Below are positions 1-64,000 of a stretch of DNA of 64,000 nucleotides, in pieces (positions within the stretch are counted from its first letter, which is position 1; each line of letters opens with the position of its first letter). The DNA lies in the NCBI GenBank assembly GCA_016744595.1, contig JADGEB010000009.1, positions 31,784-95,783 of the forward strand. The letters run 5' to 3'. The notes below the pieces were generated by a model. That model did no database searches. It was given only the letters and a program-made list of their open reading frames with translations, and was not told the origin of the DNA. The stretch comes from Desulfuromusa sp. GTDB lineage: Bacteria; Desulfobacterota; Desulfuromonadia; Desulfuromonadales; Geopsychrobacteraceae. A program made the position numbers and the translations under genes.

Positions 1-1250
1 TCAACTTCGACTTCGAGAACTGTTTTACCGTCATCAGAACCGGGTTTATTAGTCACATTGACTTCATCAAAAAACCCCAAATTGCGGATTCTGCGGTTTG
101 AGTCCTTAACCCTTCTTGCGCTAAAACGAGTCCCTTCAAGGAGAGGAATCTCGCGACGGATAACTTTGTCACGAGTTTTTGTATTACCACTTATTTCTAT
201 TCTCTCAATGAAAACCTGGGTTCCCTGTTCCACCTCCAAGTTCAAATCTATCAGGTGGAGTTTTTTATCTTTATTCGTCAATGGTGCCACGTTTGCATAG
301 GCGTAACCATTATCAGCATATAAATCTGTCAATGCTAGAATGCTCTCGCGCAATACAGAGCGACTGAAAACATCTCCAGGCTGCAGTACCACCAAGCGCA
401 GCAGTTGTTCTTCCGTGTACATCAAGTCACCGGACACATTGACCGTTCCGACCTTATATTGAGCGCCCTCATCAATCTCAATCAGGACATCCAGGTGCTT
501 ATCTTCAACCAATGTCACTTGTGCGGGCTTGACTTTTACATCCTGATAACCTGCGTCATGATAAGCGGCCTTGATCCTTTCAATGTCCAGCGACATGGTA
601 TCTTCAAGATAAGCGCCCCTATCGGTGATCCATGATAAAAACCACCGTTCCCGGGTTTCGATTTTCTTAATCAGATCTCCTTTATCAAAAACCGTGTTGC
701 CAATAAATTTAATATCGCGGATCAGTACTTTTTTACCCTCAATAATTTCGAAAGTAAGTGTTGCTTCATTTTTAATGTCAGTTAGCAGTTCCGGTTCTAT
801 TTTTGCGGCATGAAAACCATCTTCGATGTAAGTATTTTTAATTTCCTGAATACCTTCATCAACTTTTTTGCGACTATATAACGAAGGAGTTCTAATTTTC
901 ACGAGAGGGCGTAACTTTTGTTTGGAGATTTCATCATTTCCACTGAATTCTATTTTACGCACCAAGGGTAGTTCATCCACGACAAAAGTAAGAATATTCG
1001 CACCTTGAACCTCGGTTAATTCGGCAGAGATATCTTCAAAACGTCCCAATGAAAAGATACTGTGTATCGCCTGATCAATATCTTCAAGAGAGACCACCAT
1101 CCCCGGTTCAATTGAGATTACTGCCAGCACTGAAGAAGATTCAATCCGGCTGTTTCCCTCAACTTGGATATCAGATATTTTAAAATCCTGAGCAGTGGCA
1201 AATACTGCAATACTCAAAAGAAAAAGCGTCAATAGAGCATTCTTCAACAT
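1..1250 (-). CDS. bamA: Outer membrane protein assembly factor BamA (3' part outside window)
   Basis: N-terminal part of BamA, the outer-membrane beta-barrel insertase. The ATG at 1250 opens a signal peptide (MLKNALLTLFLLSIAVFA, cleavage near ATAQD). Consecutive POTRA-type repeats follow, recognisable by recurring I-x-GN/SGN turns (VEGNSRI, FSGNDEI, FIGNTVF, VSGDLMY, ISGNTKT). The barrel and stop codon lie beyond the left edge, so only about 416 codons are seen. It is the last gene here of the run lysS-lolC-lolD-bamA, which links lipoprotein sorting with outer-membrane assembly. The frame stays open to the window edge with no disruption. Family assignment is confident from the POTRA pattern and the neighbours. 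Confidence 0.9.
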   Translation of the reverse strand, partial: MLKNALLTLFLLSIAVFATAQDFKISDIQVEGNSRIESSSVLAVISIEPGMVVSLEDIDQAIHSIFSLGRFEDISAELTEVQGANILTFVVDELPLVRKIEFSGNDEISKQKLRPLVKIRTPSLYSRKKVDEGIQEIKNTYIEDGFHAAKIEPELLTDIKNEATLTFEIIEGKKVLIRDIKFIGNTVFDKGDLIKKIETRERWFLSWITDRGAYLEDTMSLDIERIKAAYHDAGYQDVKVKPAQVTLVEDKHLDVLIEIDEGAQYKVGTVNVSGDLMYTEEQLLRLVVLQPGDVFSRSVLRESILALTDLYADNGYAYANVAPLTNKDKKLHLIDLNLEVEQGTQVFIERIEISGNTKTRDKVIRREIPLLEGTRFSARRVKDSNRRIRNLGFFDEVNVTNKPGSDDGKTVLEVEV

Positions 1251-1314
1251 TTATTACCCTCAGCATAGAAAGACATAAACAAAAAGATAATTATAGAAAA
1301 TCGGATTGAGAACT

Positions 1315-2007
1315 TCAATTTAAATCATCCCCGGCGAGAATACCGTCTTCGATACGCAATGTCCGGTCAAGGCTATTGGCCAAAGAGGTGTTGTGGGTGA
1401 CGATAATCATCGTCAAGCCGCGAGACTTGTGCATACGATTGAGTAAAAGCATAATTTCATCAGAAATCCGACTGTCCAGGTTTCCAGTCGGCTCATCTGC
1501 CAGTAACAATCGAGGTTCGCGAATCAAAGCACGTGCAATGGCGACCCGCTGCTGCTCACCACCAGACAGAGCACCAGGCTTATGATTCAGGCGCTGTTCT
1601 AAACCAACTTCAGTTAAAATAGCAGACGCTTTCTGCATCGCAGTTGCTCTTTTGGTGCCACCAATCAAAAGGGGCATCATAACATTTTCCATGGCAGTAA
1701 ATTCGGGTAACAACTGATGGAATTGAAAGACAAAACCAACCGTACGATTACGAAAGGCATCTAATTCTGCACCACGCAAAGAAAACAAGTTATCACCCTC
1801 AAATAACACCTCACCAGAGGTTGGATGATCTAATCCGCCCAGTATGTGCATCAGAGTTGTTTTACCAGCTCCTGAAGTACCGACAACTGCAACCCGTTCG
1901 CCAGAGCAAATTTTCAAATTAACTCCACGCAAAACATCAATCAGACCACCAGAAGTCGTAAAACTCTTACCCAGCTCAGAAACCTCGATCATCGCTTGCT
2001 CATTCAT
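1315..2007 (-). CDS. lolD: Lipoprotein-releasing system ATP-binding protein LolD
   Basis: ABC ATPase (230 aa) that with LolC/E extracts lipoproteins from the inner membrane for transfer to LolA. Walker A (GTSGAGKTT), Q-loop (FQFHQLL), signature ([15 protein letters not shown]), Walker B ([12 protein letters not shown]) and switch His (IIVTH) are all present. The reading frame is open up to 2160, but residues upstream of the ATG at 2007 would be encoded by a dispersed repeat (2032-2158), so 2007 is taken as the start; an ATG at 1992 is an alternative. It lies just downstream of the lolC-type permease, with the repeat filling the gap between them, and is probably co-transcribed with it. Confidence 0.9.
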
Positions 2008-2031
2008 TATAATGCTCTCATCCAGAAGAAC

Positions 2032-2158
2032 GATGGCTAAGTAAAAAATTCGACCTACAAGACGGAGGAGTTTTCCGGGAAAAAAGAGATACAGAAGGTA
2101 TGTCGAGATCCTGAAAAAACACGACAACACCGTAGAGCGAACTGTTTGCAACGCTATC
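2032..2158. repeat. Dispersed imperfect inverted repeat, copy A
   Basis: About 127 bp between lolC and lolD. The left end reads GATGGCTAAGTAAAAAATTC; the right end, read on the minus strand, starts GATAGCGTTGCAAACAGTTC, so the ends are imperfect inverted repeats. The internal part (GTCGAGATCCTGAAAAAACA, then ACACCGTAG) matches copy B at 6908-7035 closely. The minus-strand end overlaps the lolC stop codon (TGATAGC). No ORF is inside. It is probably a MITE- or REP-like intergenic element able to fold in RNA. Confidence 0.75.
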
Positions 2159-3407
2159 ATTCATAACGAAGAGCCTCGGTCGGATCCATACGAGAAGCGC
2201 GCCAAGCTGGATATATAGTGGCCAACAAACAAATACTCATTGCCATCAACATTACAACAACTACGTCACTAACGATAATTTCAGAAGGAAAATGTTCCAT
2301 GCCGTAGACAGCTTGATCAAAGATTCTGACCCCGAAAACCTGTTCAAGAAACTTGATTGCCGCATCGGCATAATTGGCCAACAAAACACCCAACGCTGTC
2401 CCAAGCCCGGTGCCCACGGTACCGATGATGAAACCCTCCATCATAAATATCTTCATGATACTGTGCGCATTGGCACCCATAGCTCTCAGGATGGCGATAT
2501 CACGATTCTTTTCCATCACCACCATGATAAGAGTTGTCGCAATATTAAAAGCAGCAACAAGAACAATGATCCCAAGAATAATGAACAGACCCAATTTTTC
2601 TAGTTTAAGTGCTGACAGAAAGGAACCATAAATACTTTGCCAAGGGCGAATAACAGTGGGGAATTCAAACTGTTCGCTTAATGATTCCGCAACCTGCGGA
2701 GCTCGATCATAACGATCAACCTCAAGTTCAACACCACTAACGAGCCCTTTTGAATCGAAGAATTCTTGCGCAATTAATAAGGGGATGTAGGCATAAAAAC
2801 TGTCGACCAAGCTACTCTGTTTTTCAAAAATAGCCACCACCTGAAACGGCTTCATTTTGGGAATCATCCCGAAAGGAGTCATGGTAAATAAAGGCGGGAT
2901 AACATTGATCGAGTCACCAACAGCAACGCCAAGACTACTTGCAGTGTCAAGCCCAATGATAATTCCAGGTCGATCTATTGATGCTGAAGAAAACTGCTCA
3001 TCAATCGGCTGTCCATCCAGAGTTAAGAGCGGTTGGGTGAAAATCTTGTGTGTAGCACCAATGCCTTTAACACTCACCGCCGACACATTCCCTTTGGATA
3101 ACAACATTGCCTCTTTCGAAACAAATGGAGTTGCAGAGAGAACATGTGGTGTTTTGTTTGCAGCTTCTACCAACTCTTGGGGGTTATTAATTCCATCACC
3201 GAAGCTCTGCATTAAAACATGAGGGACATTCCCCAAGATCTGTTGACGCACACCATCGGTAAAACCAGTCATTACCGCCAGAACCAGTATTAACGCTGCA
3301 ACACCAAGAGTAACCCCGGCAATCGATATAAAGGAAATAACCGAAATAAAAGTCTGCTTCCGCTTGGCGCGCAGATAGCGGAGACTGATAAACCATTCGT
3401 AGGACAT
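2157..3407 (-). CDS. lolC: Lipoprotein-releasing system transmembrane protein LolC/LolE
   Basis: Inner-membrane permease (416 aa) of the LolCDE lipoprotein-export ABC transporter. It starts MSYEWFISLRYLRAKRKQTF, the typical LolC/E/FtsX-MacB opening, followed by a first TM (ISFISIAGVTLGVAALILVL), a large periplasmic domain (roughly residues 50-270) and three C-terminal TMs. The end, TIYPAWRASRMDPTEALRYE, is the family signature. The frame is open to 3548, but the ATG at 3407 is preceded by TTGGAG and matches family N-termini. Only one permease is seen, so the complex may be a homodimer as in single-gene LolC/E systems; that is an inference. The stop overlaps the dispersed repeat. Confidence 0.92.
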   Translation of the reverse strand: MSYEWFISLRYLRAKRKQTFISVISFISIAGVTLGVAALILVLAVMTGFTDGVRQQILGNVPHVLMQSFGDGINNPQELVEAANKTPHVLSATPFVSKEAMLLSKGNVSAVSVKGIGATHKIFTQPLLTLDGQPIDEQFSSASIDRPGIIIGLDTASSLGVAVGDSINVIPPLFTMTPFGMIPKMKPFQVVAIFEKQSSLVDSFYAYIPLLIAQEFFDSKGLVSGVELEVDRYDRAPQVAESLSEQFEFPTVIRPWQSIYGSFLSALKLEKLGLFIILGIIVLVAAFNIATTLIMVVMEKNRDIAILRAMGANAHSIMKIFMMEGFIIGTVGTGLGTALGVLLANYADAAIKFLEQVFGVRIFDQAVYGMEHFPSEIIVSDVVVVMLMAMSICLLATIYPAWRASRMDPTEALRYE

Positions 3408-3504
3408 AGAACTCCAAGAGCATGTGAGGAGAGATGGGAAAGGAGAAATGGTTGAAAACCTGGTAGTTACTCCTAACTCCTCACTATTCAGTTCCTCACT
3501 GTTT
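3408..3504. repeat. Low-complexity TCCTCAC-rich intergenic spacer
   Basis: The lysS-lolC gap contains degenerate direct repeats on the plus strand (ACTCCTCACTATTCAGTTCC, then TCACTG) and the opposite polarity nearby (TGTGAGGAGAGATGGG), so it can fold back on itself. It resembles interspersed GTGAGGAG-type intergenic sequence rather than coding DNA. No terminator tail is evident. Confidence 0.35.
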
Positions 3505-4989
3505 CTAACTGATTTCAGGGCGTAACTGAGGAAACAGAATGACATCACGTATTGAAGCCGAATTGGTCAATAACATGACCAACCGATCAATACCGATCCC
3601 CTCTCCTGCAGTTGGCGGCAAACCATATTCAAGCGCTCTGATGTAATCTTCATCCATCTCATGCGCTTCTTCATCGCCAGCTGCTTTCTCCTCAAGCTGA
3701 TGCAAAAAACGTTCTTTTTGATCCAGCGGGTTGTTCAACTCGGAAAAAGCGTTGGCAAGCTCGCGACCGACTATAAACAGTTCAAAACGATCAACCACCT
3801 CTGGGTTCTGATCGTTTTTGCGTGATAATGGTGAGATCTCAGTTGGATACTCGGTGATAAACGTTGGCTGCCAAAGTTTCGGCTCAACAACTTCATCAAA
3901 AATTTCGGCTAACAGTTTACCATGACCGATTCTGCTCTCTAACTCCAAACCGAGAGATTGCGCATAAGCAAACGACTTTTCCCAATCATCGAGAACTGTC
4001 ATATCAACAGAACCATATTTAACGATTGACTCCTTTAAAGTCAAACGGTCCCATGGCGGGGTCAGGTCTACATCCTTGTCACCATAAGGGATGACCATGC
4101 TGCCACAAACCTTATTAGCCACATTTGAGATCAACTCTTCAGTGAAATCCATCAAATCATCATAGGTTGCATAAGCCCGGTAAAATTCCATCATGGTAAA
4201 CTCTGGATTATGCTGAATCGAGATCCCCTCATTCCGGAAGTTACGGTTAATCTCAAACACCCGGTCAAATCCACCAACGACCAGACGCTTCAGATACAGT
4301 TCCGGGGCAATCCGCAAAAACAAATCCATATCCAAAGTATTGTGATGAGTAACAAAAGGCTTGGCAGTTGCACCACCAGCAACTTGATGCATCATCGGAG
4401 TTTCAACTTCCAGATAATCGTTATCAAGCATATATTCACGGATCAAGCTCACAATCTGACTGCGCTTACGAAACACCTCACGGACTTCTGGATTGGCAAT
4501 TAAATCGAGATAGCGCTGGCGATAGCGAGTTTCGACATCGGTCAGCCCATGCCATTTTTCGGGCAATGGCAGGAGGGATTTAGTCAGCAAATGGATTTCA
4601 GCTGCACGCAGTGACAGTTCGTCGGTTTTGGTACGAAAAGGAGCACCAATGACACCAACAATATCACCGATATCAAACTTTTTAAAATGGTCGAAAAGCT
4701 CTTCACCCACCTGATTACGCGCAACATAAATCTGCATTACGCCACTACCGTCCTGCAGTTGCAAAAAAGCAGCCTTGCCAAAATCGCGACGCGCCATGAT
4801 CCGCCCGCCGATTCTATAGAGAACATCAGTCTCTTCAAGCGTTTGTTTATCATCTGCACCATGTGCAGCATGAATTTGCTGCGCAGTATGGGTTACACTG
4901 AAATCATTAGCAAAAGGGTTAATTCCAGCAGCTTGGAAAGTCTCAATTTTATCTCGCCGCTGCTGCAATAATTCGTTCAATTCTTCCAT
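3505..4989 (-). CDS. lysS: Lysyl-tRNA synthetase, class II
   Basis: Class IIb lysyl-tRNA synthetase (494 aa) that charges tRNA-Lys in the cytoplasm. An OB-fold anticodon-binding domain occupies about residues 50-165 ([20 protein letters not shown]). The catalytic domain follows with motif 2 ([20 protein letters not shown]) and motif 3 ([13 protein letters not shown]). Length is normal for the family. The ATG at 4989, preceded by AAGGAATAAAATT, gives [19 protein letters not shown], matching family N-termini better than the upstream in-frame start at 5025. A sigma70-like promoter lies just upstream. It heads the lysS-lolC-lolD-bamA series. Confidence 0.97.
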
Positions 4990-5024
4990 AATTTTATTCC
5001 TTAATTGTTCAATTTGGTGCAGCA

Positions 5025-5053
5025 AGATAACCTCAGCACCACAGTTTCGTCAA
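5025..5053 (-). promoter_or_regulatory. Putative sigma70 promoter for lysS
   Basis: On the minus strand TTGACG (5053-5048) is followed after 17 nt by TTATCT (5030-5025), about 36 nt upstream of the lysS ATG. Both hexamers are close to consensus and the spacing is ideal. Confidence 0.5.
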
Positions 5054-5071
5054 GGCAGAAAGGCTTTCAAG

Positions 5072-5482
5072 CTATAATCCTTCAAACGCGGTCAAAGCAG
5101 CCCGAAACTCAGTTGGAATCCGGCAAGGCTTACGGGTTTGATAGTTAAAACAAATCAACGTCGTTTCCCCTTCCGCAGTCACTTCTGCATCACGTTCAAC
5201 CCGATATGCCATCACCCAACTGGAACGTTTAAAATCTCTGGATATAACACCGACACTCAATTGATCACCAAGAAACATCTCTTGGCGAAAAAAAACATGT
5301 GCTTCGGGCATAATGATCCCGCAGCCACCAAGATCAATCTCGGAATAAGAACCCAGGCCAGACAAATAAGCAATTCGGGCATCCTGAAAAAAGTTCAATA
5401 CAGCTGAGTTGGCAACGTGTCCACCATAATTAATATCAGCAATACCGACACGATAGGGAAACTGAAATTTATTTTTTTCCAT
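5072..5482 (-). CDS. Acyl-CoA thioesterase, 4HBT (YbgC/FadM-type) family
   Basis: Hotdog-fold thioesterase of 136 aa. The family signature lies near residues 16-40: DINYGGHVANSAVLNFFQDA, with the usual D-x-N-x-GH arrangement and the AR pair that follows. A second conserved stretch begins at VFFRQEMFLGDQLSV. Such enzymes hydrolyse short- or medium-chain or aromatic acyl-CoA thioesters; the substrate cannot be deduced. The ATG at 5482 has a GAGGTAAC ribosome-binding site. It is separated from lysS by a promoter and from mutM by an inverted repeat, so it may be its own unit. Confidence 0.8.
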   Translation of the reverse strand: MEKNKFQFPYRVGIADINYGGHVANSAVLNFFQDARIAYLSGLGSYSEIDLGGCGIIMPEAHVFFRQEMFLGDQLSVGVISRDFKRSSWVMAYRVERDAEVTAEGETTLICFNYQTRKPCRIPTEFRAALTAFEGL

Positions 5483-5511
5483 AAGTTACCTCGTTATGAC
5501 AAATTCCACTC

Positions 5512-5579
5512 AATCCCCCTTTCTAAAAAGGGGAAGGATACCCGCTCCCCTTACAGCAAAGAGGAACTGGGGGAGATTC
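5512..5579. repeat. CCCCC/GGGGG-ended inverted repeat
   Basis: A 68-bp stretch between mutM and the thioesterase gene begins AATCCCCCTTTC and ends CTGGGGGAGATT, giving imperfect terminal inverted repeats with nested CCCC/GGGG pairings inside (CCCCTTTCTAAAAAGGGG). It resembles common intergenic AATCCCCC...GGGGGATT repeats. It could act as a transcript end for the flanking minus-strand genes, but it lacks a U-tract. Confidence 0.5.
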
Positions 5580-5590
5580 AAAATTCAGCA

Positions 5591-6406
5591 TCAAGTCTGA
5601 CAGACAGGACAGTAAAATGTCGAACGCTGCCCCAAACGTAGGCTAAAAATAGGTTGACCACAGATCGTACATGGCTCACCGCTACGGCTATAAACCTGTA
5701 GTTGTTGAGTAAAGTAACCCGGCTTCCCATCAGCCTGACTGAAATCACTGATGGTCGTTCCACCAGCACCGATTGCTTCGTGCAAAATCTCCTTTATCGC
5801 ACTTGTCAGTTTTTCATAACGCTTAAGTCCAATCCTCCCTGCCGCTCGATCAGGGCGAATTCCAGCACGAAACAGAGCCTCACTGGCATAGATGTTCCCG
5901 ACACCAACAACCGTTTTCTGATCCATAATAAATTGCTTAACTGTTACCTTTTTCCCCTTGGCAACAGACCAGAGATAATTCCCACTAAAAGCTTCAGTCA
6001 GCGGTTCAAGTCCAAGATGACAGAGTAATTTATGCTGATATGGATCGGTATCGGTGTAGAGGAATGCACCAAATTTACGTGGGTCGGTAAATCGGAGACA
6101 TTGTCCATCGGTAAAAATCAGGTCGACGTGGTCATGTTTCTGTTCAGTCGTCCCGGCCTGGACTATTCGCAAACTTCCCGACATCCCCAAATGCAGAATT
6201 ATTGTTCCTTGTTCACAAATCAACAATAGATATTTTGCTCGTCTTTCAACTTCGAGTATTTTCTGACTGGGCAGTTGCTGGCAGAGAGCCAAATCGAGTG
6301 GCCAGCGCAACTTAGCGGTTCGCAACACACATTCAAGAATAGTGCGATCAATAACGTGGGGGGTAATTCCGCGCCGGGTAGTCTCTACTTCAGGTAGTTC
6401 AGGCAT
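5591..6406 (-). CDS. mutM: Formamidopyrimidine-DNA glycosylase (Fpg/MutM)
   Basis: Bifunctional DNA glycosylase/AP lyase (271 aa) that removes 8-oxoguanine and formamidopyrimidines. The mature N-terminus MPELPEVETTRRG provides the catalytic Pro2 and Glu3, so the start is certain. The helix-two-turn-helix region (VGVGNIYASEALFRAGIRP) and the C-terminal zinc finger (CTICGQPIFSLRLGQRSTF, then CPVC) are intact. Length is normal. It lies 72 bp downstream of the YchJ-like gene on the same strand. Confidence 0.96.
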   Translation of the reverse strand: MPELPEVETTRRGITPHVIDRTILECVLRTAKLRWPLDLALCQQLPSQKILEVERRAKYLLLICEQGTIILHLGMSGSLRIVQAGTTEQKHDHVDLIFTDGQCLRFTDPRKFGAFLYTDTDPYQHKLLCHLGLEPLTEAFSGNYLWSVAKGKKVTVKQFIMDQKTVVGVGNIYASEALFRAGIRPDRAAGRIGLKRYEKLTSAIKEILHEAIGAGGTTISDFSQADGKPGYFTQQLQVYSRSGEPCTICGQPIFSLRLGQRSTFYCPVCQT

Positions 6407-6478
6407 AGTAAATTCTGGGGTTAGGGTTTAAATTGAAGTGAATTCGGGTTGAGTAACTTCGGCCTATCCTTACTCCTT

Positions 6479-6886
6479 TCAAAACCGGATCTTTTGCGTA
6501 GCATTATCGAAGTGGTGGAATTCAATTTGATCAGGAGCGCCAGAGTAGTCATCCTCCCCCAGTTTTTGAGCCGAATGGTAATACCAACACTTATCAGACC
6601 CAACCAACAGAGCTAACTCATAAAAAAACTGAAAACCGGCTTCGGTTGCCAATTCCATCAACAACAGTACCTCTACTTGCCCTTCAGCAATGATTCGTTG
6701 CTGCAAGCAGCGCCAGTTTTTGATCTCGATAGCACCCAATTGCTGCTCAGCAAAAAGGATGTAGGTATTCCGATCACTAAACTGTCGTAAGAATGGTGCT
6801 TCGCTGTGATAGCTGTCATAAACTGCAGCATAATCACTAGCAGTCAAGGCGGAAAAACGAATATCTAAGAATTGCAGTACCGTCAT
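6479..6886 (-). CDS. YchJ-type NTF2-like domain protein
   Basis: 135 aa, no signal peptide. It resembles the middle (NTF2-like) domain of YchJ/UPF0225 proteins: an early IRFSALTASDYAAVYDSYH segment, a central W-x-x-L followed by a VEVLLLMELATEAGFQFFYE strand pair, and KCWYYHSAQKL near the end. The SEC-C zinc motifs found at both ends of YchJ are absent. Function is unknown. The ATG at 6886 is preferred over a TTG at 6892. It follows the dppC gene and dispersed repeat copy B on the same strand, so it may be a distal operon member. Confidence 0.5.
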   Translation of the reverse strand: MTVLQFLDIRFSALTASDYAAVYDSYHSEAPFLRQFSDRNTYILFAEQQLGAIEIKNWRCLQQRIIAEGQVEVLLLMELATEAGFQFFYELALLVGSDKCWYYHSAQKLGEDDYSGAPDQIEFHHFDNATQKIRF

Positions 6887-6907
6887 TATCAATCTCGCAA
6901 AAAAAAT

Positions 6908-7035
6908 GATAGCTAAGCAAAAAAATTTGCCCTACAAGGCATAGTGTTTTTTTAAGGGTGAAGGCCTACATAAGGTAGGTCGAGATCCTAAAAAAGCACA
7001 GCAACACCGTAGCTCGGACTTTTTGCGACGCTATC
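6908..7035. repeat. Dispersed imperfect inverted repeat, copy B
   Basis: About 128 bp, the second copy of the element at 2032-2158. The left end reads GATAGCTAAGCAAAAAAATT; the right end on the minus strand reads GATAGCGTCGCAAAAAGTCC. The shared core is GGTAGGTCGAGATCCTAAAA and, further on, CAACACCGTAG. Like copy A it sits directly after a stop codon (dppC, 7037-7039) and before the next minus-strand gene, so both insertions leave coding sequence intact. Confidence 0.75.
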
Positions 7036-7036
7036 G

Positions 7037-7891
7037 TCATTCTTTTAACCTTGGATCAAGAGCATCACGAATTCCTTCACCGAGAAGGTTGTAGCCCAGG
7101 ACAGTTATTAAAATTGCCAAGCCGGGAAATACAGACAGCCACCAAGCACTGCCAAGGGTCTGCTTACCAATAATCAGCATATTCCCCCAAGAAGGTGTTG
7201 GCGGCTGAACCCCAATGCCAAGAAATGAAAGGGCACTTTCGGTCAAAATCGCACCAGCAACACCCAGAGTCGCAGAAACGAGAACTGGCGACATGGCATT
7301 GGGTAGAATATGTCGAAAAATCAACCGTAAATCAGAGGCTCCAAGTGCCTGTGCAGCAAGGACAAAATCACGCTGTCGCAAACTCAGAAACTCAGCACGA
7401 ATCAAGCGAGCCACCCCCATCCAGCTGGTTAATCCAATTACAATCATAATATTCCAGATTGATGGATCAAGGAATGCAATCACCGCAAGAATCAAAAAAA
7501 AGGTTGGGAAGCACAGCATAATATCGACAAAACGCATCACCAGTGCATCAATCCAGCCGCCATAATATCCTGCAAGGGAACCAAGGATAATGCCGAGTAG
7601 GGTTGAAATACCGACCGCAACAAACCCAACCAGCAGTGAAATCCGTGCACCATATAGCATCCGCACCAATACCTCACGCCCCAGATCATCAGTTCCAAAG
7701 GGGTGTTCCATGCTTGGAGGCAAAAGGCTTTGGCCGATGTTGATAGCGGCAGGATCAGAACTGCTGAATGAAGCGACAGCTGCCATAATAAACATAACCG
7801 CAACGATCCCGGCACCAACCAGAGCCATACGGTTCTGACGTAATTGTTTCCAGACAACATCAAAAAGAAAAGAACGCCTAGATCGTGACAT
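7037..7891 (-). CDS. Peptide/oligopeptide ABC transporter permease (DppC/OppC type)
   Basis: 284 aa inner-membrane permease with a cytoplasmic N-terminus, a first TM (MALVGAGIVAVMFIMAAVAS), a periplasmic loop containing PFGTDDLGREVLVRMLYG, typical of DppC, and a BPD_transp_1 core whose EAA loop is around AAQALGASDLRLIFRHILPN. The family end NLLGEGIRDALDPRLK is present. The ATG at 7891 gives MSRSRRSFL. It is the second permease of the operon; no ATPase (DppD/F) gene lies in the window, so the ATPases must be encoded elsewhere. The stop codon adjoins repeat copy B. Confidence 0.9.
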   Translation of the reverse strand: MSRSRRSFLFDVVWKQLRQNRMALVGAGIVAVMFIMAAVASFSSSDPAAINIGQSLLPPSMEHPFGTDDLGREVLVRMLYGARISLLVGFVAVGISTLLGIILGSLAGYYGGWIDALVMRFVDIMLCFPTFFLILAVIAFLDPSIWNIMIVIGLTSWMGVARLIRAEFLSLRQRDFVLAAQALGASDLRLIFRHILPNAMSPVLVSATLGVAGAILTESALSFLGIGVQPPTPSWGNMLIIGKQTLGSAWWLSVFPGLAILITVLGYNLLGEGIRDALDPRLKE

Positions 7892-7893
7892 AA

Positions 7894-8508
7894 TCAATTA
7901 AACTTCACCCGTTCAATATCAAGGACACTCAAAACACCCTTCTCCTTCAAAAGATCAAGCAAGCGGTCAAGGCGGGGATCATGAGGGGAAATATCTGCAA
8001 GATCTACCATTCCATGTTCAACAAAATTGTCTTCAACGACTGGTTCTGGTGACTTTGGAGTCTCTTTGGGAATATTCTTTTTTATTGCTTGGCAAATTTC
8101 ATCTTCAACAGCCAGCACAGGAATAACTTTACACCCAGTTGTAAATTGCAAATCATCAATCAACTTGAGGTTTGTCGGATCGGTCATCGCAACACGCAAT
8201 AATTTTTCATTACCGGTTTTTCGTAATTCAATTGGAACCACCATCAGTTCCAACATTCGTTCTGCTGACATGAACGCCATAAGTTGTGCAGGGACTTCTA
8301 AATCCTGTAGAGATACCCGAGAATATTTCTCCTGGGATTCCAAAAACTCCATGATCGTCTCTTCAGGCAGATAACCAAGTTTAACCAGAGCGCTGCCGAT
8401 CCGACCACCCAAGTTACGCTGCATAGAGAGCGCTGATTCAAGTTGAAACTGATCAATCAGCCCAGCTTCCAACAACATCTCCCCCAAACGATTTGCATTA
8501 ATTTGCAT
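7894..8508 (-). CDS. Stand-alone MshEN (GspE N-terminal, c-di-GMP-binding type) domain protein
   Basis: 204 aa, no signal peptide or TM. Residues 7-30 (RLGEMLLEAGLIDQFQLESA, then LSMQ) and 36-59 (RIGSALVKLGYLPEETIMEF, then LESQ) form the tandem RLGxxLxxxG...Q repeats that define MshEN domains, several of which bind c-di-GMP. The MshEN/T2SSE_N fold continues to about residue 140 (TDPTNLKLIDDLQFTTGCKV), followed by a linker and a short helical tail. The ATPase domain of GspE/PilB/MshE is missing. It lies between the dppB and dppC genes, 2 nt upstream of dppC, so it should be co-expressed with the transporter. Regulation of the transporter by c-di-GMP is an inference. Confidence 0.75.
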   Translation of the reverse strand: MQINANRLGEMLLEAGLIDQFQLESALSMQRNLGGRIGSALVKLGYLPEETIMEFLESQEKYSRVSLQDLEVPAQLMAFMSAERMLELMVVPIELRKTGNEKLLRVAMTDPTNLKLIDDLQFTTGCKVIPVLAVEDEICQAIKKNIPKETPKSPEPVVEDNFVEHGMVDLADISPHDPRLDRLLDLLKEKGVLSVLDIERVKFN

Positions 8509-8538
8509 AGTTCCCCCTATTTTTCAGTAGTTGTTCCA

Positions 8539-9534
8539 TCAGGATGAGCCTCCCCCTCGTTGATTCTGCCGAATCCGAGGATCGGCTAGTGCATAACAGA
8601 TATCTGCCAATAAGTTTCCTAACAGTGTCAGCACAGCGCCCATCACCAAAATCCCCATAATTAAGGGATAGTCCCGCATCATAACACCATCGTAAAAAAG
8701 TTTCCCCATCCCTGGAATGGCAAAAATTGTTTCAAAAATAACACTACCACCAATTAACCCCGGCACCGAAAGTCCAAGGATGGTAATTACTGGTAACAGT
8801 GCATTACGTAAAGCATGTTTATAAATTACCGTTCGCTCCGACAACCCTTTTGCCCGAGCAGTGAGAATGTAATCTTGCCGGATGACCTCAAGCATATTGG
8901 AGCGCATATAACGAGAGAATCCAGCCAAACCGCCAATGGCAGATACGAATACAGGCAAAACAAGGTGACTAATCCGGTCAAGCAATTGCCCCCCCCAACT
9001 CAAATACTCGTATCCGAGAGATTTCAAACCAGAGATCGGCAATAACCCCAGACGAACACCAAACCAATCCATCAGCAGAAGAGCCAACCAGAACGACGGC
9101 ATAGCAAACCCGGTAAAAACCAGAACCGTGGTGGTACGATCAAAACCTGAATTTCGCTGAATTGCGGAGAGGATTCCCAGTGGAACAGATACAGTCAGGA
9201 TCAAAATAATTGAAAGCAGATTGAGCAAGATAGTCACAGGCAAACGTTCTAGAACCTTGTCCAAAACTGGTCGGCGATCGGTGGCAAAAGACTCTCCAAA
9301 GTCGAGCTGGATTAAACGTGACAGCCACCTGCCGTACTGAATATAAAGTGGCTGATCTAGTCCATATTGAGAACGTAAACGTTCCTGCAGCTCAGAACTG
9401 GCCTGTGGATTAAGCTGAGTCTGTAAGTCGGTTGGCTCTCCTGGCGCTAAATGAATCACAACAAAGGAGATCAATGTGATCCCCAGCAATAAGGGAACAA
9501 GCAGCAACAGACGTTTGGCGATGTAACTCAACAT
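8539..9534 (-). CDS. Peptide/oligopeptide ABC transporter permease (DppB/OppB type)
   Basis: 331 aa permease, typical DppB: N-terminal TM ([20 protein letters not shown]), the conserved periplasmic helix region ([19 protein letters not shown]), then the BPD_transp_1 core with the EAA loop near [20 protein letters not shown] and the signature [20 protein letters not shown]. The frame extends to 9579, but the ATG at 9534, 5 nt after the substrate-binding protein stop, fits DppB N-termini. Forms the heteromeric channel with the DppC-like protein; the gene between them encodes the MshEN protein. Confidence 0.92.
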
Positions 9535-9539
9535 AGAAA

Positions 9540-11186
9540 TTACCTGGAATATTTTTGCTCTGCTTGCGGCACAAACCACTGATTGAAATTATAGCGAATT
9601 CCGGCTGGAGCAGCCTCTACTCCACGAAACCGTTTGGAAACAGCTGGCAAAGCTTCTCCAACATATAAAAACGTGTACGGTTGTTCCTCGGCCAATATTT
9701 CCTGTAAACGATCATAATAAACTTTTCTCTGTTGCAAATCAAAAACCCGCCGACCCTCTTCCAGCAGATTATCAACCTCTCTATTTTTGAAACCGATAAA
9801 GTTCAGCTCACGTGGTCCGGTTTTACTGGAATGCCAGATATTAAACTGGTCGGGTTCTGGGCCACCAGTCCAAGCCAGGATAGTTGCATCAAAATTCCCT
9901 GGATTGATAAATTCTTTGAGAAAAGTCGCCCACTCAATAATCCGCAGCTTCACCGCAACGCCAACCTCCTTGAAACGACGTTGAATAATTTCGCCCGTTT
10001 TTGAACGCAAATCATTTCCCTGATTGGTGACAATAGTAAAAGACAGCTCCTTGCCATCCTTATCCAGAATGCCATTATCATCAGTATCCCGCCAGCCTGC
10101 CTCCGCTAAAAGAAGTCGAGCTTTCTCAGGATTGTACGAATACTTTGGAACCGCAGAATTATAGACCCAGGTGTCAGGCTTGTATGGACCAGTCGCAACG
10201 CTACCGTAGCCTAACAGAACACCATCAATAAGCTCCTGCTTGTTAATAGCATAGGAAAGAGCTTGCCTGACCCGTTTATCCTGAAAAAGGGGTCGATTTA
10301 GATTATAGCCAAGGTAAGTATAACCAAAACTTAAATAACGGTATTTATTATACAGCCGTTTAAAAGCAGAGGTATCGGTCTGTCGATCAAACTGCAATGG
10401 CGAAAGCCCCATAAAGTCGAGACTTCCGGTTTGTAGTTCAAGAAACTGCGTAGAAATATCCGGGATAATTCGGTACACAACCCGTTTAATGTGGGGTTGC
10501 CCTTCAAAATAGTCAGGGTTAGATTCAAGAACAATTTTCTCCCCCCCGACCCATTCAACAAATTTGTACGGCCCAGTTCCAACAGGCTTGCGTGCTAGTG
10601 GACTCTTGGTGATATCTACCCCACTCAAAAGATGTTTCGGATGTATCGACATCGCCCAACTGATCAGAGCAGGGGCATATGGTTTATCGTAATGGACAAT
10701 AAAGGTGTATGGATCAGGCGCTTCAACTCCCGTCACCTGTTTGAATGATTCAGCATAAGAAGTCGGAGTCTTTGGATCAATATAAAGTCGGTAATTGAAC
10801 TCAACATCAGCCGAAGTAAAGGGAGTTCCATCATGCCATGTCACCCCTTTTTTCAAATAAAAAGTTATGGTCAAATTATCATCAGAAATATCCCAGCTTT
10901 GAGCAAGCTCTCCCTCAATTTGCAGATCTTTATCATAACGAACCAATCCATTATAGATCATGCTGTTAATAGAACTTGAAGCAGAATCTGAAGCCAAAAC
11001 CGGCAACAGCGTACTGGCATCGCCAATGGAAGCCTCGATAAAAGTATCTCCAAATTCAGGGGTCAGCGCCTCTACAACGCCCGGATGATTATCTTCATTT
11101 GAGTTATTACAGGCGCTGACAAATAATGACATCAAGCTAATAAGCAGAAGATAAATTGTTTTTTTTATCATAAGAATCATAATCAT
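9540..11186 (-). CDS. Periplasmic peptide-binding lipoprotein (DppA/OppA, SBP family 5)
   Basis: 548 aa solute-binding protein of ABC family 5. A lipoprotein signal ([16 protein letters not shown], Cys near residue 26) indicates membrane anchoring. The SBP_bac_5 signature region ([20 protein letters not shown], then [19 protein letters not shown]) and the later [20 protein letters not shown] are clear. ATGs at 11186, 11180 and 11171 are all possible; the first is given. It is preceded by the LolB-like lipoprotein gene (5-nt gap) and followed by the dppB gene (5-nt gap). The ligand is a di/oligopeptide by family and is not determinable here. Confidence 0.9.
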
Positions 11187-11191
11187 TTCAC

Positions 11192-11947
11192 TTATGGCAA
11201 TGGTTCGAGCAGAACATTTGGAGGCCTTTTCAGGTAGAACTGAGTCCTATCAATCTCCCCATTGACCTTCAGTTCAGAGAAATTCACTTTAACTTGAGTC
11301 TGCTCCTGAGGCATCGAAATTCCAATCGCATGGGGGAATTTATCCTTTCCTGAAATTTTCTTATAATCGACAGATAGGTACAATTCTTCAGACTTATAGT
11401 AGCGACAACCGATCAACAGTAATTGTCGGTCAAATAATAGTTCTTGTCGGCTGTCGCTCCCAGACAGAACCAGTGTTAAAGAAGCGGATGATGTTTCAAC
11501 GCTGCTATGTTGATAAGCTATCAGCGGGGGGTCATAGAGCAATAGCTCCAATAAATCTTCAGTCTTAAGGGGAACCCGAACAAAGCGGAAAATATTTTCA
11601 TAACTGGCGGAGCCACGCAGGAATCTTCCCGGAACGGTCGTATTGAGAAAGACTGAAAGCATCTCACCATTAGAGGCCATTTGTAAAATCAGCTGACCAA
11701 ACCCGCTTAACACATCAGCTCGCAGACGATTCGGTTTTTGTAATAATAGAAACTGTTGACTCGAAAAAAACTTATCCCCAGTCGTTAGAGAAACGCTTGC
11801 AGCCCCATCCAATGATAGATATTGCCCCGATTCAGAGGCAATCTTGCTCAATAGCTGATCTGCCGTTGGGATCGTAGTCCATACTGGAGCAGCAGGACGG
11901 ATGCAGCCAATCAGGACAACCAACAGAATAAAAATTAGCCAGCGCAT
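11192..11947 (-). CDS. LolB/LolA-fold (DUF4292-like) lipoprotein
   Basis: 251 aa lipoprotein: MRWLIFILLVVLIGC has a consensus lipobox with Cys15. The rest reads as a LolA/LolB-type half-barrel: AASVSLTTGDKFFSSQQFLL, then QKPNRLRADVLSGFGQLILQ, a pattern common to outer-membrane lipoproteins of the DUF4292/LolB kind. The ATG at 11947 overlaps the TPR gene stop by one base (TGATG), showing translational coupling. It probably resides in the outer membrane. A role in peptide uptake or lipoprotein handling is suggested only by its neighbours. Confidence 0.6.
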   Translation of the reverse strand: MRWLIFILLVVLIGCIRPAAPVWTTIPTADQLLSKIASESGQYLSLDGAASVSLTTGDKFFSSQQFLLLQKPNRLRADVLSGFGQLILQMASNGEMLSVFLNTTVPGRFLRGSASYENIFRFVRVPLKTEDLLELLLYDPPLIAYQHSSVETSSASLTLVLSGSDSRQELLFDRQLLLIGCRYYKSEELYLSVDYKKISGKDKFPHAIGISMPQEQTQVKVNFSELKVNGEIDRTQFYLKRPPNVLLEPLP

Positions 11948-13686
11948 CAATGTTCCTCCCCAAGCATTTTTTTAAGTTTTTCTTCAATCTGTTGCGCCTG
12001 AGGATCTAACTCCAAAGCGCGCTGGTACGCTGCCGCTGCCTTCTCCCAAAGATTCATAGCTCGATAGAGATCCCCTAAATGTTCCTGAATCACAGCATCA
12101 TCAGGGTGCAAATCGGTCGCTTCTTCAAGCTGTTCACGACTTTCAGAATAACGTCCCATTTTAAAATATATCCACCCTAAGGTATCAACAATATAACCGC
12201 TAGGGTTTATAGCTAGAGCTCTTTCTGCCCGAGACAACGCTAACGGCAGATCAATCTCTTTTTCTGCCTGATGATAAGCGAGAAAGTTTAAAGCATCAGA
12301 ATGGGCATCATCCAGTAGCAAAATATTTTCCATCGTCTGCACTGCAGCCTGACGTTTGTCGTGTTTTTCGTATATTATCCCAAGTTGGTAAAGCAGTTGA
12401 GTTGCATCGGGATACTTTTCAACTCCAGCCAGAGCAACCTTAATCGCCTCTTCAAAGTCTTCTCTATCTCCAAGAAAAACAACCAGATAATAGTACAGTT
12501 CTGGCCGCTGGATACCTTCCTCTATCATCTGCCGCAATATTTCAATCGCCCGTTCATCCTGACCAGACTGCTTATACAGGTACGCCAATTGCAGCCGGGC
12601 ATCCGCATAAAGAGATGAGTCATTACCAACCGCCTCCAAGACAGTAGTCGCATCTGCAGATTTTTCTTGCCCCAACAAGGCCATGGCTAAATAATAGCGA
12701 ACACCATCCTGGTGACTGTCCTGCTCAAGCTGCAGGCGAAAAGCACCTTCAGCCTCAATCCAGTTTTCCAGATCCAGCTGAATCAATCCAATCCGGTTAA
12801 GAACATGCTGATTCTTTGGATACTGCTGCCACACTGCCTTAAATTGGACGAGAGCATCCTCTAAGTTGTGTTTATCCAAAAAGTATTGCCCCAATTGCTG
12901 CCGGACTCCCGCTGCCCTTGGATTCTGAATAATAAACGACTGATACAGTTCAAACGCGGCATCTGGGTTCTGCTGTTCCAATAACTTTCCATAGTCAAGA
13001 GCCGCCTGCAGGTGGTCAGGTTGTTGCTTAAGCAGCCGTTGATAGGTTGCAGATGCTTTTCCTGCCTGTTCATTTTCCAGATAGAGGCGAGCCAACGCAA
13101 GCTGCGCCAAAACAGCCTCTGGGTGCTGCTTTAGCAGTGCCTCCAACACCGAAGTTGCTTCATCATTCCGGTTAAGCCGGGTAAGAGCCATCGCCAGTCT
13201 TAACTGTAGTGCCCCATGGTCAGGTTCCTGCTGTAATGCTTGACGAAAATGTTCAATTGCGAGGGTATAATTCTGTTGATGACTAAGCACATCCCCTAGC
13301 AGTTCATGCCCAGCCACACTCTCTGAATCTCTAGCCAGAAGAATTTTCAAAGCTGCAACCGCTTGTTCCGGTTGTTGTTGGTGCAAATAAGCCTTAGCCA
13401 AAATCAACTGCAGGTAGTCGGACTGAGGATCAAAGCTAATTGCCCGGGTGAGAGCCTCTATTGCTTCCTCCCAATGGTTTTCTGCCCCCAGTATCCTGAA
13501 TTCACTGAAAGCAAATAGTGCCTTCGCTTCCGGATCAACCAATTCTGACCGATATGTAGCGGAGCTAGCAATATGTGAAACTGCCTCTGGTGGCAAGCTA
13601 ACAGAACTACAACCGGAGATATGAAGCAGGACAAGAAGCAACCCAAAAGCTATTTTTTCAATCCCTGCAAGATATTGAATCTTCAA
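11947..13686 (-). CDS. TPR-repeat lipoprotein
   Basis: 579 aa. It starts with TTG (13686), preceded by AAAGGA at suitable spacing. The signal FGLLLVLLHISGC ends in a lipobox Cys at residue 26. From about residue 60 to the end it consists of TPR units, for example QPEQAVAALKILLARDSESV, YTLAIEHFRQALQQEPDHGA and WEKAAAAYQRALELDPQAQQ. Such proteins are protein-protein scaffolds at the envelope, and outer-membrane anchoring is likely. First gene of the operon that continues through the LolB-like lipoprotein, DppA, DppB, MshEN and DppC. The specific role is unknown. Confidence 0.8.
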   Translation of the reverse strand: MKIQYLAGIEKIAFGLLLVLLHISGCSSVSLPPEAVSHIASSATYRSELVDPEAKALFAFSEFRILGAENHWEEAIEALTRAISFDPQSDYLQLILAKAYLHQQQPEQAVAALKILLARDSESVAGHELLGDVLSHQQNYTLAIEHFRQALQQEPDHGALQLRLAMALTRLNRNDEATSVLEALLKQHPEAVLAQLALARLYLENEQAGKASATYQRLLKQQPDHLQAALDYGKLLEQQNPDAAFELYQSFIIQNPRAAGVRQQLGQYFLDKHNLEDALVQFKAVWQQYPKNQHVLNRIGLIQLDLENWIEAEGAFRLQLEQDSHQDGVRYYLAMALLGQEKSADATTVLEAVGNDSSLYADARLQLAYLYKQSGQDERAIEILRQMIEEGIQRPELYYYLVVFLGDREDFEEAIKVALAGVEKYPDATQLLYQLGIIYEKHDKRQAAVQTMENILLLDDAHSDALNFLAYHQAEKEIDLPLALSRAERALAINPSGYIVDTLGWIYFKMGRYSESREQLEEATDLHPDDAVIQEHLGDLYRAMNLWEKAAAAYQRALELDPQAQQIEEKLKKMLGEEH

Positions 13687-13735
13687 AAAAATGTTCCTTT
13701 GGTAGATGGTATTATGAAAAACATGAATTATCGAT

Positions 13736-13765
13736 TAAGTAGCACACTCATTTCGCGAGCGTCAA
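13736..13765 (-). promoter_or_regulatory. Possible promoter of the TPR/Dpp operon
   Basis: Minus strand TTGACG (13765-13760), then 18 nt, then TACTTA (13741-13736), about 50 nt upstream of the TPR gene start. The -10 is only moderate. Confidence 0.3.
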
Positions 13766-13790
13766 ACCCTTTAGAGGTCGCCTAAGTAAC

Positions 13791-13818
13791 TTTACAGAGT
13801 TGAAATCTCTGGTAAAAT
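13791..13818 (+). promoter_or_regulatory. Possible sigma70 promoter of the partner-switching operon
   Basis: TTTACA (13791-13796), 16 nt, TAAAAT (13813-13818), about 105 nt ahead of the first gene at 13926. Together with the opposing candidate this explains the 239-bp divergent intergenic region. Confidence 0.4.
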
Positions 13819-13925
13819 CCAACTATGTGTAGCCTGTAATTATTGTTGTAATTCTGTTCTTTCAAGATTAGTCTGTAAAATGCATCTTCAAAACAAAAGA
13901 TATCAATAAAGAATTTGGGATATTA

Positions 13926-14198
13926 ATGACAGAAAGAAGCTCATCGATGAAAGAGTCTCAAGGAAGTTCAATCAGAGAAGCTTGGTTACTTTGCCTCGTT
14001 CTGGGCTTGATCATGATCAATTTTCCGTTCATCCACATATTTAATACGGAACAATTTATTTTTGGTGTTCCCAAGCTTGTTCTCTATTTCTTTATCGGCT
14101 GGCCTTTATCTATTGTTGTTATCTGGTTTTTCGTCCGCTACATGGGAAATGGCTCGCAAAATACCTCCACAATTCTGGAGGACAAAAGCGACCCATGA
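13926..14198 (+). CDS. Small two-TM protein upstream of a transporter-type receptor (CbrX-like position)
   Basis: 90 aa with two predicted TM segments (AWLLCLVLGLIMINFPFIHI and a second from about VPKLVLYFFIGWPLSIVVIW). An internal ATG at 13947 could be the true start. Its stop overlaps the next gene's ATG by 4 nt (ATGA), implying translational coupling. Position and topology recall CbrX, the small protein translated just before the SLC5-type sensor kinase CbrA in Pseudomonas, and other small symporter-associated subunits. Homology cannot be shown from the sequence alone. It probably assembles with or stabilises the symporter domain of the next protein. Confidence 0.6.
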   Translation: MTERSSSMKESQGSSIREAWLLCLVLGLIMINFPFIHIFNTEQFIFGVPKLVLYFFIGWPLSIVVIWFFVRYMGNGSQNTSTILEDKSDP

Positions 14199-17100
14199 TT
14201 TCAGCTAAAAATGTCCTTTTTATGTCGATGATCTCCGCCAAAACTGTCTTACTTGTTTCACTTGGCTATTTTGCGCTGTTATTTCTGGTTGCTCTATATG
14301 CTGAAAAATGCCGTAAAACTGGCACCTGTCTCCTGAAAAATTCACATGTCTACTCATTATCTCTAGCAGTCTATTGTACAAGTTGGACATTTTACGGCAG
14401 TGTTGGGAAAGCAGCCACCAGCGGTCTGGAATTTCTCCCCATCTATCTAGGCCCAACTCTGATTGCCTTTGCCTGGTGGTTTTTACTTCGTAAAATGGTA
14501 TTGATCAGTAAGCAACAAAACATTACCAGTATTGCTGACTTTCTTTCCAGTCGTTATGATCGCTCTACCGTTCTTGGTGCCATCGTCACTCTATTTGCTG
14601 TCTTTGGGATTACACCCTATATAGCGCTACAATTGAAAGCTATTGCCCAGACATTGGGTATTTTATCGATGCCATTAACATCTCCCAGCACTGGCTTATA
14701 CGATTATACATCCAAGCTTCCAGGGAGCATTGATATTGCGTTTTTCGTTGCCCTGTTGCTGGCATTATTTGGCATGTTGTTTGGAGCCAGAAACCTTGAT
14801 GCCTCAGAGAAACATGAGGGGCTGGTTGTCGCAGTTGCTTTTGAATCTCTGGTGAAATTAGTCGCTTTTCTTGCTGTCGGCATTTTTGTTACATATGGCT
14901 TATTTGATGGTTTTATCGATATCTTCCAACAATTTTATGAACAGTTCCCAGAACGACGCGATTTACTTCTCCTTGGCACCGAACAAACCCCCTACACCAA
15001 GTGGTTTACGCTGATCATCCTGTCAATGATGGCAGTCATGTTTCTGCCCCGGCAATTTCACATTATGATCACAGAAAATACCGACGAGAAGCATATAAAA
15101 TCGGCAATGTGGAAATTCCCAGCCTACCTTTTTCTGATCAATCTGTTTGTTTTGCCAATTGCTCTTGGTGGTCTAATAATCAATGGGGGCGATACCACCC
15201 AAGCAGATTACTTTGTCCTGACTCTGCCACTCTCTTCAGGACATCCATGGTTAGCGCTGTTGGTCTTCATTGGTGGTCTGTCTGCCTCTGCCGGAATGGT
15301 CATGGTTTCATCAGTGACTATAGCAACTATGGTTCTGAACCATCTGGTCATGCCGATTATCCTGAAAATGAACATTCAAGCACAAAACATATCGGGCTTA
15401 TTGATCAACATCAAAAGGCTCGGCATTCTTGGGGTCATCTTCATCGGCTATTTCTATTTTAAGCTTATCGGCAGCTCTTATGCCCTGGTCAACATGGGTC
15501 TGATATCCTTTGCTGCTGTCACTCAATTTGCACCCGCCGTAATTGGTGGTCTTTTCTGGAAAAGAGCCAACCGGAAAGCTGCGATATCAGGAATTAGCCT
15601 AGGCTTTATTCTATGGTTTTATACTCTCCTCATTCCATCTTTTGTGCGCTCTGGATGGCTCAGTTCAGACATTCTCCAAAATGGTTTATATGGCATCAAC
15701 CTATTAAAACCTTTGGAATTATTTGGCCTGCGTGGATTTGATATTTATACCCACTCCCTATTCTGGAGTATGCTTTTCAATCTAGCTGCTTACTTGACGT
15801 TATCGTTCTTTGCCAAACAAACAGAAGCAGAAGAAATTCAAGCCGAAAAATTTGTTGATATTTTTGTGGAACAGGCTCCACAACAAAGCAAACTAAAACG
15901 CATCAGCAAAGCACCAACCGTCATGGAATTTGTTGAATTAATGTCCAAATTCATTGGCGAAAAACCTGCCCAAGCCGCAATAACTGAATATTTAAGTAAT
16001 CAGGAGATTGATGCCAGAGGAAATCTTTCAGATCACGAGATTCCAAATCTGAAAAGTTTCACTGAACGCACCCTTGCCGGTCATGTCGGGGCAGCTCCTG
16101 CACGCATTATTCTGGAAAACTACCTAGAAGCTCGCGGCAGTGAAATGGAGGATGTCTTCGATATTTTTGGCACTGTCACTATTAGTCATGCCTCCAGTCG
16201 AGAGCAATTGAGTGTATTGTACGATGCTGCGCAAATTGTTTCCAGCGAAGAGGATTTTCAGAAAACCCTAGATAACATTCTGGAACTACTTGCTCAACAA
16301 TTTAAATTTGACCTCTGTGTAATCCGCTTCCTGGAGCCGGAATCAATGACACTCATGGTCAAGAGTTTGGTTGGTTCTTCATCGGAACATTTTGGTCAAT
16401 TTGAGCGAAATCTCAATATGGATACCTACATTGGTCAGGCATTTCTGTCTAATTCTACTACAGTTGTCAATGATGCCGATTTCATCGAAAAAACCCTGTC
16501 GGCAAAGCATGTAAAGCGCGATGGAATCACCTGTCTGGCTCACACTCCAATAGTATTTGAAGGAGAACCGGTGGGAATCCTCTCGGCTTTTTCAAAAACC
16601 ACAAAAGGAATTTTTACTAATGAGTTTATTGCCCTGTTCGAAAACCTCGCTGGCCAGGTTGGAATAGCGTGGCGCAACGATCAACAGCTACAGAAGCTTC
16701 TACGGGGGCGAGAGCAAGAACGGGAAATGCAAATTGCCAGAGACATTCAGAAAACCCTTTTACCATCAAACCTCCCCAATCTGGATAATATTGCTGTTGC
16801 CGGCCTTTGTGTCTCTGCTCATCAGGTTGGAGGGGACTATTACGACTTTATTGAACGCGACAATTCATCTTATGACCTAATCATAGCTGATGTCTCAGGA
16901 CACAGCATCGGTTCAGCACTGATCATGGCTGAAACACGCACCTTTATCCATGCGCGCATGGAAAGTATTAAACAACCAGCTGAAATGTTAAGTGCGCTCA
17001 ATGGTTACTTCCTTAAAGATCTGGATCGCTCCGATCTGTTTGTCACCATGTTTTACCTACAGTATAACCCTGTCAATCATCGACTTATTTATGGAAACGC

Positions 17101-17446
17101 CGGTCACAACACTCCACTTCTGTGGAAAAATCGAGAACGGAAGATCGTCACCCTTGATACGGAAGGAATGATTTTCGGTATCAAAAGTGATATTACTTTT
17201 GAACAAAAAGCAACCGACCTTGAGCCGGGAGATATCCTCCTTTTATACACAGATGGCATTATTGAGGCTGAGAACAAAGATAAAGTTTTTTTCGGAATTG
17301 AGAGATTAGGAAAATTACTTGAGGAATCTGATGATTTAACTCCTCAAGAACTAATAGACCGGATTATGACACAAGGACGAATCTTCACCGGAATGCGCCA
17401 TTTCAATGATGATATCACTCTGGTTGTTATGAAGGTTCTAAAATGA
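14195..17446 (+). CDS. SLC5/SSS symporter-like receptor fused to linker, GAF and SpoIIE/PP2C phosphatase domains
   Basis: 1083 aa. Residues about 1-530 are a sodium:solute symporter-like membrane domain of the CbrA/PutP type (SLAVYCTSWTFYGSVGKAA, then FLPIYLGPTLIAFAWWFLL). Residues about 565-650 are a helical linker (VMEFVELMSKFIGEKPAQAA) resembling the STAC domain that follows SLC5 in sensor kinases. Residues about 665-820 are GAF-like. Residues about 838-1083 are a SpoIIE/RsbU PP2C phosphatase with all metal ligands: VGGDYYDF, ADVSGHSIGSA, GNAGHN, LLLYTDGIIEA, NDDITLVV. The helix before it (EREMQIARDIQKTLLPSNL) is standard. Followed by STAS and RsbW-like genes, so its likely substrate is the phosphorylated STAS protein. 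An 11-codon near-duplicate (MISAKNVL/MISAKTVL) marks the N-terminus. Confidence 0.85.
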   Translation: MISAKNVLFMSMISAKTVLLVSLGYFALLFLVALYAEKCRKTGTCLLKNSHVYSLSLAVYCTSWTFYGSVGKAATSGLEFLPIYLGPTLIAFAWWFLLRKMVLISKQQNITSIADFLSSRYDRSTVLGAIVTLFAVFGITPYIALQLKAIAQTLGILSMPLTSPSTGLYDYTSKLPGSIDIAFFVALLLALFGMLFGARNLDASEKHEGLVVAVAFESLVKLVAFLAVGIFVTYGLFDGFIDIFQQFYEQFPERRDLLLLGTEQTPYTKWFTLIILSMMAVMFLPRQFHIMITENTDEKHIKSAMWKFPAYLFLINLFVLPIALGGLIINGGDTTQADYFVLTLPLSSGHPWLALLVFIGGLSASAGMVMVSSVTIATMVLNHLVMPIILKMNIQAQNISGLLINIKRLGILGVIFIGYFYFKLIGSSYALVNMGLISFAAVTQFAPAVIGGLFWKRANRKAAISGISLGFILWFYTLLIPSFVRSGWLSSDILQNGLYGINLLKPLELFGLRGFDIYTHSLFWSMLFNLAAYLTLSFFAKQTEAEEIQAEKFVDIFVEQAPQQSKLKRISKAPTVMEFVELMSKFIGEKPAQAAITEYLSNQEIDARGNLSDHEIPNLKSFTERTLAGHVGAAPARIILENYLEARGSEMEDVFDIFGTVTISHASSREQLSVLYDAAQIVSSEEDFQKTLDNILELLAQQFKFDLCVIRFLEPESMTLMVKSLVGSSSEHFGQFERNLNMDTYIGQAFLSNSTTVVNDADFIEKTLSAKHVKRDGITCLAHTPIVFEGEPVGILSAFSKTTKGIFTNEFIALFENLAGQVGIAWRNDQQLQKLLRGREQEREMQIARDIQKTLLPSNLPNLDNIAVAGLCVSAHQVGGDYYDFIERDNSSYDLIIADVSGHSIGSALIMAETRTFIHARMESIKQPAEMLSALNGYFLKDLDRSDLFVTMFYLQYNPVNHRLIYGNAGHNTPLLWKNRERKIVTLDTEGMIFGIKSDITFEQKATDLEPGDILLLYTDGIIEAENKDKVFFGIERLGKLLEESDDLTPQELIDRIMTQGRIFTGMRHFNDDITLVVMKVLK

Positions 17447-17543
17447 TACACAAATTACCAATTTTACAGTCAGCTGTGCAAAAATAGGGTACAATTAATA
17501 CCACATAGTAAATATCACTAAACTCGATTAAGGGAGAACTTGC

Positions 17544-17879
17544 ATGCAGTTAAATATGACCGAACAGGGCGATATTGTAATGATCAGCGTCGATGAAGAA
17601 CGAATGGATGCCCATAACAGCGGAGACCTTAAAGAACAGATGCTGCAACTGTTTGACGAAGGTAAATGTAGTCTGGTGATTGATTTGAGTGCGGTTCGAT
17701 TCATCGATTCATCAGGTCTTGGTGCTTTGGTTTCTGGTTTTAAAAACGCCAGTGCCCGAGAAGGTAGTCTCAAACTGTGCTGCTTGCAGCCTCAGGTTCG
17801 TTCAATGTTTGAACTGACACGTTTACATCGAGTTTTTGAAATTTTTACAAATCAAGAAGAAGCTTTGAGCAGCTTCTAG
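17544..17879 (+). CDS. Anti-sigma factor antagonist (STAS domain, SpoIIAA/RsbV type)
   Basis: 111 aa single STAS domain. The phosphorylation-site loop VRFIDSSGLGALVSG (Ser56/Ser57) matches SpoIIAA/RsbV. The start is supported by GGGAGA upstream. In partner switching the unphosphorylated form binds the RsbW-like kinase and releases its target; the kinase phosphorylates it and a PP2C phosphatase (previous gene) resets it. All three components are consecutive on the plus strand. The gap after the receptor gene is 97 nt, with no terminator seen. Confidence 0.9.
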   Translation: MQLNMTEQGDIVMISVDEERMDAHNSGDLKEQMLQLFDEGKCSLVIDLSAVRFIDSSGLGALVSGFKNASAREGSLKLCCLQPQVRSMFELTRLHRVFEIFTNQEEALSSF

Positions 17880-17908
17880 TCAGCCAATTCTTCCGTTGAA
17901 AGAGATAC

Positions 17909-18331
17909 ATGTCAAAACAGGTCAAGATTGATATCACAGTTCCCAACCAGACCAAATACCTCGGGATGATTGGACGGATTGGAGAGAGTATGGCTTACTC
18001 CCTGAAGAGCTATCAAGGGAATCGCAGGGAGCTAGCCTATCACCTTAATCTGGTTCTAACTGAAGCGCTAGCCAACGCGATAAGCCATGCTAACGACTTC
18101 GATCCGGACAAAGATGTCAGAGTTGTGATCTCCGCCTCTGATCAAGAGCTGATCATCAAGGTTTTTGATCAGGGGCTAGGTTTTGATATTGAAACACTGG
18201 CAAAGTTTAAAGCACGAGCTAGCGATGAAGGTGGCCGTGGTATCCAACTCATTTTTAAGCTCATGGATCAAGTCAGATATATGCGGGAGGGAGACGGTAA
18301 CGTCTTGGAGATGGTCAAGTATCTCCATTAA
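17909..18331 (+). CDS. RsbW-like anti-sigma factor / serine kinase (HATPase_c)
   Basis: 140 aa GHKL ATPase domain. The N-box (LTEALANAISHAND), G1 box (VFDQGLGFDI) and G2 box (DEGGRGIQLI) are present, so it should bind ATP and phosphorylate the STAS partner. The usual target of RsbW proteins is a sigma factor, but none is encoded in the window, so the output may be a remote sigma factor or another partner. It ends 5 bp from the convergent response regulator gene with no terminator between. Confidence 0.88.
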   Translation: MSKQVKIDITVPNQTKYLGMIGRIGESMAYSLKSYQGNRRELAYHLNLVLTEALANAISHANDFDPDKDVRVVISASDQELIIKVFDQGLGFDIETLAKFKARASDEGGRGIQLIFKLMDQVRYMREGDGNVLEMVKYLH

Positions 18332-18336
18332 CGATC

Positions 18337-19689
18337 TTAGCTATCTTCAATCCCATAGTCTTTAAGCTTGCGCCTGAGAGTTAAACGGTTAATTCCCAAA
18401 ATGTCCGCCGTACGAGTCTTGTTGTGATTTGTCCGATTGTAAATCAACAAAATATGTTTTTTCTCCACCTCAGAAAGTGGGATCATTTCCACGACGGTCG
18501 ATTTCCCCTCAGAACAACACCCCACCAAAGCCAAGTCATCAGTTTTTATTTTACCGCCATCATGGAGTAGAGTCGCTCGCTCAATTACATTTTTCAATTC
18601 CCTGACGTTACCAGGCCAGCGATGTTTCTTCAAACATGCCAAAGCTTCGGCTGTAAACTCACAACTTTTGTCGGGACTATGTAACAGAAACTCGGTAAGA
18701 AACAGATTGGCTAAAACGGGGATATCTTCAGGATGTTCACGCAACGGCGGAACACGGATGGGAAAGACATTTAAGCGGTAGAAAAGATCCTCACGGAACA
18801 GACCAGCTTTGATTCGATCAAACAAGTCCCTGTTAGTTGCCGTAACAATACGGACATCAACACGGATTGGCTGCTGTCCTCCAATCCTTATCACGGTCAT
18901 ATCTTCCAGAACGCGAAGTAACTTAGCCTGCAACCCCGGTTCCATTTCAGCAATCTCATCCAAAAACAAGGTGCCGTGATCAGCAAGCTCAAATAAGCCC
19001 TTTTGGCGGTTGCTAGCATCAGTATAGGCACCTTTCTCATGACCAAAAAGTTCATTTTCCAACAAAGAGGCCGGCAAAGCCGCGCAGTTTATTTTGAGCA
19101 GTGGCCCTTCACGCCGAGAACTCTGGTAGTGGATAGCCTCGGCTACTAATTCTTTTCCGACACCACTTTCTCCAAGAATTAAAGTTGTCGTTGTATCTGC
19201 CTTAGCCACTAACATAATTTCTTGGCGTATTTTTCTCAGAGCGTTGGATTCTCCAATCAAACGAGTCCAGGATTTCTTACTACGCCGTTTCTCCCGCTGC
19301 CTGAAAGAGTTCACTTCCCCGCGAAGCTGTTGCGTATCCATAGCCCTTTCAACAATCAACTGCAGCTCATCTAGGTCAAATGGTTTATTGATGTAATCGT
19401 AAGCTCCAAGCTTTAACGCTTTAACCGCCGTTTGAACCTCTGGGAATGCTGTAGCAACAATTACTAATAATGATTGCAGGTCGGAGATCTCTACAAGTAG
19501 GTCAAGGCCCGACCCATCGGGTAATTTCATATCCAGGATCATCAAATTAAAATCGTGCTGAATCAATTCTTTACGTGCGCAAGACAAGTTTTCGGCACTC
19601 ACTGCTCCGTAGCCTTCCTGACGGAAAAAATCAACTAAGCTTTCACGTAAAATTTCTTCATCTTCAACTATCAAAATTTGCCCGCGCAT
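18337..19689 (-). CDS. Sigma54-dependent response regulator (NtrC family)
   Basis: 450 aa. Receiver domain 1-120 with phosphoacceptor Asp53 (LMILDMKLPDG) and Lys102 (NKPF). Central AAA+ domain with Walker A GESGVGKE (173-180), Walker B GTLFLDEIAEM and a sigma54-contact loop reading GAYTDA (220-225) instead of GAFTGA. C-terminal Fis-type HTH (NKTRTADILGINRLTLRRKL). The start is supported by GGAGG. It overlaps the upstream kinase gene by 19 nt, so the two are one operon. A sigma54 promoter driving the divergent cytochrome operon (21811-21826) is the obvious target; that link is inferred. Confidence 0.93.
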   Translation of the reverse strand: MRGQILIVEDEEILRESLVDFFRQEGYGAVSAENLSCARKELIQHDFNLMILDMKLPDGSGLDLLVEISDLQSLLVIVATAFPEVQTAVKALKLGAYDYINKPFDLDELQLIVERAMDTQQLRGEVNSFRQREKRRSKKSWTRLIGESNALRKIRQEIMLVAKADTTTTLILGESGVGKELVAEAIHYQSSRREGPLLKINCAALPASLLENELFGHEKGAYTDASNRQKGLFELADHGTLFLDEIAEMEPGLQAKLLRVLEDMTVIRIGGQQPIRVDVRIVTATNRDLFDRIKAGLFREDLFYRLNVFPIRVPPLREHPEDIPVLANLFLTEFLLHSPDKSCEFTAEALACLKKHRWPGNVRELKNVIERATLLHDGGKIKTDDLALVGCCSEGKSTVVEMIPLSEVEKKHILLIYNRTNHNKTRTADILGINRLTLRRKLKDYGIEDS

Positions 19690-21641
19690 CCGCTACCTCC
19701 TTGAGGAAAATGAATGATCGCCTCGACTCCACCGTGCTTTCTATTCTTAAGGCTAATCTCACCTCTCAATTCTTCAACCAACTGCTTTACAATGGCCAAC
19801 CCCAAACCTGTACCATCCGATTTACTCGTAACCAGAGGCTCAAACAATTGGTCAATAATATCTTCAGGCAGGCCACAACCATTATCGCAAACCTCAATTT
19901 TAATCCGATCATTTAAATAGCTGGCATATACATCGACCTGCCCATTGACATCACATGCCTGCAAAGCGTTTAAAATCAGGTTCATGAATATTTGGTGAAG
20001 GTGCTGAGCTTTAGAACAGACCAATAAAGGCTCAGCGGGCAGATATAATTGTAGCTGGATATTCATCCTATCTGCCTCTTCACAAAGGATGAAGGCCAAG
20101 TCACGCAAAACTTGATTAACATCGACTCCTTCCCGTTCAAAATTCCGTTGTGGCGACAGATTTCCCCTAAGGTGAGAAATAAAATCTCCTAGACGATCGA
20201 CAAGTTTCAACATTTTGCTTATATCAACCTGCAGTTTCTGATCTAGTTCTTCGCGTCGTTGCAGCATCTGCAGCTTAACCCGCAACCCTGCTAGAGGATT
20301 GCCAATTTCGTGAGCAACAGTTGCTGACAGCATTCCCAAAGAAGACAGTCTGTTCGCCTGCAAAAGCTGCTTTTCAAGTTTATCCATCAGTATTTTTGCA
20401 GTATCAGCTTCATTTTGAGTTCGCTTAAGATCTGTAACTTTTCGCTCAACTTCCTCTTTTAGAAGCGTATTCCAATCAACCAATTCCCGGTGGGCCTCTT
20501 TTTGTGCTTGAGCCATATCGTTAAGGGCAAGAGCTAATTGTCCAAATTCATCGTGGCTACGGATATCTGAGCGCACGTCAAAATTACCGCCAGCAACCAG
20601 ATTGGCAAACCTTGACAATCGGTGAATCGGAAGGCTAAAGCTTCTGGCAGCAACAAATGCTAATCCTGTCACCAGAAGCGCAATGAAAATAAAAGAGAAG
20701 ATGAAAGTCTGCTTTAACTGATAAATTTGAGAATAGAGATGTTTTTGCGGATAAGTTATTGTTAAGTACCACAAGCGATCAGAGCCTGCACTCACGGGAG
20801 TTATTGCCATAATATCTGTGCCGACAGTCGAAACCTTCACCCCATCATCAGGCCGAGGAAGCGATGAAAAGACAGAGTCAAAATCATTAAGATCTGTTGT
20901 TTCAGCACAGGTAAAATGTGAACGACCATGTTTGTTCTCCATCTTAACGAGCTGACGTCCCTGATTCAGCAATAAAACCCTTGTTTCATCCACAGAAACC
21001 AAATGTTCCAAGGCTGATAAAAACTTTTCACCAAAAACATTAACAATAACCAGACCGACAACGGTCTCTGACTTATCGACAATTGGAGCCGCAACTCGGA
21101 CAACCAAATTGTTTGGTACTTCAATCTGACCAAATTCTATGTTGAGATCCAAATGAGACACATATGTTTCGTCGGCAGCACACTGAAAAGCCTCTTGAAC
21201 ATAATAACGATCTCCCTTGTACTGCAATTCAGACTCAGGCACCAAGGCTGGCAGACCATCAATATTATTTATACGAAGTTGCTCATAGCCATCAACAGCA
21301 ATAAAGCGCAACTGGTAATAATCTCTCTCAGCCATAATGGCGGCAAGAAATTCATTCTGAACGAGAGCCCACTGCTCAACTTCCATCCCATCCTGAAATC
21401 GGCGTTGCAAAAAACGGGCAAGCGAACGGACATCTCTTTTCACTCCATCGAGATAATCTTCAATTGCACTTGCTGCCGTTACAGCTTCAACCTGTAAGCT
21501 CTGAGCAACCTGCGCCTGTAAGACTTTTTCGATTTTACTCAAAAATATATTTCCAAAAAATAATATTGGGACAAGTGCCAATCCTAAGAAAGCAACCAAC
21601 ATTTTTTTTCTGATTGAAAAAGAAATTTGTTGAGTCCACAT
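19671..21641 (-). CDS. Membrane sensor histidine kinase (periplasmic Cache-like sensor, HAMP)
   Basis: 656 aa. TM1 (MLVAFLGLALVPILFFGNIF), a periplasmic domain of about 270 residues resembling dCache (DRYYVQEAFQ, VRVAAPIVDKSETVVGLVIV), TM2 (FIFSFIFIALLVTGLAFVAA), HAMP (LPIHRLSRFANLVAGGNFDV), a coiled-coil linker, then HisKA with the phosphorylated His in TVAHEIGNPLAGLRVKLQML and HATPase_c (NLILNALQAC, DNGCGLPED, GTGLGLAIVKQLVEEL). It senses an unknown extracytoplasmic ligand and should phosphorylate the regulator encoded immediately downstream. Transcribed divergently from the cytochrome operon. Confidence 0.92.
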   Translation of the reverse strand: MWTQQISFSIRKKMLVAFLGLALVPILFFGNIFLSKIEKVLQAQVAQSLQVEAVTAASAIEDYLDGVKRDVRSLARFLQRRFQDGMEVEQWALVQNEFLAAIMAERDYYQLRFIAVDGYEQLRINNIDGLPALVPESELQYKGDRYYVQEAFQCAADETYVSHLDLNIEFGQIEVPNNLVVRVAAPIVDKSETVVGLVIVNVFGEKFLSALEHLVSVDETRVLLLNQGRQLVKMENKHGRSHFTCAETTDLNDFDSVFSSLPRPDDGVKVSTVGTDIMAITPVSAGSDRLWYLTITYPQKHLYSQIYQLKQTFIFSFIFIALLVTGLAFVAARSFSLPIHRLSRFANLVAGGNFDVRSDIRSHDEFGQLALALNDMAQAQKEAHRELVDWNTLLKEEVERKVTDLKRTQNEADTAKILMDKLEKQLLQANRLSSLGMLSATVAHEIGNPLAGLRVKLQMLQRREELDQKLQVDISKMLKLVDRLGDFISHLRGNLSPQRNFEREGVDVNQVLRDLAFILCEEADRMNIQLQLYLPAEPLLVCSKAQHLHQIFMNLILNALQACDVNGQVDVYASYLNDRIKIEVCDNGCGLPEDIIDQLFEPLVTSKSDGTGLGLAIVKQLVEELRGEISLKNRKHGGVEAIIHFPQGGSGCAGKF

Positions 21642-21717
21642 ACGAAATTAAATTCCTATCTATAAACTGACAAAAGCAAACATGCGACAAATCACATACG
21701 TAACACAACACTTCATG

Positions 21718-21738
21718 GGTGGTTACTATTGTACCACC
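21718..21738. promoter_or_regulatory. Candidate activator (UAS) palindrome
   Basis: A 21-bp interrupted palindrome with arms GGTGGT and ACCACC separated by 9 nt, in the divergent region. Its centre lies about 110 bp upstream of the transcription start predicted from the sigma54 element at 21811, a usual distance for NtrC-family enhancer sites. A related half-site (GTTACCAC) occurs at about 21753-21760. Confidence 0.45.
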
Positions 21739-21810
21739 GCTACGGCATATTTGTTACCACTTAGGGGAATTCCAATTTCCAACCTGCTGTTTTTACCATG
21801 TGTTAGGTCA

Positions 21811-21826
21811 TGGCACACTTTCTGCT
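21811..21826 (+). promoter_or_regulatory. Sigma54 (RpoN) promoter of the cytochrome operon
   Basis: TGGCACACTTTCTGCT fits the -24/-12 consensus TGGCACG-N4-TTGCW with the invariant GG and GC at correct spacing; the deviations are A for G at position 7 and C for the first T of the -12 block. The start would be near 21837, leaving a leader of about 147 nt before the ATG at 21984. The rest of this 342-bp region (21642-21983) shows the palindrome at 21718 and no ORF. Confidence 0.75.
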
Positions 21827-21983
21827 TTTACTCTTCTGCAATTGAAGAACCAAAATCTATCTGTCTATCAATTGCAGCATAGATAACAACAAAAACAAGA
21901 GACTGCTTAAGAGATGTTGGTTTCGCATATCGCATGAGGTGAGGTCAGTTTTTAATTAACTTTTGATTGGGAGAAATCTCCAA

Positions 21984-22643
21984 ATGGGAAACAGTGAAAA
22001 AAAAGCTCATTTTGAGAAAGGTGAGCTCTGGAAAAAAATTGTTCTGCCAGGCACCATCATACTTCTGCTTATTTTAGTTTTCTGGGGGGATAATAAGCCT
22101 GACATTCCTGATCCGATTTCTCTTAATACGCAATGGTATACACCGGAGACAGCGCGTGGAGAGATTCTGGCAAATACTGTTATGCCTGGAAACTGCTTCA
22201 TCTGTCACAGCGTACAAATTCCTGATCCCAATACAATCCGCCCTCAATTTGCCCACATAACGGTCAAATTAGAGCATGGCGTTAATGATCGTTGCTACAA
22301 CTGTCATCATCTTTATGATCGCGACAGTCTTGCAGGTGATGGAGAGAAAAAAATATCGTTTGCAACTCCTGAGAAACTTTGTGCCCGCTGCCATGGAATT
22401 ATTGTTCGAGACTGGAAAGAAGGAACCCATGGGTTGAGACAAGGAGGTTGGCTGGTCAAAGAAGGGAACACACCAACTAACTTTACCTGTACTGAATGCC
22501 ACGATCCACATTCACCACAGTTTAAATATGACATGGCTGCGCCAGCACCATCCTGGCCAGAAAAAACGCTCCGTAAGAGCAGACATTCTGATGATGACCC
22601 TAAGTCAGCATATTTGACTGAATCTATCCAGGAGAGATTCTGA
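21984..22643 (+). CDS. Membrane-anchored tetrahaem cytochrome c
   Basis: 219 aa. One N-terminal TM (about 19-34, VLPGTIILLLILVFW) anchors a periplasmic domain with four CXXCH sites: CFICH (71-75), CYNCH (104-108), CARCH (133-137) and CTECH (169-173). Start at the ATG preceded by GGGAGA; a TTG at 21963 is less likely. First gene of an operon with a Fe-S protein, an NrfD-like protein and a 12-site cytochrome. In Geobacter, Cbc-type modules with the same components oxidise menaquinol and pass electrons to the periplasm; by analogy this subunit relays electrons from the membrane complex. The stop overlaps the next start by 1 nt. Confidence 0.88.
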   Translation: MGNSEKKAHFEKGELWKKIVLPGTIILLLILVFWGDNKPDIPDPISLNTQWYTPETARGEILANTVMPGNCFICHSVQIPDPNTIRPQFAHITVKLEHGVNDRCYNCHHLYDRDSLAGDGEKKISFATPEKLCARCHGIIVRDWKEGTHGLRQGGWLVKEGNTPTNFTCTECHDPHSPQFKYDMAAPAPSWPEKTLRKSRHSDDDPKSAYLTESIQERF

Positions 22644-23593
22644 TGAGTACGGAAGACCTAAAAAATCAAGCAACAAATAAAGCAGACGAGCAGGAACCAA
22701 CCATCAGTCGTCGATATTTTCTTGCCGGGACAGCTTGTCTATCGGTCACTACTGCCATTGCGCTATCTCCCCTACTCAATGCTGAAGAAGTCCCTTCTGG
22801 GGATGATTTCATCCAAAAACACTACAAAGAGTTGAGCAAAGAAGACAAAAAGGAAATTTTTGCCAAACTTGAGTCAAATATAAATAAGCAATATGGAGTG
22901 GCAGCAACAATTTCTGATCCACAACCTTTGGAGGGGGTTGAGTTCGCCTACGTTCTCAACCTTGGTCGCTGTATCGGCTGCCGAAAATGTGTCTATGCAT
23001 GTATGGATGAAAACAATCAGTCCAGGAGTCCGCAAAAACAATATATCCGCGTCATGAAGATGAAAAAAGGGACTATCAATTTAGAAACATCTAGCCATGA
23101 CTATCCGGAAAAAGAGGCATCTAGCAAAGATCACTTTTATATGCCAGTTGCTTGCCAGCAATGCCGCGAACCAAAGTGTATAGAAGTTTGTCCAGTGAAA
23201 GCCACTTGGAAAGAAAAAGATGGCATCGTTGTCGTTGATTATAACTGGTGCATCGGTTGTCGATACTGTGAAGCTGCTTGCCCTTATCATGCACGACGCT
23301 TTAATTTTGCCAAGCCTCAGGTTCCAGCCAAAGATATCAACCCTGATATGGGCTATCTATCAAATAGACCACGCTATATGGGGGTCATGGAAAAATGTAC
23401 GTTTTGCCTCCATAAAACCAGGCGTGGAGAGTATCCGTCCTGCATGGAAGTCTGTCCAACAGGATCACGTAAATTTGGCAACATCAGAGATCCGGAGAGT
23501 GAAGTCCGAAAAATAATCGAGCAGGAAAGAGTCTTTGTTCTTAAGCAGGAAGTCGGAACTTTACCTAAGTTTTATTACACCTTTGCTAAATAG
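22643..23593 (+). CDS. Tat-exported ferredoxin-like Fe-S subunit (NrfC/PsrB/CbcT type)
   Basis: 316 aa. Twin-arginine signal SRRYFLAG (22-29) with a hydrophobic stretch after it, so it is exported folded. Four cysteine clusters: CIGCRKCVYAC (110-120), CQQCREPKCIEVCP (171-184), CIGCRYCEAACP (203-214) and CTFCLHKTRRGEYPSCMEVC (252-271), the pattern of NrfC/PsrB-type proteins that carry four [4Fe-4S] clusters. It should form the wire between the NrfD-like quinone-reactive subunit and the cytochromes. Translationally coupled to the preceding gene. Confidence 0.92.
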   Translation: MSTEDLKNQATNKADEQEPTISRRYFLAGTACLSVTTAIALSPLLNAEEVPSGDDFIQKHYKELSKEDKKEIFAKLESNINKQYGVAATISDPQPLEGVEFAYVLNLGRCIGCRKCVYACMDENNQSRSPQKQYIRVMKMKKGTINLETSSHDYPEKEASSKDHFYMPVACQQCREPKCIEVCPVKATWKEKDGIVVVDYNWCIGCRYCEAACPYHARRFNFAKPQVPAKDINPDMGYLSNRPRYMGVMEKCTFCLHKTRRGEYPSCMEVCPTGSRKFGNIRDPESEVRKIIEQERVFVLKQEVGTLPKFYYTFAK

Positions 23594-23643
23594 TTGACCG
23601 AAACAGATTTATGTCTGTCAACAACCATCAAAAGGGTTAAGCA

Positions 23644-24858
23644 ATGAAAACAGGTTCTCCAAATGTTATTAGTGATCTGGCGAAAACAGTACTTATCGGC
23701 AACCGTACTTATGCCGTCTGGATGTTTGCACTGATCGCCATCAGCATGCTCGGGCTTAATGCCTTCAGTCGCCAATTGGCTTATGGCCTTTATACAACGG
23801 GCATGGGAGATGAAGTCTCGTGGGGATTATACATTTCAAACTTCGCATTTTTAGTTGGCATGGCTGCAGCAGCAGTCATGATGGTCATCCCGGCTTATAT
23901 ATTTAAAGATGAAGAAATCCACAAAGTTGTCATTTTTACTGAACTCTGGGCGATTGCAGCCCTTATCATGTGTCTCCTTTTTGTCACTGCCGACATAGGT
24001 CGTCCCGACCGCCTCTGGCATATGTTTCCCGTGATAGGAGTCTTCAACTGGCCGACATCGATGTTAACCTGGGATGTCCTGGTTCTGAATGGCTACCTAT
24101 TCCTCAACCTCTATGTTTGCGGTTACGTTCTCTATAAGAAATATACCGGGCAAAAACTGGTAGCACGCCATTACGTACCTATAGTTTTCCTTGCTATTGC
24201 TTGGGCTCCATTGATTCACACTATCACAGCTTTTTTATTTCAGGGATTAGGAGCCAGACCCTTCTGGCACAGCGGTTTAATCGCCCCTCGTTTTCTCGCT
24301 TCGGCTTTTGCTGCCGGACCAGCATTTATTATACTCGTATTCAAAATCATGGATCACTACAAGTGCTGCACAATCCACAAAGACGTTATCGCTAAAATTC
24401 GAATTATTGTCACCGTCAGTCTCCTCGTTAATCTGTTATTGGTCGGCTCAGAGTTATTTACTGAACTTTATTCGGGTTCGGAACATTCTATCCATTTAAG
24501 CTTTCTACTCGGCTTTCATGGAAAAAGCGTCCTGGCTCCCTGGATTTGGTCTGCAATTGTTCTGAACGTTATAGCTGCTACCATTTTACTTTTGCCAGCC
24601 AGACAGAACCCACGATTCTTAACTGTTGCCTGTGTCATGATTATTGTCGGAATCTGGGTTGAAAAGGGGCTCGGCTTCGTTATCTCCGGATTCATCCCAA
24701 CACCCCTTGGCGATTTTGTTCAATACCAACCAACACTTAATGAATTAATGGTTTGCTTTGGAATTTTAGCTTTTGGGCTGTTGATTTACACGGCACTGCT
24801 GAAGATTGCAGTACCAATTATCAATGGTCAACTTATCCAGAAAAAGAATAACGATTAA
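23644..24858 (+). CDS. NrfD/PsrC-like quinone-interacting membrane subunit
   Basis: 404 aa, highly hydrophobic with eight or more TM segments, for example YAVWMFALIAISMLGLNAFS, VGMAAAAVMMVIPAYIFKDE and LCLLFVTADIGRPDRLWH-like segments around residues 105-125. The arrangement with an exported Fe-S partner upstream is that of NrfCD, PsrBC and Cbc-type complexes. Expected role: menaquinone/menaquinol binding site of a periplasmic oxidoreductase. The 50-nt gap from the Fe-S gene has no terminator. Confidence 0.88.
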   Translation: MKTGSPNVISDLAKTVLIGNRTYAVWMFALIAISMLGLNAFSRQLAYGLYTTGMGDEVSWGLYISNFAFLVGMAAAAVMMVIPAYIFKDEEIHKVVIFTELWAIAALIMCLLFVTADIGRPDRLWHMFPVIGVFNWPTSMLTWDVLVLNGYLFLNLYVCGYVLYKKYTGQKLVARHYVPIVFLAIAWAPLIHTITAFLFQGLGARPFWHSGLIAPRFLASAFAAGPAFIILVFKIMDHYKCCTIHKDVIAKIRIIVTVSLLVNLLLVGSELFTELYSGSEHSIHLSFLLGFHGKSVLAPWIWSAIVLNVIAATILLLPARQNPRFLTVACVMIIVGIWVEKGLGFVISGFIPTPLGDFVQYQPTLNELMVCFGILAFGLLIYTALLKIAVPIINGQLIQKKNND

Positions 24859-24951
24859 ATGACTGCCAACTATCTAATGCTTCCCCCTGATTAAATATCT
24901 TGATTTCAGGTGGGATAATTTCACAACCAGCACCAGAAAAGGGAGGTAAAT

Positions 24952-27315
24952 GTGCAAAAAAACATGTTGATGTTCCTACTGGCCAGTGTGGTCATCTTCA
25001 GCTTTGGTTCCATGGCATATGCGGGTGGAGGATGTACGACCACCGATTGCCATGCAGGGCTAGAAGAGATCGTCCCGACAGATCTGCCAATGTCTCAACA
25101 GCTCAAAATGAACGGTCAGATGCATGGTGACCCGGATGGCTGTGTTATGTGTCATGGTGGCAATCCAACAGCAACTAAAAAAGAAGAAGCACATAAGGGC
25201 GTTCCGGCCACATTAAGAATGGCACCAGGTCCAAAGGACTATTATCCCGATCCAGGTTCAATCTGGATTTCAGATAATACCTGTGGTATCTGTCATGTCG
25301 GATATACCTACCGAGCTAAAACCTCTCTGATGAATACTGAAGCAGGAAAAATTTCAGGCAATATGCATACTTGGGGCTTTGAGGAGACCGCAAACTTTAA
25401 GAACCCATGGGGAAATTATGCGATCACAGATCAAGATGGCCAAACCCCAATGATCGGAACTAAAGCTTATAAGAGCTACATGAAAGATCAAATCAGCATG
25501 TATCCTAATCAGTATCCCAAAAAACTGGATCTGATGCCGAACCCTAGCGTTGAAGAAGTTAAAAAAGATCCAAAGAAAGCTGCATTTGCTTATCAACGTC
25601 AAGACTGTAACCGCTGTCACATCGGAGTTCGTGGTCGTGAAAAGCGCGGCGACTACCGTGGAATGGGTTGCTCAGCCTGTCATATTCTCTATAGTAATGA
25701 TGGATACTACGAAGGAAAAGACAAGAGTATCAAACCCGACGAAAAGGGACATATGCTCAAGCATCAAATCATCGGGAATCGAAAAACTGGAGGAATCCCT
25801 GTTGAAACCTGTAGCTCTTGTCATAACCGTGGAAAACGTATCGGTGTCTCATTCCAGGGTCTGATGGAATTCCCATATGGGTCTCCTTTCAATGAAACCG
25901 GTGGAAAACAACCGAAACTACACACTAAAAAATACATGTTCGTTTCTGATGATCTACATCATCAGCAAAAAAGTCGTAAAGGAAATCCAGAGGGCGGCCT
26001 CCTTTGTCAAGATTGCCATACCAGTATTGATATGCACGGTGATGGCAACATTCACGGCACAACAATGGGTCAAGTAGAGATCGAATGTACTGATTGTCAC
26101 GGCACCCCCAAAAAATATCCATGGGAACTCCCTATCGGTTATGGCGACGAGTTTGGTAAAAAGGCTCAAACTGAAGCTCGTGGTACCGCCGAAAAGTTGT
26201 TGATTGTGGGTCAACAGTTTGGTTACCCCTACGCTGTTGAAGATGGTTTCCTTCTGTCAGCACGCGGAAATCCACTGGGTAACGTTGTGCGCCGCGGAAA
26301 CAAAGTCATTGTTCACTCTGCCACCGGCAATGATTTTGAAGTACCAGATCTAAAGGGTCTCGCTCTTGGCAACAAATGGAAAGATCCATCAGCTGAAGTT
26401 GCTATGAGTGCCGTCAGTGGTCACCTGGAAAAATTGGAGTGCTACACATGCCACGCCTCCTGGGCACCACAATGTTATGGCTGCCATGTCAAGGTTGACT
26501 ACAGTAACGACAAAAATGGCAAACAAAAAGGTGGAACAGACTGGATTGCATCCGGTAACAGCCACGATTCACAAGGACAGACAGCTGAATCAAAGCTTGG
26601 CGCTAAAGGCATTTTCACCTCAGGAAAACCAATGGAAAGCCGCTCTTACTTACGCTGGGAAGACCCCGTTCTTGGAATCGGCGGTGAAGGCAGAGTGACG
26701 CCATTAATGCCTGGATGTCAGGTTGTTTACACTGTTATTGATGATACAGGTGCTGTTATCGCCAACAATATGATTGCTGATGCGCCAGACGAAGCAAAAT
26801 ATGTTGGTCAGGAGCATGTTCCACTAGCAATCGACATGTCTCCAGTCCAGCCACACACTGCTCAGCGTCAGGCTCGCACCTGTGAAAGCTGCCATGGTAA
26901 TGCCAAGGTTGCAGGTTTAGGCATTGGCAATGGGACATTTAGCAACCAACAAAACAAAGATGTTGTCTTTGATTTGATGAATGCGAAGACCGGTGAAATA
27001 ATTCCTGAAAAATATACGGTTCAAATTCAGGCAATACCAAAACTGGACTTTGACTGGTCACAAATTGTAACACGCGATGGAACCCAACTTGCGACCGTCG
27101 GAAGTCACTGGCCACTCAGCCGCGCGTTTAACAAGGAAGAGATTGACACCTTCATGCGGACTGGAACCTGCATGGGTTGTCACCAGAACATGAGTAAGAT
27201 GGAGCTTTGGGAAAAGGTCAGCAAAGAAGGCAAGCTTGACTACAAGAAACATCAAGACCTAATGAGCGAAATGCTCAAAAATATGGCTAAAAATGCTCCT
27301 ATAACAAAGAAATAA
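24952..27315 (+). CDS. Periplasmic multihaem cytochrome c with 12 candidate haem sites
   Basis: 787 aa with GTG start and a strong GGGAGG ribosome-binding site. Signal peptide MQKNMLMFLLASVVIFSFGS, cleavage after MAYA. Eleven CXXCH motifs (64, 111, 219, 240, 287, 352, 379, 497, 508, 644, 740) plus one CX4CH at 28-34 (CTTTDCH) give 12 possible c-type haems. Residues about 384-496 and 513-643 are haem-free insertions. Last gene of the operon; likely the electron acceptor or terminal reductase/relay of the Cbc-like complex. No lipobox, so periplasmic or surface. The family within multihaem cytochromes is not recognised. Confidence 0.88.
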   Translation: MQKNMLMFLLASVVIFSFGSMAYAGGGCTTTDCHAGLEEIVPTDLPMSQQLKMNGQMHGDPDGCVMCHGGNPTATKKEEAHKGVPATLRMAPGPKDYYPDPGSIWISDNTCGICHVGYTYRAKTSLMNTEAGKISGNMHTWGFEETANFKNPWGNYAITDQDGQTPMIGTKAYKSYMKDQISMYPNQYPKKLDLMPNPSVEEVKKDPKKAAFAYQRQDCNRCHIGVRGREKRGDYRGMGCSACHILYSNDGYYEGKDKSIKPDEKGHMLKHQIIGNRKTGGIPVETCSSCHNRGKRIGVSFQGLMEFPYGSPFNETGGKQPKLHTKKYMFVSDDLHHQQKSRKGNPEGGLLCQDCHTSIDMHGDGNIHGTTMGQVEIECTDCHGTPKKYPWELPIGYGDEFGKKAQTEARGTAEKLLIVGQQFGYPYAVEDGFLLSARGNPLGNVVRRGNKVIVHSATGNDFEVPDLKGLALGNKWKDPSAEVAMSAVSGHLEKLECYTCHASWAPQCYGCHVKVDYSNDKNGKQKGGTDWIASGNSHDSQGQTAESKLGAKGIFTSGKPMESRSYLRWEDPVLGIGGEGRVTPLMPGCQVVYTVIDDTGAVIANNMIADAPDEAKYVGQEHVPLAIDMSPVQPHTAQRQARTCESCHGNAKVAGLGIGNGTFSNQQNKDVVFDLMNAKTGEIIPEKYTVQIQAIPKLDFDWSQIVTRDGTQLATVGSHWPLSRAFNKEEIDTFMRTGTCMGCHQNMSKMELWEKVSKEGKLDYKKHQDLMSEMLKNMAKNAPITKK

Positions 27316-27343
27316 TCAGAAAGAAGAAGCTCTTTCTTTCATT

Positions 27344-27376
27344 CCCCGGCAGCAGCAGCTGCCGGGGATTTTTCTT
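27344..27376 (+). terminator. Rho-independent terminator of the cytochrome operon
   Basis: CCCCGGCAGC-AGCA-GCTGCCGGGG forms a perfect 10-bp stem with a 4-nt loop, followed by ATTTTTCTTC. Confidence 0.92.
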
Positions 27377-27378
27377 CA

Positions 27379-27861
27379 TTGCCACAGCGAAAGTTTACTA
27401 ATTTGAACTTACTACTCATAAGACTGATTGCATCTGTTGAAATTTTTGGCGCCATCTGGGGTCTTGTTATAATGCTTTTCAGAATGTTTGATGTTCTGGA
27501 CAATCTTCAATTCATCATCTACATGCTGATCTATTTGATTCCCTTTACCTTAAGCCTGATTGCTGGTGCTTTGTTGATAAAGAGACAGAAAGCAGGCTTA
27601 AATTTGTCCTTGGCTGTACAGTTGTTACAAACCCCCTACTTTGCTCTAAACGGTCTCTATTACTCTTTTATCTCAGGTTTGTTGCTTGGAGTCAGAGTCA
27701 GCTTTCTCGAAGGAATACAAAATTACAATTTTAATTTCAGTTTTGGGGGATATTGCCAGATACAAACGGGACTACCACAAGAAATAACAGCGGTTGGTAT
27801 TAATGTTTTTGCCCTTATTGCATTTTGTTTTTTACTGGTAAACAGACTTAAGAAAAAGTGA
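27379..27861 (+). CDS. Hypothetical four-TM membrane protein
   Basis: 160 aa if read from a TTG at 27379; a TTG at 27403 is an alternative, and neither has a convincing site. Four hydrophobic segments (IRLIASVEIFGAIWGLVIML, FIIYMLIYLIPFTLSLIAGA, AVQLLQTPYFALNGLYYSFI, ITAVGINVFALIAFCFLLVN). A segment between TM3 and TM4 (GVRVSFLEGIQNYNFNFSFG) is probably extracytoplasmic. No family recognised. It begins inside the tail of the cytochrome operon terminator, so expression must come from readthrough or an unseen promoter. Confidence 0.5.
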   Translation: MPQRKFTNLNLLLIRLIASVEIFGAIWGLVIMLFRMFDVLDNLQFIIYMLIYLIPFTLSLIAGALLIKRQKAGLNLSLAVQLLQTPYFALNGLYYSFISGLLLGVRVSFLEGIQNYNFNFSFGGYCQIQTGLPQEITAVGINVFALIAFCFLLVNRLKKK

Positions 27862-27895
27862 AATAAGCTGTGAATAAATGAAACAGTTTTTTCCC

Positions 27896-28519
27896 TTAAA
27901 CAGACGAAAGATAGTCCCACAATTCCAAATGATTTGAATAGGAAATCACTCCCGAGACCCCACCACCATATCCAGCAAATTGAATATTTGCATCGCCCGC
28001 AGCTAACTTATCTAACTCAGAGTCCCCAATAAACAGACAATTTTCCGGATTAACACTGAGTTTTTCTGCTGCGAGCAGCAACATATCGGGAGCAGGTTTA
28101 GGATGCTCTACATCATGACTGGTGACAACGGCTGAAAAGTAACTGTAGAGATCAAAATGATCAAGAATTGCCAAAACACTTTTGCCCCGATTTGTTGCAA
28201 CTGCCAATGGATACTGATTAGAGAGTTGCTCTAACAATTCTACCAGATTCTCTTCCTGATCCATGTCTGGAATAAATTCCCGATAGTCTAAAGTTGCAGC
28301 AAAACTGAGAGCTAGCGATATATCTTCTTCACGCAGAAGATTTTTTAATACGTTCGGCGAACTGGCAGTATGGCATAAATGAGCCAGATCTCTCTGTTCA
28401 GTAGAAACAAGAGGGTATGCAAATTCCTCGAGAATCCGATTATAGTACGCTAGGTTGGCCTTCCGGCTTTCAAACATCACTCCATCGCAATCAAAAATCA
28501 CTGCATCGATTCGACTCAT
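27896..28519 (-). CDS. HAD-superfamily hydrolase (phosphoglycolate-phosphatase-like)
   Basis: 207 aa. HAD motif I (FDCDGVMF, nucleophile and acid/base Asp), motif II Thr in AVATNRGKS, motif III Lys in HPKPAPDMLL and motif IV FIGDSELD are intact. A helical cap lies at about residues 15-85. This is the PGP/beta-phosphoglucomutase subgroup; the substrate is undetermined. Its start overlaps the lgt stop by 4 nt (ATGA), so it is translated with lgt. Confidence 0.88.
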   Translation of the reverse strand: MSRIDAVIFDCDGVMFESRKANLAYYNRILEEFAYPLVSTEQRDLAHLCHTASSPNVLKNLLREEDISLALSFAATLDYREFIPDMDQEENLVELLEQLSNQYPLAVATNRGKSVLAILDHFDLYSYFSAVVTSHDVEHPKPAPDMLLLAAEKLSVNPENCLFIGDSELDKLAAGDANIQFAGYGGGVSGVISYSNHLELWDYLSSV

Positions 28520-29295
28520 GGCATATTCCTCTTCAGCACATAAAACAAGCCACCCAAACCAATTAAGATCATCGGAACAGATAGCAATTGCCCCATCGTA
28601 GCCCCTCCCCAGAGAAAACCAAGATGACTATCGGGCTGGCGTAAAAACTCAACAAGAAAGCGAAAAATCCCATATAAAAAAACAAAACTAAAAGCAGGAA
28701 TACCGCGACGGGCTTCAGAACGATGTAGAAGATAGATCAGAACAAACAACAAGAGCCCCTCAAGACCTGCCTCATAAAGTTGACTCGGATGGCGCGGCAA
28801 TGAACCTCCGCCCGGAAAAACAATTCCCCAGGAGTAGTCAGTTACCCTCCCCCAGAGTTCCGCATTGATGAAGTTACCAATACGCCCAAACAAGAGTCCA
28901 ATCGGAACAGCAGATACAGCTAAATCACCAATCAGCAGAAGTGACAAGTTTTGGCGCCAACAAAAAAGTAACAGAACGATCAGAACCCCAAGAAGTCCAC
29001 CATGAAAGCTCATTCCCCCTTCCCAGACGTAAAATATCTCAAGAGGATGACGCAAATAATAACTGGAGTTGTAAAACAAGGTATAGCCAAGCCGACCACC
29101 AATAACAACACCAAGAACGGCGTAAAACAACAGATCAGAGATAACTTCTTTTTTGATTGGCATATCACGGAGCTTGACAACGTGACACATCATAAAGTAA
29201 CCACCAATAAAACCCAGCAGGTACATCATTCCGTACCAACGAACTGCAAGTGGACCAATGCTGAATATAATCGGGTCAATTTGTGGAAAATTCAT
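28516..29295 (-). CDS. lgt: Prolipoprotein diacylglyceryl transferase
   Basis: 259 aa inner-membrane enzyme that adds diacylglycerol to the lipobox cysteine of prolipoproteins. Multiple TMs, the Lgt signature GRIGNFINAELWGRVTD, and catalytic-region motifs RWYGMMYLLGF and HPSQLYEAGLEG are present. Normal length. It overlaps the upstream pseudouridine synthase gene by 20 nt and the downstream HAD gene by 4 nt, forming one operon. Many lipoproteins in this window are its expected clients. Confidence 0.96.
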   Translation of the reverse strand: MNFPQIDPIIFSIGPLAVRWYGMMYLLGFIGGYFMMCHVVKLRDMPIKKEVISDLLFYAVLGVVIGGRLGYTLFYNSSYYLRHPLEIFYVWEGGMSFHGGLLGVLIVLLLFCWRQNLSLLLIGDLAVSAVPIGLLFGRIGNFINAELWGRVTDYSWGIVFPGGGSLPRHPSQLYEAGLEGLLLFVLIYLLHRSEARRGIPAFSFVFLYGIFRFLVEFLRQPDSHLGFLWGGATMGQLLSVPMILIGLGGLFYVLKRNMP

Positions 29296-30217
29296 AAGTG
29301 TTCTTTCTCAGCATATTTATAATATTTTGCATATCTTCTGGAACAGGAACAGTAAAGTCTAAATCCTGATTCAGCACGGGGTGCTGAAAAGAAATCTTTT
29401 CAGCATGCAGGAATGGTCGTAGAATTTTTCTTCCGGCGACAAGCAAATCACCTCCATAGCGTTGATCACCCACCAATGGGCAATTTTGCTCTGCCATATG
29501 AGCGCGAATCTGATGGGAACGACCCGTTAATATTTCGACATCCAACAGTGAATAGTCTGCCAGTCTTTCAACCAACTTAAATCTGGTAATGGCTTCCTTA
29601 CCACCCTTTTCAACAGATTTGACTCGATTTTCCTTTCTAGAGCGTGCTAGAAATGATTTCATTTCACCTTGTTCCAATTCAGGGGTGCCATGAACCAAAG
29701 CAAGATAGCCCTTCTTGACCTCATGTTCCAGAAAAATCCGCGTCATCTCCTTATGTGAACGAGGATGAATTGAAAAAACAATAACTCCAGATGTGCCACG
29801 ATCCAAACGCTGAACCATACCAATTTCAGCTTTCTTGTGCAGGCGAAAGGGATCTTTAAGATGCCATTGCAGTGCCTCAAACAAAGTTCCCTTAAAGCGT
29901 GCATGGGTTGGTTGGGTATCAACTAGAGCTGGCTTATTTAAAACAATAATGTATTGATCCTGAAATAGGATATCTTGTTCTGAAATCCGATAAGGATCTA
30001 AAGGTAACTGATCAATATAAACTTCCACCGAATCACCGTTATGAATGGATGTTGAGCAACTTCTCACCCTTCGGCCATTGATATGAACCCCTCCAAGATC
30101 GACAATTTTTTTTGCCTGAGTCCTGGACAATTCTATAGAGGATTTGGCCAAATATTGATCAAGTCTCAGACCAACCTCTTCAAGAGTTACCTGTAAACGA
30201 TGGATTGTCCACTTCAT
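29276..30217 (-). CDS. RluA/RluD-family RNA pseudouridine synthase
   Basis: 313 aa. N-terminal S4 domain (RLDQYLAKSSIELSRTQAKK), then the catalytic domain with MVQRLDRGTSGVIVFS, whose Asp is the nucleophile; the usual His of HRLD is Gln. LLDVEILTGRSHQIRAHMAE is the second signature. The target (23S rRNA or tRNA) cannot be told from sequence. It is the first gene of the lgt operon and is transcribed divergently from the 6S RNA gene. Confidence 0.93.
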   Translation of the reverse strand: MKWTIHRLQVTLEEVGLRLDQYLAKSSIELSRTQAKKIVDLGGVHINGRRVRSCSTSIHNGDSVEVYIDQLPLDPYRISEQDILFQDQYIIVLNKPALVDTQPTHARFKGTLFEALQWHLKDPFRLHKKAEIGMVQRLDRGTSGVIVFSIHPRSHKEMTRIFLEHEVKKGYLALVHGTPELEQGEMKSFLARSRKENRVKSVEKGGKEAITRFKLVERLADYSLLDVEILTGRSHQIRAHMAEQNCPLVGDQRYGGDLLVAGRKILRPFLHAEKISFQHPVLNQDLDFTVPVPEDMQNIINMLRKNTYEFSTN

Positions 30218-30271
30218 CAGCTTAAATGCCCATTAATTACGATATAGTATTTATAGAATCTAATTTTAGAC

Positions 30272-30299
30272 TTGACTTAAACCGTAAAATTGCTATTAT
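30272..30299 (+). promoter_or_regulatory. Sigma70 promoter of 6S RNA
   Basis: TTGACT (30272-30277), 16 nt, TATTAT (30294-30299); predicted start near 30306, just ahead of the 6S RNA closing stem. Confidence 0.7.
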
Positions 30300-30305
30300 C
30301 AAGTC

Positions 30306-30501
30306 ACGAAACAGTTCTTTGAATTTCTGGGGTGCACGGGGTGATTTTGATCCCTTGACCAACGTTTTTTTGACCTGTCGTTATGTGAAAAGGTGGTGTG
30401 CAAGCCTGCCCATGAGCAGGACGCCTAAAGCTTTTTCCGTAGACAACTTTATTGTTCAGGTCATCCGCACAGAATCATACCGGCATCCTGGAGACCATTC
30501 C
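30306..30501 (+). ncRNA. ssrS: 6S RNA
   Basis: About 195 nt on the plus strand with the conserved 6S elements. The 5' side TTTCTGGGGTGC pairs with the 3' side GGCATCCTGGAGACCATTCC to close the molecule. ATCCCTTGACC corresponds to the E. coli CCCCUGAGCC segment. GGTGGTGTGCAAGCCTGC, then GCAGGACGCCTAAAGC match the E. coli GGUUGGUGAGCAUGCUCGG...CCGAGAAGCCUUAAAAC arm. 6S RNA mimics an open promoter and sequesters sigma70 RNA polymerase in stationary phase. It has its own promoter and a strong terminator directly after it. It fills the rlu-ihfB gap, and a long spurious frame (30226-30975) runs across it. Confidence 0.85.
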
Positions 30502-30503
30502 AT

Positions 30504-30541
30504 AAAAAAAGACCCTGAAGCTACTTCAGGGTCTTTTTCTT
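30504..30541. terminator. Bidirectional terminator (6S RNA / ihfB)
   Basis: GACCCTGAAG-CTA-CTTCAGGGTC, a perfect 10-bp stem with a 3-nt loop, flanked by A7 on the left and TTTTTCTTTT on the right. It serves the 6S RNA on the plus strand and the ihfB operon on the minus strand. Confidence 0.92.
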
Positions 30542-30564
30542 TTCTGTTTAAATTTGAGCTACTA

Positions 30565-30843
30565 TTATTCATCAACCCGATCACGCAATTCCTTACCTGT
30601 TTTAAAAAAAGGCGTCTTACGCGATGGGATTTTAACCAACTCACCACTCTTGGGATTCCTTGCCTCACGAGCGTCACGTTCGCGCACCGAGAAAGAACCA
30701 AAACCACGAATTTCAACACGATCACCTTGAGCAAGAGCATTTTCTATCCCGCCAAAAATCAGATTTATGACCGTTTCGGCATCCCTTTTATTAAGAATTT
30801 CATGCCCATCAGAAAGTTGCTCAATCAATTCACTTTTTGTCAT
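30565..30843 (-). CDS. ihfB: Integration host factor subunit beta / HU-family DNA-bending protein
   Basis: 92 aa. HU/IHF fold with MTKSELIEQLSDGHEILNKR at the N-terminus and the signature GFGSFSVRERDAREARNPKS, then the GELVKIPSRKTPFFKTGKEL arm. Position after rpsA (with sppA between) is the conserved place of ihfB. It bends DNA, which is relevant to sigma54 promoters such as 21811. Ribosome-binding site GGAAGGTAAAG. Closed by the bidirectional terminator. Confidence 0.9.
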   Translation of the reverse strand: MTKSELIEQLSDGHEILNKRDAETVINLIFGGIENALAQGDRVEIRGFGSFSVRERDAREARNPKSGELVKIPSRKTPFFKTGKELRDRVDE

Positions 30844-30873
30844 CTTTACCTTCCATACTCTTCAAGAAAAACA

Positions 30874-31764
30874 TCAAAAATTATTCCAAAGAAACTGTGG
30901 ACCGATCCTATTTTGAACCCTAATATCAACACCGAGATAATGATTCACAGCACTCTGCAAGTAACGATCAATTAAATTCGTTTTTTCAGGTTCAGGATAA
31001 ACCAGATCGGGGTCATCCTCAATACCTGATACCTTGGCAGCATACTTGATAGCATCACTTAAAGTTCCCAACTCATCAATGAGACCAGCATCTTTAGCCT
31101 GCCTGCCCGTAAAAATACGACCATCAACAAAAGGTCTAAGCCTGTCTACCGGCATATTACGTCCGTCGCTGATAGCATCAACAAACTGCATGTGTACATC
31201 GTCAATAACCCCCTGTAACAAGTCTCTATCAGCTGACAAAAAATCTCGCGTTGAGGATCCAATGTCCTTAAATCGTCCGCTTTTCACAACCTCTGTCTGT
31301 ATTCCAACTTTTCCCATCAAATCCTGATAGTTGGGAAAAGACATGATAACACCAATACTTCCAGTGATTGTTCCAGGGTTAGCAAATATACGCTCTCCAG
31401 CGACAGCGAGATAATATCCACCAGACGCTGCTACCGAACCCATTGAGACGATCAGCGGCTTCTCTTTAGCTAATAGCTTGAGTTCAGCATGAATTTCCTG
31501 AGATGGGCCAACACCTCCCCCAGGAGAATCAATTCTTATCACGACAGCTTTGATGTTGCTACGATCTCGGAATTCTTCTATCTGGGCGACCATCCGGCGA
31601 GCATCAACAATGGTTCCCTCAACTTCAAGGATACCAATTTTGTCACCGACAGAAACAACTACAGACCCGGTACTGAGAAGACCTGCAGAGAAAACAACCA
31701 GCAGAAAAAACAGGAAAACTCCACCGACTGCTAAAGATGCCATTAATAAGGGACGTTTTTTCAT
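30874..31764 (-). CDS. sppA: Signal peptide peptidase SppA
   Basis: 296 aa, short (single-domain) SppA. An N-terminal TM (LLMASLAVGGVFLFFLLVVF) anchors a periplasmic S49 protease domain. The catalytic Ser lies in SMGSVAASGGYYLA and the catalytic Lys in SGRFKDIGSSTRDF. It degrades signal peptides left in the membrane. The ATG at 31764 is chosen over a TTG at 31773, which sits next to the terminator behind rpsA. Transcribed between rpsA and ihfB. Confidence 0.93.
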   Translation of the reverse strand: MKKRPLLMASLAVGGVFLFFLLVVFSAGLLSTGSVVVSVGDKIGILEVEGTIVDARRMVAQIEEFRDRSNIKAVVIRIDSPGGGVGPSQEIHAELKLLAKEKPLIVSMGSVAASGGYYLAVAGERIFANPGTITGSIGVIMSFPNYQDLMGKVGIQTEVVKSGRFKDIGSSTRDFLSADRDLLQGVIDDVHMQFVDAISDGRNMPVDRLRPFVDGRIFTGRQAKDAGLIDELGTLSDAIKYAAKVSGIEDDPDLVYPEPEKTNLIDRYLQSAVNHYLGVDIRVQNRIGPQFLWNNF

Positions 31765-31773
31765 TTTAACCAA

Positions 31774-31805
31774 TAAAAAAAGGGCCCCATTGTATCTGGA
31801 GCCCC
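31774..31805 (-). terminator. Terminator/attenuator between rpsA and sppA
   Basis: Minus strand GGGCTCCA-GATACAA-TGGGGCCC (8-bp stem with one G-U pair) followed by TTTTTTTATTGG. It ends about 10 nt before the sppA ATG, so sppA-ihfB expression needs readthrough or an internal promoter. Confidence 0.75.
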
Positions 31806-31825
31806 TGTTCAGGTTTATTTATAAA

Positions 31826-33550
31826 TCAGTCTTCTGATTTACGACCTACAGCACCTTGTAGCAAATCACCGAGATTTGAAGTCGCTGTTTTTTGTGCTCC
31901 CATGAATTCATTAACTTCAGCTTTTTCTTTCTGAACATCAAGATTCTTGATCGACAGTGCAATCTTACGATCAACAGTGTCTACCTGAAGAACCCCTGCT
32001 TCCAGATCCGAACCAACTTCAGCAAAATCCTTCGGACTATCAATCTTCTCTTTACTCAGTTCGGAAACATGAATCAAGCCTTCGATACCTTCTTCGAGCT
32101 CAATAAAAATACCGAAATCGGTCACGGATGTGACTTTACCCTTCACAATGGTTCCGCGAGCATAGCGTGTTGGAACAGTTTCCCATGGATCAGTACTCAG
32201 CTGCTTCAAGCCAAGAGAGAAACGCTCATTTTCTCGATCAATATTCAGAACAACAGCCTTAACCAAGTCACCTTTTTTATAAGCCTCGGAAGGATGCTTG
32301 ATCCGCTTGGTCCAAGAGAGGTCAGAGATATGAACCAAACCGTCAATTCCCTCATCGACACCAACAAAAATACCGAAATCAGTAATGTTTTTGACCTGAC
32401 CCTCAATAATGGTACCAATCGGGAATTTCTCACCAATAACGTCCCATGGGTTTGGCTCAATTTGTTTCAAACCAAGGGAGATGCGGCGATTATCGGTATC
32501 AAGAGCTAACACAACTGATTCGACATCATCACCAATCGAGAGAACTTTGTTTGGATGCTTAACCCGTTTTGTCCAGCTCATTTCTGAAACATGGATCAAG
32601 CCCTCAACACCTTCTTCAAGCTCAATAAATGCACCATAATCAGTTAAGCTAACAACCTTACCAGTGACCTTGGTCTCAATCGGATACTTACTTGCTACAT
32701 CCAACCACGGATCGGGAGCAATTTGCTTGAGTCCGAGTGAAACACGCTCTTTCTCTTTATCAAACTTAAGAACTTTGACATTGATTTTGTCACCAACAGC
32801 CAAAATGTCAGACGGATGTTTAACACGTCCCCAAGACATATCAGTAATATGCAACAAACCATCAATACCACCAAGGTCAATAAATGCACCATAATCGGTC
32901 AGGTTCTTAACAATACCCTCAACGACTTGACTCTCTTCAAGAGTTTTCAGTGTATCACTGCGATGTGACTCACGCTCTGTTTCGAGCAGAACCCGCCGTG
33001 ACAGAACAATATTTCCACGTCGCTTGTTCAGCTTGATGATTTTGAAATCAAAGGTTTGTCCGATCACTTTGTCCAGATTACGGACTGGACGCAGATCAAC
33101 CTGTGATCCTGGCAAGAAAGCGTTAACACCGATGTCAACAGACAGACCACCCTTAATTCGACTGAGTATCCGACCTTCGACCACAGCATCCTCTTCAAGA
33201 GAATTCCAGATTTTCTGTCGATCAGCCTTTTCTTTCGAAAGAACAATCAGGCCACTATCACTTTCACCACCACCAAACAGGACATCATAAACGTCACCAA
33301 CTTTGACGTTGATTTCCCCTTTTTCATCAGCAAACTCACGGAGAGAGATAACCCCTTCCGACTTGTAGCCAACGTCGACAACAACCGAATCAGGATTCAC
33401 CTGAACAATTGTTCCCTCAACGACATCGTTCCGCTTTAGTTCAAAGCCGCCCTGCTCATAATCTTTCAGCAGCTCTTCAAAGCTTTCTTCGAACTCGCCG
33501 TCCTGCATGTCCATTTCTTCTTCGTCTTGCATGTCTTTATCTTCTACCAT
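31826..33550 (-). CDS. rpsA: 30S ribosomal protein S1
   Basis: 574 aa with six S1/OB repeats, e.g. LKRNDVVEGTIVQVNPDSVV, VEGIVKNLTDYGAFIDLGGI, VTGKVVSLTDYGAFIELEEG, IEGQVKNITDFGIFVGVDEG and VKGKVTSVTDFGIFIELEEG. It captures mRNA on the 30S subunit. The acidic N-terminus (MVEDKDMQDEEEMDMQDGEF) is longer than in E. coli but usual in related bacteria. Preceded by 124 bp with a plausible TTGTTT-N17-TAACTT promoter. Many antisense frames across it are shadows of the repeats. Confidence 0.97.
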   Translation of the reverse strand: MVEDKDMQDEEEMDMQDGEFEESFEELLKDYEQGGFELKRNDVVEGTIVQVNPDSVVVDVGYKSEGVISLREFADEKGEINVKVGDVYDVLFGGGESDSGLIVLSKEKADRQKIWNSLEEDAVVEGRILSRIKGGLSVDIGVNAFLPGSQVDLRPVRNLDKVIGQTFDFKIIKLNKRRGNIVLSRRVLLETERESHRSDTLKTLEESQVVEGIVKNLTDYGAFIDLGGIDGLLHITDMSWGRVKHPSDILAVGDKINVKVLKFDKEKERVSLGLKQIAPDPWLDVASKYPIETKVTGKVVSLTDYGAFIELEEGVEGLIHVSEMSWTKRVKHPNKVLSIGDDVESVVLALDTDNRRISLGLKQIEPNPWDVIGEKFPIGTIIEGQVKNITDFGIFVGVDEGIDGLVHISDLSWTKRIKHPSEAYKKGDLVKAVVLNIDRENERFSLGLKQLSTDPWETVPTRYARGTIVKGKVTSVTDFGIFIELEEGIEGLIHVSELSKEKIDSPKDFAEVGSDLEAGVLQVDTVDRKIALSIKNLDVQKEKAEVNEFMGAQKTATSNLGDLLQGAVGRKSED

Positions 33551-33674
33551 TGGAGATGTTACCCCCTTACGAATTTCCCGACGCCTCTCGACGGCGGACT
33601 CAATTTGAGACTGCGCAAGTTAGCACAGCATTAAAGAAAAAACAAACCAATATTTATCAAGCAGTTATTCTTCT

Positions 33675-34370
33675 TTAACCGGCAAGTTCTGCCTGTTTAG
33701 CTTTGACGATTGTCACCATTTTTTGCAAAACATTTTCTATCGATAATTGCGTTGAGTCGATAATAATTGCATCATCTGCCTGCATTAATGGTGCAAGGGT
33801 TCGAGCCGTATCTGCAGCATCACGAGCTTTCACCTCAGCAATAGTTTGCTGCAGGTCAACATCAATCCCCTTTTCTTGCAACTCAGCATATCGGCGGCGA
33901 CCTCTTTCCGCTGCAGTCGCCGAAAGAAAAAACTTAATATCGGCTTGAGGAAAAACAACCGTACCAATATCTCGCCCTTCTAGGACAACCCCGCCCGCAT
34001 CTCCCATCTTCCGTTGCAATTGCAACATTGCTTCTCGCACGACAGGACAAGCAGCAATCTGAGGAACCAGCAAACTGATCTCTGGTGTGCGAATTGCGTC
34101 AGAAACATCAACACCATTAACAAGAACATCCTCACTGGCACCCCGGAGGACAAACTCGATAGAGAGATCAGCACATAAAATTTTCAGAGCATCGCTATCA
34201 TGGGGATCGATTCTTCTTTGCTGAGCTAGTAGTGAAATGGAACGATACATAGCACCTGTATCAATATTCAGATAGCCAAATTGGTGAGCCAAAGCTTTAC
34301 TTAAAGTGCTTTTCCCAGCACCGGATGGCCCATCGATGGCAATAATCAATTTTTTGTTCAAAATTTTCAT
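33675..34370 (-). CDS. cmk: Cytidylate kinase
   Basis: 231 aa, phosphorylates CMP/dCMP. P-loop IDGPSGAGKST near the N-terminus, CMP-binding region (LNIDTGAMYRSISLLAQQ) and GRDIGTVVFPQADIKFFLSA are intact. The ATG at 34370 overlaps the aroA stop by 1 nt (TGATG); the longer frame to 34427 is rejected. Related Geobacter genomes usually carry ispH between cmk and rpsA; only 124 bp without an ORF is found here (comparison from memory). Confidence 0.95.
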   Translation of the reverse strand: MKILNKKLIIAIDGPSGAGKSTLSKALAHQFGYLNIDTGAMYRSISLLAQQRRIDPHDSDALKILCADLSIEFVLRGASEDVLVNGVDVSDAIRTPEISLLVPQIAACPVVREAMLQLQRKMGDAGGVVLEGRDIGTVVFPQADIKFFLSATAAERGRRRYAELQEKGIDVDLQQTIAEVKARDAADTARTLAPLMQADDAIIIDSTQLSIENVLQKMVTIVKAKQAELAG

Positions 34371-35668
34371 CACCTGGATGCTCGTAGCAACATTTCCCAG
34401 AAACCTGGAAACGAGGTTTCGGTACAAGCCGTGTCTAAAATCTCAACCGGCACAGCAGAATTCAATGCCGCAATCGCCATGCTCATGGCAATCCGATGAT
34501 CACCAAAGGAATTTATTTGCCCGCCACTCAGTCCTTTTCCGCCAACAATTCTCATGCCATCATCACGTGGCTCTATGTCCGCCCCAAGAGCACCCAAACT
34601 CTCACACATGGCAGCTATCCGATCCGTTTCTTTAACGCGCAATTCTTTAGCATCACGAATCGTTGTTACCCCCTCGGCAAAAGTCGCAGCAACACTGACA
34701 ACCGGAAACTCATCGATAGCCCGAGGAATCAGGTCTCCACCAATATCAATACCGGACAGGTCACTACTTTTGACCAACAGATCAGCCACTGGCTCTCCTG
34801 AAAGCTCACGCGGATTGATCAATTCAATCGAACCACCCATTTGTTGCAAAATGTCAATAATACCGCTCCGAGTCGGGTTAACTCCCACACTTTTCAACAA
34901 CAATTCAGAACCAGGGACAATCAATCCGGCAACAAGAAAAAAAGCTGCTGATGAAATATCACCGGGGACTTCCACATTGCACCCTTGCAGTTCTACCCGC
35001 CCCGTCACCCTGGCCCCTCCGGAAAATGATTCCAGGTTGGCGCCAAAGTAACGAAGCATTCGCTCACTGTGATCCCGTGACAAGTGCGGCTCGTAAACCG
35101 TGGTTGTCCCTTCTGTCTGCATCCCGGCAAGCAATACTGCTGATTTCACCTGGGCACTTGCTATTGGGGAATGATATTCTGCGGGCTGTAAACCACCACC
35201 ATCAATCGCCAGTGGAGCTTTAGAATTGCCATCCCGTCCCAGTATTCTGGCTCCCATACCAAGCAACGGATTAATCACCCGCCCCATAGGACGCTTGCGC
35301 AGATACTGATCACCGGTTAGCACCGAAAAAAAAGGCTGTGCCGCCAGAATTCCACTCATCAGCCGCATGGTGGTTCCTGAGTTGCCACAATCAACCACAT
35401 CAAAGGGCTCCTGTAAGCCAGCCAACCCCCGACCATGGATAACCAACTCATCGTCAGCTTTTTCAATGACCTCAATTCCAAAGCTTTGAAAAGCTTTCAG
35501 CGTTGAAAGACAATCTTCGCCACGCAATAATCCACGGATCCGACTTTTCCCCTGCGCCAACGAAGCAAACATAATGGCACGATGAGAAATCGATTTGTCT
35601 CCGGGAACAACAATTTCACCACGCAAGCCCGTGGTTGGTGCAACGATTTTTGATTCTGTTTTATGCAT
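34370..35668 (-). CDS. aroA: 3-phosphoshikimate 1-carboxyvinyltransferase (EPSP synthase)
   Basis: 432 aa shikimate-pathway enzyme joining shikimate-3-phosphate and PEP. Signatures VPGDKSISHRAIMFASLA, VVDCGNSGTTMRLMSGILAA and later RVKETDRIAAMCESLGALGA are present, and the length is typical. Translationally coupled to cmk and 23 nt downstream of tyrA, so aromatic amino-acid genes and cmk-rpsA form one run. Confidence 0.96.
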   Translation of the reverse strand: MHKTESKIVAPTTGLRGEIVVPGDKSISHRAIMFASLAQGKSRIRGLLRGEDCLSTLKAFQSFGIEVIEKADDELVIHGRGLAGLQEPFDVVDCGNSGTTMRLMSGILAAQPFFSVLTGDQYLRKRPMGRVINPLLGMGARILGRDGNSKAPLAIDGGGLQPAEYHSPIASAQVKSAVLLAGMQTEGTTTVYEPHLSRDHSERMLRYFGANLESFSGGARVTGRVELQGCNVEVPGDISSAAFFLVAGLIVPGSELLLKSVGVNPTRSGIIDILQQMGGSIELINPRELSGEPVADLLVKSSDLSGIDIGGDLIPRAIDEFPVVSVAATFAEGVTTIRDAKELRVKETDRIAAMCESLGALGADIEPRDDGMRIVGGKGLSGGQINSFGDHRIAMSMAIAALNSAVPVEILDTACTETSFPGFWEMLLRASR

Positions 35669-35691
35669 CAGAGTAATTGTCCTTGGATTTT

Positions 35692-36561
35692 TTAGAGAAT
35701 GGCATCACGAAGCTGCTTCGAGCGTAAAAAGAATTCAAACAGCTTCTCACTATTGCCCTCGGCAATATCAGCTTTCAATTCCCCCAAAGAGTTTTCGAAC
35801 TGCTCCAGCATTTCCAGCAATGCTTCACGATTGGTTTCAGCGATATCGCGCCACATGGTCGGGTCAGAAGAGGCAATCCGGGTAAAATCCCGAAATCCTC
35901 CAGCCGAATATTCAAGAATATTCTCTTCATAATGATCGTAGGAACCAACTGCATTGACCAGAGAATAAGCAACCATATGGGGCAAATGGCTGATTGCAGC
36001 AAGAACCTTGTCGTGCTTTTCGTGAGACATCTCTACCACATCACTGCCCACAATTGTCCACATCTGCCTAATCAGTTCCAGAGCCTGTGAATCAGTTTTG
36101 TCCGTTGGAGTTAAAATACAACGCTTGCCACGATATAGACTGGAAAAAGCAGCTTCTGCACCACTGTTCTCAGTGCCTGCAATTGGATGCCCAGGAACAA
36201 AATGTATCCCTTCCGGCAACAAGGGCTCAATCATGCTGATCACTTCACCCTTCACACTACCACCATCAGTAATAACTGCTCCCTTTTTTAAACTAGGCAG
36301 ACACTGCTGCAGAACCGAACCTAAAGTTTTAACCGGCGTCGCCAGGAAAACAACATCAGCGTCCTTAACCGCTTCCAAAGGGTCACGGCTGCAACTGTCT
36401 ATGACCCCAAGTTCAATCGCTTTTTCCAGGTTCGGCTTTCCCCGGCCACAACCAACGACGGTGCCAACAACTCCAGCTTCCTTCAAAGCCAAAGCCAGAG
36501 AACCACCTATCAAGCCAACACCAATGATTGCCAAACGTGGGATCAGGACACTGCTAGACAT
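35692..36561 (-). CDS. tyrA: Prephenate dehydrogenase (monofunctional TyrA)
   Basis: 289 aa NAD(P)-dependent dehydrogenase converting prephenate to 4-hydroxyphenylpyruvate. Rossmann motif LAIIGVGLIGGSLALALKEA, then VVFLATPVKTL and the catalytic-His region FVPGHPIAGTENSGAEAAFS, followed by the helical C-terminal domain (SHLPHMVAYSLVNAV). No chorismate mutase or ACT domain is attached. Lies 5 nt downstream of pheA. Confidence 0.94.
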   Translation of the reverse strand: MSSSVLIPRLAIIGVGLIGGSLALALKEAGVVGTVVGCGRGKPNLEKAIELGVIDSCSRDPLEAVKDADVVFLATPVKTLGSVLQQCLPSLKKGAVITDGGSVKGEVISMIEPLLPEGIHFVPGHPIAGTENSGAEAAFSSLYRGKRCILTPTDKTDSQALELIRQMWTIVGSDVVEMSHEKHDKVLAAISHLPHMVAYSLVNAVGSYDHYEENILEYSAGGFRDFTRIASSDPTMWRDIAETNREALLEMLEQFENSLGELKADIAEGNSEKLFEFFLRSKQLRDAIL

Positions 36562-36566
36562 TATTG

Positions 36567-37661
36567 CTACTCTCCAGACTGGTTTTCATTTCGAGCTATC
36601 GGGTAAGAACCAAGAATTTTGAGAAAGTGACAGTGCTCACGGAGTTCTTCTATCGCAGCAAAAACTTCTGAGTCATCGATATGACCAATCAGATCAAGGA
36701 AGAAAATATATTCCCAAGCTTTCTGCTTCATCGGTCGACTCTCTATTTTAGCGAGATTGACCTGACGCTTACTAAAAGGTTCCAGCATCCGGTAGAGGAT
36801 TCCCGGTTCATCCTTAACGCTGAACATAATTGAAGTTTTATCCGCCCCACTCTTTTCTGGAGTTTTCTTGCCAATAACCAAAAAGCGGGTAAAGTTGTGC
36901 GGGTTGTCCTCTATTTTTTCTTTAACAATCTGCAGATCATACTGGATTGCAGCCGCATGGCCTGCAATCGCAGCAACAGCTTCATCCTCAGCAGCCATCT
37001 GGGCAGCAGCTGCTGTACTGGAAACATCAAACAATGGTGTCTCCGACATATTGGTTTCAAGCCAATGCCGACATTGTGCTAACGGCTGAGGATGAGAAAC
37101 AATTTTTTCGATTTTTCCAAGATCTCCAGTTTTTGAAAGGAGATTATGGGATATTTCCAGCATAACCTCGGCAATCATTTGGAGTTCAGAATCAAAAAAC
37201 ATATCCAGAGTATGATTGACAACACCTTCCGTTGAATTTTCGACTGGAACCACTCCGTAATGGGCACGACCCCGTTCAACTTCTTCGAAAACAGCGGGAA
37301 TACTTTTTAGTGGGACTAACTGTGCAGACAGTCCAAATTGTTGCATTGTCGCTTGATGGGTAAATGTAGATTGAGGCCCCAAAAAAGCAACCCGCATGGG
37401 ACGCTCCATATTCAACGAAGCAGAAATAATTTCCCGAAACACCTTGCACACAGCTTCATTAGGAAAAGGGCCAGGATTCAGCTCGCTCAAACGTTCATAA
37501 ATCGCTTTTTCCCGACTTGGAACATAAAATGAGCCCTGACTGCCCTCTTTGGCCTTACCCACAGAGATAACAATTTCGGCACGCTGGTTCAGAAAATCAA
37601 GGATCTGATCATCAACCTGATCGATCTGCTGACGTAATTTGTCTAAATCTTTATCTGTCAT
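36567..37661 (-). CDS. pheA: Bifunctional chorismate mutase / prephenate dehydratase
   Basis: 364 aa. Chorismate mutase domain (about 1-85: LDKLRQQIDQVDDQILDFLN), prephenate dehydratase domain (about 92-265: VAFLGPQSTFTHQATMQQF, GVVPVENSTEGVVNHTLDMF) and C-terminal ACT domain (TSIMFSVKDEPGILYRMLEP, then ESRPMKQKAWEYIFFLD) for phenylalanine feedback. First gene of the pheA-tyrA-aroA-cmk-rpsA-sppA-ihfB series, with a sigma70-like promoter at 37700-37728. Confidence 0.96.
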   Translation of the reverse strand: MTDKDLDKLRQQIDQVDDQILDFLNQRAEIVISVGKAKEGSQGSFYVPSREKAIYERLSELNPGPFPNEAVCKVFREIISASLNMERPMRVAFLGPQSTFTHQATMQQFGLSAQLVPLKSIPAVFEEVERGRAHYGVVPVENSTEGVVNHTLDMFFDSELQMIAEVMLEISHNLLSKTGDLGKIEKIVSHPQPLAQCRHWLETNMSETPLFDVSSTAAAAQMAAEDEAVAAIAGHAAAIQYDLQIVKEKIEDNPHNFTRFLVIGKKTPEKSGADKTSIMFSVKDEPGILYRMLEPFSKRQVNLAKIESRPMKQKAWEYIFFLDLIGHIDDSEVFAAIEELREHCHFLKILGSYPIARNENQSGE

Positions 37662-37699
37662 AAAGACCTGCTTTCAATAAGTAGTTGAGATGGTGGGGA

Positions 37700-37728
37700 A
37701 ATGTAACCTAATCAGCTTCGAAAATCAA
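37700..37728 (-). promoter_or_regulatory. Putative sigma70 promoter of pheA operon
   Basis: Minus strand TTGATT (37728-37723), 17 nt, TACATT (37705-37700), about 39 nt ahead of the pheA ATG. Confidence 0.5.
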
Positions 37729-37743
37729 TTCAACCTGAACCGT

Positions 37744-37772
37744 TTGACAGGATAAATTTTCATCGCTATTCT
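37744..37772 (+). promoter_or_regulatory. Putative sigma70 promoter ahead of a 10-codon ORF
   Basis: TTGACA (37744-37749), 17 nt, TATTCT (37767-37772). Together with the pheA promoter and the small ORF below this accounts for most of the 327-bp gap 37662-37988; the remaining 150 bp before the glyoxalase-like gene show nothing further. Confidence 0.55.
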
Positions 37773-37802
37773 CATCAAAAGGTGTTGAGGCGAAGGAGGA
37801 TA

Positions 37803-37835
37803 ATGTCAAAACAAGATAAACAACACATGCCGTAG
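37803..37835 (+). other. Very short ORF with strong ribosome-binding site (possible leader peptide or gene remnant)
   Basis: ATG at 37803, 7 nt after AAGGAGGA, encodes MSKQDKQHMP and stops at TAG. A near-consensus promoter lies 30 nt upstream. It could be a leader ORF for the glyoxalase-like gene 153 nt downstream or the truncated start of a lost gene. Confidence 0.3.
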
Positions 37836-37988
37836 ATTGAAATTTTGATAATCACCCTGTGGTATTTTTATTTTTAAAACAGATGGCAGACAGGTGACAG
37901 GTTTTCCCAATAAGACTATCATTGTGGCTATAGACAGCATTAAATAACTTGTCAATCTAAGAACTTGGACATTTGAGGAGGTAATAAT

Positions 37989-38405
37989 ATGAAATATTTA
38001 CATGCTATGATTCGTGCAGCTGATATCACAAAGTCGTTACAATTTTATCAGGAGTTACTCGGGCTTAAGTTGTTGAGACAGAAAGACTATGAGGAAGGAC
38101 GGTTCTCTTTATATTATCTTGCGACTGAAGAAGGAGAGCCGGAAATTGAGCTTACTCATAATTGGGATGCTGCAGAATACACAGAAGGCAATTCATTTGG
38201 CCATTTAGCCTTTTCTGTAGAAAATATTTATGAGGTCTGTCAAAAGTTAGAGAATTCGGGTGTGGCAATCTTGCGCCCACCTCGGGATGGGCATATGGCC
38301 TTTGTAAAAGACCCAAGTGGCATATCCATTGAAATCCTTCAAGCCGGGAAGAACCTCCCAGAACATGAAAAATGGTCTAAAATGGCAAGCTCTGGCTCTT
38401 GGTAA
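37989..38405 (+). CDS. Glyoxalase I-like VOC-family protein
   Basis: 138 aa, glyoxalase/VOC fold: MKYLHAMIRAADITKSLQFY, then LLGLKLLRQKDYEEGRFSLY, and a second half with NSFGHLAFSVENIYEVCQKL and FVKDPSGISIEILQ. The metal-binding residues of lactoylglutathione lyase seem present (His6, Glu in the IELTHNW strand, His and Glu in the second half), so detoxification of methylglyoxal is the best guess. Strong GGAGG site. It stands alone between the pheA operon and the toxin-antitoxin pair. Confidence 0.75.
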   Translation: MKYLHAMIRAADITKSLQFYQELLGLKLLRQKDYEEGRFSLYYLATEEGEPEIELTHNWDAAEYTEGNSFGHLAFSVENIYEVCQKLENSGVAILRPPRDGHMAFVKDPSGISIEILQAGKNLPEHEKWSKMASSGSW

Positions 38406-38567
38406 AAAGTGATGGTCTAACAAAAAATCCGACTTTATAAAATAGGGGGCAGGTTTTGTGTTGCCATACTGCTTAATTTAGGAGTTATTCGACTGATGGT
38501 CAAAAAAACATCTGATAAAGTCTGCTGTTGACTTATCTTTGATCTTTAACACTCTCAAGAATATAAG

Positions 38568-39293
38568 TCAGCCCTGATTCTCAGTCATTCTAGACATAAT
38601 CCGCCGCAACACACGGATTCTTTCCCAGAGAACAGCCTTAGGAATGTTGATCTCCATTGCCAGCATACACCGCTCTAACCACTCGGGGCGGCACTGAAAC
38701 TTTTCTGTCGCCTTGATAATATCTTTAGCAATTGCCTTGCCATACGCCAACTCCGCCTTAGTGACCGCAGTACGGAACAAATCCATGGAAGGTTGCATCA
38801 TTGCCAGATCGATCAGGTCACGATTAAACACACTTTCATCTGCCCAGCGATCTGAATTTGCCAATAATTTACTAGTTATCATATCAAGTGGCGACAAGGT
38901 GGAGATACCACAAATTTGATCATCAACACCGGGACTTCGCAGCTTAATCCGCCCTTCGAGAATAATTTCAAACTTCACTTGTGTACCGGCAACCAGCAAC
39001 ATGGTTCTGATTCCATACTGATCAGCACGTACCTCTCTAATTTGAGATATCGATTCAATATTATGCTGAAAAAGGGCAAGAATTCCTAGGGAATCAGTCG
39101 TCAATAATCGCAGCTGTCGATAGCTGTTAACATTTGAAACGAGGAAATCGATATCAACCGATTCCCGATATTCACCATAACGGAGCGCAATAGCGGTACC
39201 ACCACCAAACAAACAGTTGTGCTGCCGCAACAAATCCCCATTCAATGACAACAATATCTGGGCAATCCGCTGATGATGGGGTCGTTCAAACAT
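38568..39293 (-). CDS. AbiEii/AbiGii-type nucleotidyltransferase toxin
   Basis: 241 aa. The nucleotidyltransferase signature FGGGTAIALRYGEYRESVDI, then DFLV, matches the AbiEii (DUF1814) toxin family, with a later LSPLDMITSKLLANSDRW segment typical of it. Such toxins are thought to inhibit growth by nucleotide transfer to RNA or protein targets. ATG at 39293 (after GGAG) or 39302. Overlaps the antitoxin gene, which encodes an XRE-type protein instead of the AbiEi antitoxin. Likely a toxin-antitoxin or phage-defence module. Confidence 0.78.
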   Translation of the reverse strand: MFERPHHQRIAQILLSLNGDLLRQHNCLFGGGTAIALRYGEYRESVDIDFLVSNVNSYRQLRLLTTDSLGILALFQHNIESISQIREVRADQYGIRTMLLVAGTQVKFEIILEGRIKLRSPGVDDQICGISTLSPLDMITSKLLANSDRWADESVFNRDLIDLAMMQPSMDLFRTAVTKAELAYGKAIAKDIIKATEKFQCRPEWLERCMLAMEINIPKAVLWERIRVLRRIMSRMTENQG

Positions 39294-39780
39294 TGCCAGC
39301 ATCTCCAGAAAAAACCTGTTGAAGCGCCGTCAACAAATTGAGCTCATGCGGCTCCATTGCTTTTAAGTCGAGATGCCGCCAGTTACGTTCGTAAACACTC
39401 AACGCTTCCCGTGGGGACAACACATCAACACCATGGATCTGCCAGGCAAGTTGTTTAAGCTGAGGATAGTCGACAAATGCTATTTGGACAGGTATCGATT
39501 CGGCACAGTTTAAATTATCGACAGACTCTTGACCATGTTCAGGGGATTGGGCAATCTTTAAATCAAGTCCCAAGACTGATAATGCATTAAGACAGGCACC
39601 GAAAGTAACAGAGGTTGCACCTTTTTCGAGCCGATACCAAGTCACGCGAGACATACCTGCCGCCTCAGCAGCAGTTGTTGCACTGACTCCCAAGGCTTTG
39701 CGGTGAACACGAATCTGCTCACCAACCTCAGCAGCACGATTTTCAACCCATGTAGAAATATTGGATAATTTTGCAGGCAT
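39286..39780 (-). CDS. XRE-family antitoxin/repressor
   Basis: 164 aa. HTH_3 domain at about residues 18-75 (IRVHRKALGVSATTAAEAAG, then MSRVTWYRLEKGATSVTFGA), followed by a C-terminal region probably binding the toxin. Ribosome-binding site GGAGG. Overlaps the toxin gene by about 8 nt. It most likely represses its own promoter through the long inverted repeat at 39800-39845. Confidence 0.78.
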   Translation of the reverse strand: MPAKLSNISTWVENRAAEVGEQIRVHRKALGVSATTAAEAAGMSRVTWYRLEKGATSVTFGACLNALSVLGLDLKIAQSPEHGQESVDNLNCAESIPVQIAFVDYPQLKQLAWQIHGVDVLSPREALSVYERNWRHLDLKAMEPHELNLLTALQQVFSGDAGNV

Positions 39781-39799
39781 AGACGATCCTCCATAATAT

Positions 39800-39845
39800 G
39801 TTTCTCATTATAGACTAAAGTGGCAATTAGTCAAGAATAAGAAAC
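39800..39845. promoter_or_regulatory. Inverted-repeat operator of the toxin-antitoxin operon
   Basis: Arms GTTTCTCATTATAGACTAA and TTAGTCAAGAATAAGAAAC (16 of 19 positions match as inverted repeat) with an 8-nt spacer. The repeat encloses the -35 and -10 hexamers, so a bound dimeric or tetrameric antitoxin would block transcription. Confidence 0.65.
39807..39834 (-). promoter_or_regulatory. Sigma70 promoter of the toxin-antitoxin operon
   Basis: Minus strand TTGACT (39834-39829), 16 nt, TATAAT (39812-39807); predicted start about 20 nt before the antitoxin ATG. Confidence 0.75.
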
Positions 39846-40029
39846 ACTTTAAGTGGAATATAGATGTCCAGGGTTAGGTCTTTTATCGCCATATAGCTGG
39901 GCGATCTCAATATCCTAGCTTAGTAATACTCAATCCTGAACGCTCAGAAACAACACCCAAGACCTACTCTCATGATTTCTGATTTTTACTTTCCGCAGCA
40001 CAGATTTCGATTTTCCCAGGAACAACTTG

Positions 40030-40713
40030 CTACTGCCGGACAACCTGATGACCGCGTTTTGCCCAGTCGGCAATGCCGTAGCGCAGGTTATAGATCTTCT
40101 TGAAGCCATTTTTAATCAATATACGTGAAGCAACAGTACTGCGATTGCCAGTGGCACAGTAAATCAGAATGTCGTGTTTTTTATACTCTGCCAGCTTATC
40201 GAGATACTGCTGTAACACCTGCACTGGCAGCAGGTTTGCCCCTTGAATATAGCCTTGCTGAAACTCTCCCTGGGTTCTGACGTCCAAAATCAAAGGGTTA
40301 GTATTCTGCAAAATGTCAACTGCTTGTTCAGCTGACAACTCGCTGTAGGATGGCGCACTATATTCAATAACTTTGATGGTGCCACTAACCGTTCCGGCCG
40401 TAAATTTGTAGCTGCCGGGCTTTTTCATCTTTATATAGGTACGTTCCCCCTCTGCAGCCGGAAAGATCTTTTCTATTTCTAGCTCAGGAACCACCAAGCT
40501 AAAGTGACTCTGCCCTTTAAGTGTGGGCTGAATGTAGTCACCGCGGTAGATCACAAAATGATTTGCTTGATCCGGCACAATCGTCAGCATACGCAGACCA
40601 CCAACGATTTTGCCTGAAACTTCCACATCGCTGTTCGTTTGAGCTACAGCTGTTTGCATAATAAAGCAGCTCAGCAACGCTGCCAGCAACAAACTAATAA
40701 TCTTCCTTGTCAT
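40030..40713 (-). CDS. Exported rhodanese-domain protein
   Basis: 227 aa. Signal peptide MTRKIISLLLAALLSCFIMQ, cleavage near TAVAQ. Residues about 30-120 resemble a cupredoxin-like beta domain (FVIYRGDYIQPTL, PGSYKFTAGTVSGTIKVIEY) with no obvious copper ligand set. Residues about 125-225 are a rhodanese domain with active-site loop CATGNRS (Cys for persulfide). Periplasmic sulfur-transfer or sulfide-related role suggested. It has its own promoter at 40745-40773. Confidence 0.8.
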   Translation of the reverse strand: MTRKIISLLLAALLSCFIMQTAVAQTNSDVEVSGKIVGGLRMLTIVPDQANHFVIYRGDYIQPTLKGQSHFSLVVPELEIEKIFPAAEGERTYIKMKKPGSYKFTAGTVSGTIKVIEYSAPSYSELSAEQAVDILQNTNPLILDVRTQGEFQQGYIQGANLLPVQVLQQYLDKLAEYKKHDILIYCATGNRSTVASRILIKNGFKKIYNLRYGIADWAKRGHQVVRQ

Positions 40714-40744
40714 TGTTATCTCCTGAAGAAAGTAAATTTATGTA

Positions 40745-40773
40745 TATATATTATTGTATTGAATAGGCGTCAA
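40745..40773 (-). promoter_or_regulatory. Sigma70 promoter of the rhodanese gene
   Basis: Minus strand TTGACG (40773-40768), 17 nt, TATATA (40750-40745), about 32 nt before the ATG. Confidence 0.6.
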
Positions 40774-40896
40774 GTTCTGTCATCAGACTGATATCTTTTG
40801 TTGCCGACTTAAACGTTGTAAAAAGTGTGATCAGCCTCCTTATTGACACATTTTCTTGAATGCGACTCTCAGCTTTCGACAAACAGATAAACCCGC

Positions 40897-40925
40897 TTGA
40901 CCCATCGATTTGCCACAGTTAGAAT
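40897..40925 (+). promoter_or_regulatory. Sigma70 promoter of the aminotransferase gene
   Basis: TTGACC (40897-40902), 17 nt, TAGAAT (40920-40925), 44 nt before the ATG at 40970. Confidence 0.6.
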
Positions 40926-40969
40926 CTATTTTTCGTACAAAACTTACTTAGTCAATAAAGGAAACAAAA

Positions 40970-42154
40970 ATGTCCATCGCAACCAAAATAAAAGCACAAA
41001 TTGAAGGTTCTTCATGGATTCGTAAAATGTTTGAAGAAGGAACCGCGCTACGACAGCAATATGGTGACGAAAATATTTTTGACTTCACCCTGGGGAACCC
41101 CACCACAGAACCACCAAAAGAACTCCATCAAGAACTGAAGAAGATTGCCGAGAACCCCACACCGGGGATGCATCGTTACATGAATAATGCTGGATATGAC
41201 GATACCCGTGCGGCGGTTGCTGAAGTGATCGCAGAAAACTGCAACCAGCCGGTGACTTTAAATCAGGTCGTTATGACCTGTGGTGCTGGTGCGGCTTTAA
41301 ATGTGGTATTGAAAACCCTGCTTAATCCTGGTGACGAAGTGATTATCCTCACCCCGTATTTTGTTGAATATAAATTCTACATCGATAATCAGGGTGGAAT
41401 CCCGGTTGAAGTTATTACCAAAGATGATTTCCAACCCGACCTTGATGCGATTGATAGCGCAATAAATTCACGTACCAGAGCAATTATCATTAACTCTCCC
41501 AACAACCCGACCGGAGTTATCTATCCAGAAGCAACCTTAGGTGCTCTGGGCGAGCTATTACATCGCAAAGAGCAAGAGTACGGAACGACGATTCTGGCAA
41601 TTTCAGATGAACCCTATGCACGAATCAGTTTTGGCGAAACCGTTCCTTGCATTTTTAACTCTATTAAAAATTCGGTTATTGTCACTTCTCACTCCAAAGA
41701 TCTGGCGCTACCTGGGGATCGAATCGGTTACCTTGCTGCTAATCCAGCTATGACTGATGTTGACCTGTTTATGCAAGGAACAATTTTCTGTAATCGAGTG
41801 CTTGGGTTTGTTAACGCCCCAGCGCTGATGCAACGGCTGGTAACCAATTTACAACGTGTCAGTGTCGATGTTGAAGAGTACCGATATAAACGAGATCTTC
41901 TCTATAACAAATTAACTGAGCTTGGCATTGAAATGGTCAAACCGGGAGGTGGGTTTTATCTCTTTCCAAAATCCCCTCTGGCAGATGAAATGGAATTTAT
42001 CCGTATAGCACAAAAATTTCACATCCTGCTGGTTCCAGGTTCAGGCTTTGGCGCACCAGGATTTTTCCGCATTGCCTATTGTGTTGAAAATGAGATGATC
42101 GAACGGAGTCTGCCGCGCTGGGAAGAACTTGCCCGTGAAGTTGGTCTTATTTAG
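40970..42154 (+). CDS. PLP-dependent aminotransferase, class I/II
   Basis: 394 aa fold-type I aminotransferase. PLP-binding Lys in SHSKDLALPGDRIGYLA, the NSPNNPTG motif (Asn contacting PLP), SDEPYARI (Asp) and a C-terminal substrate-carboxylate Arg (GAPGFFRIAYC). Related to aspartate/alanine aminotransferases; the amino donor is not predictable. Followed 46 nt later by a P-loop/DRTGG protein on the same strand, probably co-transcribed. Confidence 0.88.
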   Translation: MSIATKIKAQIEGSSWIRKMFEEGTALRQQYGDENIFDFTLGNPTTEPPKELHQELKKIAENPTPGMHRYMNNAGYDDTRAAVAEVIAENCNQPVTLNQVVMTCGAGAALNVVLKTLLNPGDEVIILTPYFVEYKFYIDNQGGIPVEVITKDDFQPDLDAIDSAINSRTRAIIINSPNNPTGVIYPEATLGALGELLHRKEQEYGTTILAISDEPYARISFGETVPCIFNSIKNSVIVTSHSKDLALPGDRIGYLAANPAMTDVDLFMQGTIFCNRVLGFVNAPALMQRLVTNLQRVSVDVEEYRYKRDLLYNKLTELGIEMVKPGGGFYLFPKSPLADEMEFIRIAQKFHILLVPGSGFGAPGFFRIAYCVENEMIERSLPRWEELAREVGLI

Positions 42155-42200
42155 GTTCTGAATATATTTTACTGCCACAACCGTTTCAGAGGGTCAGGGA

Positions 42201-43301
42201 ATGGCTAAAAAACTGTTTATTGCAGCAACAGGGCAGAATATCGGCAAAACGACTGCCAGCCTGTCATTGGTTCATCTGGCCAAGAAGAAATATCGCCGGG
42301 TCGGTTTTATCAAGCCATTAGGTCCTAAAGTGACTGAATACAAAGGGCTCACTGTTGATAAGGATGCTGCTGTTATCTGCCAAGTATTCAACATGGGACG
42401 TGACCTGCCCTATATGTCACCAGTCATCATTCATCCTGACTCGACCAGAAGAATTCTCAATGGAGAACTGGATCCAGAAGATTTTGAACAAAAGGTTGTA
42501 CACGCCTGTGCAGCACTGGAAAAAAAATGTGATTTCATCATTATTGAAGGTTCCGGTCATCCAGGAGTTGGGTCCGTAGTCAATCTTTCCAATGCCCGAA
42601 TAGCCAAACTGCTGAACGCTAAGGTTTTGATGATCACAGGTGGTGGTGTTGGCAACGTGATAGATAATGTCTACATGAACAAAGCTCTTTTTGATAAAGA
42701 AGAGGTCGAAGTTCGCGCTATTATGCCCAATAAACTTTTCCCGGAAAAGCGAGAAAGTACCCTCAACTATTTGGAAAAAGCATTTTCTAGCGAATCATTC
42801 AAAGTCGTGGGTGGGTTCAATTATCAACCAGTTTTGGCCAACCCAACTCTGAACCGGATTGCAAAAATTCTTGACCTGAAAATTTCCGGTAATAAACGTG
42901 ATGTTAAAAGAATTATCCACCACCTGCAAATTGGATCACCATCCACCCAACGTGTCACGGAATTACTGCGTGATGACACGTTGTTGATTGTGACCAGCAG
43001 CCGAGATGAATTGCTGGTCACATTGTCAAATATGTATCAAATTCCCGACTATAGAGATAAAATTGTCGGGCTGCTCATTCCGGGGATACATGAAATCAGT
43101 GATATTACCCAGCAGATTATCGACCGCAGTAATATTCCCTATCTACGCACGACCAATCATACAACAGGTCAACTTTATCGAACTATCAATGAAGATGTTT
43201 ATAAACTTCAAGCTGAAGATAAAGAAAAGATCGACATGATCAAGAAATTATCAGAGGTTCGTTTTAATTTTGACGAACTGGATGCATTGTTTAGCAACTG
43301 A
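42201..43301 (+). CDS. P-loop ATPase with DRTGG domain (BioD/Pta-N-like)
   Basis: 366 aa. N-terminal dethiobiotin-synthetase-like P-loop domain (FIAATGQNIGKTTASLSLVH; Asp/Glu-rich IIIEGSGHPGVGSVVNLSNA) and C-terminal DRTGG-type domain from about residue 245 (LLRDDTLLIVTSSRDELLVT). The same domain pair occurs at the N-terminus of long phosphotransacetylases, but the Pta catalytic domain is absent. Function unknown; possibly a sensor or regulator of acetyl-phosphate or CoA metabolism. Start supported by AGGGTCAGGGA. Confidence 0.75.
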   Translation: MAKKLFIAATGQNIGKTTASLSLVHLAKKKYRRVGFIKPLGPKVTEYKGLTVDKDAAVICQVFNMGRDLPYMSPVIIHPDSTRRILNGELDPEDFEQKVVHACAALEKKCDFIIIEGSGHPGVGSVVNLSNARIAKLLNAKVLMITGGGVGNVIDNVYMNKALFDKEEVEVRAIMPNKLFPEKRESTLNYLEKAFSSESFKVVGGFNYQPVLANPTLNRIAKILDLKISGNKRDVKRIIHHLQIGSPSTQRVTELLRDDTLLIVTSSRDELLVTLSNMYQIPDYRDKIVGLLIPGIHEISDITQQIIDRSNIPYLRTTNHTTGQLYRTINEDVYKLQAEDKEKIDMIKKLSEVRFNFDELDALFSN

Positions 43302-43352
43302 TCTTTTCACCCCCTTTCAGTACAAATATTGTAAATATTTTGAAAGCCCCCC

Positions 43353-43381
43353 TTGACAGACAGACCTGTCTGTATTATTCT
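43353..43381 (+). promoter_or_regulatory. Promoter with TetR-type operator palindrome
   Basis: TTGACA (43353-43358), 17 nt, TATTCT (43376-43381). An 18-bp palindrome ACAGACAGACCTGTCTGT (43356-43373) fills the spacer and overlaps the -35, typical of TetR autoregulation. The predicted start (about 43388) coincides with the first ATG. Confidence 0.75.
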
Positions 43382-43387
43382 TTCGAC

Positions 43388-43942
43388 ATGGAAAAGAAAT
43401 CTGTAAAAATGAAGATTTTAGAGACAGCAAACCGTCTCTTCTATACTCAAGGCTACCGAGCAACTGGAATAAATCAGATAATCAAGGAAGCAAATGTAGC
43501 TAAAGCGAGTTTTTACCAACACTTCCCATCAAAAGAAAATCTCTGTGAAGAATATCTTACTCAGAGACATCTGATTTCGCATAAAAAACAGCAAAACTTC
43601 ATCAACACTGGAGACACTCCAGTTGAGAGAATTTGTAACTTGTTCGAAAACATCCGCCAGAATGCTATCGAAAACAATTTTAACGGTTGTCCATTTTTGA
43701 ACATAGCAGCTGAGACCTATGAACATGAAAGCAAAATCAGGCAGGCAGTGGCACAACACAAAACAAAGCTTATTGCCTTGATTAAAACTGAACTGAAAGA
43801 CTTTGACGATCCAGACACTTTGTCAGAAATGATTTACCTAATCTATGAAGGTACCAACATCGCAGTAAGAAACTACCGAAAGATATGGCCTGTAGACAGA
43901 GCTATTCAACTAGTGTGCAATCTTTTGAAAATGAGCTCCTAA
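43388..43942 (+). CDS. TetR/AcrR-family transcriptional regulator
   Basis: 184 aa. N-terminal TetR HTH (ILETANRLFYTQGYRATGIN, then QIIKEANVAKASFYQHFPSK) and a ligand-binding C-terminal domain containing GCPFLNIAAET, frequent in this subfamily. The ATG at 43388 falls on the predicted transcription start; an ATG at 43409 preceded by GGAAAAG could be used instead. Its stop adjoins the next gene's ATG without a gap. Likely autoregulated through the palindrome in its promoter; the inducer is unknown. Confidence 0.9.
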   Translation: MEKKSVKMKILETANRLFYTQGYRATGINQIIKEANVAKASFYQHFPSKENLCEEYLTQRHLISHKKQQNFINTGDTPVERICNLFENIRQNAIENNFNGCPFLNIAAETYEHESKIRQAVAQHKTKLIALIKTELKDFDDPDTLSEMIYLIYEGTNIAVRNYRKIWPVDRAIQLVCNLLKMSS

Positions 43943-44800
43943 ATGACACCAGCTGAACTTAAAAATAACATTCGACAAAAAGTTATCGATATTGTTAACC
44001 ACTCAGCAAAAAACCACCTGTCTGGTTTTGATGAAAAATGCTGGGAGAGCCCATTGATAGGTATTGCTCGTGGTGATGACCCTCTGTTTACTGACTACAA
44101 AAAAATTATTGACAGTTCCTACTGGACACCACTTGAAGCAATGCAACAAGAGTATCCAGAGGCAACCATTCAGGCTGAAAATCTAAGTGTAATCTGTTGG
44201 ATTTTGCCACAGACGGAAAACACCCTGACAGACCAGAGAGCTGAAAACAAACTTCCAGCTGCTCGTTGGGTCTACTCTCGCCATTTTGGTGAGAAGTTCA
44301 ATGAGTACCTGAGGCTAAAACTCTGCAATGACTATCGTGCAAAAAACATTCGTGCCACAGCCCCAGTCCTCACCAAAAGTTGGGACTATCGCCACTCAAA
44401 ACAAACGGGGATCTACTCAAATTGGTCTGAACGACACACCGCCTATGTGGCAGGGCTTGGAACCTTCGGACTGTCAGATGGCTTTATCACAGAAAAAGGA
44501 AAAGCGGTCAGAATTGGCTCTATCGTTGTTGATACAATCATCGAACCTGACTTGAGAGCCTTCACTTCTCACACCCAGAATTGTCTCTATCTGGCAAAAG
44601 AAACCTGCGGCATTTGTATCAAAAGATGCCCGGCGGCGGCTATTACCAAGCAAGGGCACGACAAACAAATGTGTCATGATTACATCAGAAACGTCACCTC
44701 TCCATACGCAAAACAAGTATCAGGAGAAATTGTCACTCCTTGTGGTCTCTGCCAGGTCAAAGTTCCTTGCGAAAAGAGAAACCCACTGAGATTATTCTAA
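43943..44800 (+). CDS. QueG-like (epoxyqueuosine reductase-related) 4Fe-4S protein
   Basis: 285 aa. The C-terminal part has a ferredoxin-type cluster CGICIKRCPAAAI and a second cysteine set CGLCQVKVPCEKRNP; the central part (YVAGLGTFGLSDGFITEKGK, then VRIGSIVVDTII) matches the epoxyqueuosine-reductase-like family. Shorter and divergent from true QueG, so tRNA modification is not assured; family members also act as corrinoid or other redox proteins. Starts directly after the TetR stop, so it is the most probable target of that regulator. Confidence 0.7.
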   Translation: MTPAELKNNIRQKVIDIVNHSAKNHLSGFDEKCWESPLIGIARGDDPLFTDYKKIIDSSYWTPLEAMQQEYPEATIQAENLSVICWILPQTENTLTDQRAENKLPAARWVYSRHFGEKFNEYLRLKLCNDYRAKNIRATAPVLTKSWDYRHSKQTGIYSNWSERHTAYVAGLGTFGLSDGFITEKGKAVRIGSIVVDTIIEPDLRAFTSHTQNCLYLAKETCGICIKRCPAAAITKQGHDKQMCHDYIRNVTSPYAKQVSGEIVTPCGLCQVKVPCEKRNPLRLF

Positions 44801-44966
44801 GTTTTAATACTTGATCATGGTTAGCTTTGTTGTCGCTGAAAAATTTGAGTCTGACTTTCATTTATCTATGGATTGCGGAAACAAACTCGAACTTTTCAGG
44901 CGCAACTATGTACTTATAACAGCAGGTAAAACAGCGTAAGGGACAGTAAAAGAGAGGGGACAAGAC

Positions 44967-45491
44967 ATGAAAACCTTTACCGAGCTAAAACCATTTTCTG
45001 ATAACATTCATTTTCACCAGCAAAAACAACATAGGCTACACGGGTTTTCTGCGGAGATGATTGACCCGCCAATTCTTTATACCATTAATACTTTCAATCA
45101 GCTTCCTTACTGTTTCACCCTCCAGAGCTGTTACGGTCATTTTGTTTTTAAAGAGCAGAAAAATATTCATGATTGTACCCCTCTACCTCCTATCAACAAG
45201 CAGAGAAAAGTGGCATATCGCATTGCTTATATTGCCCTTTGTCTCGACAATAGCGAATCTGGCAAAAAAATGCTTGCGATGCTGCAGGAGACGACCGACA
45301 TTGATCCCGAATACATTCATGTTGGCTGTGCCGACTGGTTTTGGCAACAACAGGTAAATTCTTATGTTTTGCAAGTTGAACCGAAGAGGTTTATGCGTAA
45401 AGACCGTGCTGTCGTAGAATATGAAGAAGCTTTGCATCTTGAAAAGGTTAGAAATGAATTGTTTTCCTGCTTATTGACTTATTGTAAATAG
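44967..45491 (+). CDS. Hypothetical protein, unrecognised family
   Basis: 174 aa, soluble, with a good GAGAGGGGAC site. Notable features: LPYCFTLQSCYGHFVFKEQK, a Cys-rich N-terminal half (Cys at about 49, 55, 70, 92), IHVGCADWFWQQQ in the second half and an acidic/helical C-terminus. The SCYGHF loop faintly recalls the SSCSGR loop of TYW3-type proteins, but the rest does not support that. No TM or signal. It stands alone on the plus strand before the convergent murB. Confidence 0.6.
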   Translation: MKTFTELKPFSDNIHFHQQKQHRLHGFSAEMIDPPILYTINTFNQLPYCFTLQSCYGHFVFKEQKNIHDCTPLPPINKQRKVAYRIAYIALCLDNSESGKKMLAMLQETTDIDPEYIHVGCADWFWQQQVNSYVLQVEPKRFMRKDRAVVEYEEALHLEKVRNELFSCLLTYCK

Positions 45492-45518
45492 GAAACTTCA
45501 TCCGAGCAGATAATTTTA

Positions 45519-46490
45519 TTAAATACTATCTGCCTGAATATGGGCAGGCATAAGTTTTCCATCGGACCTGACATAACGAACTTCACAGTCAAGCTCAAAC
45601 CCTATTCGAGTCCTAACTCTCTGTCTGACTTGCTTGATCAGGGTCAGAACATCCAGTGAACTTGCACCACCAAGGTTGACAATAAAATTAGCATGCTGCG
45701 ACGATATTTCTGCATTCCCAACCCGCAACCCCTTTAACCCGGCAGCTTCGATTATCTTCCCCGGTGGACCAACAGTTTTATGCATCTCTTCACTACTGAG
45801 AAAAACCGAACCACAGTTAGGTTGTTTGCGGGGGAATTTATGTCGTCTGGATTGTAAATCCTTGATCATTTCCTGTCGTATGGTTTGGATATCCCCCTTG
45901 GGACAATTCAACTCGACACCGACAACAACACAACCCGTTCCCTGTAAAGCACTATGTCGATAGGTAAAGTCGCATTCATCTTGTTTTAATGTCCGCAATC
46001 TCCCCTCTTTGTTGAGTAGCGTGACATTGGTAACGTTTTCACCGATCCCTTTTCGCTGGCTGCCACCATTCATCATCACCAGACCACCAACAGTCCCAGG
46101 AATCCCAATACAATGCTCCAGGCCAGTTAAACCTGCCCGCATCGATTGGCGTGCCAACTGCGGCACCCAGGCACCTCCTCCCGTGACAATCACATTCCCA
46201 GATATTTGGATATCTGCCATCCGGTCACCGATTTTAAGAACGATTCCTCGCACCCCAGCATCATCAAATAAAAGGTTGGTTCCTTGCCCAATAACAACCA
46301 ATGGAATATCATTTTTCAAAACAAAGCGGAGAATTTCTGAGATTTGTTTGGAACTTTCTGGCTCAATAAACAAATCCGCTGAACCACCTATCTGCCAGCT
46401 ATTGTGGTATGAAAGAAGTTCGTTGAAAGTGGCTCTGCCGATTTTTTTAGCTGCCAACTCTGCCAATTTTTTCCTTATTTTTTCAGACAT
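45519..46490 (-). CDS. murB: UDP-N-acetylenolpyruvoylglucosamine reductase
   Basis: 323 aa FAD enzyme of peptidoglycan precursor synthesis. FAD-binding motifs VIGQGTNLLFDDAGVRGIVL and GIPGTVGGLVMMNGGSQ, catalytic Ser in QPNCGSVF and C-terminal GLRVGNAEISSQHANFIVN are present. Lacks the E. coli-type insertion, fitting type II MurB. The frame is open to 46652, but the ATG at 46490 overlaps the recJ stop by 8 nt and fits. It lies apart from the usual mur/fts cluster. Confidence 0.95.
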   Translation of the reverse strand: MSEKIRKKLAELAAKKIGRATFNELLSYHNSWQIGGSADLFIEPESSKQISEILRFVLKNDIPLVVIGQGTNLLFDDAGVRGIVLKIGDRMADIQISGNVIVTGGGAWVPQLARQSMRAGLTGLEHCIGIPGTVGGLVMMNGGSQRKGIGENVTNVTLLNKEGRLRTLKQDECDFTYRHSALQGTGCVVVGVELNCPKGDIQTIRQEMIKDLQSRRHKFPRKQPNCGSVFLSSEEMHKTVGPPGKIIEAAGLKGLRVGNAEISSQHANFIVNLGGASSLDVLTLIKQVRQRVRTRIGFELDCEVRYVRSDGKLMPAHIQADSI

Positions 46491-48219
46491 TATCAGCACA
46501 ATCTGAAGTACGAATATCAACAACCTGCAATTGAATTGATTCCTTTCCACGCCACTGATTGATACCTGGACGATACAACAAATCAATTTCTCCGTCCAAT
46601 TGATCGAAGCGGTCAGCCATCCCGAAAGCGATACAGCCAACCCTGAAACCATTTTGTTCTACATCAAACTTCAGGTGTTTATCACTTAGAGTTCGGGGTG
46701 AATAAATCTTGCAATTGCGACTGACAAATGCTGGCTGTGGATTTCCTGCACCATAGGGATTCAGAGTTTCCAATTCCTTGAGTAAAAGGAGGGTGAAGAT
46801 GGAGAGTGCCACCTCACCATCGTGATATGAAACTGGCAGCAGATCTTCTGCAGAAAGTTGAGCACGTGCAGCTTGTTCAAAGGCAGTTGTAAAATCCGAC
46901 AAATTCTCTTCAGTAATTGACAACCCGGCTGCCATAGCATGTCCACCAAATCCAGCTAAGGGTTCAGAACTCTCTTGCAATCCATTGTACAGGTTAAAAC
47001 CGCTGATCGAACGGGCTGAACCTTTCCCCAGGCCATCCTCAAGAGCAATCATAACCGTAGGACGATGATATCGTTCGACCAGCCGGCTCGCCACAATTCC
47101 GATGACTCCAGAATGCCAATTTTTACTTGCCAGAACAATACTATAACACTCAGATTGGTTTTGTTCTTCAAGCAGAACAATTGCTTCAGCCAGAGTTTTC
47201 TGTTCAATTTTTTGCCGCTCACGGTTGAAACCATCCAGAAGCTCTGCCAGAGGGTCAATATCCTGTGAACTCTCACCTAGCAACAGTTTAACACCTAAAG
47301 CTGCATCCTCTAATCGCCCTGCAGCATTCAATCTGGGAGCTAAGCGAAAACCAACCACCCCACTGCTAACGTGTTTAACATCTGCAACCCGTTTTAAGGC
47401 TGCAATTCCAGCTCGTACTCCTGTTTCCAGCAGCTGTAAACCACTGCGAACCAGAATACGATTAATGCCACCCAAAGGAACAATGTCTGCAATAGTTCCC
47501 AACGCCACCAGATCTAAGCCCAAGCGTAGATCTGGTTCAACATTTGTAGTGAAATAATTGTTTTCACGCAAGCGACGTCGTAGCCCCACCAACAGAAAAA
47601 AAGCAACACCAACCCCTGAGAGGTCTTGCATGGGGACGTCATTGGTAGACAGATGGGGATTAATCAACGCAAAGCAGACCGGAAGCTCATCAGGGGGTTG
47701 ATGGTGGTCAGTAATAATCAGATCTAATCCTAATTCAGCCGCCAGATCCGCTTCAACCTGTGCAGAGACACCACAATCAACAGACAATACTAGTGAGCAG
47801 CCGTTTTCATATGCAGATCGGATCGCATCGGAAGACAAACCATAACCATCTTTTAAGCGAAGAGGAATATGATACTCAACCTTTCCGCCCAATGCGCGTA
47901 GAGTTTCAACCAACAGAGTACATCCAGTAATTCCATCAACATCATAATCACCATGAACTGCGATTTTTTCACCTTGGACAAGAGCCTGCTCTATTCGTGC
48001 ACATGCAATCGCCATATCGGGGAGTAAGTCAGGATCAGGTAATGCCGACAGATTAGCTCGGAGAAATTCCAGCCCCTGTTCCACGGTGGTCACCCCACGA
48101 AACATCATAACCTGGGCGGTTAGGTTCTGAATCCCAAGTTCATGAATAAAATGCGTAATCAGAGTTATTTCTGGTTGTTTCCCACGCAACTTCCACTTGC
48201 GTAACCTTACAGGTTGCAT
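46483..48219 (-). CDS. recJ: Single-stranded-DNA-specific exonuclease RecJ
   Basis: 578 aa 5'-3' ssDNA exonuclease used in repair and recombination. DHH-family motifs: HGDYDVDGITGCTLLVE, LSVDCGVSA, ITDHHQPP, then the DHHA1 region (GVIGIVASRLVERYHRPTVM; GFGGHAMAAGLSITEENL) and a C-terminal OB-like domain. Normal length. ATG at 48219. Coupled to murB downstream; separated from the upstream TPR gene by a strong terminator. Confidence 0.95.
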   Translation of the reverse strand: MQPVRLRKWKLRGKQPEITLITHFIHELGIQNLTAQVMMFRGVTTVEQGLEFLRANLSALPDPDLLPDMAIACARIEQALVQGEKIAVHGDYDVDGITGCTLLVETLRALGGKVEYHIPLRLKDGYGLSSDAIRSAYENGCSLVLSVDCGVSAQVEADLAAELGLDLIITDHHQPPDELPVCFALINPHLSTNDVPMQDLSGVGVAFFLLVGLRRRLRENNYFTTNVEPDLRLGLDLVALGTIADIVPLGGINRILVRSGLQLLETGVRAGIAALKRVADVKHVSSGVVGFRLAPRLNAAGRLEDAALGVKLLLGESSQDIDPLAELLDGFNRERQKIEQKTLAEAIVLLEEQNQSECYSIVLASKNWHSGVIGIVASRLVERYHRPTVMIALEDGLGKGSARSISGFNLYNGLQESSEPLAGFGGHAMAAGLSITEENLSDFTTAFEQAARAQLSAEDLLPVSYHDGEVALSIFTLLLLKELETLNPYGAGNPQPAFVSRNCKIYSPRTLSDKHLKFDVEQNGFRVGCIAFGMADRFDQLDGEIDLLYRPGINQWRGKESIQLQVVDIRTSDCADNV

Positions 48220-48254
48220 CAAAACTCCGCCTTGTCATAGATAATAATCATGCC

Positions 48255-48299
48255 TGAAACAAAACAGGCCGGGCTAATAGCCCGGCCTGTTTTGTTTCA
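48255..48299. terminator. Strong bidirectional terminator between TPR gene and recJ
   Basis: A perfect 21-bp stem (core CAGGCCGGGCT / AGCCCGGCCTG, flanked by AAACAAAA and TTTTGTTT) with an AAT loop. It ends the queA...secDF-TPR transcript on the minus strand. Confidence 0.92.
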
Positions 48300-48301
48300 A
48301 A

Positions 48302-48877
48302 TTATTGCATCTGCTTTGGAATATCCGGGCGATTCTTTAAAGATTCCAACTCAGCTCTAACTTGCGTCGCCCCGGGGCTACCAGGATCGAGAGCGACAAA
48401 TCTCTCCCAAACCATAATTGCCTTATCAAAATCTTGAAGATCATATCGATAAACAATTCCCAGGTTATAAAGACTCTGCTGGTGATTATGATCAATGGTA
48501 GCGGCTTTTTCAAAATTCTTGATCGCTTTATCAAACCAACCAACCCGACGATACATCACCCCTTGATCAGTCAGAATATTGGGATCGTTTCCATTCAATT
48601 CAAGAGCCCTAGCGTAAGCTTCGATTGACTTCATCGGCTGATCAGAATCGAAAAAATTATGACCCAAACTAATCCAGGCATTCCGATTGTCTGGCTCCCT
48701 GGCAACAATTTCTTCCAGTATAGCTGTCTGCTGCTGCTGATTGACAACTGGCGCCGGTGCCGGAACTGCAGCCGGGACAGAGGAAGAAGAATCCTTTTTA
48801 GAGTTAGTAACAATGACCCCGATCAATATACCTGCTGCCAGAGCAATAACAACAAACAGGATTGTATCTTTCTTCAT
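48302..48877 (-). CDS. Membrane-anchored TPR protein
   Basis: 191 aa. N-terminal TM (ILFVVIALAAGILIGVIVTN), a Pro/Ala linker (SSVPAAVPAPAPVVNQQQQ), then three to four TPR units (PMKSIEAYARALELNGNDPN, FDKAIKNFEKAATIDHNHQQ, FDKAIMVWERFVALDPGSPG). Periplasmic scaffold of unknown partner. It is directly downstream of secF (19 nt), a conserved association in this bacterial group, suggesting an auxiliary role in secretion. Confidence 0.8.
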   Translation of the reverse strand: MKKDTILFVVIALAAGILIGVIVTNSKKDSSSSVPAAVPAPAPVVNQQQQTAILEEIVAREPDNRNAWISLGHNFFDSDQPMKSIEAYARALELNGNDPNILTDQGVMYRRVGWFDKAIKNFEKAATIDHNHQQSLYNLGIVYRYDLQDFDKAIMVWERFVALDPGSPGATQVRAELESLKNRPDIPKQMQ

Positions 48878-48896
48878 TCCGATATCAACCTCATAC

Positions 48897-49802
48897 TCAC
48901 TTTGAGCGAGCTGCTACCTTCTGCTGCCAAAAAATCAGCACCGGGCTGGCGACAAAAATTGACGAATAAGTACCAACCAATATGCCAATGAGCATAGCAA
49001 AAGCAAAATTATGAATAACCCCACCACCAAGAACAAATAGAGCCAGAACAACCAGCAATGTCGTTCCAGATGTCAGCAATGTACGTGAGAGAGTTTCATT
49101 AATACTGCGATTGATAACAAAGATAAAACTTTCTTTATTGTGTTTCCCAAGGTTTTCACGAATTCGATCATAAACGATAATGGTATCGTTTAACGAATAA
49201 CCGATAATAGCCAAAAATGCTGCAATAATTGGAAGGTCAATCTCCCTGCCCGAAAGACTGAACGCCCCAAGGGTAATCAACACATCATGAACCAAAGCGA
49301 TGATGGCTCCTACGGCAAAGCGGAATTCAAATCGCCATGAGATATAAACCAGCAACCCTAACATTGCATAAAAGAGGGCTTTTAACCCCTTATTACGCAA
49401 ATCTTTCCCGACTTGTGGACCAACCATCTCAACCCGTCGGATATCGATATTACCTTTTTCATAGGTTTGCTCAAGCGCATCCTGAATCTGAACCGAAAGT
49501 CCCTTTAACTCACCGGAAGCTTGTTCAACCCGAATCAAGAATTCATTTTGATTATCACCAAAACTCTGAACCACAGGGTTACCTAGGTCAAGAACCGCTA
49601 TTGCTTTTTTAATAGCAGAAGCATCTGTTGCTTGAGCAAATTGGACTTGAACCAGGGTTCCACCAGCAAAGTCGATCCCATAATTCGGACCCCTAACCAA
49701 TAAGGAAGCCATACCAATCACAATCAAGGCTACGGAAACAATTAGTGCCAGTTTACGTTTTCCAACAAAATCTAAATTAATATCTGGCTTGATCAGCTGC
49801 AT
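48897..49802 (-). CDS. secF: Protein translocase subunit SecF
   Basis: 301 aa, six TMs with one large periplasmic domain. Signature GIDFAGGTLVQVQF near the first loop and the RND-type segment GYSLNDTIIVYDRIRENLGK. It works with SecD to use the proton gradient in the late stages of Sec export. 13 nt downstream of secD. Confidence 0.96.
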   Translation of the reverse strand: MQLIKPDINLDFVGKRKLALIVSVALIVIGMASLLVRGPNYGIDFAGGTLVQVQFAQATDASAIKKAIAVLDLGNPVVQSFGDNQNEFLIRVEQASGELKGLSVQIQDALEQTYEKGNIDIRRVEMVGPQVGKDLRNKGLKALFYAMLGLLVYISWRFEFRFAVGAIIALVHDVLITLGAFSLSGREIDLPIIAAFLAIIGYSLNDTIIVYDRIRENLGKHNKESFIFVINRSINETLSRTLLTSGTTLLVVLALFVLGGGVIHNFAFAMLIGILVGTYSSIFVASPVLIFWQQKVAARSK

Positions 49803-49815
49803 GCCGTCAGCCTCC

Positions 49816-51414
49816 TTATATACTTAGCCGCTTGACTTCGCGGCCTTTCAAGAAAAGATCAAAAATAACCCGGGATACAAAAATTGCAGTAAACAAAGAG
49901 GCAATGATACCAATAGATAAGGTAACAGCAAAACCTCGAACCGGGCCGGTACCAAACTGGAATAAAACCAGTGCAGCAAGAAGAGTGGTCAGATTAGCAT
50001 CAATAATAGTCATGAATGCTTTACTATAACCCGACCCCAAAGCCAGCTTCGGTGCTCTTCCGAGACGAACTTCTTCACGAATTCGCTCAAAAATCAGTAC
50101 ATTTGCATCTACCGCCATACCAATGGTTAACACGATACCAGCCAGGCCAGGCAGAGTCAGAGTTGCCCCGAACAGCGATAGCATTGCAGTAATAAAAACA
50201 AGATTAAGTGCAAGAGCAATAACAGCAACAATACCTGATAGCTGATAATAAATAATGATCGCTAGGACAACCAGCATTGCACCAACCCAAATTGATTTGA
50301 TCCCTTTGTCGATAGAATCCTGTCCAAGAGAGGGTCCAACAGTTCGATTCTCAAGGATTCTAACTGGTGCAGGCAGTGAACCTGCCCGGAGGATGATTGC
50401 CAGATCTGTGGCTTCCTGTGAAGTAAAGGAACCCGAAATCTGAGCACTACCACCCGCAATTCTCTCACGAATAACCGGTGCAGAATAGATAGTATCATCC
50501 AGGACAATCGCCATCCTCTTACCCACATTAGCGGCCGTGATCCGATCGAAGTGCTTTGCCCCAACGGCGTTGAATTCTATCGAAACATAAGGTTCGTTAA
50601 AACGAGTATCAATCCGCACATTGGCATCAGACAGAAGATCACCAGTCAACACCGCCTTATTAACAACAACCAAAGGAGTTTCTGTTTCTGCTCCAGTAGA
50701 CTTATTGATATTCCGCTCGTAAAGCAACTGGGTGCCGGGCGATAGCTTGCCAGCAATAGCATCCTGGAGGTTGGCAGCTTCATCGACCATTTTGAACTCT
50801 AACCGTGCTGTTTTCCCCAGGAGAGAGATTGCCCGCTCCGGGTCTTCAACCCCGGGAAGTTGAATCAGGATACGGTTGCCGCTCTGCCGCTGCAGAGTTG
50901 GCTCACTGACACCAAACTGATCAATCCTGTTGCGCATCGTTTCCAATGCCTGACGAACAGCGTAATCCTTGATATTCTCAATCTCGCGATCGCTTAAACG
51001 AAAATGTTTTTCAATATAACCACCGGCTCCGGAAAAGGTTTCGGCCTCAAGTGATGGATAATCATCTGCCATCAATGCATCGACCTTAGCCCCTTCCTCG
51101 TCATCGTAGACAAGGATAACCAGCCGATCACCCTGACGTCGCTCTAATCGCTTGAAAATAATATCCTTCTCGCGCAACTCGGCTTCAGTCTGATCGATGA
51201 TGGTATCAATGCGGCTTTCAACCGCTTTATCGACATCAACACCAAGGACAAGGTGCATACCACCCTGTAAGTCGAGCCCAAGCTGGATCGGGCTGAAAGA
51301 ATCATTCCACCACTGTGGCAAGCTATCCCGCATCAGCGTTGGAGCGATGGCAAAAAATGACAGTAGTAGGCAGAGTAAAACCAGCACACTCCTGAATTTA
51401 AGACTATTGGACAT
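49816..51414 (-). CDS. secD: Protein translocase subunit SecD
   Basis: 532 aa. LGLDLQGGMHLVLGVD in the first periplasmic domain, RIDQFGVSEPTLQRQSGNRI, and the C-terminal TM block with GMAVDANVLIFERIREEVRL. Operon order yajC-secD-secF is standard. Partner of SecF and YajC in the SecYEG-associated complex. Confidence 0.97.
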   Translation of the reverse strand: MSNSLKFRSVLVLLCLLLSFFAIAPTLMRDSLPQWWNDSFSPIQLGLDLQGGMHLVLGVDVDKAVESRIDTIIDQTEAELREKDIIFKRLERRQGDRLVILVYDDEEGAKVDALMADDYPSLEAETFSGAGGYIEKHFRLSDREIENIKDYAVRQALETMRNRIDQFGVSEPTLQRQSGNRILIQLPGVEDPERAISLLGKTARLEFKMVDEAANLQDAIAGKLSPGTQLLYERNINKSTGAETETPLVVVNKAVLTGDLLSDANVRIDTRFNEPYVSIEFNAVGAKHFDRITAANVGKRMAIVLDDTIYSAPVIRERIAGGSAQISGSFTSQEATDLAIILRAGSLPAPVRILENRTVGPSLGQDSIDKGIKSIWVGAMLVVLAIIIYYQLSGIVAVIALALNLVFITAMLSLFGATLTLPGLAGIVLTIGMAVDANVLIFERIREEVRLGRAPKLALGSGYSKAFMTIIDANLTTLLAALVLFQFGTGPVRGFAVTLSIGIIASLFTAIFVSRVIFDLFLKGREVKRLSI

Positions 51415-51462
51415 TTGCGTTGTATCTCCCTTTAAGCATTTATGGGCAAATCAAATGGCTAA

Positions 51463-51771
51463 CTATTGTTTAACCTCGGTCACTGAAGAACGGTTCATCT
51501 TCATTTTAACACCGGTTGCAACCTCAAGAACTACGGTCGTATCTTCAACTGAAACAATTTTGCCATGAATACCACCGGCGGAGACAACACTATCGCCAGC
51601 CTTAAGTCCACCGACTAATTCTTTTTGTTGTTTAGCCCGTTTTTGTTGTGGCCGAATCAGTAGAAAATAGAAAATGGCAAACATCGCCACCAACATGATG
51701 ATACCCTGATATTGCCCCCCTTGTCCTTGAGCTGCTGCTCCTCCTGCCATTGCAAAAGCTTCTGATACCAT
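51463..51771 (-). CDS. yajC: Preprotein translocase subunit YajC
   Basis: 102 aa, one TM (IIMLVAMFAIFYFLLIRPQQ) followed by a cytoplasmic domain (KRAKQQKELVGGLKAGDSVV). The ATG at 51771 has an AAGGAGG site; the in-frame extension to 51807 is not supported. First gene of yajC-secD-secF. Confidence 0.95.
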   Translation of the reverse strand: MVSEAFAMAGGAAAQGQGGQYQGIIMLVAMFAIFYFLLIRPQQKRAKQQKELVGGLKAGDSVVSAGGIHGKIVSVEDTTVVLEVATGVKMKMNRSSVTEVKQ

Positions 51772-51823
51772 GTGATTTTCCTCCTTGAATGAGTCCAGAT
51801 AGAACAATGTCTAATCTGAAAAT

Positions 51824-52981
<1,158 letters not shown>

Positions 52982-52988
52982 CTAACCG

Positions 52989-54023
52989 TCATAAAATTAA
53001 CATACAGTCGCCATAACTGAAAAAACGAAACCGTTCTTCAACCGCCCGTTGATAAGCAGAAAGAATGAAATCACGCCCGGCGAATGCCGAAACCAACATA
53101 AGCAATGTCGATTTAGGCAGGTGGAAATTGGTTATCAGGGCATCAACTATTTTAAATTGATATCCTGGATAGATAAATATTTCACTATCACCAGAACCAG
53201 CTAATAACAAATTTCCATCTGCTGCAGTTTCAAGTGCTCTGGCACTAGTTGTTCCCAAGGCAAAAACTCGCCGTCCCTCTTTACGGGCCAAATTAACTGC
53301 ATTTGCAGTCTTCTCCGGGATCGAAAAAAGCTCAGCATGCATTTTATGTTGACGAATATTATCAACTCGCACCGGGAGAAAAGTTCCTAAGCCAACATGC
53401 AAGGTCAGGTTTAATATTTCAACTCCTGCATCTGTCAACTGCTGTAAGATCTGTTCAGTAAAATGTAATCCGGCAGTTGGAGCCGCTACAGCCCCTTTCT
53501 CACGAGCAAAGATTGTTTGATAGCGAGAATGATCTTCCTGATTATCTTCGCGCTTGATATATGGCGGCAACGGAAGATGACCCACCGCTTCTACTTTTTG
53601 CATAAAATCACCGGAGCAATGAAAGCGAACCCGTCGATAAGGGGATTCCATCTCTTCCAGAACTTCAGCAGAGAAATCAGTGGCAAAATCAACAACTGTC
53701 CCAATCCGCAACGGTTTGGAACTTTTTGTCAGGCAAAGCCATTCTTCAGTTTGCGTATCATTTGAATACTGACGTACCAGAAAAATTTCAACTTTCCCGC
53801 CAGTCTGCTTGTGACCAAGTAGACGAGCAGGAATGACCTTGGTATCGTTTACAACCAGTACGTCACCCGGCTTGAAATATTCCAGAATATCTGCGAATTC
53901 CCGTGATTCAACTGTAGTGGACTGGCGATCCAGACACAACAAGCGTGAAGCGTCCCGCCGTGCTGCAGGAACCTGTGCAATCAGTTCATCCGGAAGCAAA
54001 AAATCAAAATTTGTAAGCTGCAT
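52989..54023 (-). CDS. queA: S-adenosylmethionine:tRNA ribosyltransferase-isomerase
   Basis: 344 aa. Converts preQ1-tRNA to epoxyqueuosine-tRNA using the ribosyl part of SAM. Family motifs FDFLLPDELIAQVPAARRDA at the N-terminus, VAAPTAGLHFTE and GLGTFLPVRVDNIRQHKMHA, plus ITNFHLPKSTLLMLVSAFAG near the end. First gene of the queA-tgt-yajC-secD-secF-TPR run. No convincing promoter hexamer pair was found immediately upstream. Confidence 0.96.
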   Translation of the reverse strand: MQLTNFDFLLPDELIAQVPAARRDASRLLCLDRQSTTVESREFADILEYFKPGDVLVVNDTKVIPARLLGHKQTGGKVEIFLVRQYSNDTQTEEWLCLTKSSKPLRIGTVVDFATDFSAEVLEEMESPYRRVRFHCSGDFMQKVEAVGHLPLPPYIKREDNQEDHSRYQTIFAREKGAVAAPTAGLHFTEQILQQLTDAGVEILNLTLHVGLGTFLPVRVDNIRQHKMHAELFSIPEKTANAVNLARKEGRRVFALGTTSARALETAADGNLLLAGSGDSEIFIYPGYQFKIVDALITNFHLPKSTLLMLVSAFAGRDFILSAYQRAVEERFRFFSYGDCMLIL

Positions 54024-54188
54024 CTAATCCAGTCCGAATCGAGTCAAACAGCGACCTAGAAGATCATAGAAACATGCCAATGTCAATGTCTTTCCGCTGA
54101 GTTAGAATAGCTTGGAAGCTAGGATTTAACGGTGTAATAGGTTTCAATTATATGCCAATAAAATGAGCAGAATTAGGTGGAGAAATGT

Positions 54189-54217
54189 TTGACAAATGCA
54201 ATTAGTATCGCTATCAA
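54189..54217 (+). promoter_or_regulatory. Putative sigma70 promoter of the three-haem lipoprotein gene
   Basis: TTGACA (54189-54194), 17 nt, TATCAA (54212-54217), about 165 nt before the ATG at 54382. The rest of the 358-bp gap 54024-54381 holds an isolated TATAAT at 54284-54289 and no RNA gene or ORF that I recognise. Confidence 0.4.
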
Positions 54218-54381
54218 TGATAAGCGTCATACATCAATATAAAAAAAGGGGGGACAATATACTAATCAAAAAAATAAACCTGATATAATCAAGATCATTG
54301 ACTGGCACCCCCTACAAACGAGTCAAAAATAACCTGTCACATCTAATTGAATTCGGCTTTCTAACTTTAAAGGAGAAAGAG

Positions 54382-55080
54382 ATGAAAACATACTGGGTCA
54401 TTACTTTAGTCTGCGGGTTTCTACTCATGGGCTGTGGAGAGAAGGAAACTGTAACTTCAACTGAACCAACTTCCGTACCAACTGAAAAATCAACGGTTGG
54501 TGAGCAAGCAAAGCAGGCAGCTGATGATGTTGCAAAACAAGCAGCTGAAATGGTTAAAAAAGGAACTCGACTGATCGAGAATACTGCTGCAGAAACAAAG
54601 CAGGCAGTTAAAAAAGCAGTGAAAACAGTGGCAGAGGATGCCACTGCAGTCGCTTCGCTTGCCAAGGAACAAACCGCTGCAACTGTCGATAGCTCAAAGC
54701 AAAAAGTTGTCGAGGCAAAGGAACAACTTGAGCAGGAAGGGTCACAGCTGATAGACAGCCTGCATGAAAACTCCACAGATAAAAAAACCCAGAACAACAG
54801 CCCACTTCCCAGTGCCGCCACCGTAGACGACAGAATTACCGCTTTTAGCAAGATTGCTGGGAAAGGTCAGGTTCCAGAGTCACTACTCATCGAAAACAAG
54901 AAAGGGGATGTAACTTTGCCCCATGCCGAGCACGGGAAACTTTATGGTTGTGCGGCCTGCCATGAGGACACTCCGCCTGGTCCGTTTGAACTGGAGAAAG
55001 ATACCGCACATGCCATGTGCAAAGGCTGTCATAAAGAACAGGGCGGCCCTACCAAATGTAGCGGTTGCCACAACAATTAG
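54382..55080 (+). CDS. Alanine/lysine-rich helical lipoprotein with C-terminal three-haem c7-like domain
   Basis: 232 aa. Start after AAAGGAGAAAGAG. Lipobox in MKTYWVITLVCGFLLMGCG (Cys18). Residues about 35-135 are a repetitive amphipathic, LEA/apolipoprotein-like helix (AKQAADDVAKQAAEMVKKGT, AETKQAVKKAVKTVAEDATA). The C-terminal 60 residues carry CAACH, CKGCH and CSGCH with spacing like the cytochrome c7/PpcA-type repeat. Likely a membrane-tethered electron carrier held away from the membrane by the helical stalk. The reading frame upstream to 54298 lacks a good start. Monocistronic with its own terminator. Confidence 0.8.
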   Translation: MKTYWVITLVCGFLLMGCGEKETVTSTEPTSVPTEKSTVGEQAKQAADDVAKQAAEMVKKGTRLIENTAAETKQAVKKAVKTVAEDATAVASLAKEQTAATVDSSKQKVVEAKEQLEQEGSQLIDSLHENSTDKKTQNNSPLPSAATVDDRITAFSKIAGKGQVPESLLIENKKGDVTLPHAEHGKLYGCAACHEDTPPGPFELEKDTAHAMCKGCHKEQGGPTKCSGCHNN

Positions 55081-55092
55081 TTCAATCATTCT

Positions 55093-55122
55093 GCCGCTTC
55101 TTGATAAAAGAAGCGGCTTTTT
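55093..55122 (+). terminator. Rho-independent terminator after the three-haem lipoprotein gene
   Basis: GCCGCTTCTT-GATAA-AAGAAGCGGC, a perfect 10-bp stem, then TTTTT. Confidence 0.92.
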
Positions 55123-55376
55123 CAGATAACAATGAAATACTAAGTAACGATCCGCAACACAACATAAGGAACAATGAACAAACAAAGATTAACAGCTTAA
55201 ATACCAACATTCCTGCATAATGAATAATATTGAAATTCTCGTGCAGATAGTACATATAATCGACTATGCCCCCTGTCATTGTCTCTGAAGGGGTTTCTGC
55301 CCAGCGGCATTACTGAATTACCTAGACAGATAAGCATAGCTAGATGGAGGTTTTCCCACCGGAAAAAGTAGGATTC

Positions 55377-55598
55377 ATGAACAAAAGATGGGAAGAAAAA
55401 ATATTGGCAGACATGACGGTTCTGGACATTATCGATGAATATCCAGAAACAGAAAATGTTTTCAGATCTTATGATGAGCAGGTCGGAGAATGTATCTGTT
55501 GCCAAAGATTATTTTATACGGTGCAACAAGTTGCGGACAAACATAAGCTGGATTTAGCAGACTTCCTGAAAAAACTAAACTCTGCTGTTGTTAATTAA
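55377..55598 (+). CDS. DUF1858-domain small protein
   Basis: 73 aa from the ATG at 55377 (84 aa if the ATG at 55344 is used). The sequence MTVLDIIDEYPETENVFRSY, then GECICCQRLFYTVQQVADKH and DFLKKLN is a DUF1858 domain, often found with redox-active disulfides or hybrid-cluster-associated proteins. Here the Cys arrangement is C-x-C-C. The gap 55123-55343 shows a possible TATAAT at 55255-55260 but no gene. Function unknown; cytoplasmic. Confidence 0.75.
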   Translation: MNKRWEEKILADMTVLDIIDEYPETENVFRSYDEQVGECICCQRLFYTVQQVADKHKLDLADFLKKLNSAVVN

Positions 55599-55608
55599 AC
55601 AAAAAAAA

Positions 55609-56964
55609 CTACTGTCTCCCCTCATATAGGACCTTCCAATCATCTTGTTCCTTCACCATATACAGGCGTTTATGCAAATTTCCATTGAAATTATTTGATC
55701 GGTAATGTTGGATAAAATTAGCTACAACCATTGGCTGGTTATTATTAGTCTCAGGATAGGTTAAAACCGAGATTTCAGAAAGATCAATTTTTTGGAATGT
55801 CTTTCCAGAAAAAATCCGTTTTTTATAAATTCCCCAACCTTCTTTATCATATTTTTTTGACCAGAAATCCTGCGAATACATGTCAAGATAGGCGGTCACA
55901 TTTGCCTGTTCCCAATTCTGACGCCAAGTCTCCAGGGCGGCCTGAACTTCTATGTTTTGATCAAGCCACTCCCGACTAGACACCCAATTAACCGACTCGC
56001 TGATAATAATTGGGGTTCGTCCTACTTCAACATATTGACCGATCAAATCAAATTCATGGTTAGTCAAAACGACACAGCCTTCACTGTCGAGTGGTGGACG
56101 ACTATAAAGGGACTTATCTGTTCCATGCAGCCAGATTCCACTGCCAGTTTTCTGTAAACGACGGTCATATTCATTCGGATAATTAACTGGGAAGGCACCG
56201 CTCCCATAGAGAGGTGGCAACTTAGCATCCGGCAGAAAGCTGGTTACAAAATAAACTCCATTTGGAGTTTTTAAATCGCCCTCACTAAACTTATCCCCAA
56301 CCCTCTTGCCTAAGACAATGTAAAAATCATCAATGAGCTGTGGAGGCAAAGCTGGCCCTGAATTACGAAAGACATAAAGTCTATTTTTACTTTTATCGAC
56401 AACCAACGCATACTCTGTATTGCGACTAAGTGCTAACAAGGCACGAGGAACATTGACGTTATCAACCAGAGATAGATACCCCTGCAACCGAGCTCTTGCC
56501 TCACTCTGTAACCGTTCAACACTCCGGTTATGGGCAGGAGTGACTCCATCAGACAACGCATTGGAACCCAGAGCGTCAACCTGGTTAAATCTGGCTAGCA
56601 ACAAATCGCCTAAAATCAAATGTGCCAGCTGAAACTTGGGTGCCCGTTGCGTCAATGTCTGCAGTTCTGTAATAGCATCAACCAACCCACCGACCTGAAA
56701 CAACAACAACCCTCTTAGTAAGCTTGCTTCGAAATCATCAGGGTTATGCTGCAAACGGCTATTAAGATGATCAAGTAAAGTTTGAACCTGTGGATCGATC
56801 TGAGTCTTCTCTATTGTTTCAGAACTGCTTGTAAGAAATGGTAGAACAGGTTGGGGCTTATTGGTTTCAACTTGCTGCTGAGGCCAAAGTGCCCCCACCT
56901 TTGCTCCAGTCAAGCCGAACAGGGCAATAATCACAATAGAAATAATGATTCGTTTAAATTTCAA
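55609..56964 (-). CDS. L,D-transpeptidase (YafK/ErfK type) with TPR and C-terminal NTF2-like domain
   Basis: 451 aa. The start is a TTG at 56964 preceded by AGGGG and overlapping the upstream stop by 4 nt; the next in-frame start (57003) is also TTG without a good site. N-terminal TM (IIISIVIIALFGLTGA), TPR-like region (about 55-165), L,D-transpeptidase domain (about 180-325) with catalytic HGT...SEGCVVL (His280, Cys297), then an NTF2-like domain (WRQNWEQANVTAYLDMYSQD). The terminal domain resembles that in Cds6-type transpeptidases. It should cross-link peptidoglycan or attach proteins to it. Translationally coupled to the pseudokinase gene. Confidence 0.85.
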   Translation of the reverse strand: MKFKRIIISIVIIALFGLTGAKVGALWPQQQVETNKPQPVLPFLTSSSETIEKTQIDPQVQTLLDHLNSRLQHNPDDFEASLLRGLLLFQVGGLVDAITELQTLTQRAPKFQLAHLILGDLLLARFNQVDALGSNALSDGVTPAHNRSVERLQSEARARLQGYLSLVDNVNVPRALLALSRNTEYALVVDKSKNRLYVFRNSGPALPPQLIDDFYIVLGKRVGDKFSEGDLKTPNGVYFVTSFLPDAKLPPLYGSGAFPVNYPNEYDRRLQKTGSGIWLHGTDKSLYSRPPLDSEGCVVLTNHEFDLIGQYVEVGRTPIIISESVNWVSSREWLDQNIEVQAALETWRQNWEQANVTAYLDMYSQDFWSKKYDKEGWGIYKKRIFSGKTFQKIDLSEISVLTYPETNNNQPMVVANFIQHYRSNNFNGNLHKRLYMVKEQDDWKVLYEGRQ

Positions 56965-59084
56965 CGGATAACCCCTAAAGACCGTTCTCGAAGAATTTTC
57001 CAACTATTTCCAGTCAACTGTAAATCAAATATCTTCTGGGTACGATCAGCCAGGACATCGCTCTTATAACTCTGAATAACTTCAACTCGCTGCCGACCAT
57101 TTTCTTGTGGTAATAATTTAAAATCATTCAGGCTAACCATGATTTCTTTAGGGTTAGTCAAACGAGAATGACGCTGAGCCTCCCAGGCTGCACGAGTTCT
57201 TCCTCCCGGAGGGATAAACTGATCAGCATAGAAAGTCAAGTAGGCATCAACATCCTGATCTGACCAAGCGAGCGCCCAGCGTCTGAGAAATGTCTCAGTC
57301 GTTTCCTGTTCAAACAATTCAGTGCCATCATTGACAGAATTTATTTCAGTCAATGGCTCCATTTTTGCTTCAACAACTGGTTGCTCTAATTCTTCTTTTT
57401 CAACCTGAACACTCTCCTCTGAATCCACACCTTCCGATTGATCATACTGATCATCAACAATTAACTGGGCGCCAGTAGATGCAACCTCAGCAACTGCAAT
57501 CAGTGACTCTGTCTCAGGCAATGGTGCTTGGGTTGATACCTTCTCGGAGCTTTGTTCTCGTAGAGTTACACTATTTTCAGCAGCCGCCCCTAAGTTAACC
57601 ACACCATGACTGGAGAAAACGGGTAAAGATATAAATGCTTGAGTCTTATCTAATTGTAAAGCACGACCGTAGGAACCTCTTGCCATTTCGGCATAGACCA
57701 GTCCAAGGTTACGATAAACAGTGGCATAATTTTCATTTGTTGCTAAGGCTTGTTCGAGAAAATCTCGTGCTTGTTCGTAACTTCCTTGAGCGGCATAAAA
57801 TGCAGCTAGATTATTGTAAGACCGTGGATCTTCTCGATGACCAGCAATAATCAGTTTAAATTCAGCTTCAGCCCCATTAAAATCGTCCTTTTGCCACAAT
57901 TGTAGCCCACGGTCCAGATCAACAGTCAAAACGCTAGCTGTTTCAGCCCTCTGATTAACAATCTCAGGTAATTCAAGAGGAGAGAGTTTGTTTAATACAA
58001 AGTAAAGGCCAGAACCAATAACAACTCCGAGCATCAGAATCAGTGCAAATCGCCAAAATCCTATCTTTTTATCTTGGATAGTTTGATCAAATTCATCGAT
58101 TATTTCGCTCTCTTCACCCGAAGGGATATCTACAGGTTCAGATCCCAGAAAATCGACAGCATGCTCTTTTAGTCGTGCTTCAATTCTTGCAGCAATTTCA
58201 GAACCATCCATCGCCTCATCAAGCAGAGAGGTTTTTTCTTCTGAACCAGCTTTTTCAGATTCTTGGTCAGCTACCGAGCTCAGAAGATGAATCTGATTAA
58301 TATCCTGATGAGCAATCAATTGTGTCAGCAGGCCGATTAATTCATCAACCATACAACGTTCTTCGACGGCTGTCTTTATCATCAAGTCCTGCAACGATTG
58401 AAGAAGGCTCAACTCTATGGGAAGAGATGGAAAATTTCCTTGTAAATGCTGCTTGGCAACATCAAAAGCATCCTCACCACAAAAGGGTGGCTGTCCTATC
58501 AAAAGGTGATAGAATACGCATCCCAAGCTGTAGATGTCGGAAGCAATTCCAGGGGTTTCACCACGCACCTGTTCTGGGCTGGTGTAGAGAGGATCAATCC
58601 CAGAGTGATAATCAAGTCTGATCAATTGACCCAAAGAAAAATCTGTAATATAGGGGGATCCATCCTCAAGATAAATAGTTTCAGGTGAAAGATTCCCATG
58701 CCAGATTCCAGCGCTGTGAGGAGTTCTCAAACATTCAGCAACTTTTTTAATCAGCTCAACAGACTGTCGTACAGATAAACCTTCATCGAAAATTTGCGCT
58801 AAAGGGATACCCTGAAAGAATGGATAGAGGCAAGCAAGCTGACCATCTATTTCTCCAGCTTTGAGTGGAGACCCAACACAGGGGAAGCTCTGACTTGACA
58901 ACCAATCAGCATGATCCAAAAAAGATTGTCGCTGTTTATGCCCAAGCAAAGGGTCTGGAAGAAGAAGAAAAAGTTTTGCGCTTGTAGAATCGGGACAGTC
59001 GACAAGATAACTCTGAAAAACACCATTTTCTGATAACGGTTTAACAACCTTACAACCAAATACCGCCTGACCACTTTCCAGCAT
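56961..59084 (-). CDS. Predicted pseudokinase (Ser/Thr kinase fold) with TM, TPR and NTF2-like domains
   Basis: 707 aa. Residues 1-270 follow the Hanks-kinase fold (ITDFSLGQ for DFG; SPEQVRGETPGIASDIYSLG for APE/subdomain IX; GQPPFCGEDAF), but the catalytic loop reads HGNLSPETI (129-137) instead of HRDLKPEN, so the catalytic Asp is Asn131 and Lys is Ser133. The glycine loop is degenerate. TM at about 345-363 (FALILMLGVVIGSGLYFVLN), periplasmic TPR units (SYNNLAAFYAAQGSYEQARD), then an NTF2-like domain (RRWALAWSDQDVDAYLTFYA) similar to that of the partner transpeptidase. Probably regulates the enzyme or binds cell-wall or nucleotide signals. Confidence 0.82.
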   Translation of the reverse strand: MLESGQAVFGCKVVKPLSENGVFQSYLVDCPDSTSAKLFLLLPDPLLGHKQRQSFLDHADWLSSQSFPCVGSPLKAGEIDGQLACLYPFFQGIPLAQIFDEGLSVRQSVELIKKVAECLRTPHSAGIWHGNLSPETIYLEDGSPYITDFSLGQLIRLDYHSGIDPLYTSPEQVRGETPGIASDIYSLGCVFYHLLIGQPPFCGEDAFDVAKQHLQGNFPSLPIELSLLQSLQDLMIKTAVEERCMVDELIGLLTQLIAHQDINQIHLLSSVADQESEKAGSEEKTSLLDEAMDGSEIAARIEARLKEHAVDFLGSEPVDIPSGEESEIIDEFDQTIQDKKIGFWRFALILMLGVVIGSGLYFVLNKLSPLELPEIVNQRAETASVLTVDLDRGLQLWQKDDFNGAEAEFKLIIAGHREDPRSYNNLAAFYAAQGSYEQARDFLEQALATNENYATVYRNLGLVYAEMARGSYGRALQLDKTQAFISLPVFSSHGVVNLGAAAENSVTLREQSSEKVSTQAPLPETESLIAVAEVASTGAQLIVDDQYDQSEGVDSEESVQVEKEELEQPVVEAKMEPLTEINSVNDGTELFEQETTETFLRRWALAWSDQDVDAYLTFYADQFIPPGGRTRAAWEAQRHSRLTNPKEIMVSLNDFKLLPQENGRQRVEVIQSYKSDVLADRTQKIFDLQLTGNSWKILRERSLGVIR

Positions 59085-59128
59085 ACAGTTCCCTAAAATC
59101 GAGTTCGAATAGATAATTAGCTGTTCAC

Positions 59129-59143
59129 AATAATAATAATAAT
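59129..59143. repeat. (AAT)5 trinucleotide repeat upstream of the pseudokinase operon
   Basis: Five AAT units between a minus-strand TTGACA (59148-59143) and a TAATTA (59119-59114). The present spacing is 23 nt. Confidence 0.5.
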
Positions 59144-59170
59144 GTCAAAAAGCAAGCAGCGACTAAGAGA

Positions 59171-59322
59171 TTGTCGGACTTAGCGAATCGTAGCGAGAAA
59201 TCGACTGTTCGAGTGCAGATTTTCGTAGATTTGAAAGCGAATAATACCGCTATTTACCGAAAATAGACGGAAATATAAACCGATCAAGCAATTTCAGAGT
59301 AGATTTTTGTCAAGTCCGACAA
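59171..59322. repeat. MITE-like element with 11-bp terminal inverted repeats
   Basis: 152 bp bounded by TTGTCGGACTT (59171-59181) and AAGTCCGACAA (59312-59322), a perfect inverted repeat. No ORF inside. It ends 4 bp from the argC stop codon. No clear target duplication was found. Confidence 0.6.
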
Positions 59323-59326
59323 CCTT

Positions 59327-60364
59327 CTATGGAAAAGTAGGGACAATCCCCAGACCAAGGGCATCATGGAAACCACATATAACGTTCATGTTCTGTACAG
59401 CTTGACCTGCTGCACCCTTTACCAGGTTATCAATAGCAGAGACCACAATGACCCGACCAGTATTTTGATCACTGACAAGACCGATATCACAAAAGTTTGT
59501 ACCACGTACATAAGCGATATTTGGCAGCTGACCCTCTGGCATAACCCGGACGAAACTTTCATCGTTATAGCGCTGTTGGTACAAATCAATCAATTCATCG
59601 GTCGATTTGTCTTCTAACAGATCAGCATAACAGGTAGAAAGAATACCCCGATTAACTGGCAATAGATGAGGAGTAAAGCTCAACCGGAGACCTCTATTGG
59701 ACAAGCCAGCTAACTCCTGCTCAATTTCTGGAGTATGTCTATGGCTCCCAATACCGTAAGCCCTAAAACCTTCATTTGTCTCACAGAAAAGACTCCCCAG
59801 TTTAACCCCACGCCCTGCACCACTGACTCCTGATTTACTATCGACAATCAGACTCATTGGATCAACTAACTGTTTCTCTATCAAGGGCGCTAAAGCAAGT
59901 ATAACACTGGTTGGATAGCAACCAGGATTAGCAACCAAACGAGCAGTACGAAGCTGATCAACATAGAGTTCAGGCAGCCCGTAAACAGCTTCATCTAAAA
60001 GCTCAGGACTGCTATGCGTCTGATACCACTGTTCATAAACAGCCTGATCATTCAACCTATAGTCTGCTGACAGATCAATAACTTTACACCCAGCAGCCAA
60101 AAAACCAGGAACGACTTCCATGGCTGACTTATGTGGCAATGCTGTAAAAACCAGATCAGCCCGCTTTGCAATCGCATCAACATCAAGTGGCTCGCAGACT
60201 AACTCGCAGAAACCACTTAAGGATGGGAAGATTCTATTTATCGGCAGTCCTTCATGCTGTCGTGAGGTTACACAGCATATTTCAATCTCAGGATGCCCTA
60301 CCAGAATACGCAACAACTCAACACCGGTATAACCACTGGCCCCAATAATTGCTACCTTCAACAT
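59327..60364 (-). CDS. argC: N-acetyl-gamma-glutamyl-phosphate reductase
   Basis: 345 aa arginine biosynthesis enzyme. Rossmann motif [18 protein letters not shown], catalytic Cys in [17 protein letters not shown], and [10 protein letters not shown] plus the catalytic-His region [11 protein letters not shown]. Type 1 ArgC length. It follows rpsI across a terminator and precedes the MITE-like element. Confidence 0.96.
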
Positions 60365-60415
60365 AATAATCTCCGTTCTTAGAGAGTATACAGATTACTT
60401 AATTCAGCAAGTACG

Positions 60416-60448
60416 AAAAAAGGGAAACCCTTTTGGGTTTCCCTTTTT
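60416..60448 (-). terminator. Terminator of rplM-rpsI
   Basis: GGGAAACCC-TTTT-GGGTTTCCC (perfect 9-bp stem) flanked by A6 and T5; functional for the minus-strand rplM-rpsI transcript, possibly both ways. Confidence 0.88.
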
Positions 60449-60484
60449 CTTTTCGTTTCAAACAAATAATTATAAATAATATAA

Positions 60485-60877
60485 TTAACGTTTGGAGAAC
60501 TGGAAACTCCGACGAGCACCTGCACGCCCGTATTTCTTACGTTCTTTAATTCGGCTATCTCGAGTAATGAAACCGGCCTGCTTCAGAGTTGCGCGCAACT
60601 CAGGATCAACATCCAGAAGAGCCTTGGTGATACCGTGCTTGATAGCACCGGCCTGACCGGAGATACCCCCACCCGAGACATTGACGAAAATATCAAATTT
60701 TCCTAAATTATCAGTCAACTCCAATGGCTGACGAACAACCATCTTGGATGTTTCACGACCGAAGAAAACATCCAGAGGACGCTTATTGACAACAATTTCT
60801 CCGTTGCCAGGTTTCATCCAGACACGAGCAATTGAGGTTTTTCTTTTACCAGTTGCATAATACTTCTGCTCAGCCAT
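60485..60877 (-). CDS. rpsI: 30S ribosomal protein S9
   Basis: 130 aa. [20 protein letters not shown] at the N-terminus, signature [20 protein letters not shown] and the conserved C-terminus RRSFQFSKR, whose tail contacts P-site tRNA. 17 nt downstream of rplM. Confidence 0.98.
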
Positions 60878-60894
60878 CTAACTATCTCCCAGTA

Positions 60895-61323
60895 TTATAA
60901 CTTCAGTTCTTTAGGTTGTTGGGCGGAATGAGGGTGCTCACCACCGGCATAGACCTTGAGTTTACGAAACATTTTACGACCTAATTTATTCTTTGGCAGC
61001 ATGCCTTTGACTGCTGTTTGAACCAGCATTTCAGGCTTCTTTTCCAACAACTTTTCGGCACTGATCTCTTTGATTCCACCTTGCCAACCACTGTGGTGAT
61101 AATATTTTTTATCGGCCAGTTTGTTTCCGGTCAACTTGATTTTCTCAGCATTGAGAACAACAACAAAGTCTCCAGTATCAACACTTGGAGTATAAATTGG
61201 CTTATGCTTACCACGTAAAATACGGGCTATTTCCGTTGCAGCACGACCAAGAACAACATTTTCTAGATCAACTACAAACCAACTTCTTTCAATATCCTGC
61301 TCTTTAGCGACCAAAGTACTCAT
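60895..61323 (-). CDS. rplM: 50S ribosomal protein L13
   Basis: 142 aa. [20 protein letters not shown], then [20 protein letters not shown], the signature [20 protein letters not shown] and [10 protein letters not shown]. First gene of the rplM-rpsI operon, preceded by a near-consensus promoter with a leader of about 45 nt. Confidence 0.98.
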
Positions 61324-61376
61324 CGCGTTCCTCTCTGAACTTATGACTTAAGGGTTGTGGGGCTCACAAAGCGGAC

Positions 61377-61405
61377 AATCTAGCCGACTAGCCCTTGACT
61401 GTCAA
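61377..61405 (-). promoter_or_regulatory. Sigma70 promoter of rplM-rpsI
   Basis: Minus strand TTGACA (61405-61400), 17 nt, TAGATT (61382-61377). Strong match, about 54 nt before the rplM ATG. Confidence 0.75.
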
Positions 61406-61455
61406 GAAAATTCGACAAATCAAATCAGCTTTCCTTCCTTTTCCTCCTACATTTT

Positions 61456-62196
61456 TCAATGTTCAAACCAGACTTCCATCAAACAAAGCCCCTGTGCTGG
61501 AGCAGTTAATGGTGAAGGAGCAGATTTAGCATCTTCTAGCAACTTCTGAATCACTTCAACCGGTCTTTTGCCACGACCAATTTGAACCAGTGTACCCACC
61601 ATCATCCTGATCATATTTCTTAGAAAACCATTGCCACAAACATCGATATGGAGCAATGAACCATTCTCACTGAAATCAATCGAATAGATTTCTCGATTAG
61701 TGGTACCAGCAGAACAACCAGAAGTACGGAATGCGGAGAAATCATGTTGCCCAAGAAAATACTGCGCCGCTATCTTCATTTTTTCAAGATCAAGTGGTTT
61801 CTTTACCTGCCAACTGGTTTTGCAATCCAGCGGTGAACGAACCAGGTCACGTAAAATGGTATATCGATAACGTTTACCTCGTGCCGAAAATCGCGCATGG
61901 AATTGGTCATCAACTTTCTCTACATGACGGACGGCGATGTCGTCAGGCAGAAATCGGTTTACACCTTCTCGCCAGGCACTCAGCGGAAGATCTCGCTCAG
62001 TGATCAGATGACAAACCATCCCCCGGGCATGAACACCTGAATCTGTTCGCCCCGAAGAATAGACAGTGTGGATAATTCCAGTTAGTTGATGTAGAGCCTG
62101 CTCCAACCGCTGCTGCACAGACATACCATTTGGCTGATATTGCCAACCAACATAATTAGTTCCATCATAAGCAACAATGAGTTTAATTTTAGTCAT
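61456..62196 (-). CDS. truA: tRNA pseudouridine(38-40) synthase
   Basis: 246 aa. N-terminus MTKIKLIVAYDGTNYVGWQY, catalytic Asp in SSGRTDSGVHARGM, and FLRNMIRMMVGTLVQIGRGK near the end. ATG at 62196 lies 1 nt after the EcfT-like stop. Modifies the anticodon arm of several tRNAs. Confidence 0.96.
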   Translation of the reverse strand: MTKIKLIVAYDGTNYVGWQYQPNGMSVQQRLEQALHQLTGIIHTVYSSGRTDSGVHARGMVCHLITERDLPLSAWREGVNRFLPDDIAVRHVEKVDDQFHARFSARGKRYRYTILRDLVRSPLDCKTSWQVKKPLDLEKMKIAAQYFLGQHDFSAFRTSGCSAGTTNREIYSIDFSENGSLLHIDVCGNGFLRNMIRMMVGTLVQIGRGKRPVEVIQKLLEDAKSAPSPLTAPAQGLCLMEVWFEH

Positions 62197-62197
62197 T

Positions 62198-62950
62198 TTA
62201 AACTTGCCAGAGCAGGAAAACAGCCAGGGAGCCAAGGATCGATATCGTCAAGGCCAAGCCATCAAAAACAGTGTTCCCTCTATCTTCCACACCCTCCAGC
62301 ATTTCTGCTCCAGACACAATATCCGTAGCCAACTGGTCGGCACAATCAAATAGCCGATTGAGAAGGGGTTCGATATTATGAAACCAACCCTTGAATCCAG
62401 ATATAACTCCGGCACTTTCACCTTTACGCTCAGATTTCAAAATCGCAACTTCATTTTGGATAAGTGGGAAAAAATGGAGAACCAGCAGCAACATCCCCCC
62501 GGTCTCCTTAACTGGCACTCTCAACTTCTGCAATGGTGCCAAAAGCGTAGTCAGCCCAAAAGCCATAGCTTCAGGTCGGGTTGTCCATGCAAGTAACAGA
62601 GAGAGCAAAACAGCCAAAAGAAGTTGTCCATTTATCATCAATCCAAGCAGCAAACCATCATAAGAGAGCCAACTGGTTCCAAACAGAGTGCGTCCAGGAG
62701 TAAAAAAAAGATGTAGAATCAGTGTGAAAAGCAACAACCAACGCAGCATTTTGACGATACGCCAGACATCGTGTAATCCTTTAATTGTTGTTGCTGCAGC
62801 AGCAAACCAAAGGCAAGAAATCAGAAACAAGCGTTGCGGGTTCGATGCAGAAAATAAACAGGCAATTAACCCGAAAAGAAGAAGAAGTTTCACTCGTGGG
62901 TCGACACGGTGAAGAAAACTATTTCCAGGGCGGTAAGCACCTTCTGTCAT
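62198..62950 (-). CDS. EcfT/CbiQ-type energy-coupling factor transmembrane protein
   Basis: 250 aa, five to six TMs (LLLLFGLIACLFSASNPQRL, LLLFTLILHLFFTPGRTLFG, GLMINGQLLLAVLLSLLLAW). The early HRVDPRVKLLLLF segment is the CbiQ/EcfT hallmark; a SERKGESAGV loop stands where EcfT has its coupling A-R-G motif. ECF transporters take up vitamins or metals and need EcfA ATPases and an S component, none encoded here. Coupled to truA. Start is the ATG at 62950. Confidence 0.82.
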   Translation of the reverse strand: MTEGAYRPGNSFLHRVDPRVKLLLLFGLIACLFSASNPQRLFLISCLWFAAAATTIKGLHDVWRIVKMLRWLLLFTLILHLFFTPGRTLFGTSWLSYDGLLLGLMINGQLLLAVLLSLLLAWTTRPEAMAFGLTTLLAPLQKLRVPVKETGGMLLLVLHFFPLIQNEVAILKSERKGESAGVISGFKGWFHNIEPLLNRLFDCADQLATDIVSGAEMLEGVEDRGNTVFDGLALTISILGSLAVFLLWQV

Positions 62951-62994
62951 ATACAAAATCCACAGAAAACAGCGGGGGAAGCCATCAAACCGTG

Positions 62995-63035
62995 GTATTA
63001 TGGGGACATGTAGTCGTTACGTGTCCCCATAATAC
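62995..63035. repeat. REP-like hairpin
   Basis: Arms GTATTATGGGGACATGTA and TACGTGTCCCCATAATAC form an 18-bp stem with one G-U pair and a GTCGT loop. A partial half-copy (GATGTCCCCCTGAG) lies at about 63042-63055. It fills the leuB-ecfT gap. It resembles the GGGGACA-type palindromes mobilised by REP-associated (Y1) transposases. Confidence 0.7.
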
Positions 63036-63066
63036 AGATCCAGATGTCCCCCTGAGATATGATTGA

Positions 63067-64000
<934 letters not shown>

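Follow-up and report, generated by a model that had tools for sequence, protein, structure and literature searches.

Receptors that join a transporter-type SLC5 domain to a STAC domain have, in the literature searched, been studied experimentally only as histidine kinases. CbrA of Pseudomonas has the order SLC5-STAC-PAS-histidine kinase and is accompanied by the small membrane protein CbrX; CrbS/MxtR and RpuS, which serve the use of acetate and pyruvate, are SLC5-STAC kinases as well. The lysine at the Na2 site of CbrA is linked to proton coupling. A different group of systems, the partner switches, has phosphatases of the RsbU/RsbP/SiaA (PPM) type encoded next to a STAS protein and a GHKL kinase. 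Bacillus RsbW and SpoIIAB bind sigma factors, and the SiaABCD- and HsbA-type systems are partner switches with non-sigma targets. A report on Chlamydia describes a metabolite-responsive RsbU together with RsbV and an RsbW whose reported partner is the housekeeping sigma factor (PMC11619594). Proteins of composition SSS+GAF+PP2C_SIG+HATPase_c have been noted in Actinobacteria in a 2021 review (PMC7918813, section 5.1.1).

The locus described here lies in a window of 64,000 nucleotides (the whole stretch of DNA analysed) from Desulfuromusa sp., contig JADGEB010000009.1. It encodes an SLC5-STAC-GAF-PP2C protein which, with a probability of roughly 70 per cent judged from sequence, is a nutrient receptor whose phosphatase would take the phosphate off the STAS protein encoded beside it and thereby draw a predicted RsbW-like kinase off its target. 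At the level of sequence comparison, the domain order, the PP2C, STAS and RsbW motifs, the CbrX-like partner gene and the order of the four genes are established. Every gene named in the first-pass annotation was found where it had been placed. The features are as follows.

13926..14198, + strand: CbrX-like small membrane protein, 90 aa (family profile, alignment, two predicted helices, 13-39 and 50-73)
14195..17446, + strand: SLC5-STAC-GAF-PP2C receptor, 1083 aa (Pfam, matches to solved chains, profiles)
14228..15829, + strand: SLC5 transporter-type domain, residues ~12-545 (chain and profile match to CbrA, fold of the model)
14855..14857, + strand: Lys221, at the position of the Na2-site lysine K196 of CbrA (alignment)
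15902..16174, + strand: STAC domain, residues ~570-660 (chain and profile match to CbrA)
16250..16672, + strand: GAF domain, residues 686-826 (Pfam GAF_2, match to 2qyb)
16619..16759, + strand: long helix 809-855 from GAF to PP2C, likely a signalling linker (AlphaFold model; role by analogy with RsbU)
16865..17437, + strand: PP2C/SpoIIE phosphatase domain, residues 891-1081 (Pfam, fold match, conserved Asp)
17544..17879, + strand: STAS protein (RsbV/SpoIIAA-like) with candidate phosphosites S56/S57 (Pfam, alignment)
17909..18331, + strand: predicted RsbW-like GHKL serine kinase (Pfam, nearest solved sequences, motif residues)

The stop codon of the CbrX-like gene overlaps the receptor start (ATGA); many relatives of the receptor begin at the second Met-Ile-Ser, residue 12. 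The regulator/kinase pair at 18337-21641 was considered as a part of the system and rejected, as it adjoins the operon in some loci of the same genus only. Promoter-like sites show no excess (13, against a mean of 10.0 expected by chance), and the search for repeats returned nothing notable.

The front end of the receptor is like that of CbrA, whose SLC5-STAC chain 10ed_A is matched by residues 14-647 (E 2.6e-73; profile E 1.2e-96). The earlier assignment of residues 1-530 to SLC5, followed by a STAC-like linker, is borne out by this match. Pfam SSF reported nothing at E 0.1 on the whole receptor protein; in the genome search it scored 24.7 bits, above its cut-off. TIGR03648 gave E 5e-6, with a score far under the cut-off of the model. 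The AlphaFold model (14 rows; mean pLDDT 73, pTM 0.50) resembles SGLT/NIS/SMCT1, PP2C structures and the GAF domain 2qyb. The lysine at the CbrA K196 position is present in all 89 rows of PP2C receptors (duplicates per genome kept, 10 fragments treated as a separate group) versus none of the three ordinary SSF symporters encoded in the host genome. By alignment, Lys221 occupies the place of the Na2 sodium site of sodium/solute symporters, which is absent from the receptor, and this argues against sodium coupling.

The output half differs from that of CbrA: PP2C and GAF replace kinase and PAS. Pfam finds GAF_2 at residues 686-826 (E 4.6e-13) and SpoIIE/PP2C at 891-1081 (E 3.6e-48), the latter in place of the C-terminal HisKA and HATPase kinase of CbrA, CrbS and RpuS. 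Compared with CrbS/MxtR and RpuS, the receptor has neither a kinase nor a receiver domain, and its output would be phosphatase, STAS and RsbW. Six aspartates (D881, D884, D899, D1020, D1072 and D1073) are invariant in 14/14 aligned receptors. Going by known PP2C structures, we take the metal ligands to be among these, in line with the full ligand set reported in the first-pass annotation, which had also placed the GAF domain correctly. The conserved Asp, the preceding helical linker and the adjoining STAS and GHKL kinase genes are as in the RsbU/RsbP/SiaA-type phosphatases, whereas the SLC5-STAC-GAF input is different; the Chlamydia RsbU, likewise, has a periplasmic sensor domain instead of SLC5-STAC.

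The two genes downstream, already read as STAS and RsbW-like, match Pfam STAS (E 1.8e-23) and HATPase_c_2 (E 4.8e-21), and follow in the same order across the class. Serines S56 and S57 of the STAS protein are conserved in 20/20 sequences and the RsbW motif residues in 31/31. The host genome has a single strong RsbW-type ORF and a single stand-alone STAS protein (PF01740). It also encodes a second PP2C protein, which may share the same STAS substrate.

As with CbrX, the small two-helix membrane protein is encoded by an overlapping gene just upstream of the receptor. Profile searches of the PDB chain file, which may or may not contain the chain of P. putida CbrX, returned no CbrX chain. The CbrX-like gene is found upstream in 76/79 receptors with at least 300 bp of upstream sequence. 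Its family profile matched 133 of 16,393 ORFs, all 133 directly 5' of an SLC5 ORF; 50 of the matches formed the training set, and some of the 83 others are duplicates, from genomes with more than one record. Similar partners precede SLC5-STAC histidine kinases too. Only 8/141 SLC5 ORFs stand without such a partner, including three kinase relatives (L084-L086).

There are 80 distinct fused receptors in our collection. Copies identical over a 600-residue stretch were collapsed before the operon count. In 72 cases 1300 bp or more of downstream sequence is available, and of these receptors 68 are directly followed by STAS and RsbW; four are not. The fusion and its operon therefore exceed what chance would give, and the neighbourhood survey proposed earlier finds the architecture kept class-wide. 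The receptor profile matches 175/200 genomes of the class, 163 of them beyond doubt: the accepted threshold (E 1e-100) is within reach of SLC5-STAC kinases, and 163 genomes gave E 0 and 12 weaker values. The 25 genomes without a match comprise 20 listed directly and five obtained by elimination. RsbW is present in 188/200 genomes. Receptor and RsbW occur together in 171 genomes, receptor only in 4, RsbW only in 17 and neither in 8 (Fisher p 7e-6, kinship ignored; among the less certain receptor matches, a few could be relatives of the kinases). In fifteen genomes of two lineages (nine of one family and six of one genus, where one of the six matches RsbW only weakly) RsbW is retained although the receptor is missing, so the switch is not dependent on it.

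In the tree, the 31 sampled receptors (of 89 PP2C rows; 10 fragments and three symporter controls left out) form a single clade with support 95/80. The Streptomyces protein L146, with SLC5, GAF, PP2C and an RsbW-type HATPase in a single chain, fits the description of the actinobacterial proteins and has the domain classes of the present receptor. It differs from this receptor in its separate origin (AU p 3.7e-6), in its in-chain RsbW-type domain and in a STAC domain that is barely detected (16 bits). Alongside the conserved gene order and the single RsbW-type ORF and stand-alone STAS of the host genome, this chain strengthens the reading of the operon as a partner-switching module. The output thus appears to have been swapped at least twice.

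In the proposed mechanism, a small ligand and protons would fill the SLC5 pocket and the STAC bundle beneath it would shift. Through the paired GAF domains and the linker helix, two PP2C domains would then be brought together as an active dimer, an arrangement already proposed for RsbU. The phosphatase would strip the phosphate from S56 or S57 of the STAS protein, which would capture RsbW and make it let go of its target. The ligand is a guess from sequence, a short carboxylate such as acetate, made because the pocket is nearer to the hybrid (CrbS-type) kinases than to CbrA.

An alternative that we regard as possible though not favoured is that SLC5 and STAC are a membrane anchor or dimer scaffold, and that the GAF domain, directly N-terminal to PP2C, reads a cytoplasmic signal and controls the phosphatase. 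CbrA carrying the SLC5 domain of CrbS in place of its own still supported growth on histidine, and the authors of these chimeras judged transport unnecessary for signalling (PMC5715377, section 17). By analogy, this suggests that SLC5 can be exchanged without altering the signal, so that sensing may sit in the GAF domain or elsewhere. Deletion of STAC in P. fluorescens had no clear phenotype (PMC5715377), and cytoplasmic sensing is favoured for the family in passages of another paper (PMC9100948). However, mean pairwise identity among receptors is higher in STAC (68%) and SLC5 (61%) than in PP2C (55%) and GAF (54%), unlike what a mere anchor would give, and the pocket-region residues W64, T65, Y84 and K221, none of which an anchor would need, are invariant in 14/14 aligned receptors.

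The target of the switch is a separate question. As the first-pass annotation had stated, no sigma factor is encoded nearby. Its description of a general-stress-type switch holds for the switch module, given the gene order and motifs; the stress type was by analogy only, and a SigB/F/G-type sigma factor was found in 0/60 genomes, including the host's, with TIGR02980 at E 1e-40 (the B. subtilis control exceeded the cut-off). A SigB-type output was rejected on this result, which also sets the locus apart from the RsbU/RsbP/SiaA-type systems. With no such factor found, RpoS is a tentative first candidate, with RpoD, FliA, an ECF sigma factor or a non-sigma protein as alternatives. The switch could also work on a non-sigma target, for instance an anti-sigma protein or a diguanylate cyclase, in the manner of the SiaABCD- and HsbA-type systems; this reading, too, we regard as possible though not favoured. 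It would agree with the lack of SigB/F/G factors and with the SiaA PP2C domain being among the solved folds near the receptor model, but the solved sequences nearest the RsbW-like protein are the sigma binders Bacillus RsbW and SpoIIAB. RpoS orthologs (E 1e-95) are missing from 4/12 genomes without RsbW versus 13/188 with it (Fisher p 0.012, confounded by incomplete assemblies and the cut-off). This weak association would speak against a non-sigma target, and the retention of RpoS in 8 of the 12 would speak for it.

That the SLC5 domain binds histidine as CbrA does is improbable. The Na2-site lysine and five of the eight histidine-lining positions are as in CbrA, but S53, A56 and F248 of CbrA are replaced by T, T and S. 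Closer pockets are found in a P. aeruginosa plasmid hybrid kinase (7/8), presumably CrbS/MxtR by its gene order, and in an Azospirillum hybrid kinase (8/8); SLC5 identity to these two is 42-43% versus 33.5% to CbrA. The S. fredii pNGR234b receptor, which we take to be RpuS, shares 6/8 positions. Co-loss was also examined as a possible pointer to acetate as the ligand: a CoA-transferase (TIGR03458 at E 1e-60, with 0 genomes above the model's own cut-off) is missing from 9/25 genomes without the receptor versus 7/175 with it (p 1.1e-5), but by lineage these losses amount to about three shared events, and 8/9 genomes of the receptor-less family retain the gene. It is barely credible that the architecture is a routine combination of modules with no particular role, or that it stems from misannotation: both kinds of module, SLC5-STAC and PP2C, are common, but the sampled receptors form one clade and the profile recurs in 175 genomes with conserved gene order.

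The nutrient receptor proposed here would be a class-wide relative with phosphatase output, indicating that the SLC5-STAC front end can serve different signalling logic, and it offers a clean comparison for deciding whether such receptors are controlled by transport, by binding or by a signal from the cytoplasm. More speculatively, in the Geobacter/Desulfuromonas class it might be a transceptor of acetate type, coupled to protons, with which the cell measures its chief electron donor and adjusts how much of a global sigma factor is available, SLC5-STAC having moved at least twice from two-component signalling to partner switching. The receptor would also mean a global switch in Geobacter and its relatives, of which we found no description in the literature searched, and nutrient sensing would alter gene activity there through a type of switch used elsewhere for stress.

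The operon comprises four genes, the first two of which overlap by ATGA.

13926-14198, +, small protein, 90 aa
14195-17446, +, receptor, 1083 aa
17544-17879, +, STAS protein (Pfam STAS), 111 aa
17909-18331, +, RsbW-like protein (Pfam HATPase_c_2), 140 aa

Pfam identifies the GAF and SpoIIE domains of the receptor, and a search of the whole protein for SSF gave no match at E 0.1. The solved SLC5-STAC chain of CbrA (10ed_A) matches residues 14-647 (E 2.6e-73), and a profile of 14 relatives matches the same chain with E 1.2e-96. The predicted model (mean pLDDT 73, pTM 0.50) resembles SGLT, NIS and SMCT1 in its membrane part and RssB, SiaA and SpoIIE in its phosphatase part; it also resembles the GAF structure 2qyb of Geobacter sulfurreducens. 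On the basis of the 10ed_A match and the fold likeness of the model, the front end can be firmly assigned to SLC5. The SLC5-STAC-GAF-PP2C fusion followed by STAS and RsbW-like genes, as proposed in the first-pass annotation, is thereby borne out. Many relatives are named only ‘SpoIIE family protein phosphatase’ in the databases, others ‘Na+/proline symporter/serine phosphatase RsbU’. All 14 receptors aligned have the same PP2C residues D881, D884, D899, D1020, D1072 and D1073; S56 and S57 are shared by all 20 STAS sequences, and E52, N56, D87, G89, G91, G109, R110 and G111 by all 31 of RsbW; their roles are presumably those of the solved families. The receptor, once activated, would dephosphorylate the STAS protein, and RsbW would release its target.

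Among 80 distinct fused receptors, STAS and RsbW genes follow on the same strand in 68 of the 72 with at least 1300 bp downstream, and the small protein precedes 76 of the 79 for which 300 bp or more of upstream sequence is available. The four receptors that lack STAS and RsbW beside them are found in L068 (two copies), L075 and L099, and three of them have at least two changed pocket positions (see below); the genomes of L068 (G046) and L075 (G044) also carry a receptor within the usual operon. Two of the three extra copies (L068 7085-10294 and 14996-18187; L075 6192-9374) have altered pockets. An aldehyde ferredoxin oxidoreductase-like gene lies near the L068 copies, and a TRAP permease and a GlcD-like oxidase near that of L075. 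In the single-contig genome G055 (L060 7807-11019), the receptor frame is broken by a single in-frame TAG close to where the GAF region begins; the remaining operon genes are open.

Across 200 genomes of the class, each at least 90 per cent complete, the receptor profile matched in 175 at E 1e-100 (E is printed as 0 for 163; some of the 12 weaker matches could be kinase relatives or split genes) and RsbW in 188 at E 1e-10. Both are present in 171 genomes, the receptor only in four, RsbW only in 17 and neither in eight (Fisher p 7e-6, kinship ignored).

Elsewhere in the window, an AtoC/NtrC-type response regulator and a HAMP histidine kinase with a Cache-like sensor (18337-21641, -) are convergent to the operon, which they adjoin only in some loci of the same genus. 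A 6S RNA lies at 30321-30498 (+; Rfam RF00013, 62.8 bits). The ORFs 24952-27315 (+, 787 aa) and 56961-59084 (-, 707 aa) have no Pfam match at E 1e-15. Genes for SLC5-STAC kinases (L125-L167; L222 5278-12178, Paracoccus denitrificans plasmid 1) often stand beside DUF294/CBS, exonuclease and single-domain response regulator genes; an acetyl-CoA synthetase-type gene occurs in three of 38 such loci, one confirmed by Pfam.

Pfam gives no match for the small protein at E 0.1. G27, P34, F39, P49 and W59 are invariant in all 42 aligned relatives, including partners of kinases, and its model has helices at 13-39 and 50-73. Run against the 16 393 ORFs of 141 sequences, a profile trained on 50 small proteins from the operon matched 133, every one of them directly upstream of an SLC5 ORF; eight of the 141 SLC5 ORFs, the kinases L084-L086 among them, have no such match. 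Pseudomonas CbrX is a peptide of about 58 aa whose gene overlaps cbrA; it was observed to form a helical hairpin on SLC5 and is dispensable for growth on histidine in cells (PMC13022988, preprint). The two proteins are alike in having two helices, predicted for the one described here, and a gene overlapping the receptor start; profile searches of PDB chains retrieved none of CbrX.

The lysine K196 of CbrA sits in the Na2 site and has been connected with proton coupling (PMC13022988). Its equivalent in the receptor is K221. All 89 receptor rows have Lys at this position, and three ordinary SSF symporters encoded in the window's genome have Leu; proton coupling may thus extend to the receptor. 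Eight residues line the bound histidine of CbrA. At these positions the receptor agrees with CbrA in five, with a plasmid-borne hybrid kinase of P. aeruginosa, which we take from its gene order to be CrbS/MxtR, in seven, and with an Azospirillum hybrid kinase, encoded beside a response regulator and three genes from gltA, in all eight. Six are shared with the pNGR234b receptor, taken to be RpuS because rpuS is located on that plasmid (PMC9100948). The receptor's full set of eight occurs in 64 of the 89 rows. Since growth on acetate requires CrbS/MxtR (PMC8402216), the pocket shared with the hybrid kinases leads us to guess that the ligand might be a small carboxylate. Against this guess, CbrA is described as the only case with transport shown (PMC7918813), and the SLC5 domain of CrbS can substitute for that of CbrA in growth on histidine (PMC5715377). 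The pocket set is also not specific, being common to most SLC5-STAC kinases fetched. A CoA-transferase (TIGR03458 at E 1e-60, no genome reaching the model's own cut-off) is absent from 9 of 25 receptor-less genomes and from 7 of 175 with the receptor (p 1.1e-5), but counted by lineage this amounts to about three shared losses, and 8 of the 9 genomes of the receptor-less family f4 (see below) retain the gene, so that co-loss says little for or against acetate.

No SigB/F/G-type sigma factor was found in 60 genomes at E 1e-40. The window's genome (94% complete) encodes RpoD, an RpoS-like protein below the RpoS cut-off, FliA and two ECF factors. The RpoS-like protein occurs in 183 of the 200 genomes; its association with RsbW (p 0.012) is weak and confounded, and does not name RpoS as the target. 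A precedent for such an input and target comes from Chlamydia, where RsbU responds to metabolites and RsbW is reported to bind the housekeeping sigma factor (PMC11619594). The sections of PMC2700814 on Geobacter list the sigma factors and mention one frameshifted anti-anti-sigma gene, and do not describe the operon.

One family of the class, f4, is a natural knock-out of the receptor: all nine sampled genomes have RsbW and no receptor match. The two examined, both single-contig, keep STAS and RsbW in the syntenic place (L214 8846-9623; L215 8268-9070) and have neither the receptor nor its small partner; the upstream neighbours (TPR, LolB-like, solute-binding protein and permease genes) are those of the window, with 30-80% identity. 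The STAS-RsbW pair therefore has uses beyond the receptor. The window's genome encodes one stand-alone STAS protein by PF01740 (two further matches fall within ORFs of 532 and 540 aa), one strong RsbW-type ORF (75 bits; next 31 bits) and a second strong PP2C protein, an RsbU-like dCache-HAMP-SpoIIE protein of 708 aa (L087 7414-9540, contig C19), which may act on the same STAS protein as a second input. Many of the genomes examined likewise encode PP2C proteins of about 700 aa.

No paper on the operon was found in the open-access literature searched. The sole paper found there with a related architecture (PMC7918813) reports actinobacterial proteins that combine SSS, GAF, PP2C_SIG and HATPase_c; in PMC5715377, STAC is mentioned alongside kinases and GGDEF. 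All 31 receptors sampled for a tree of 76 SLC5 domains group in a single clade (support 95/80), nearest to which, on weak branches, are SLC5-STAC kinases, some with GAF. A one-chain SLC5-GAF-PP2C-HATPase protein of Streptomyces sp. F63 (L146 5983-9591; GAF, SpoIIE and C-terminal HATPase_c_2 by Pfam, SLC5 by profile) is placed among proteobacterial kinases, and the AU test rejects a tree constrained to unite it with the other PP2C receptors (p 3.7e-6). Judged from this phylogeny, the Streptomyces protein represents a separate origin of the phosphatase output, and the exchange of kinase for phosphatase thus took place at least twice. Two exchanges fit the proposal that, by way of helical linkers, sensors can be swapped between phosphatases, kinases and cyclases (PMC12143880).
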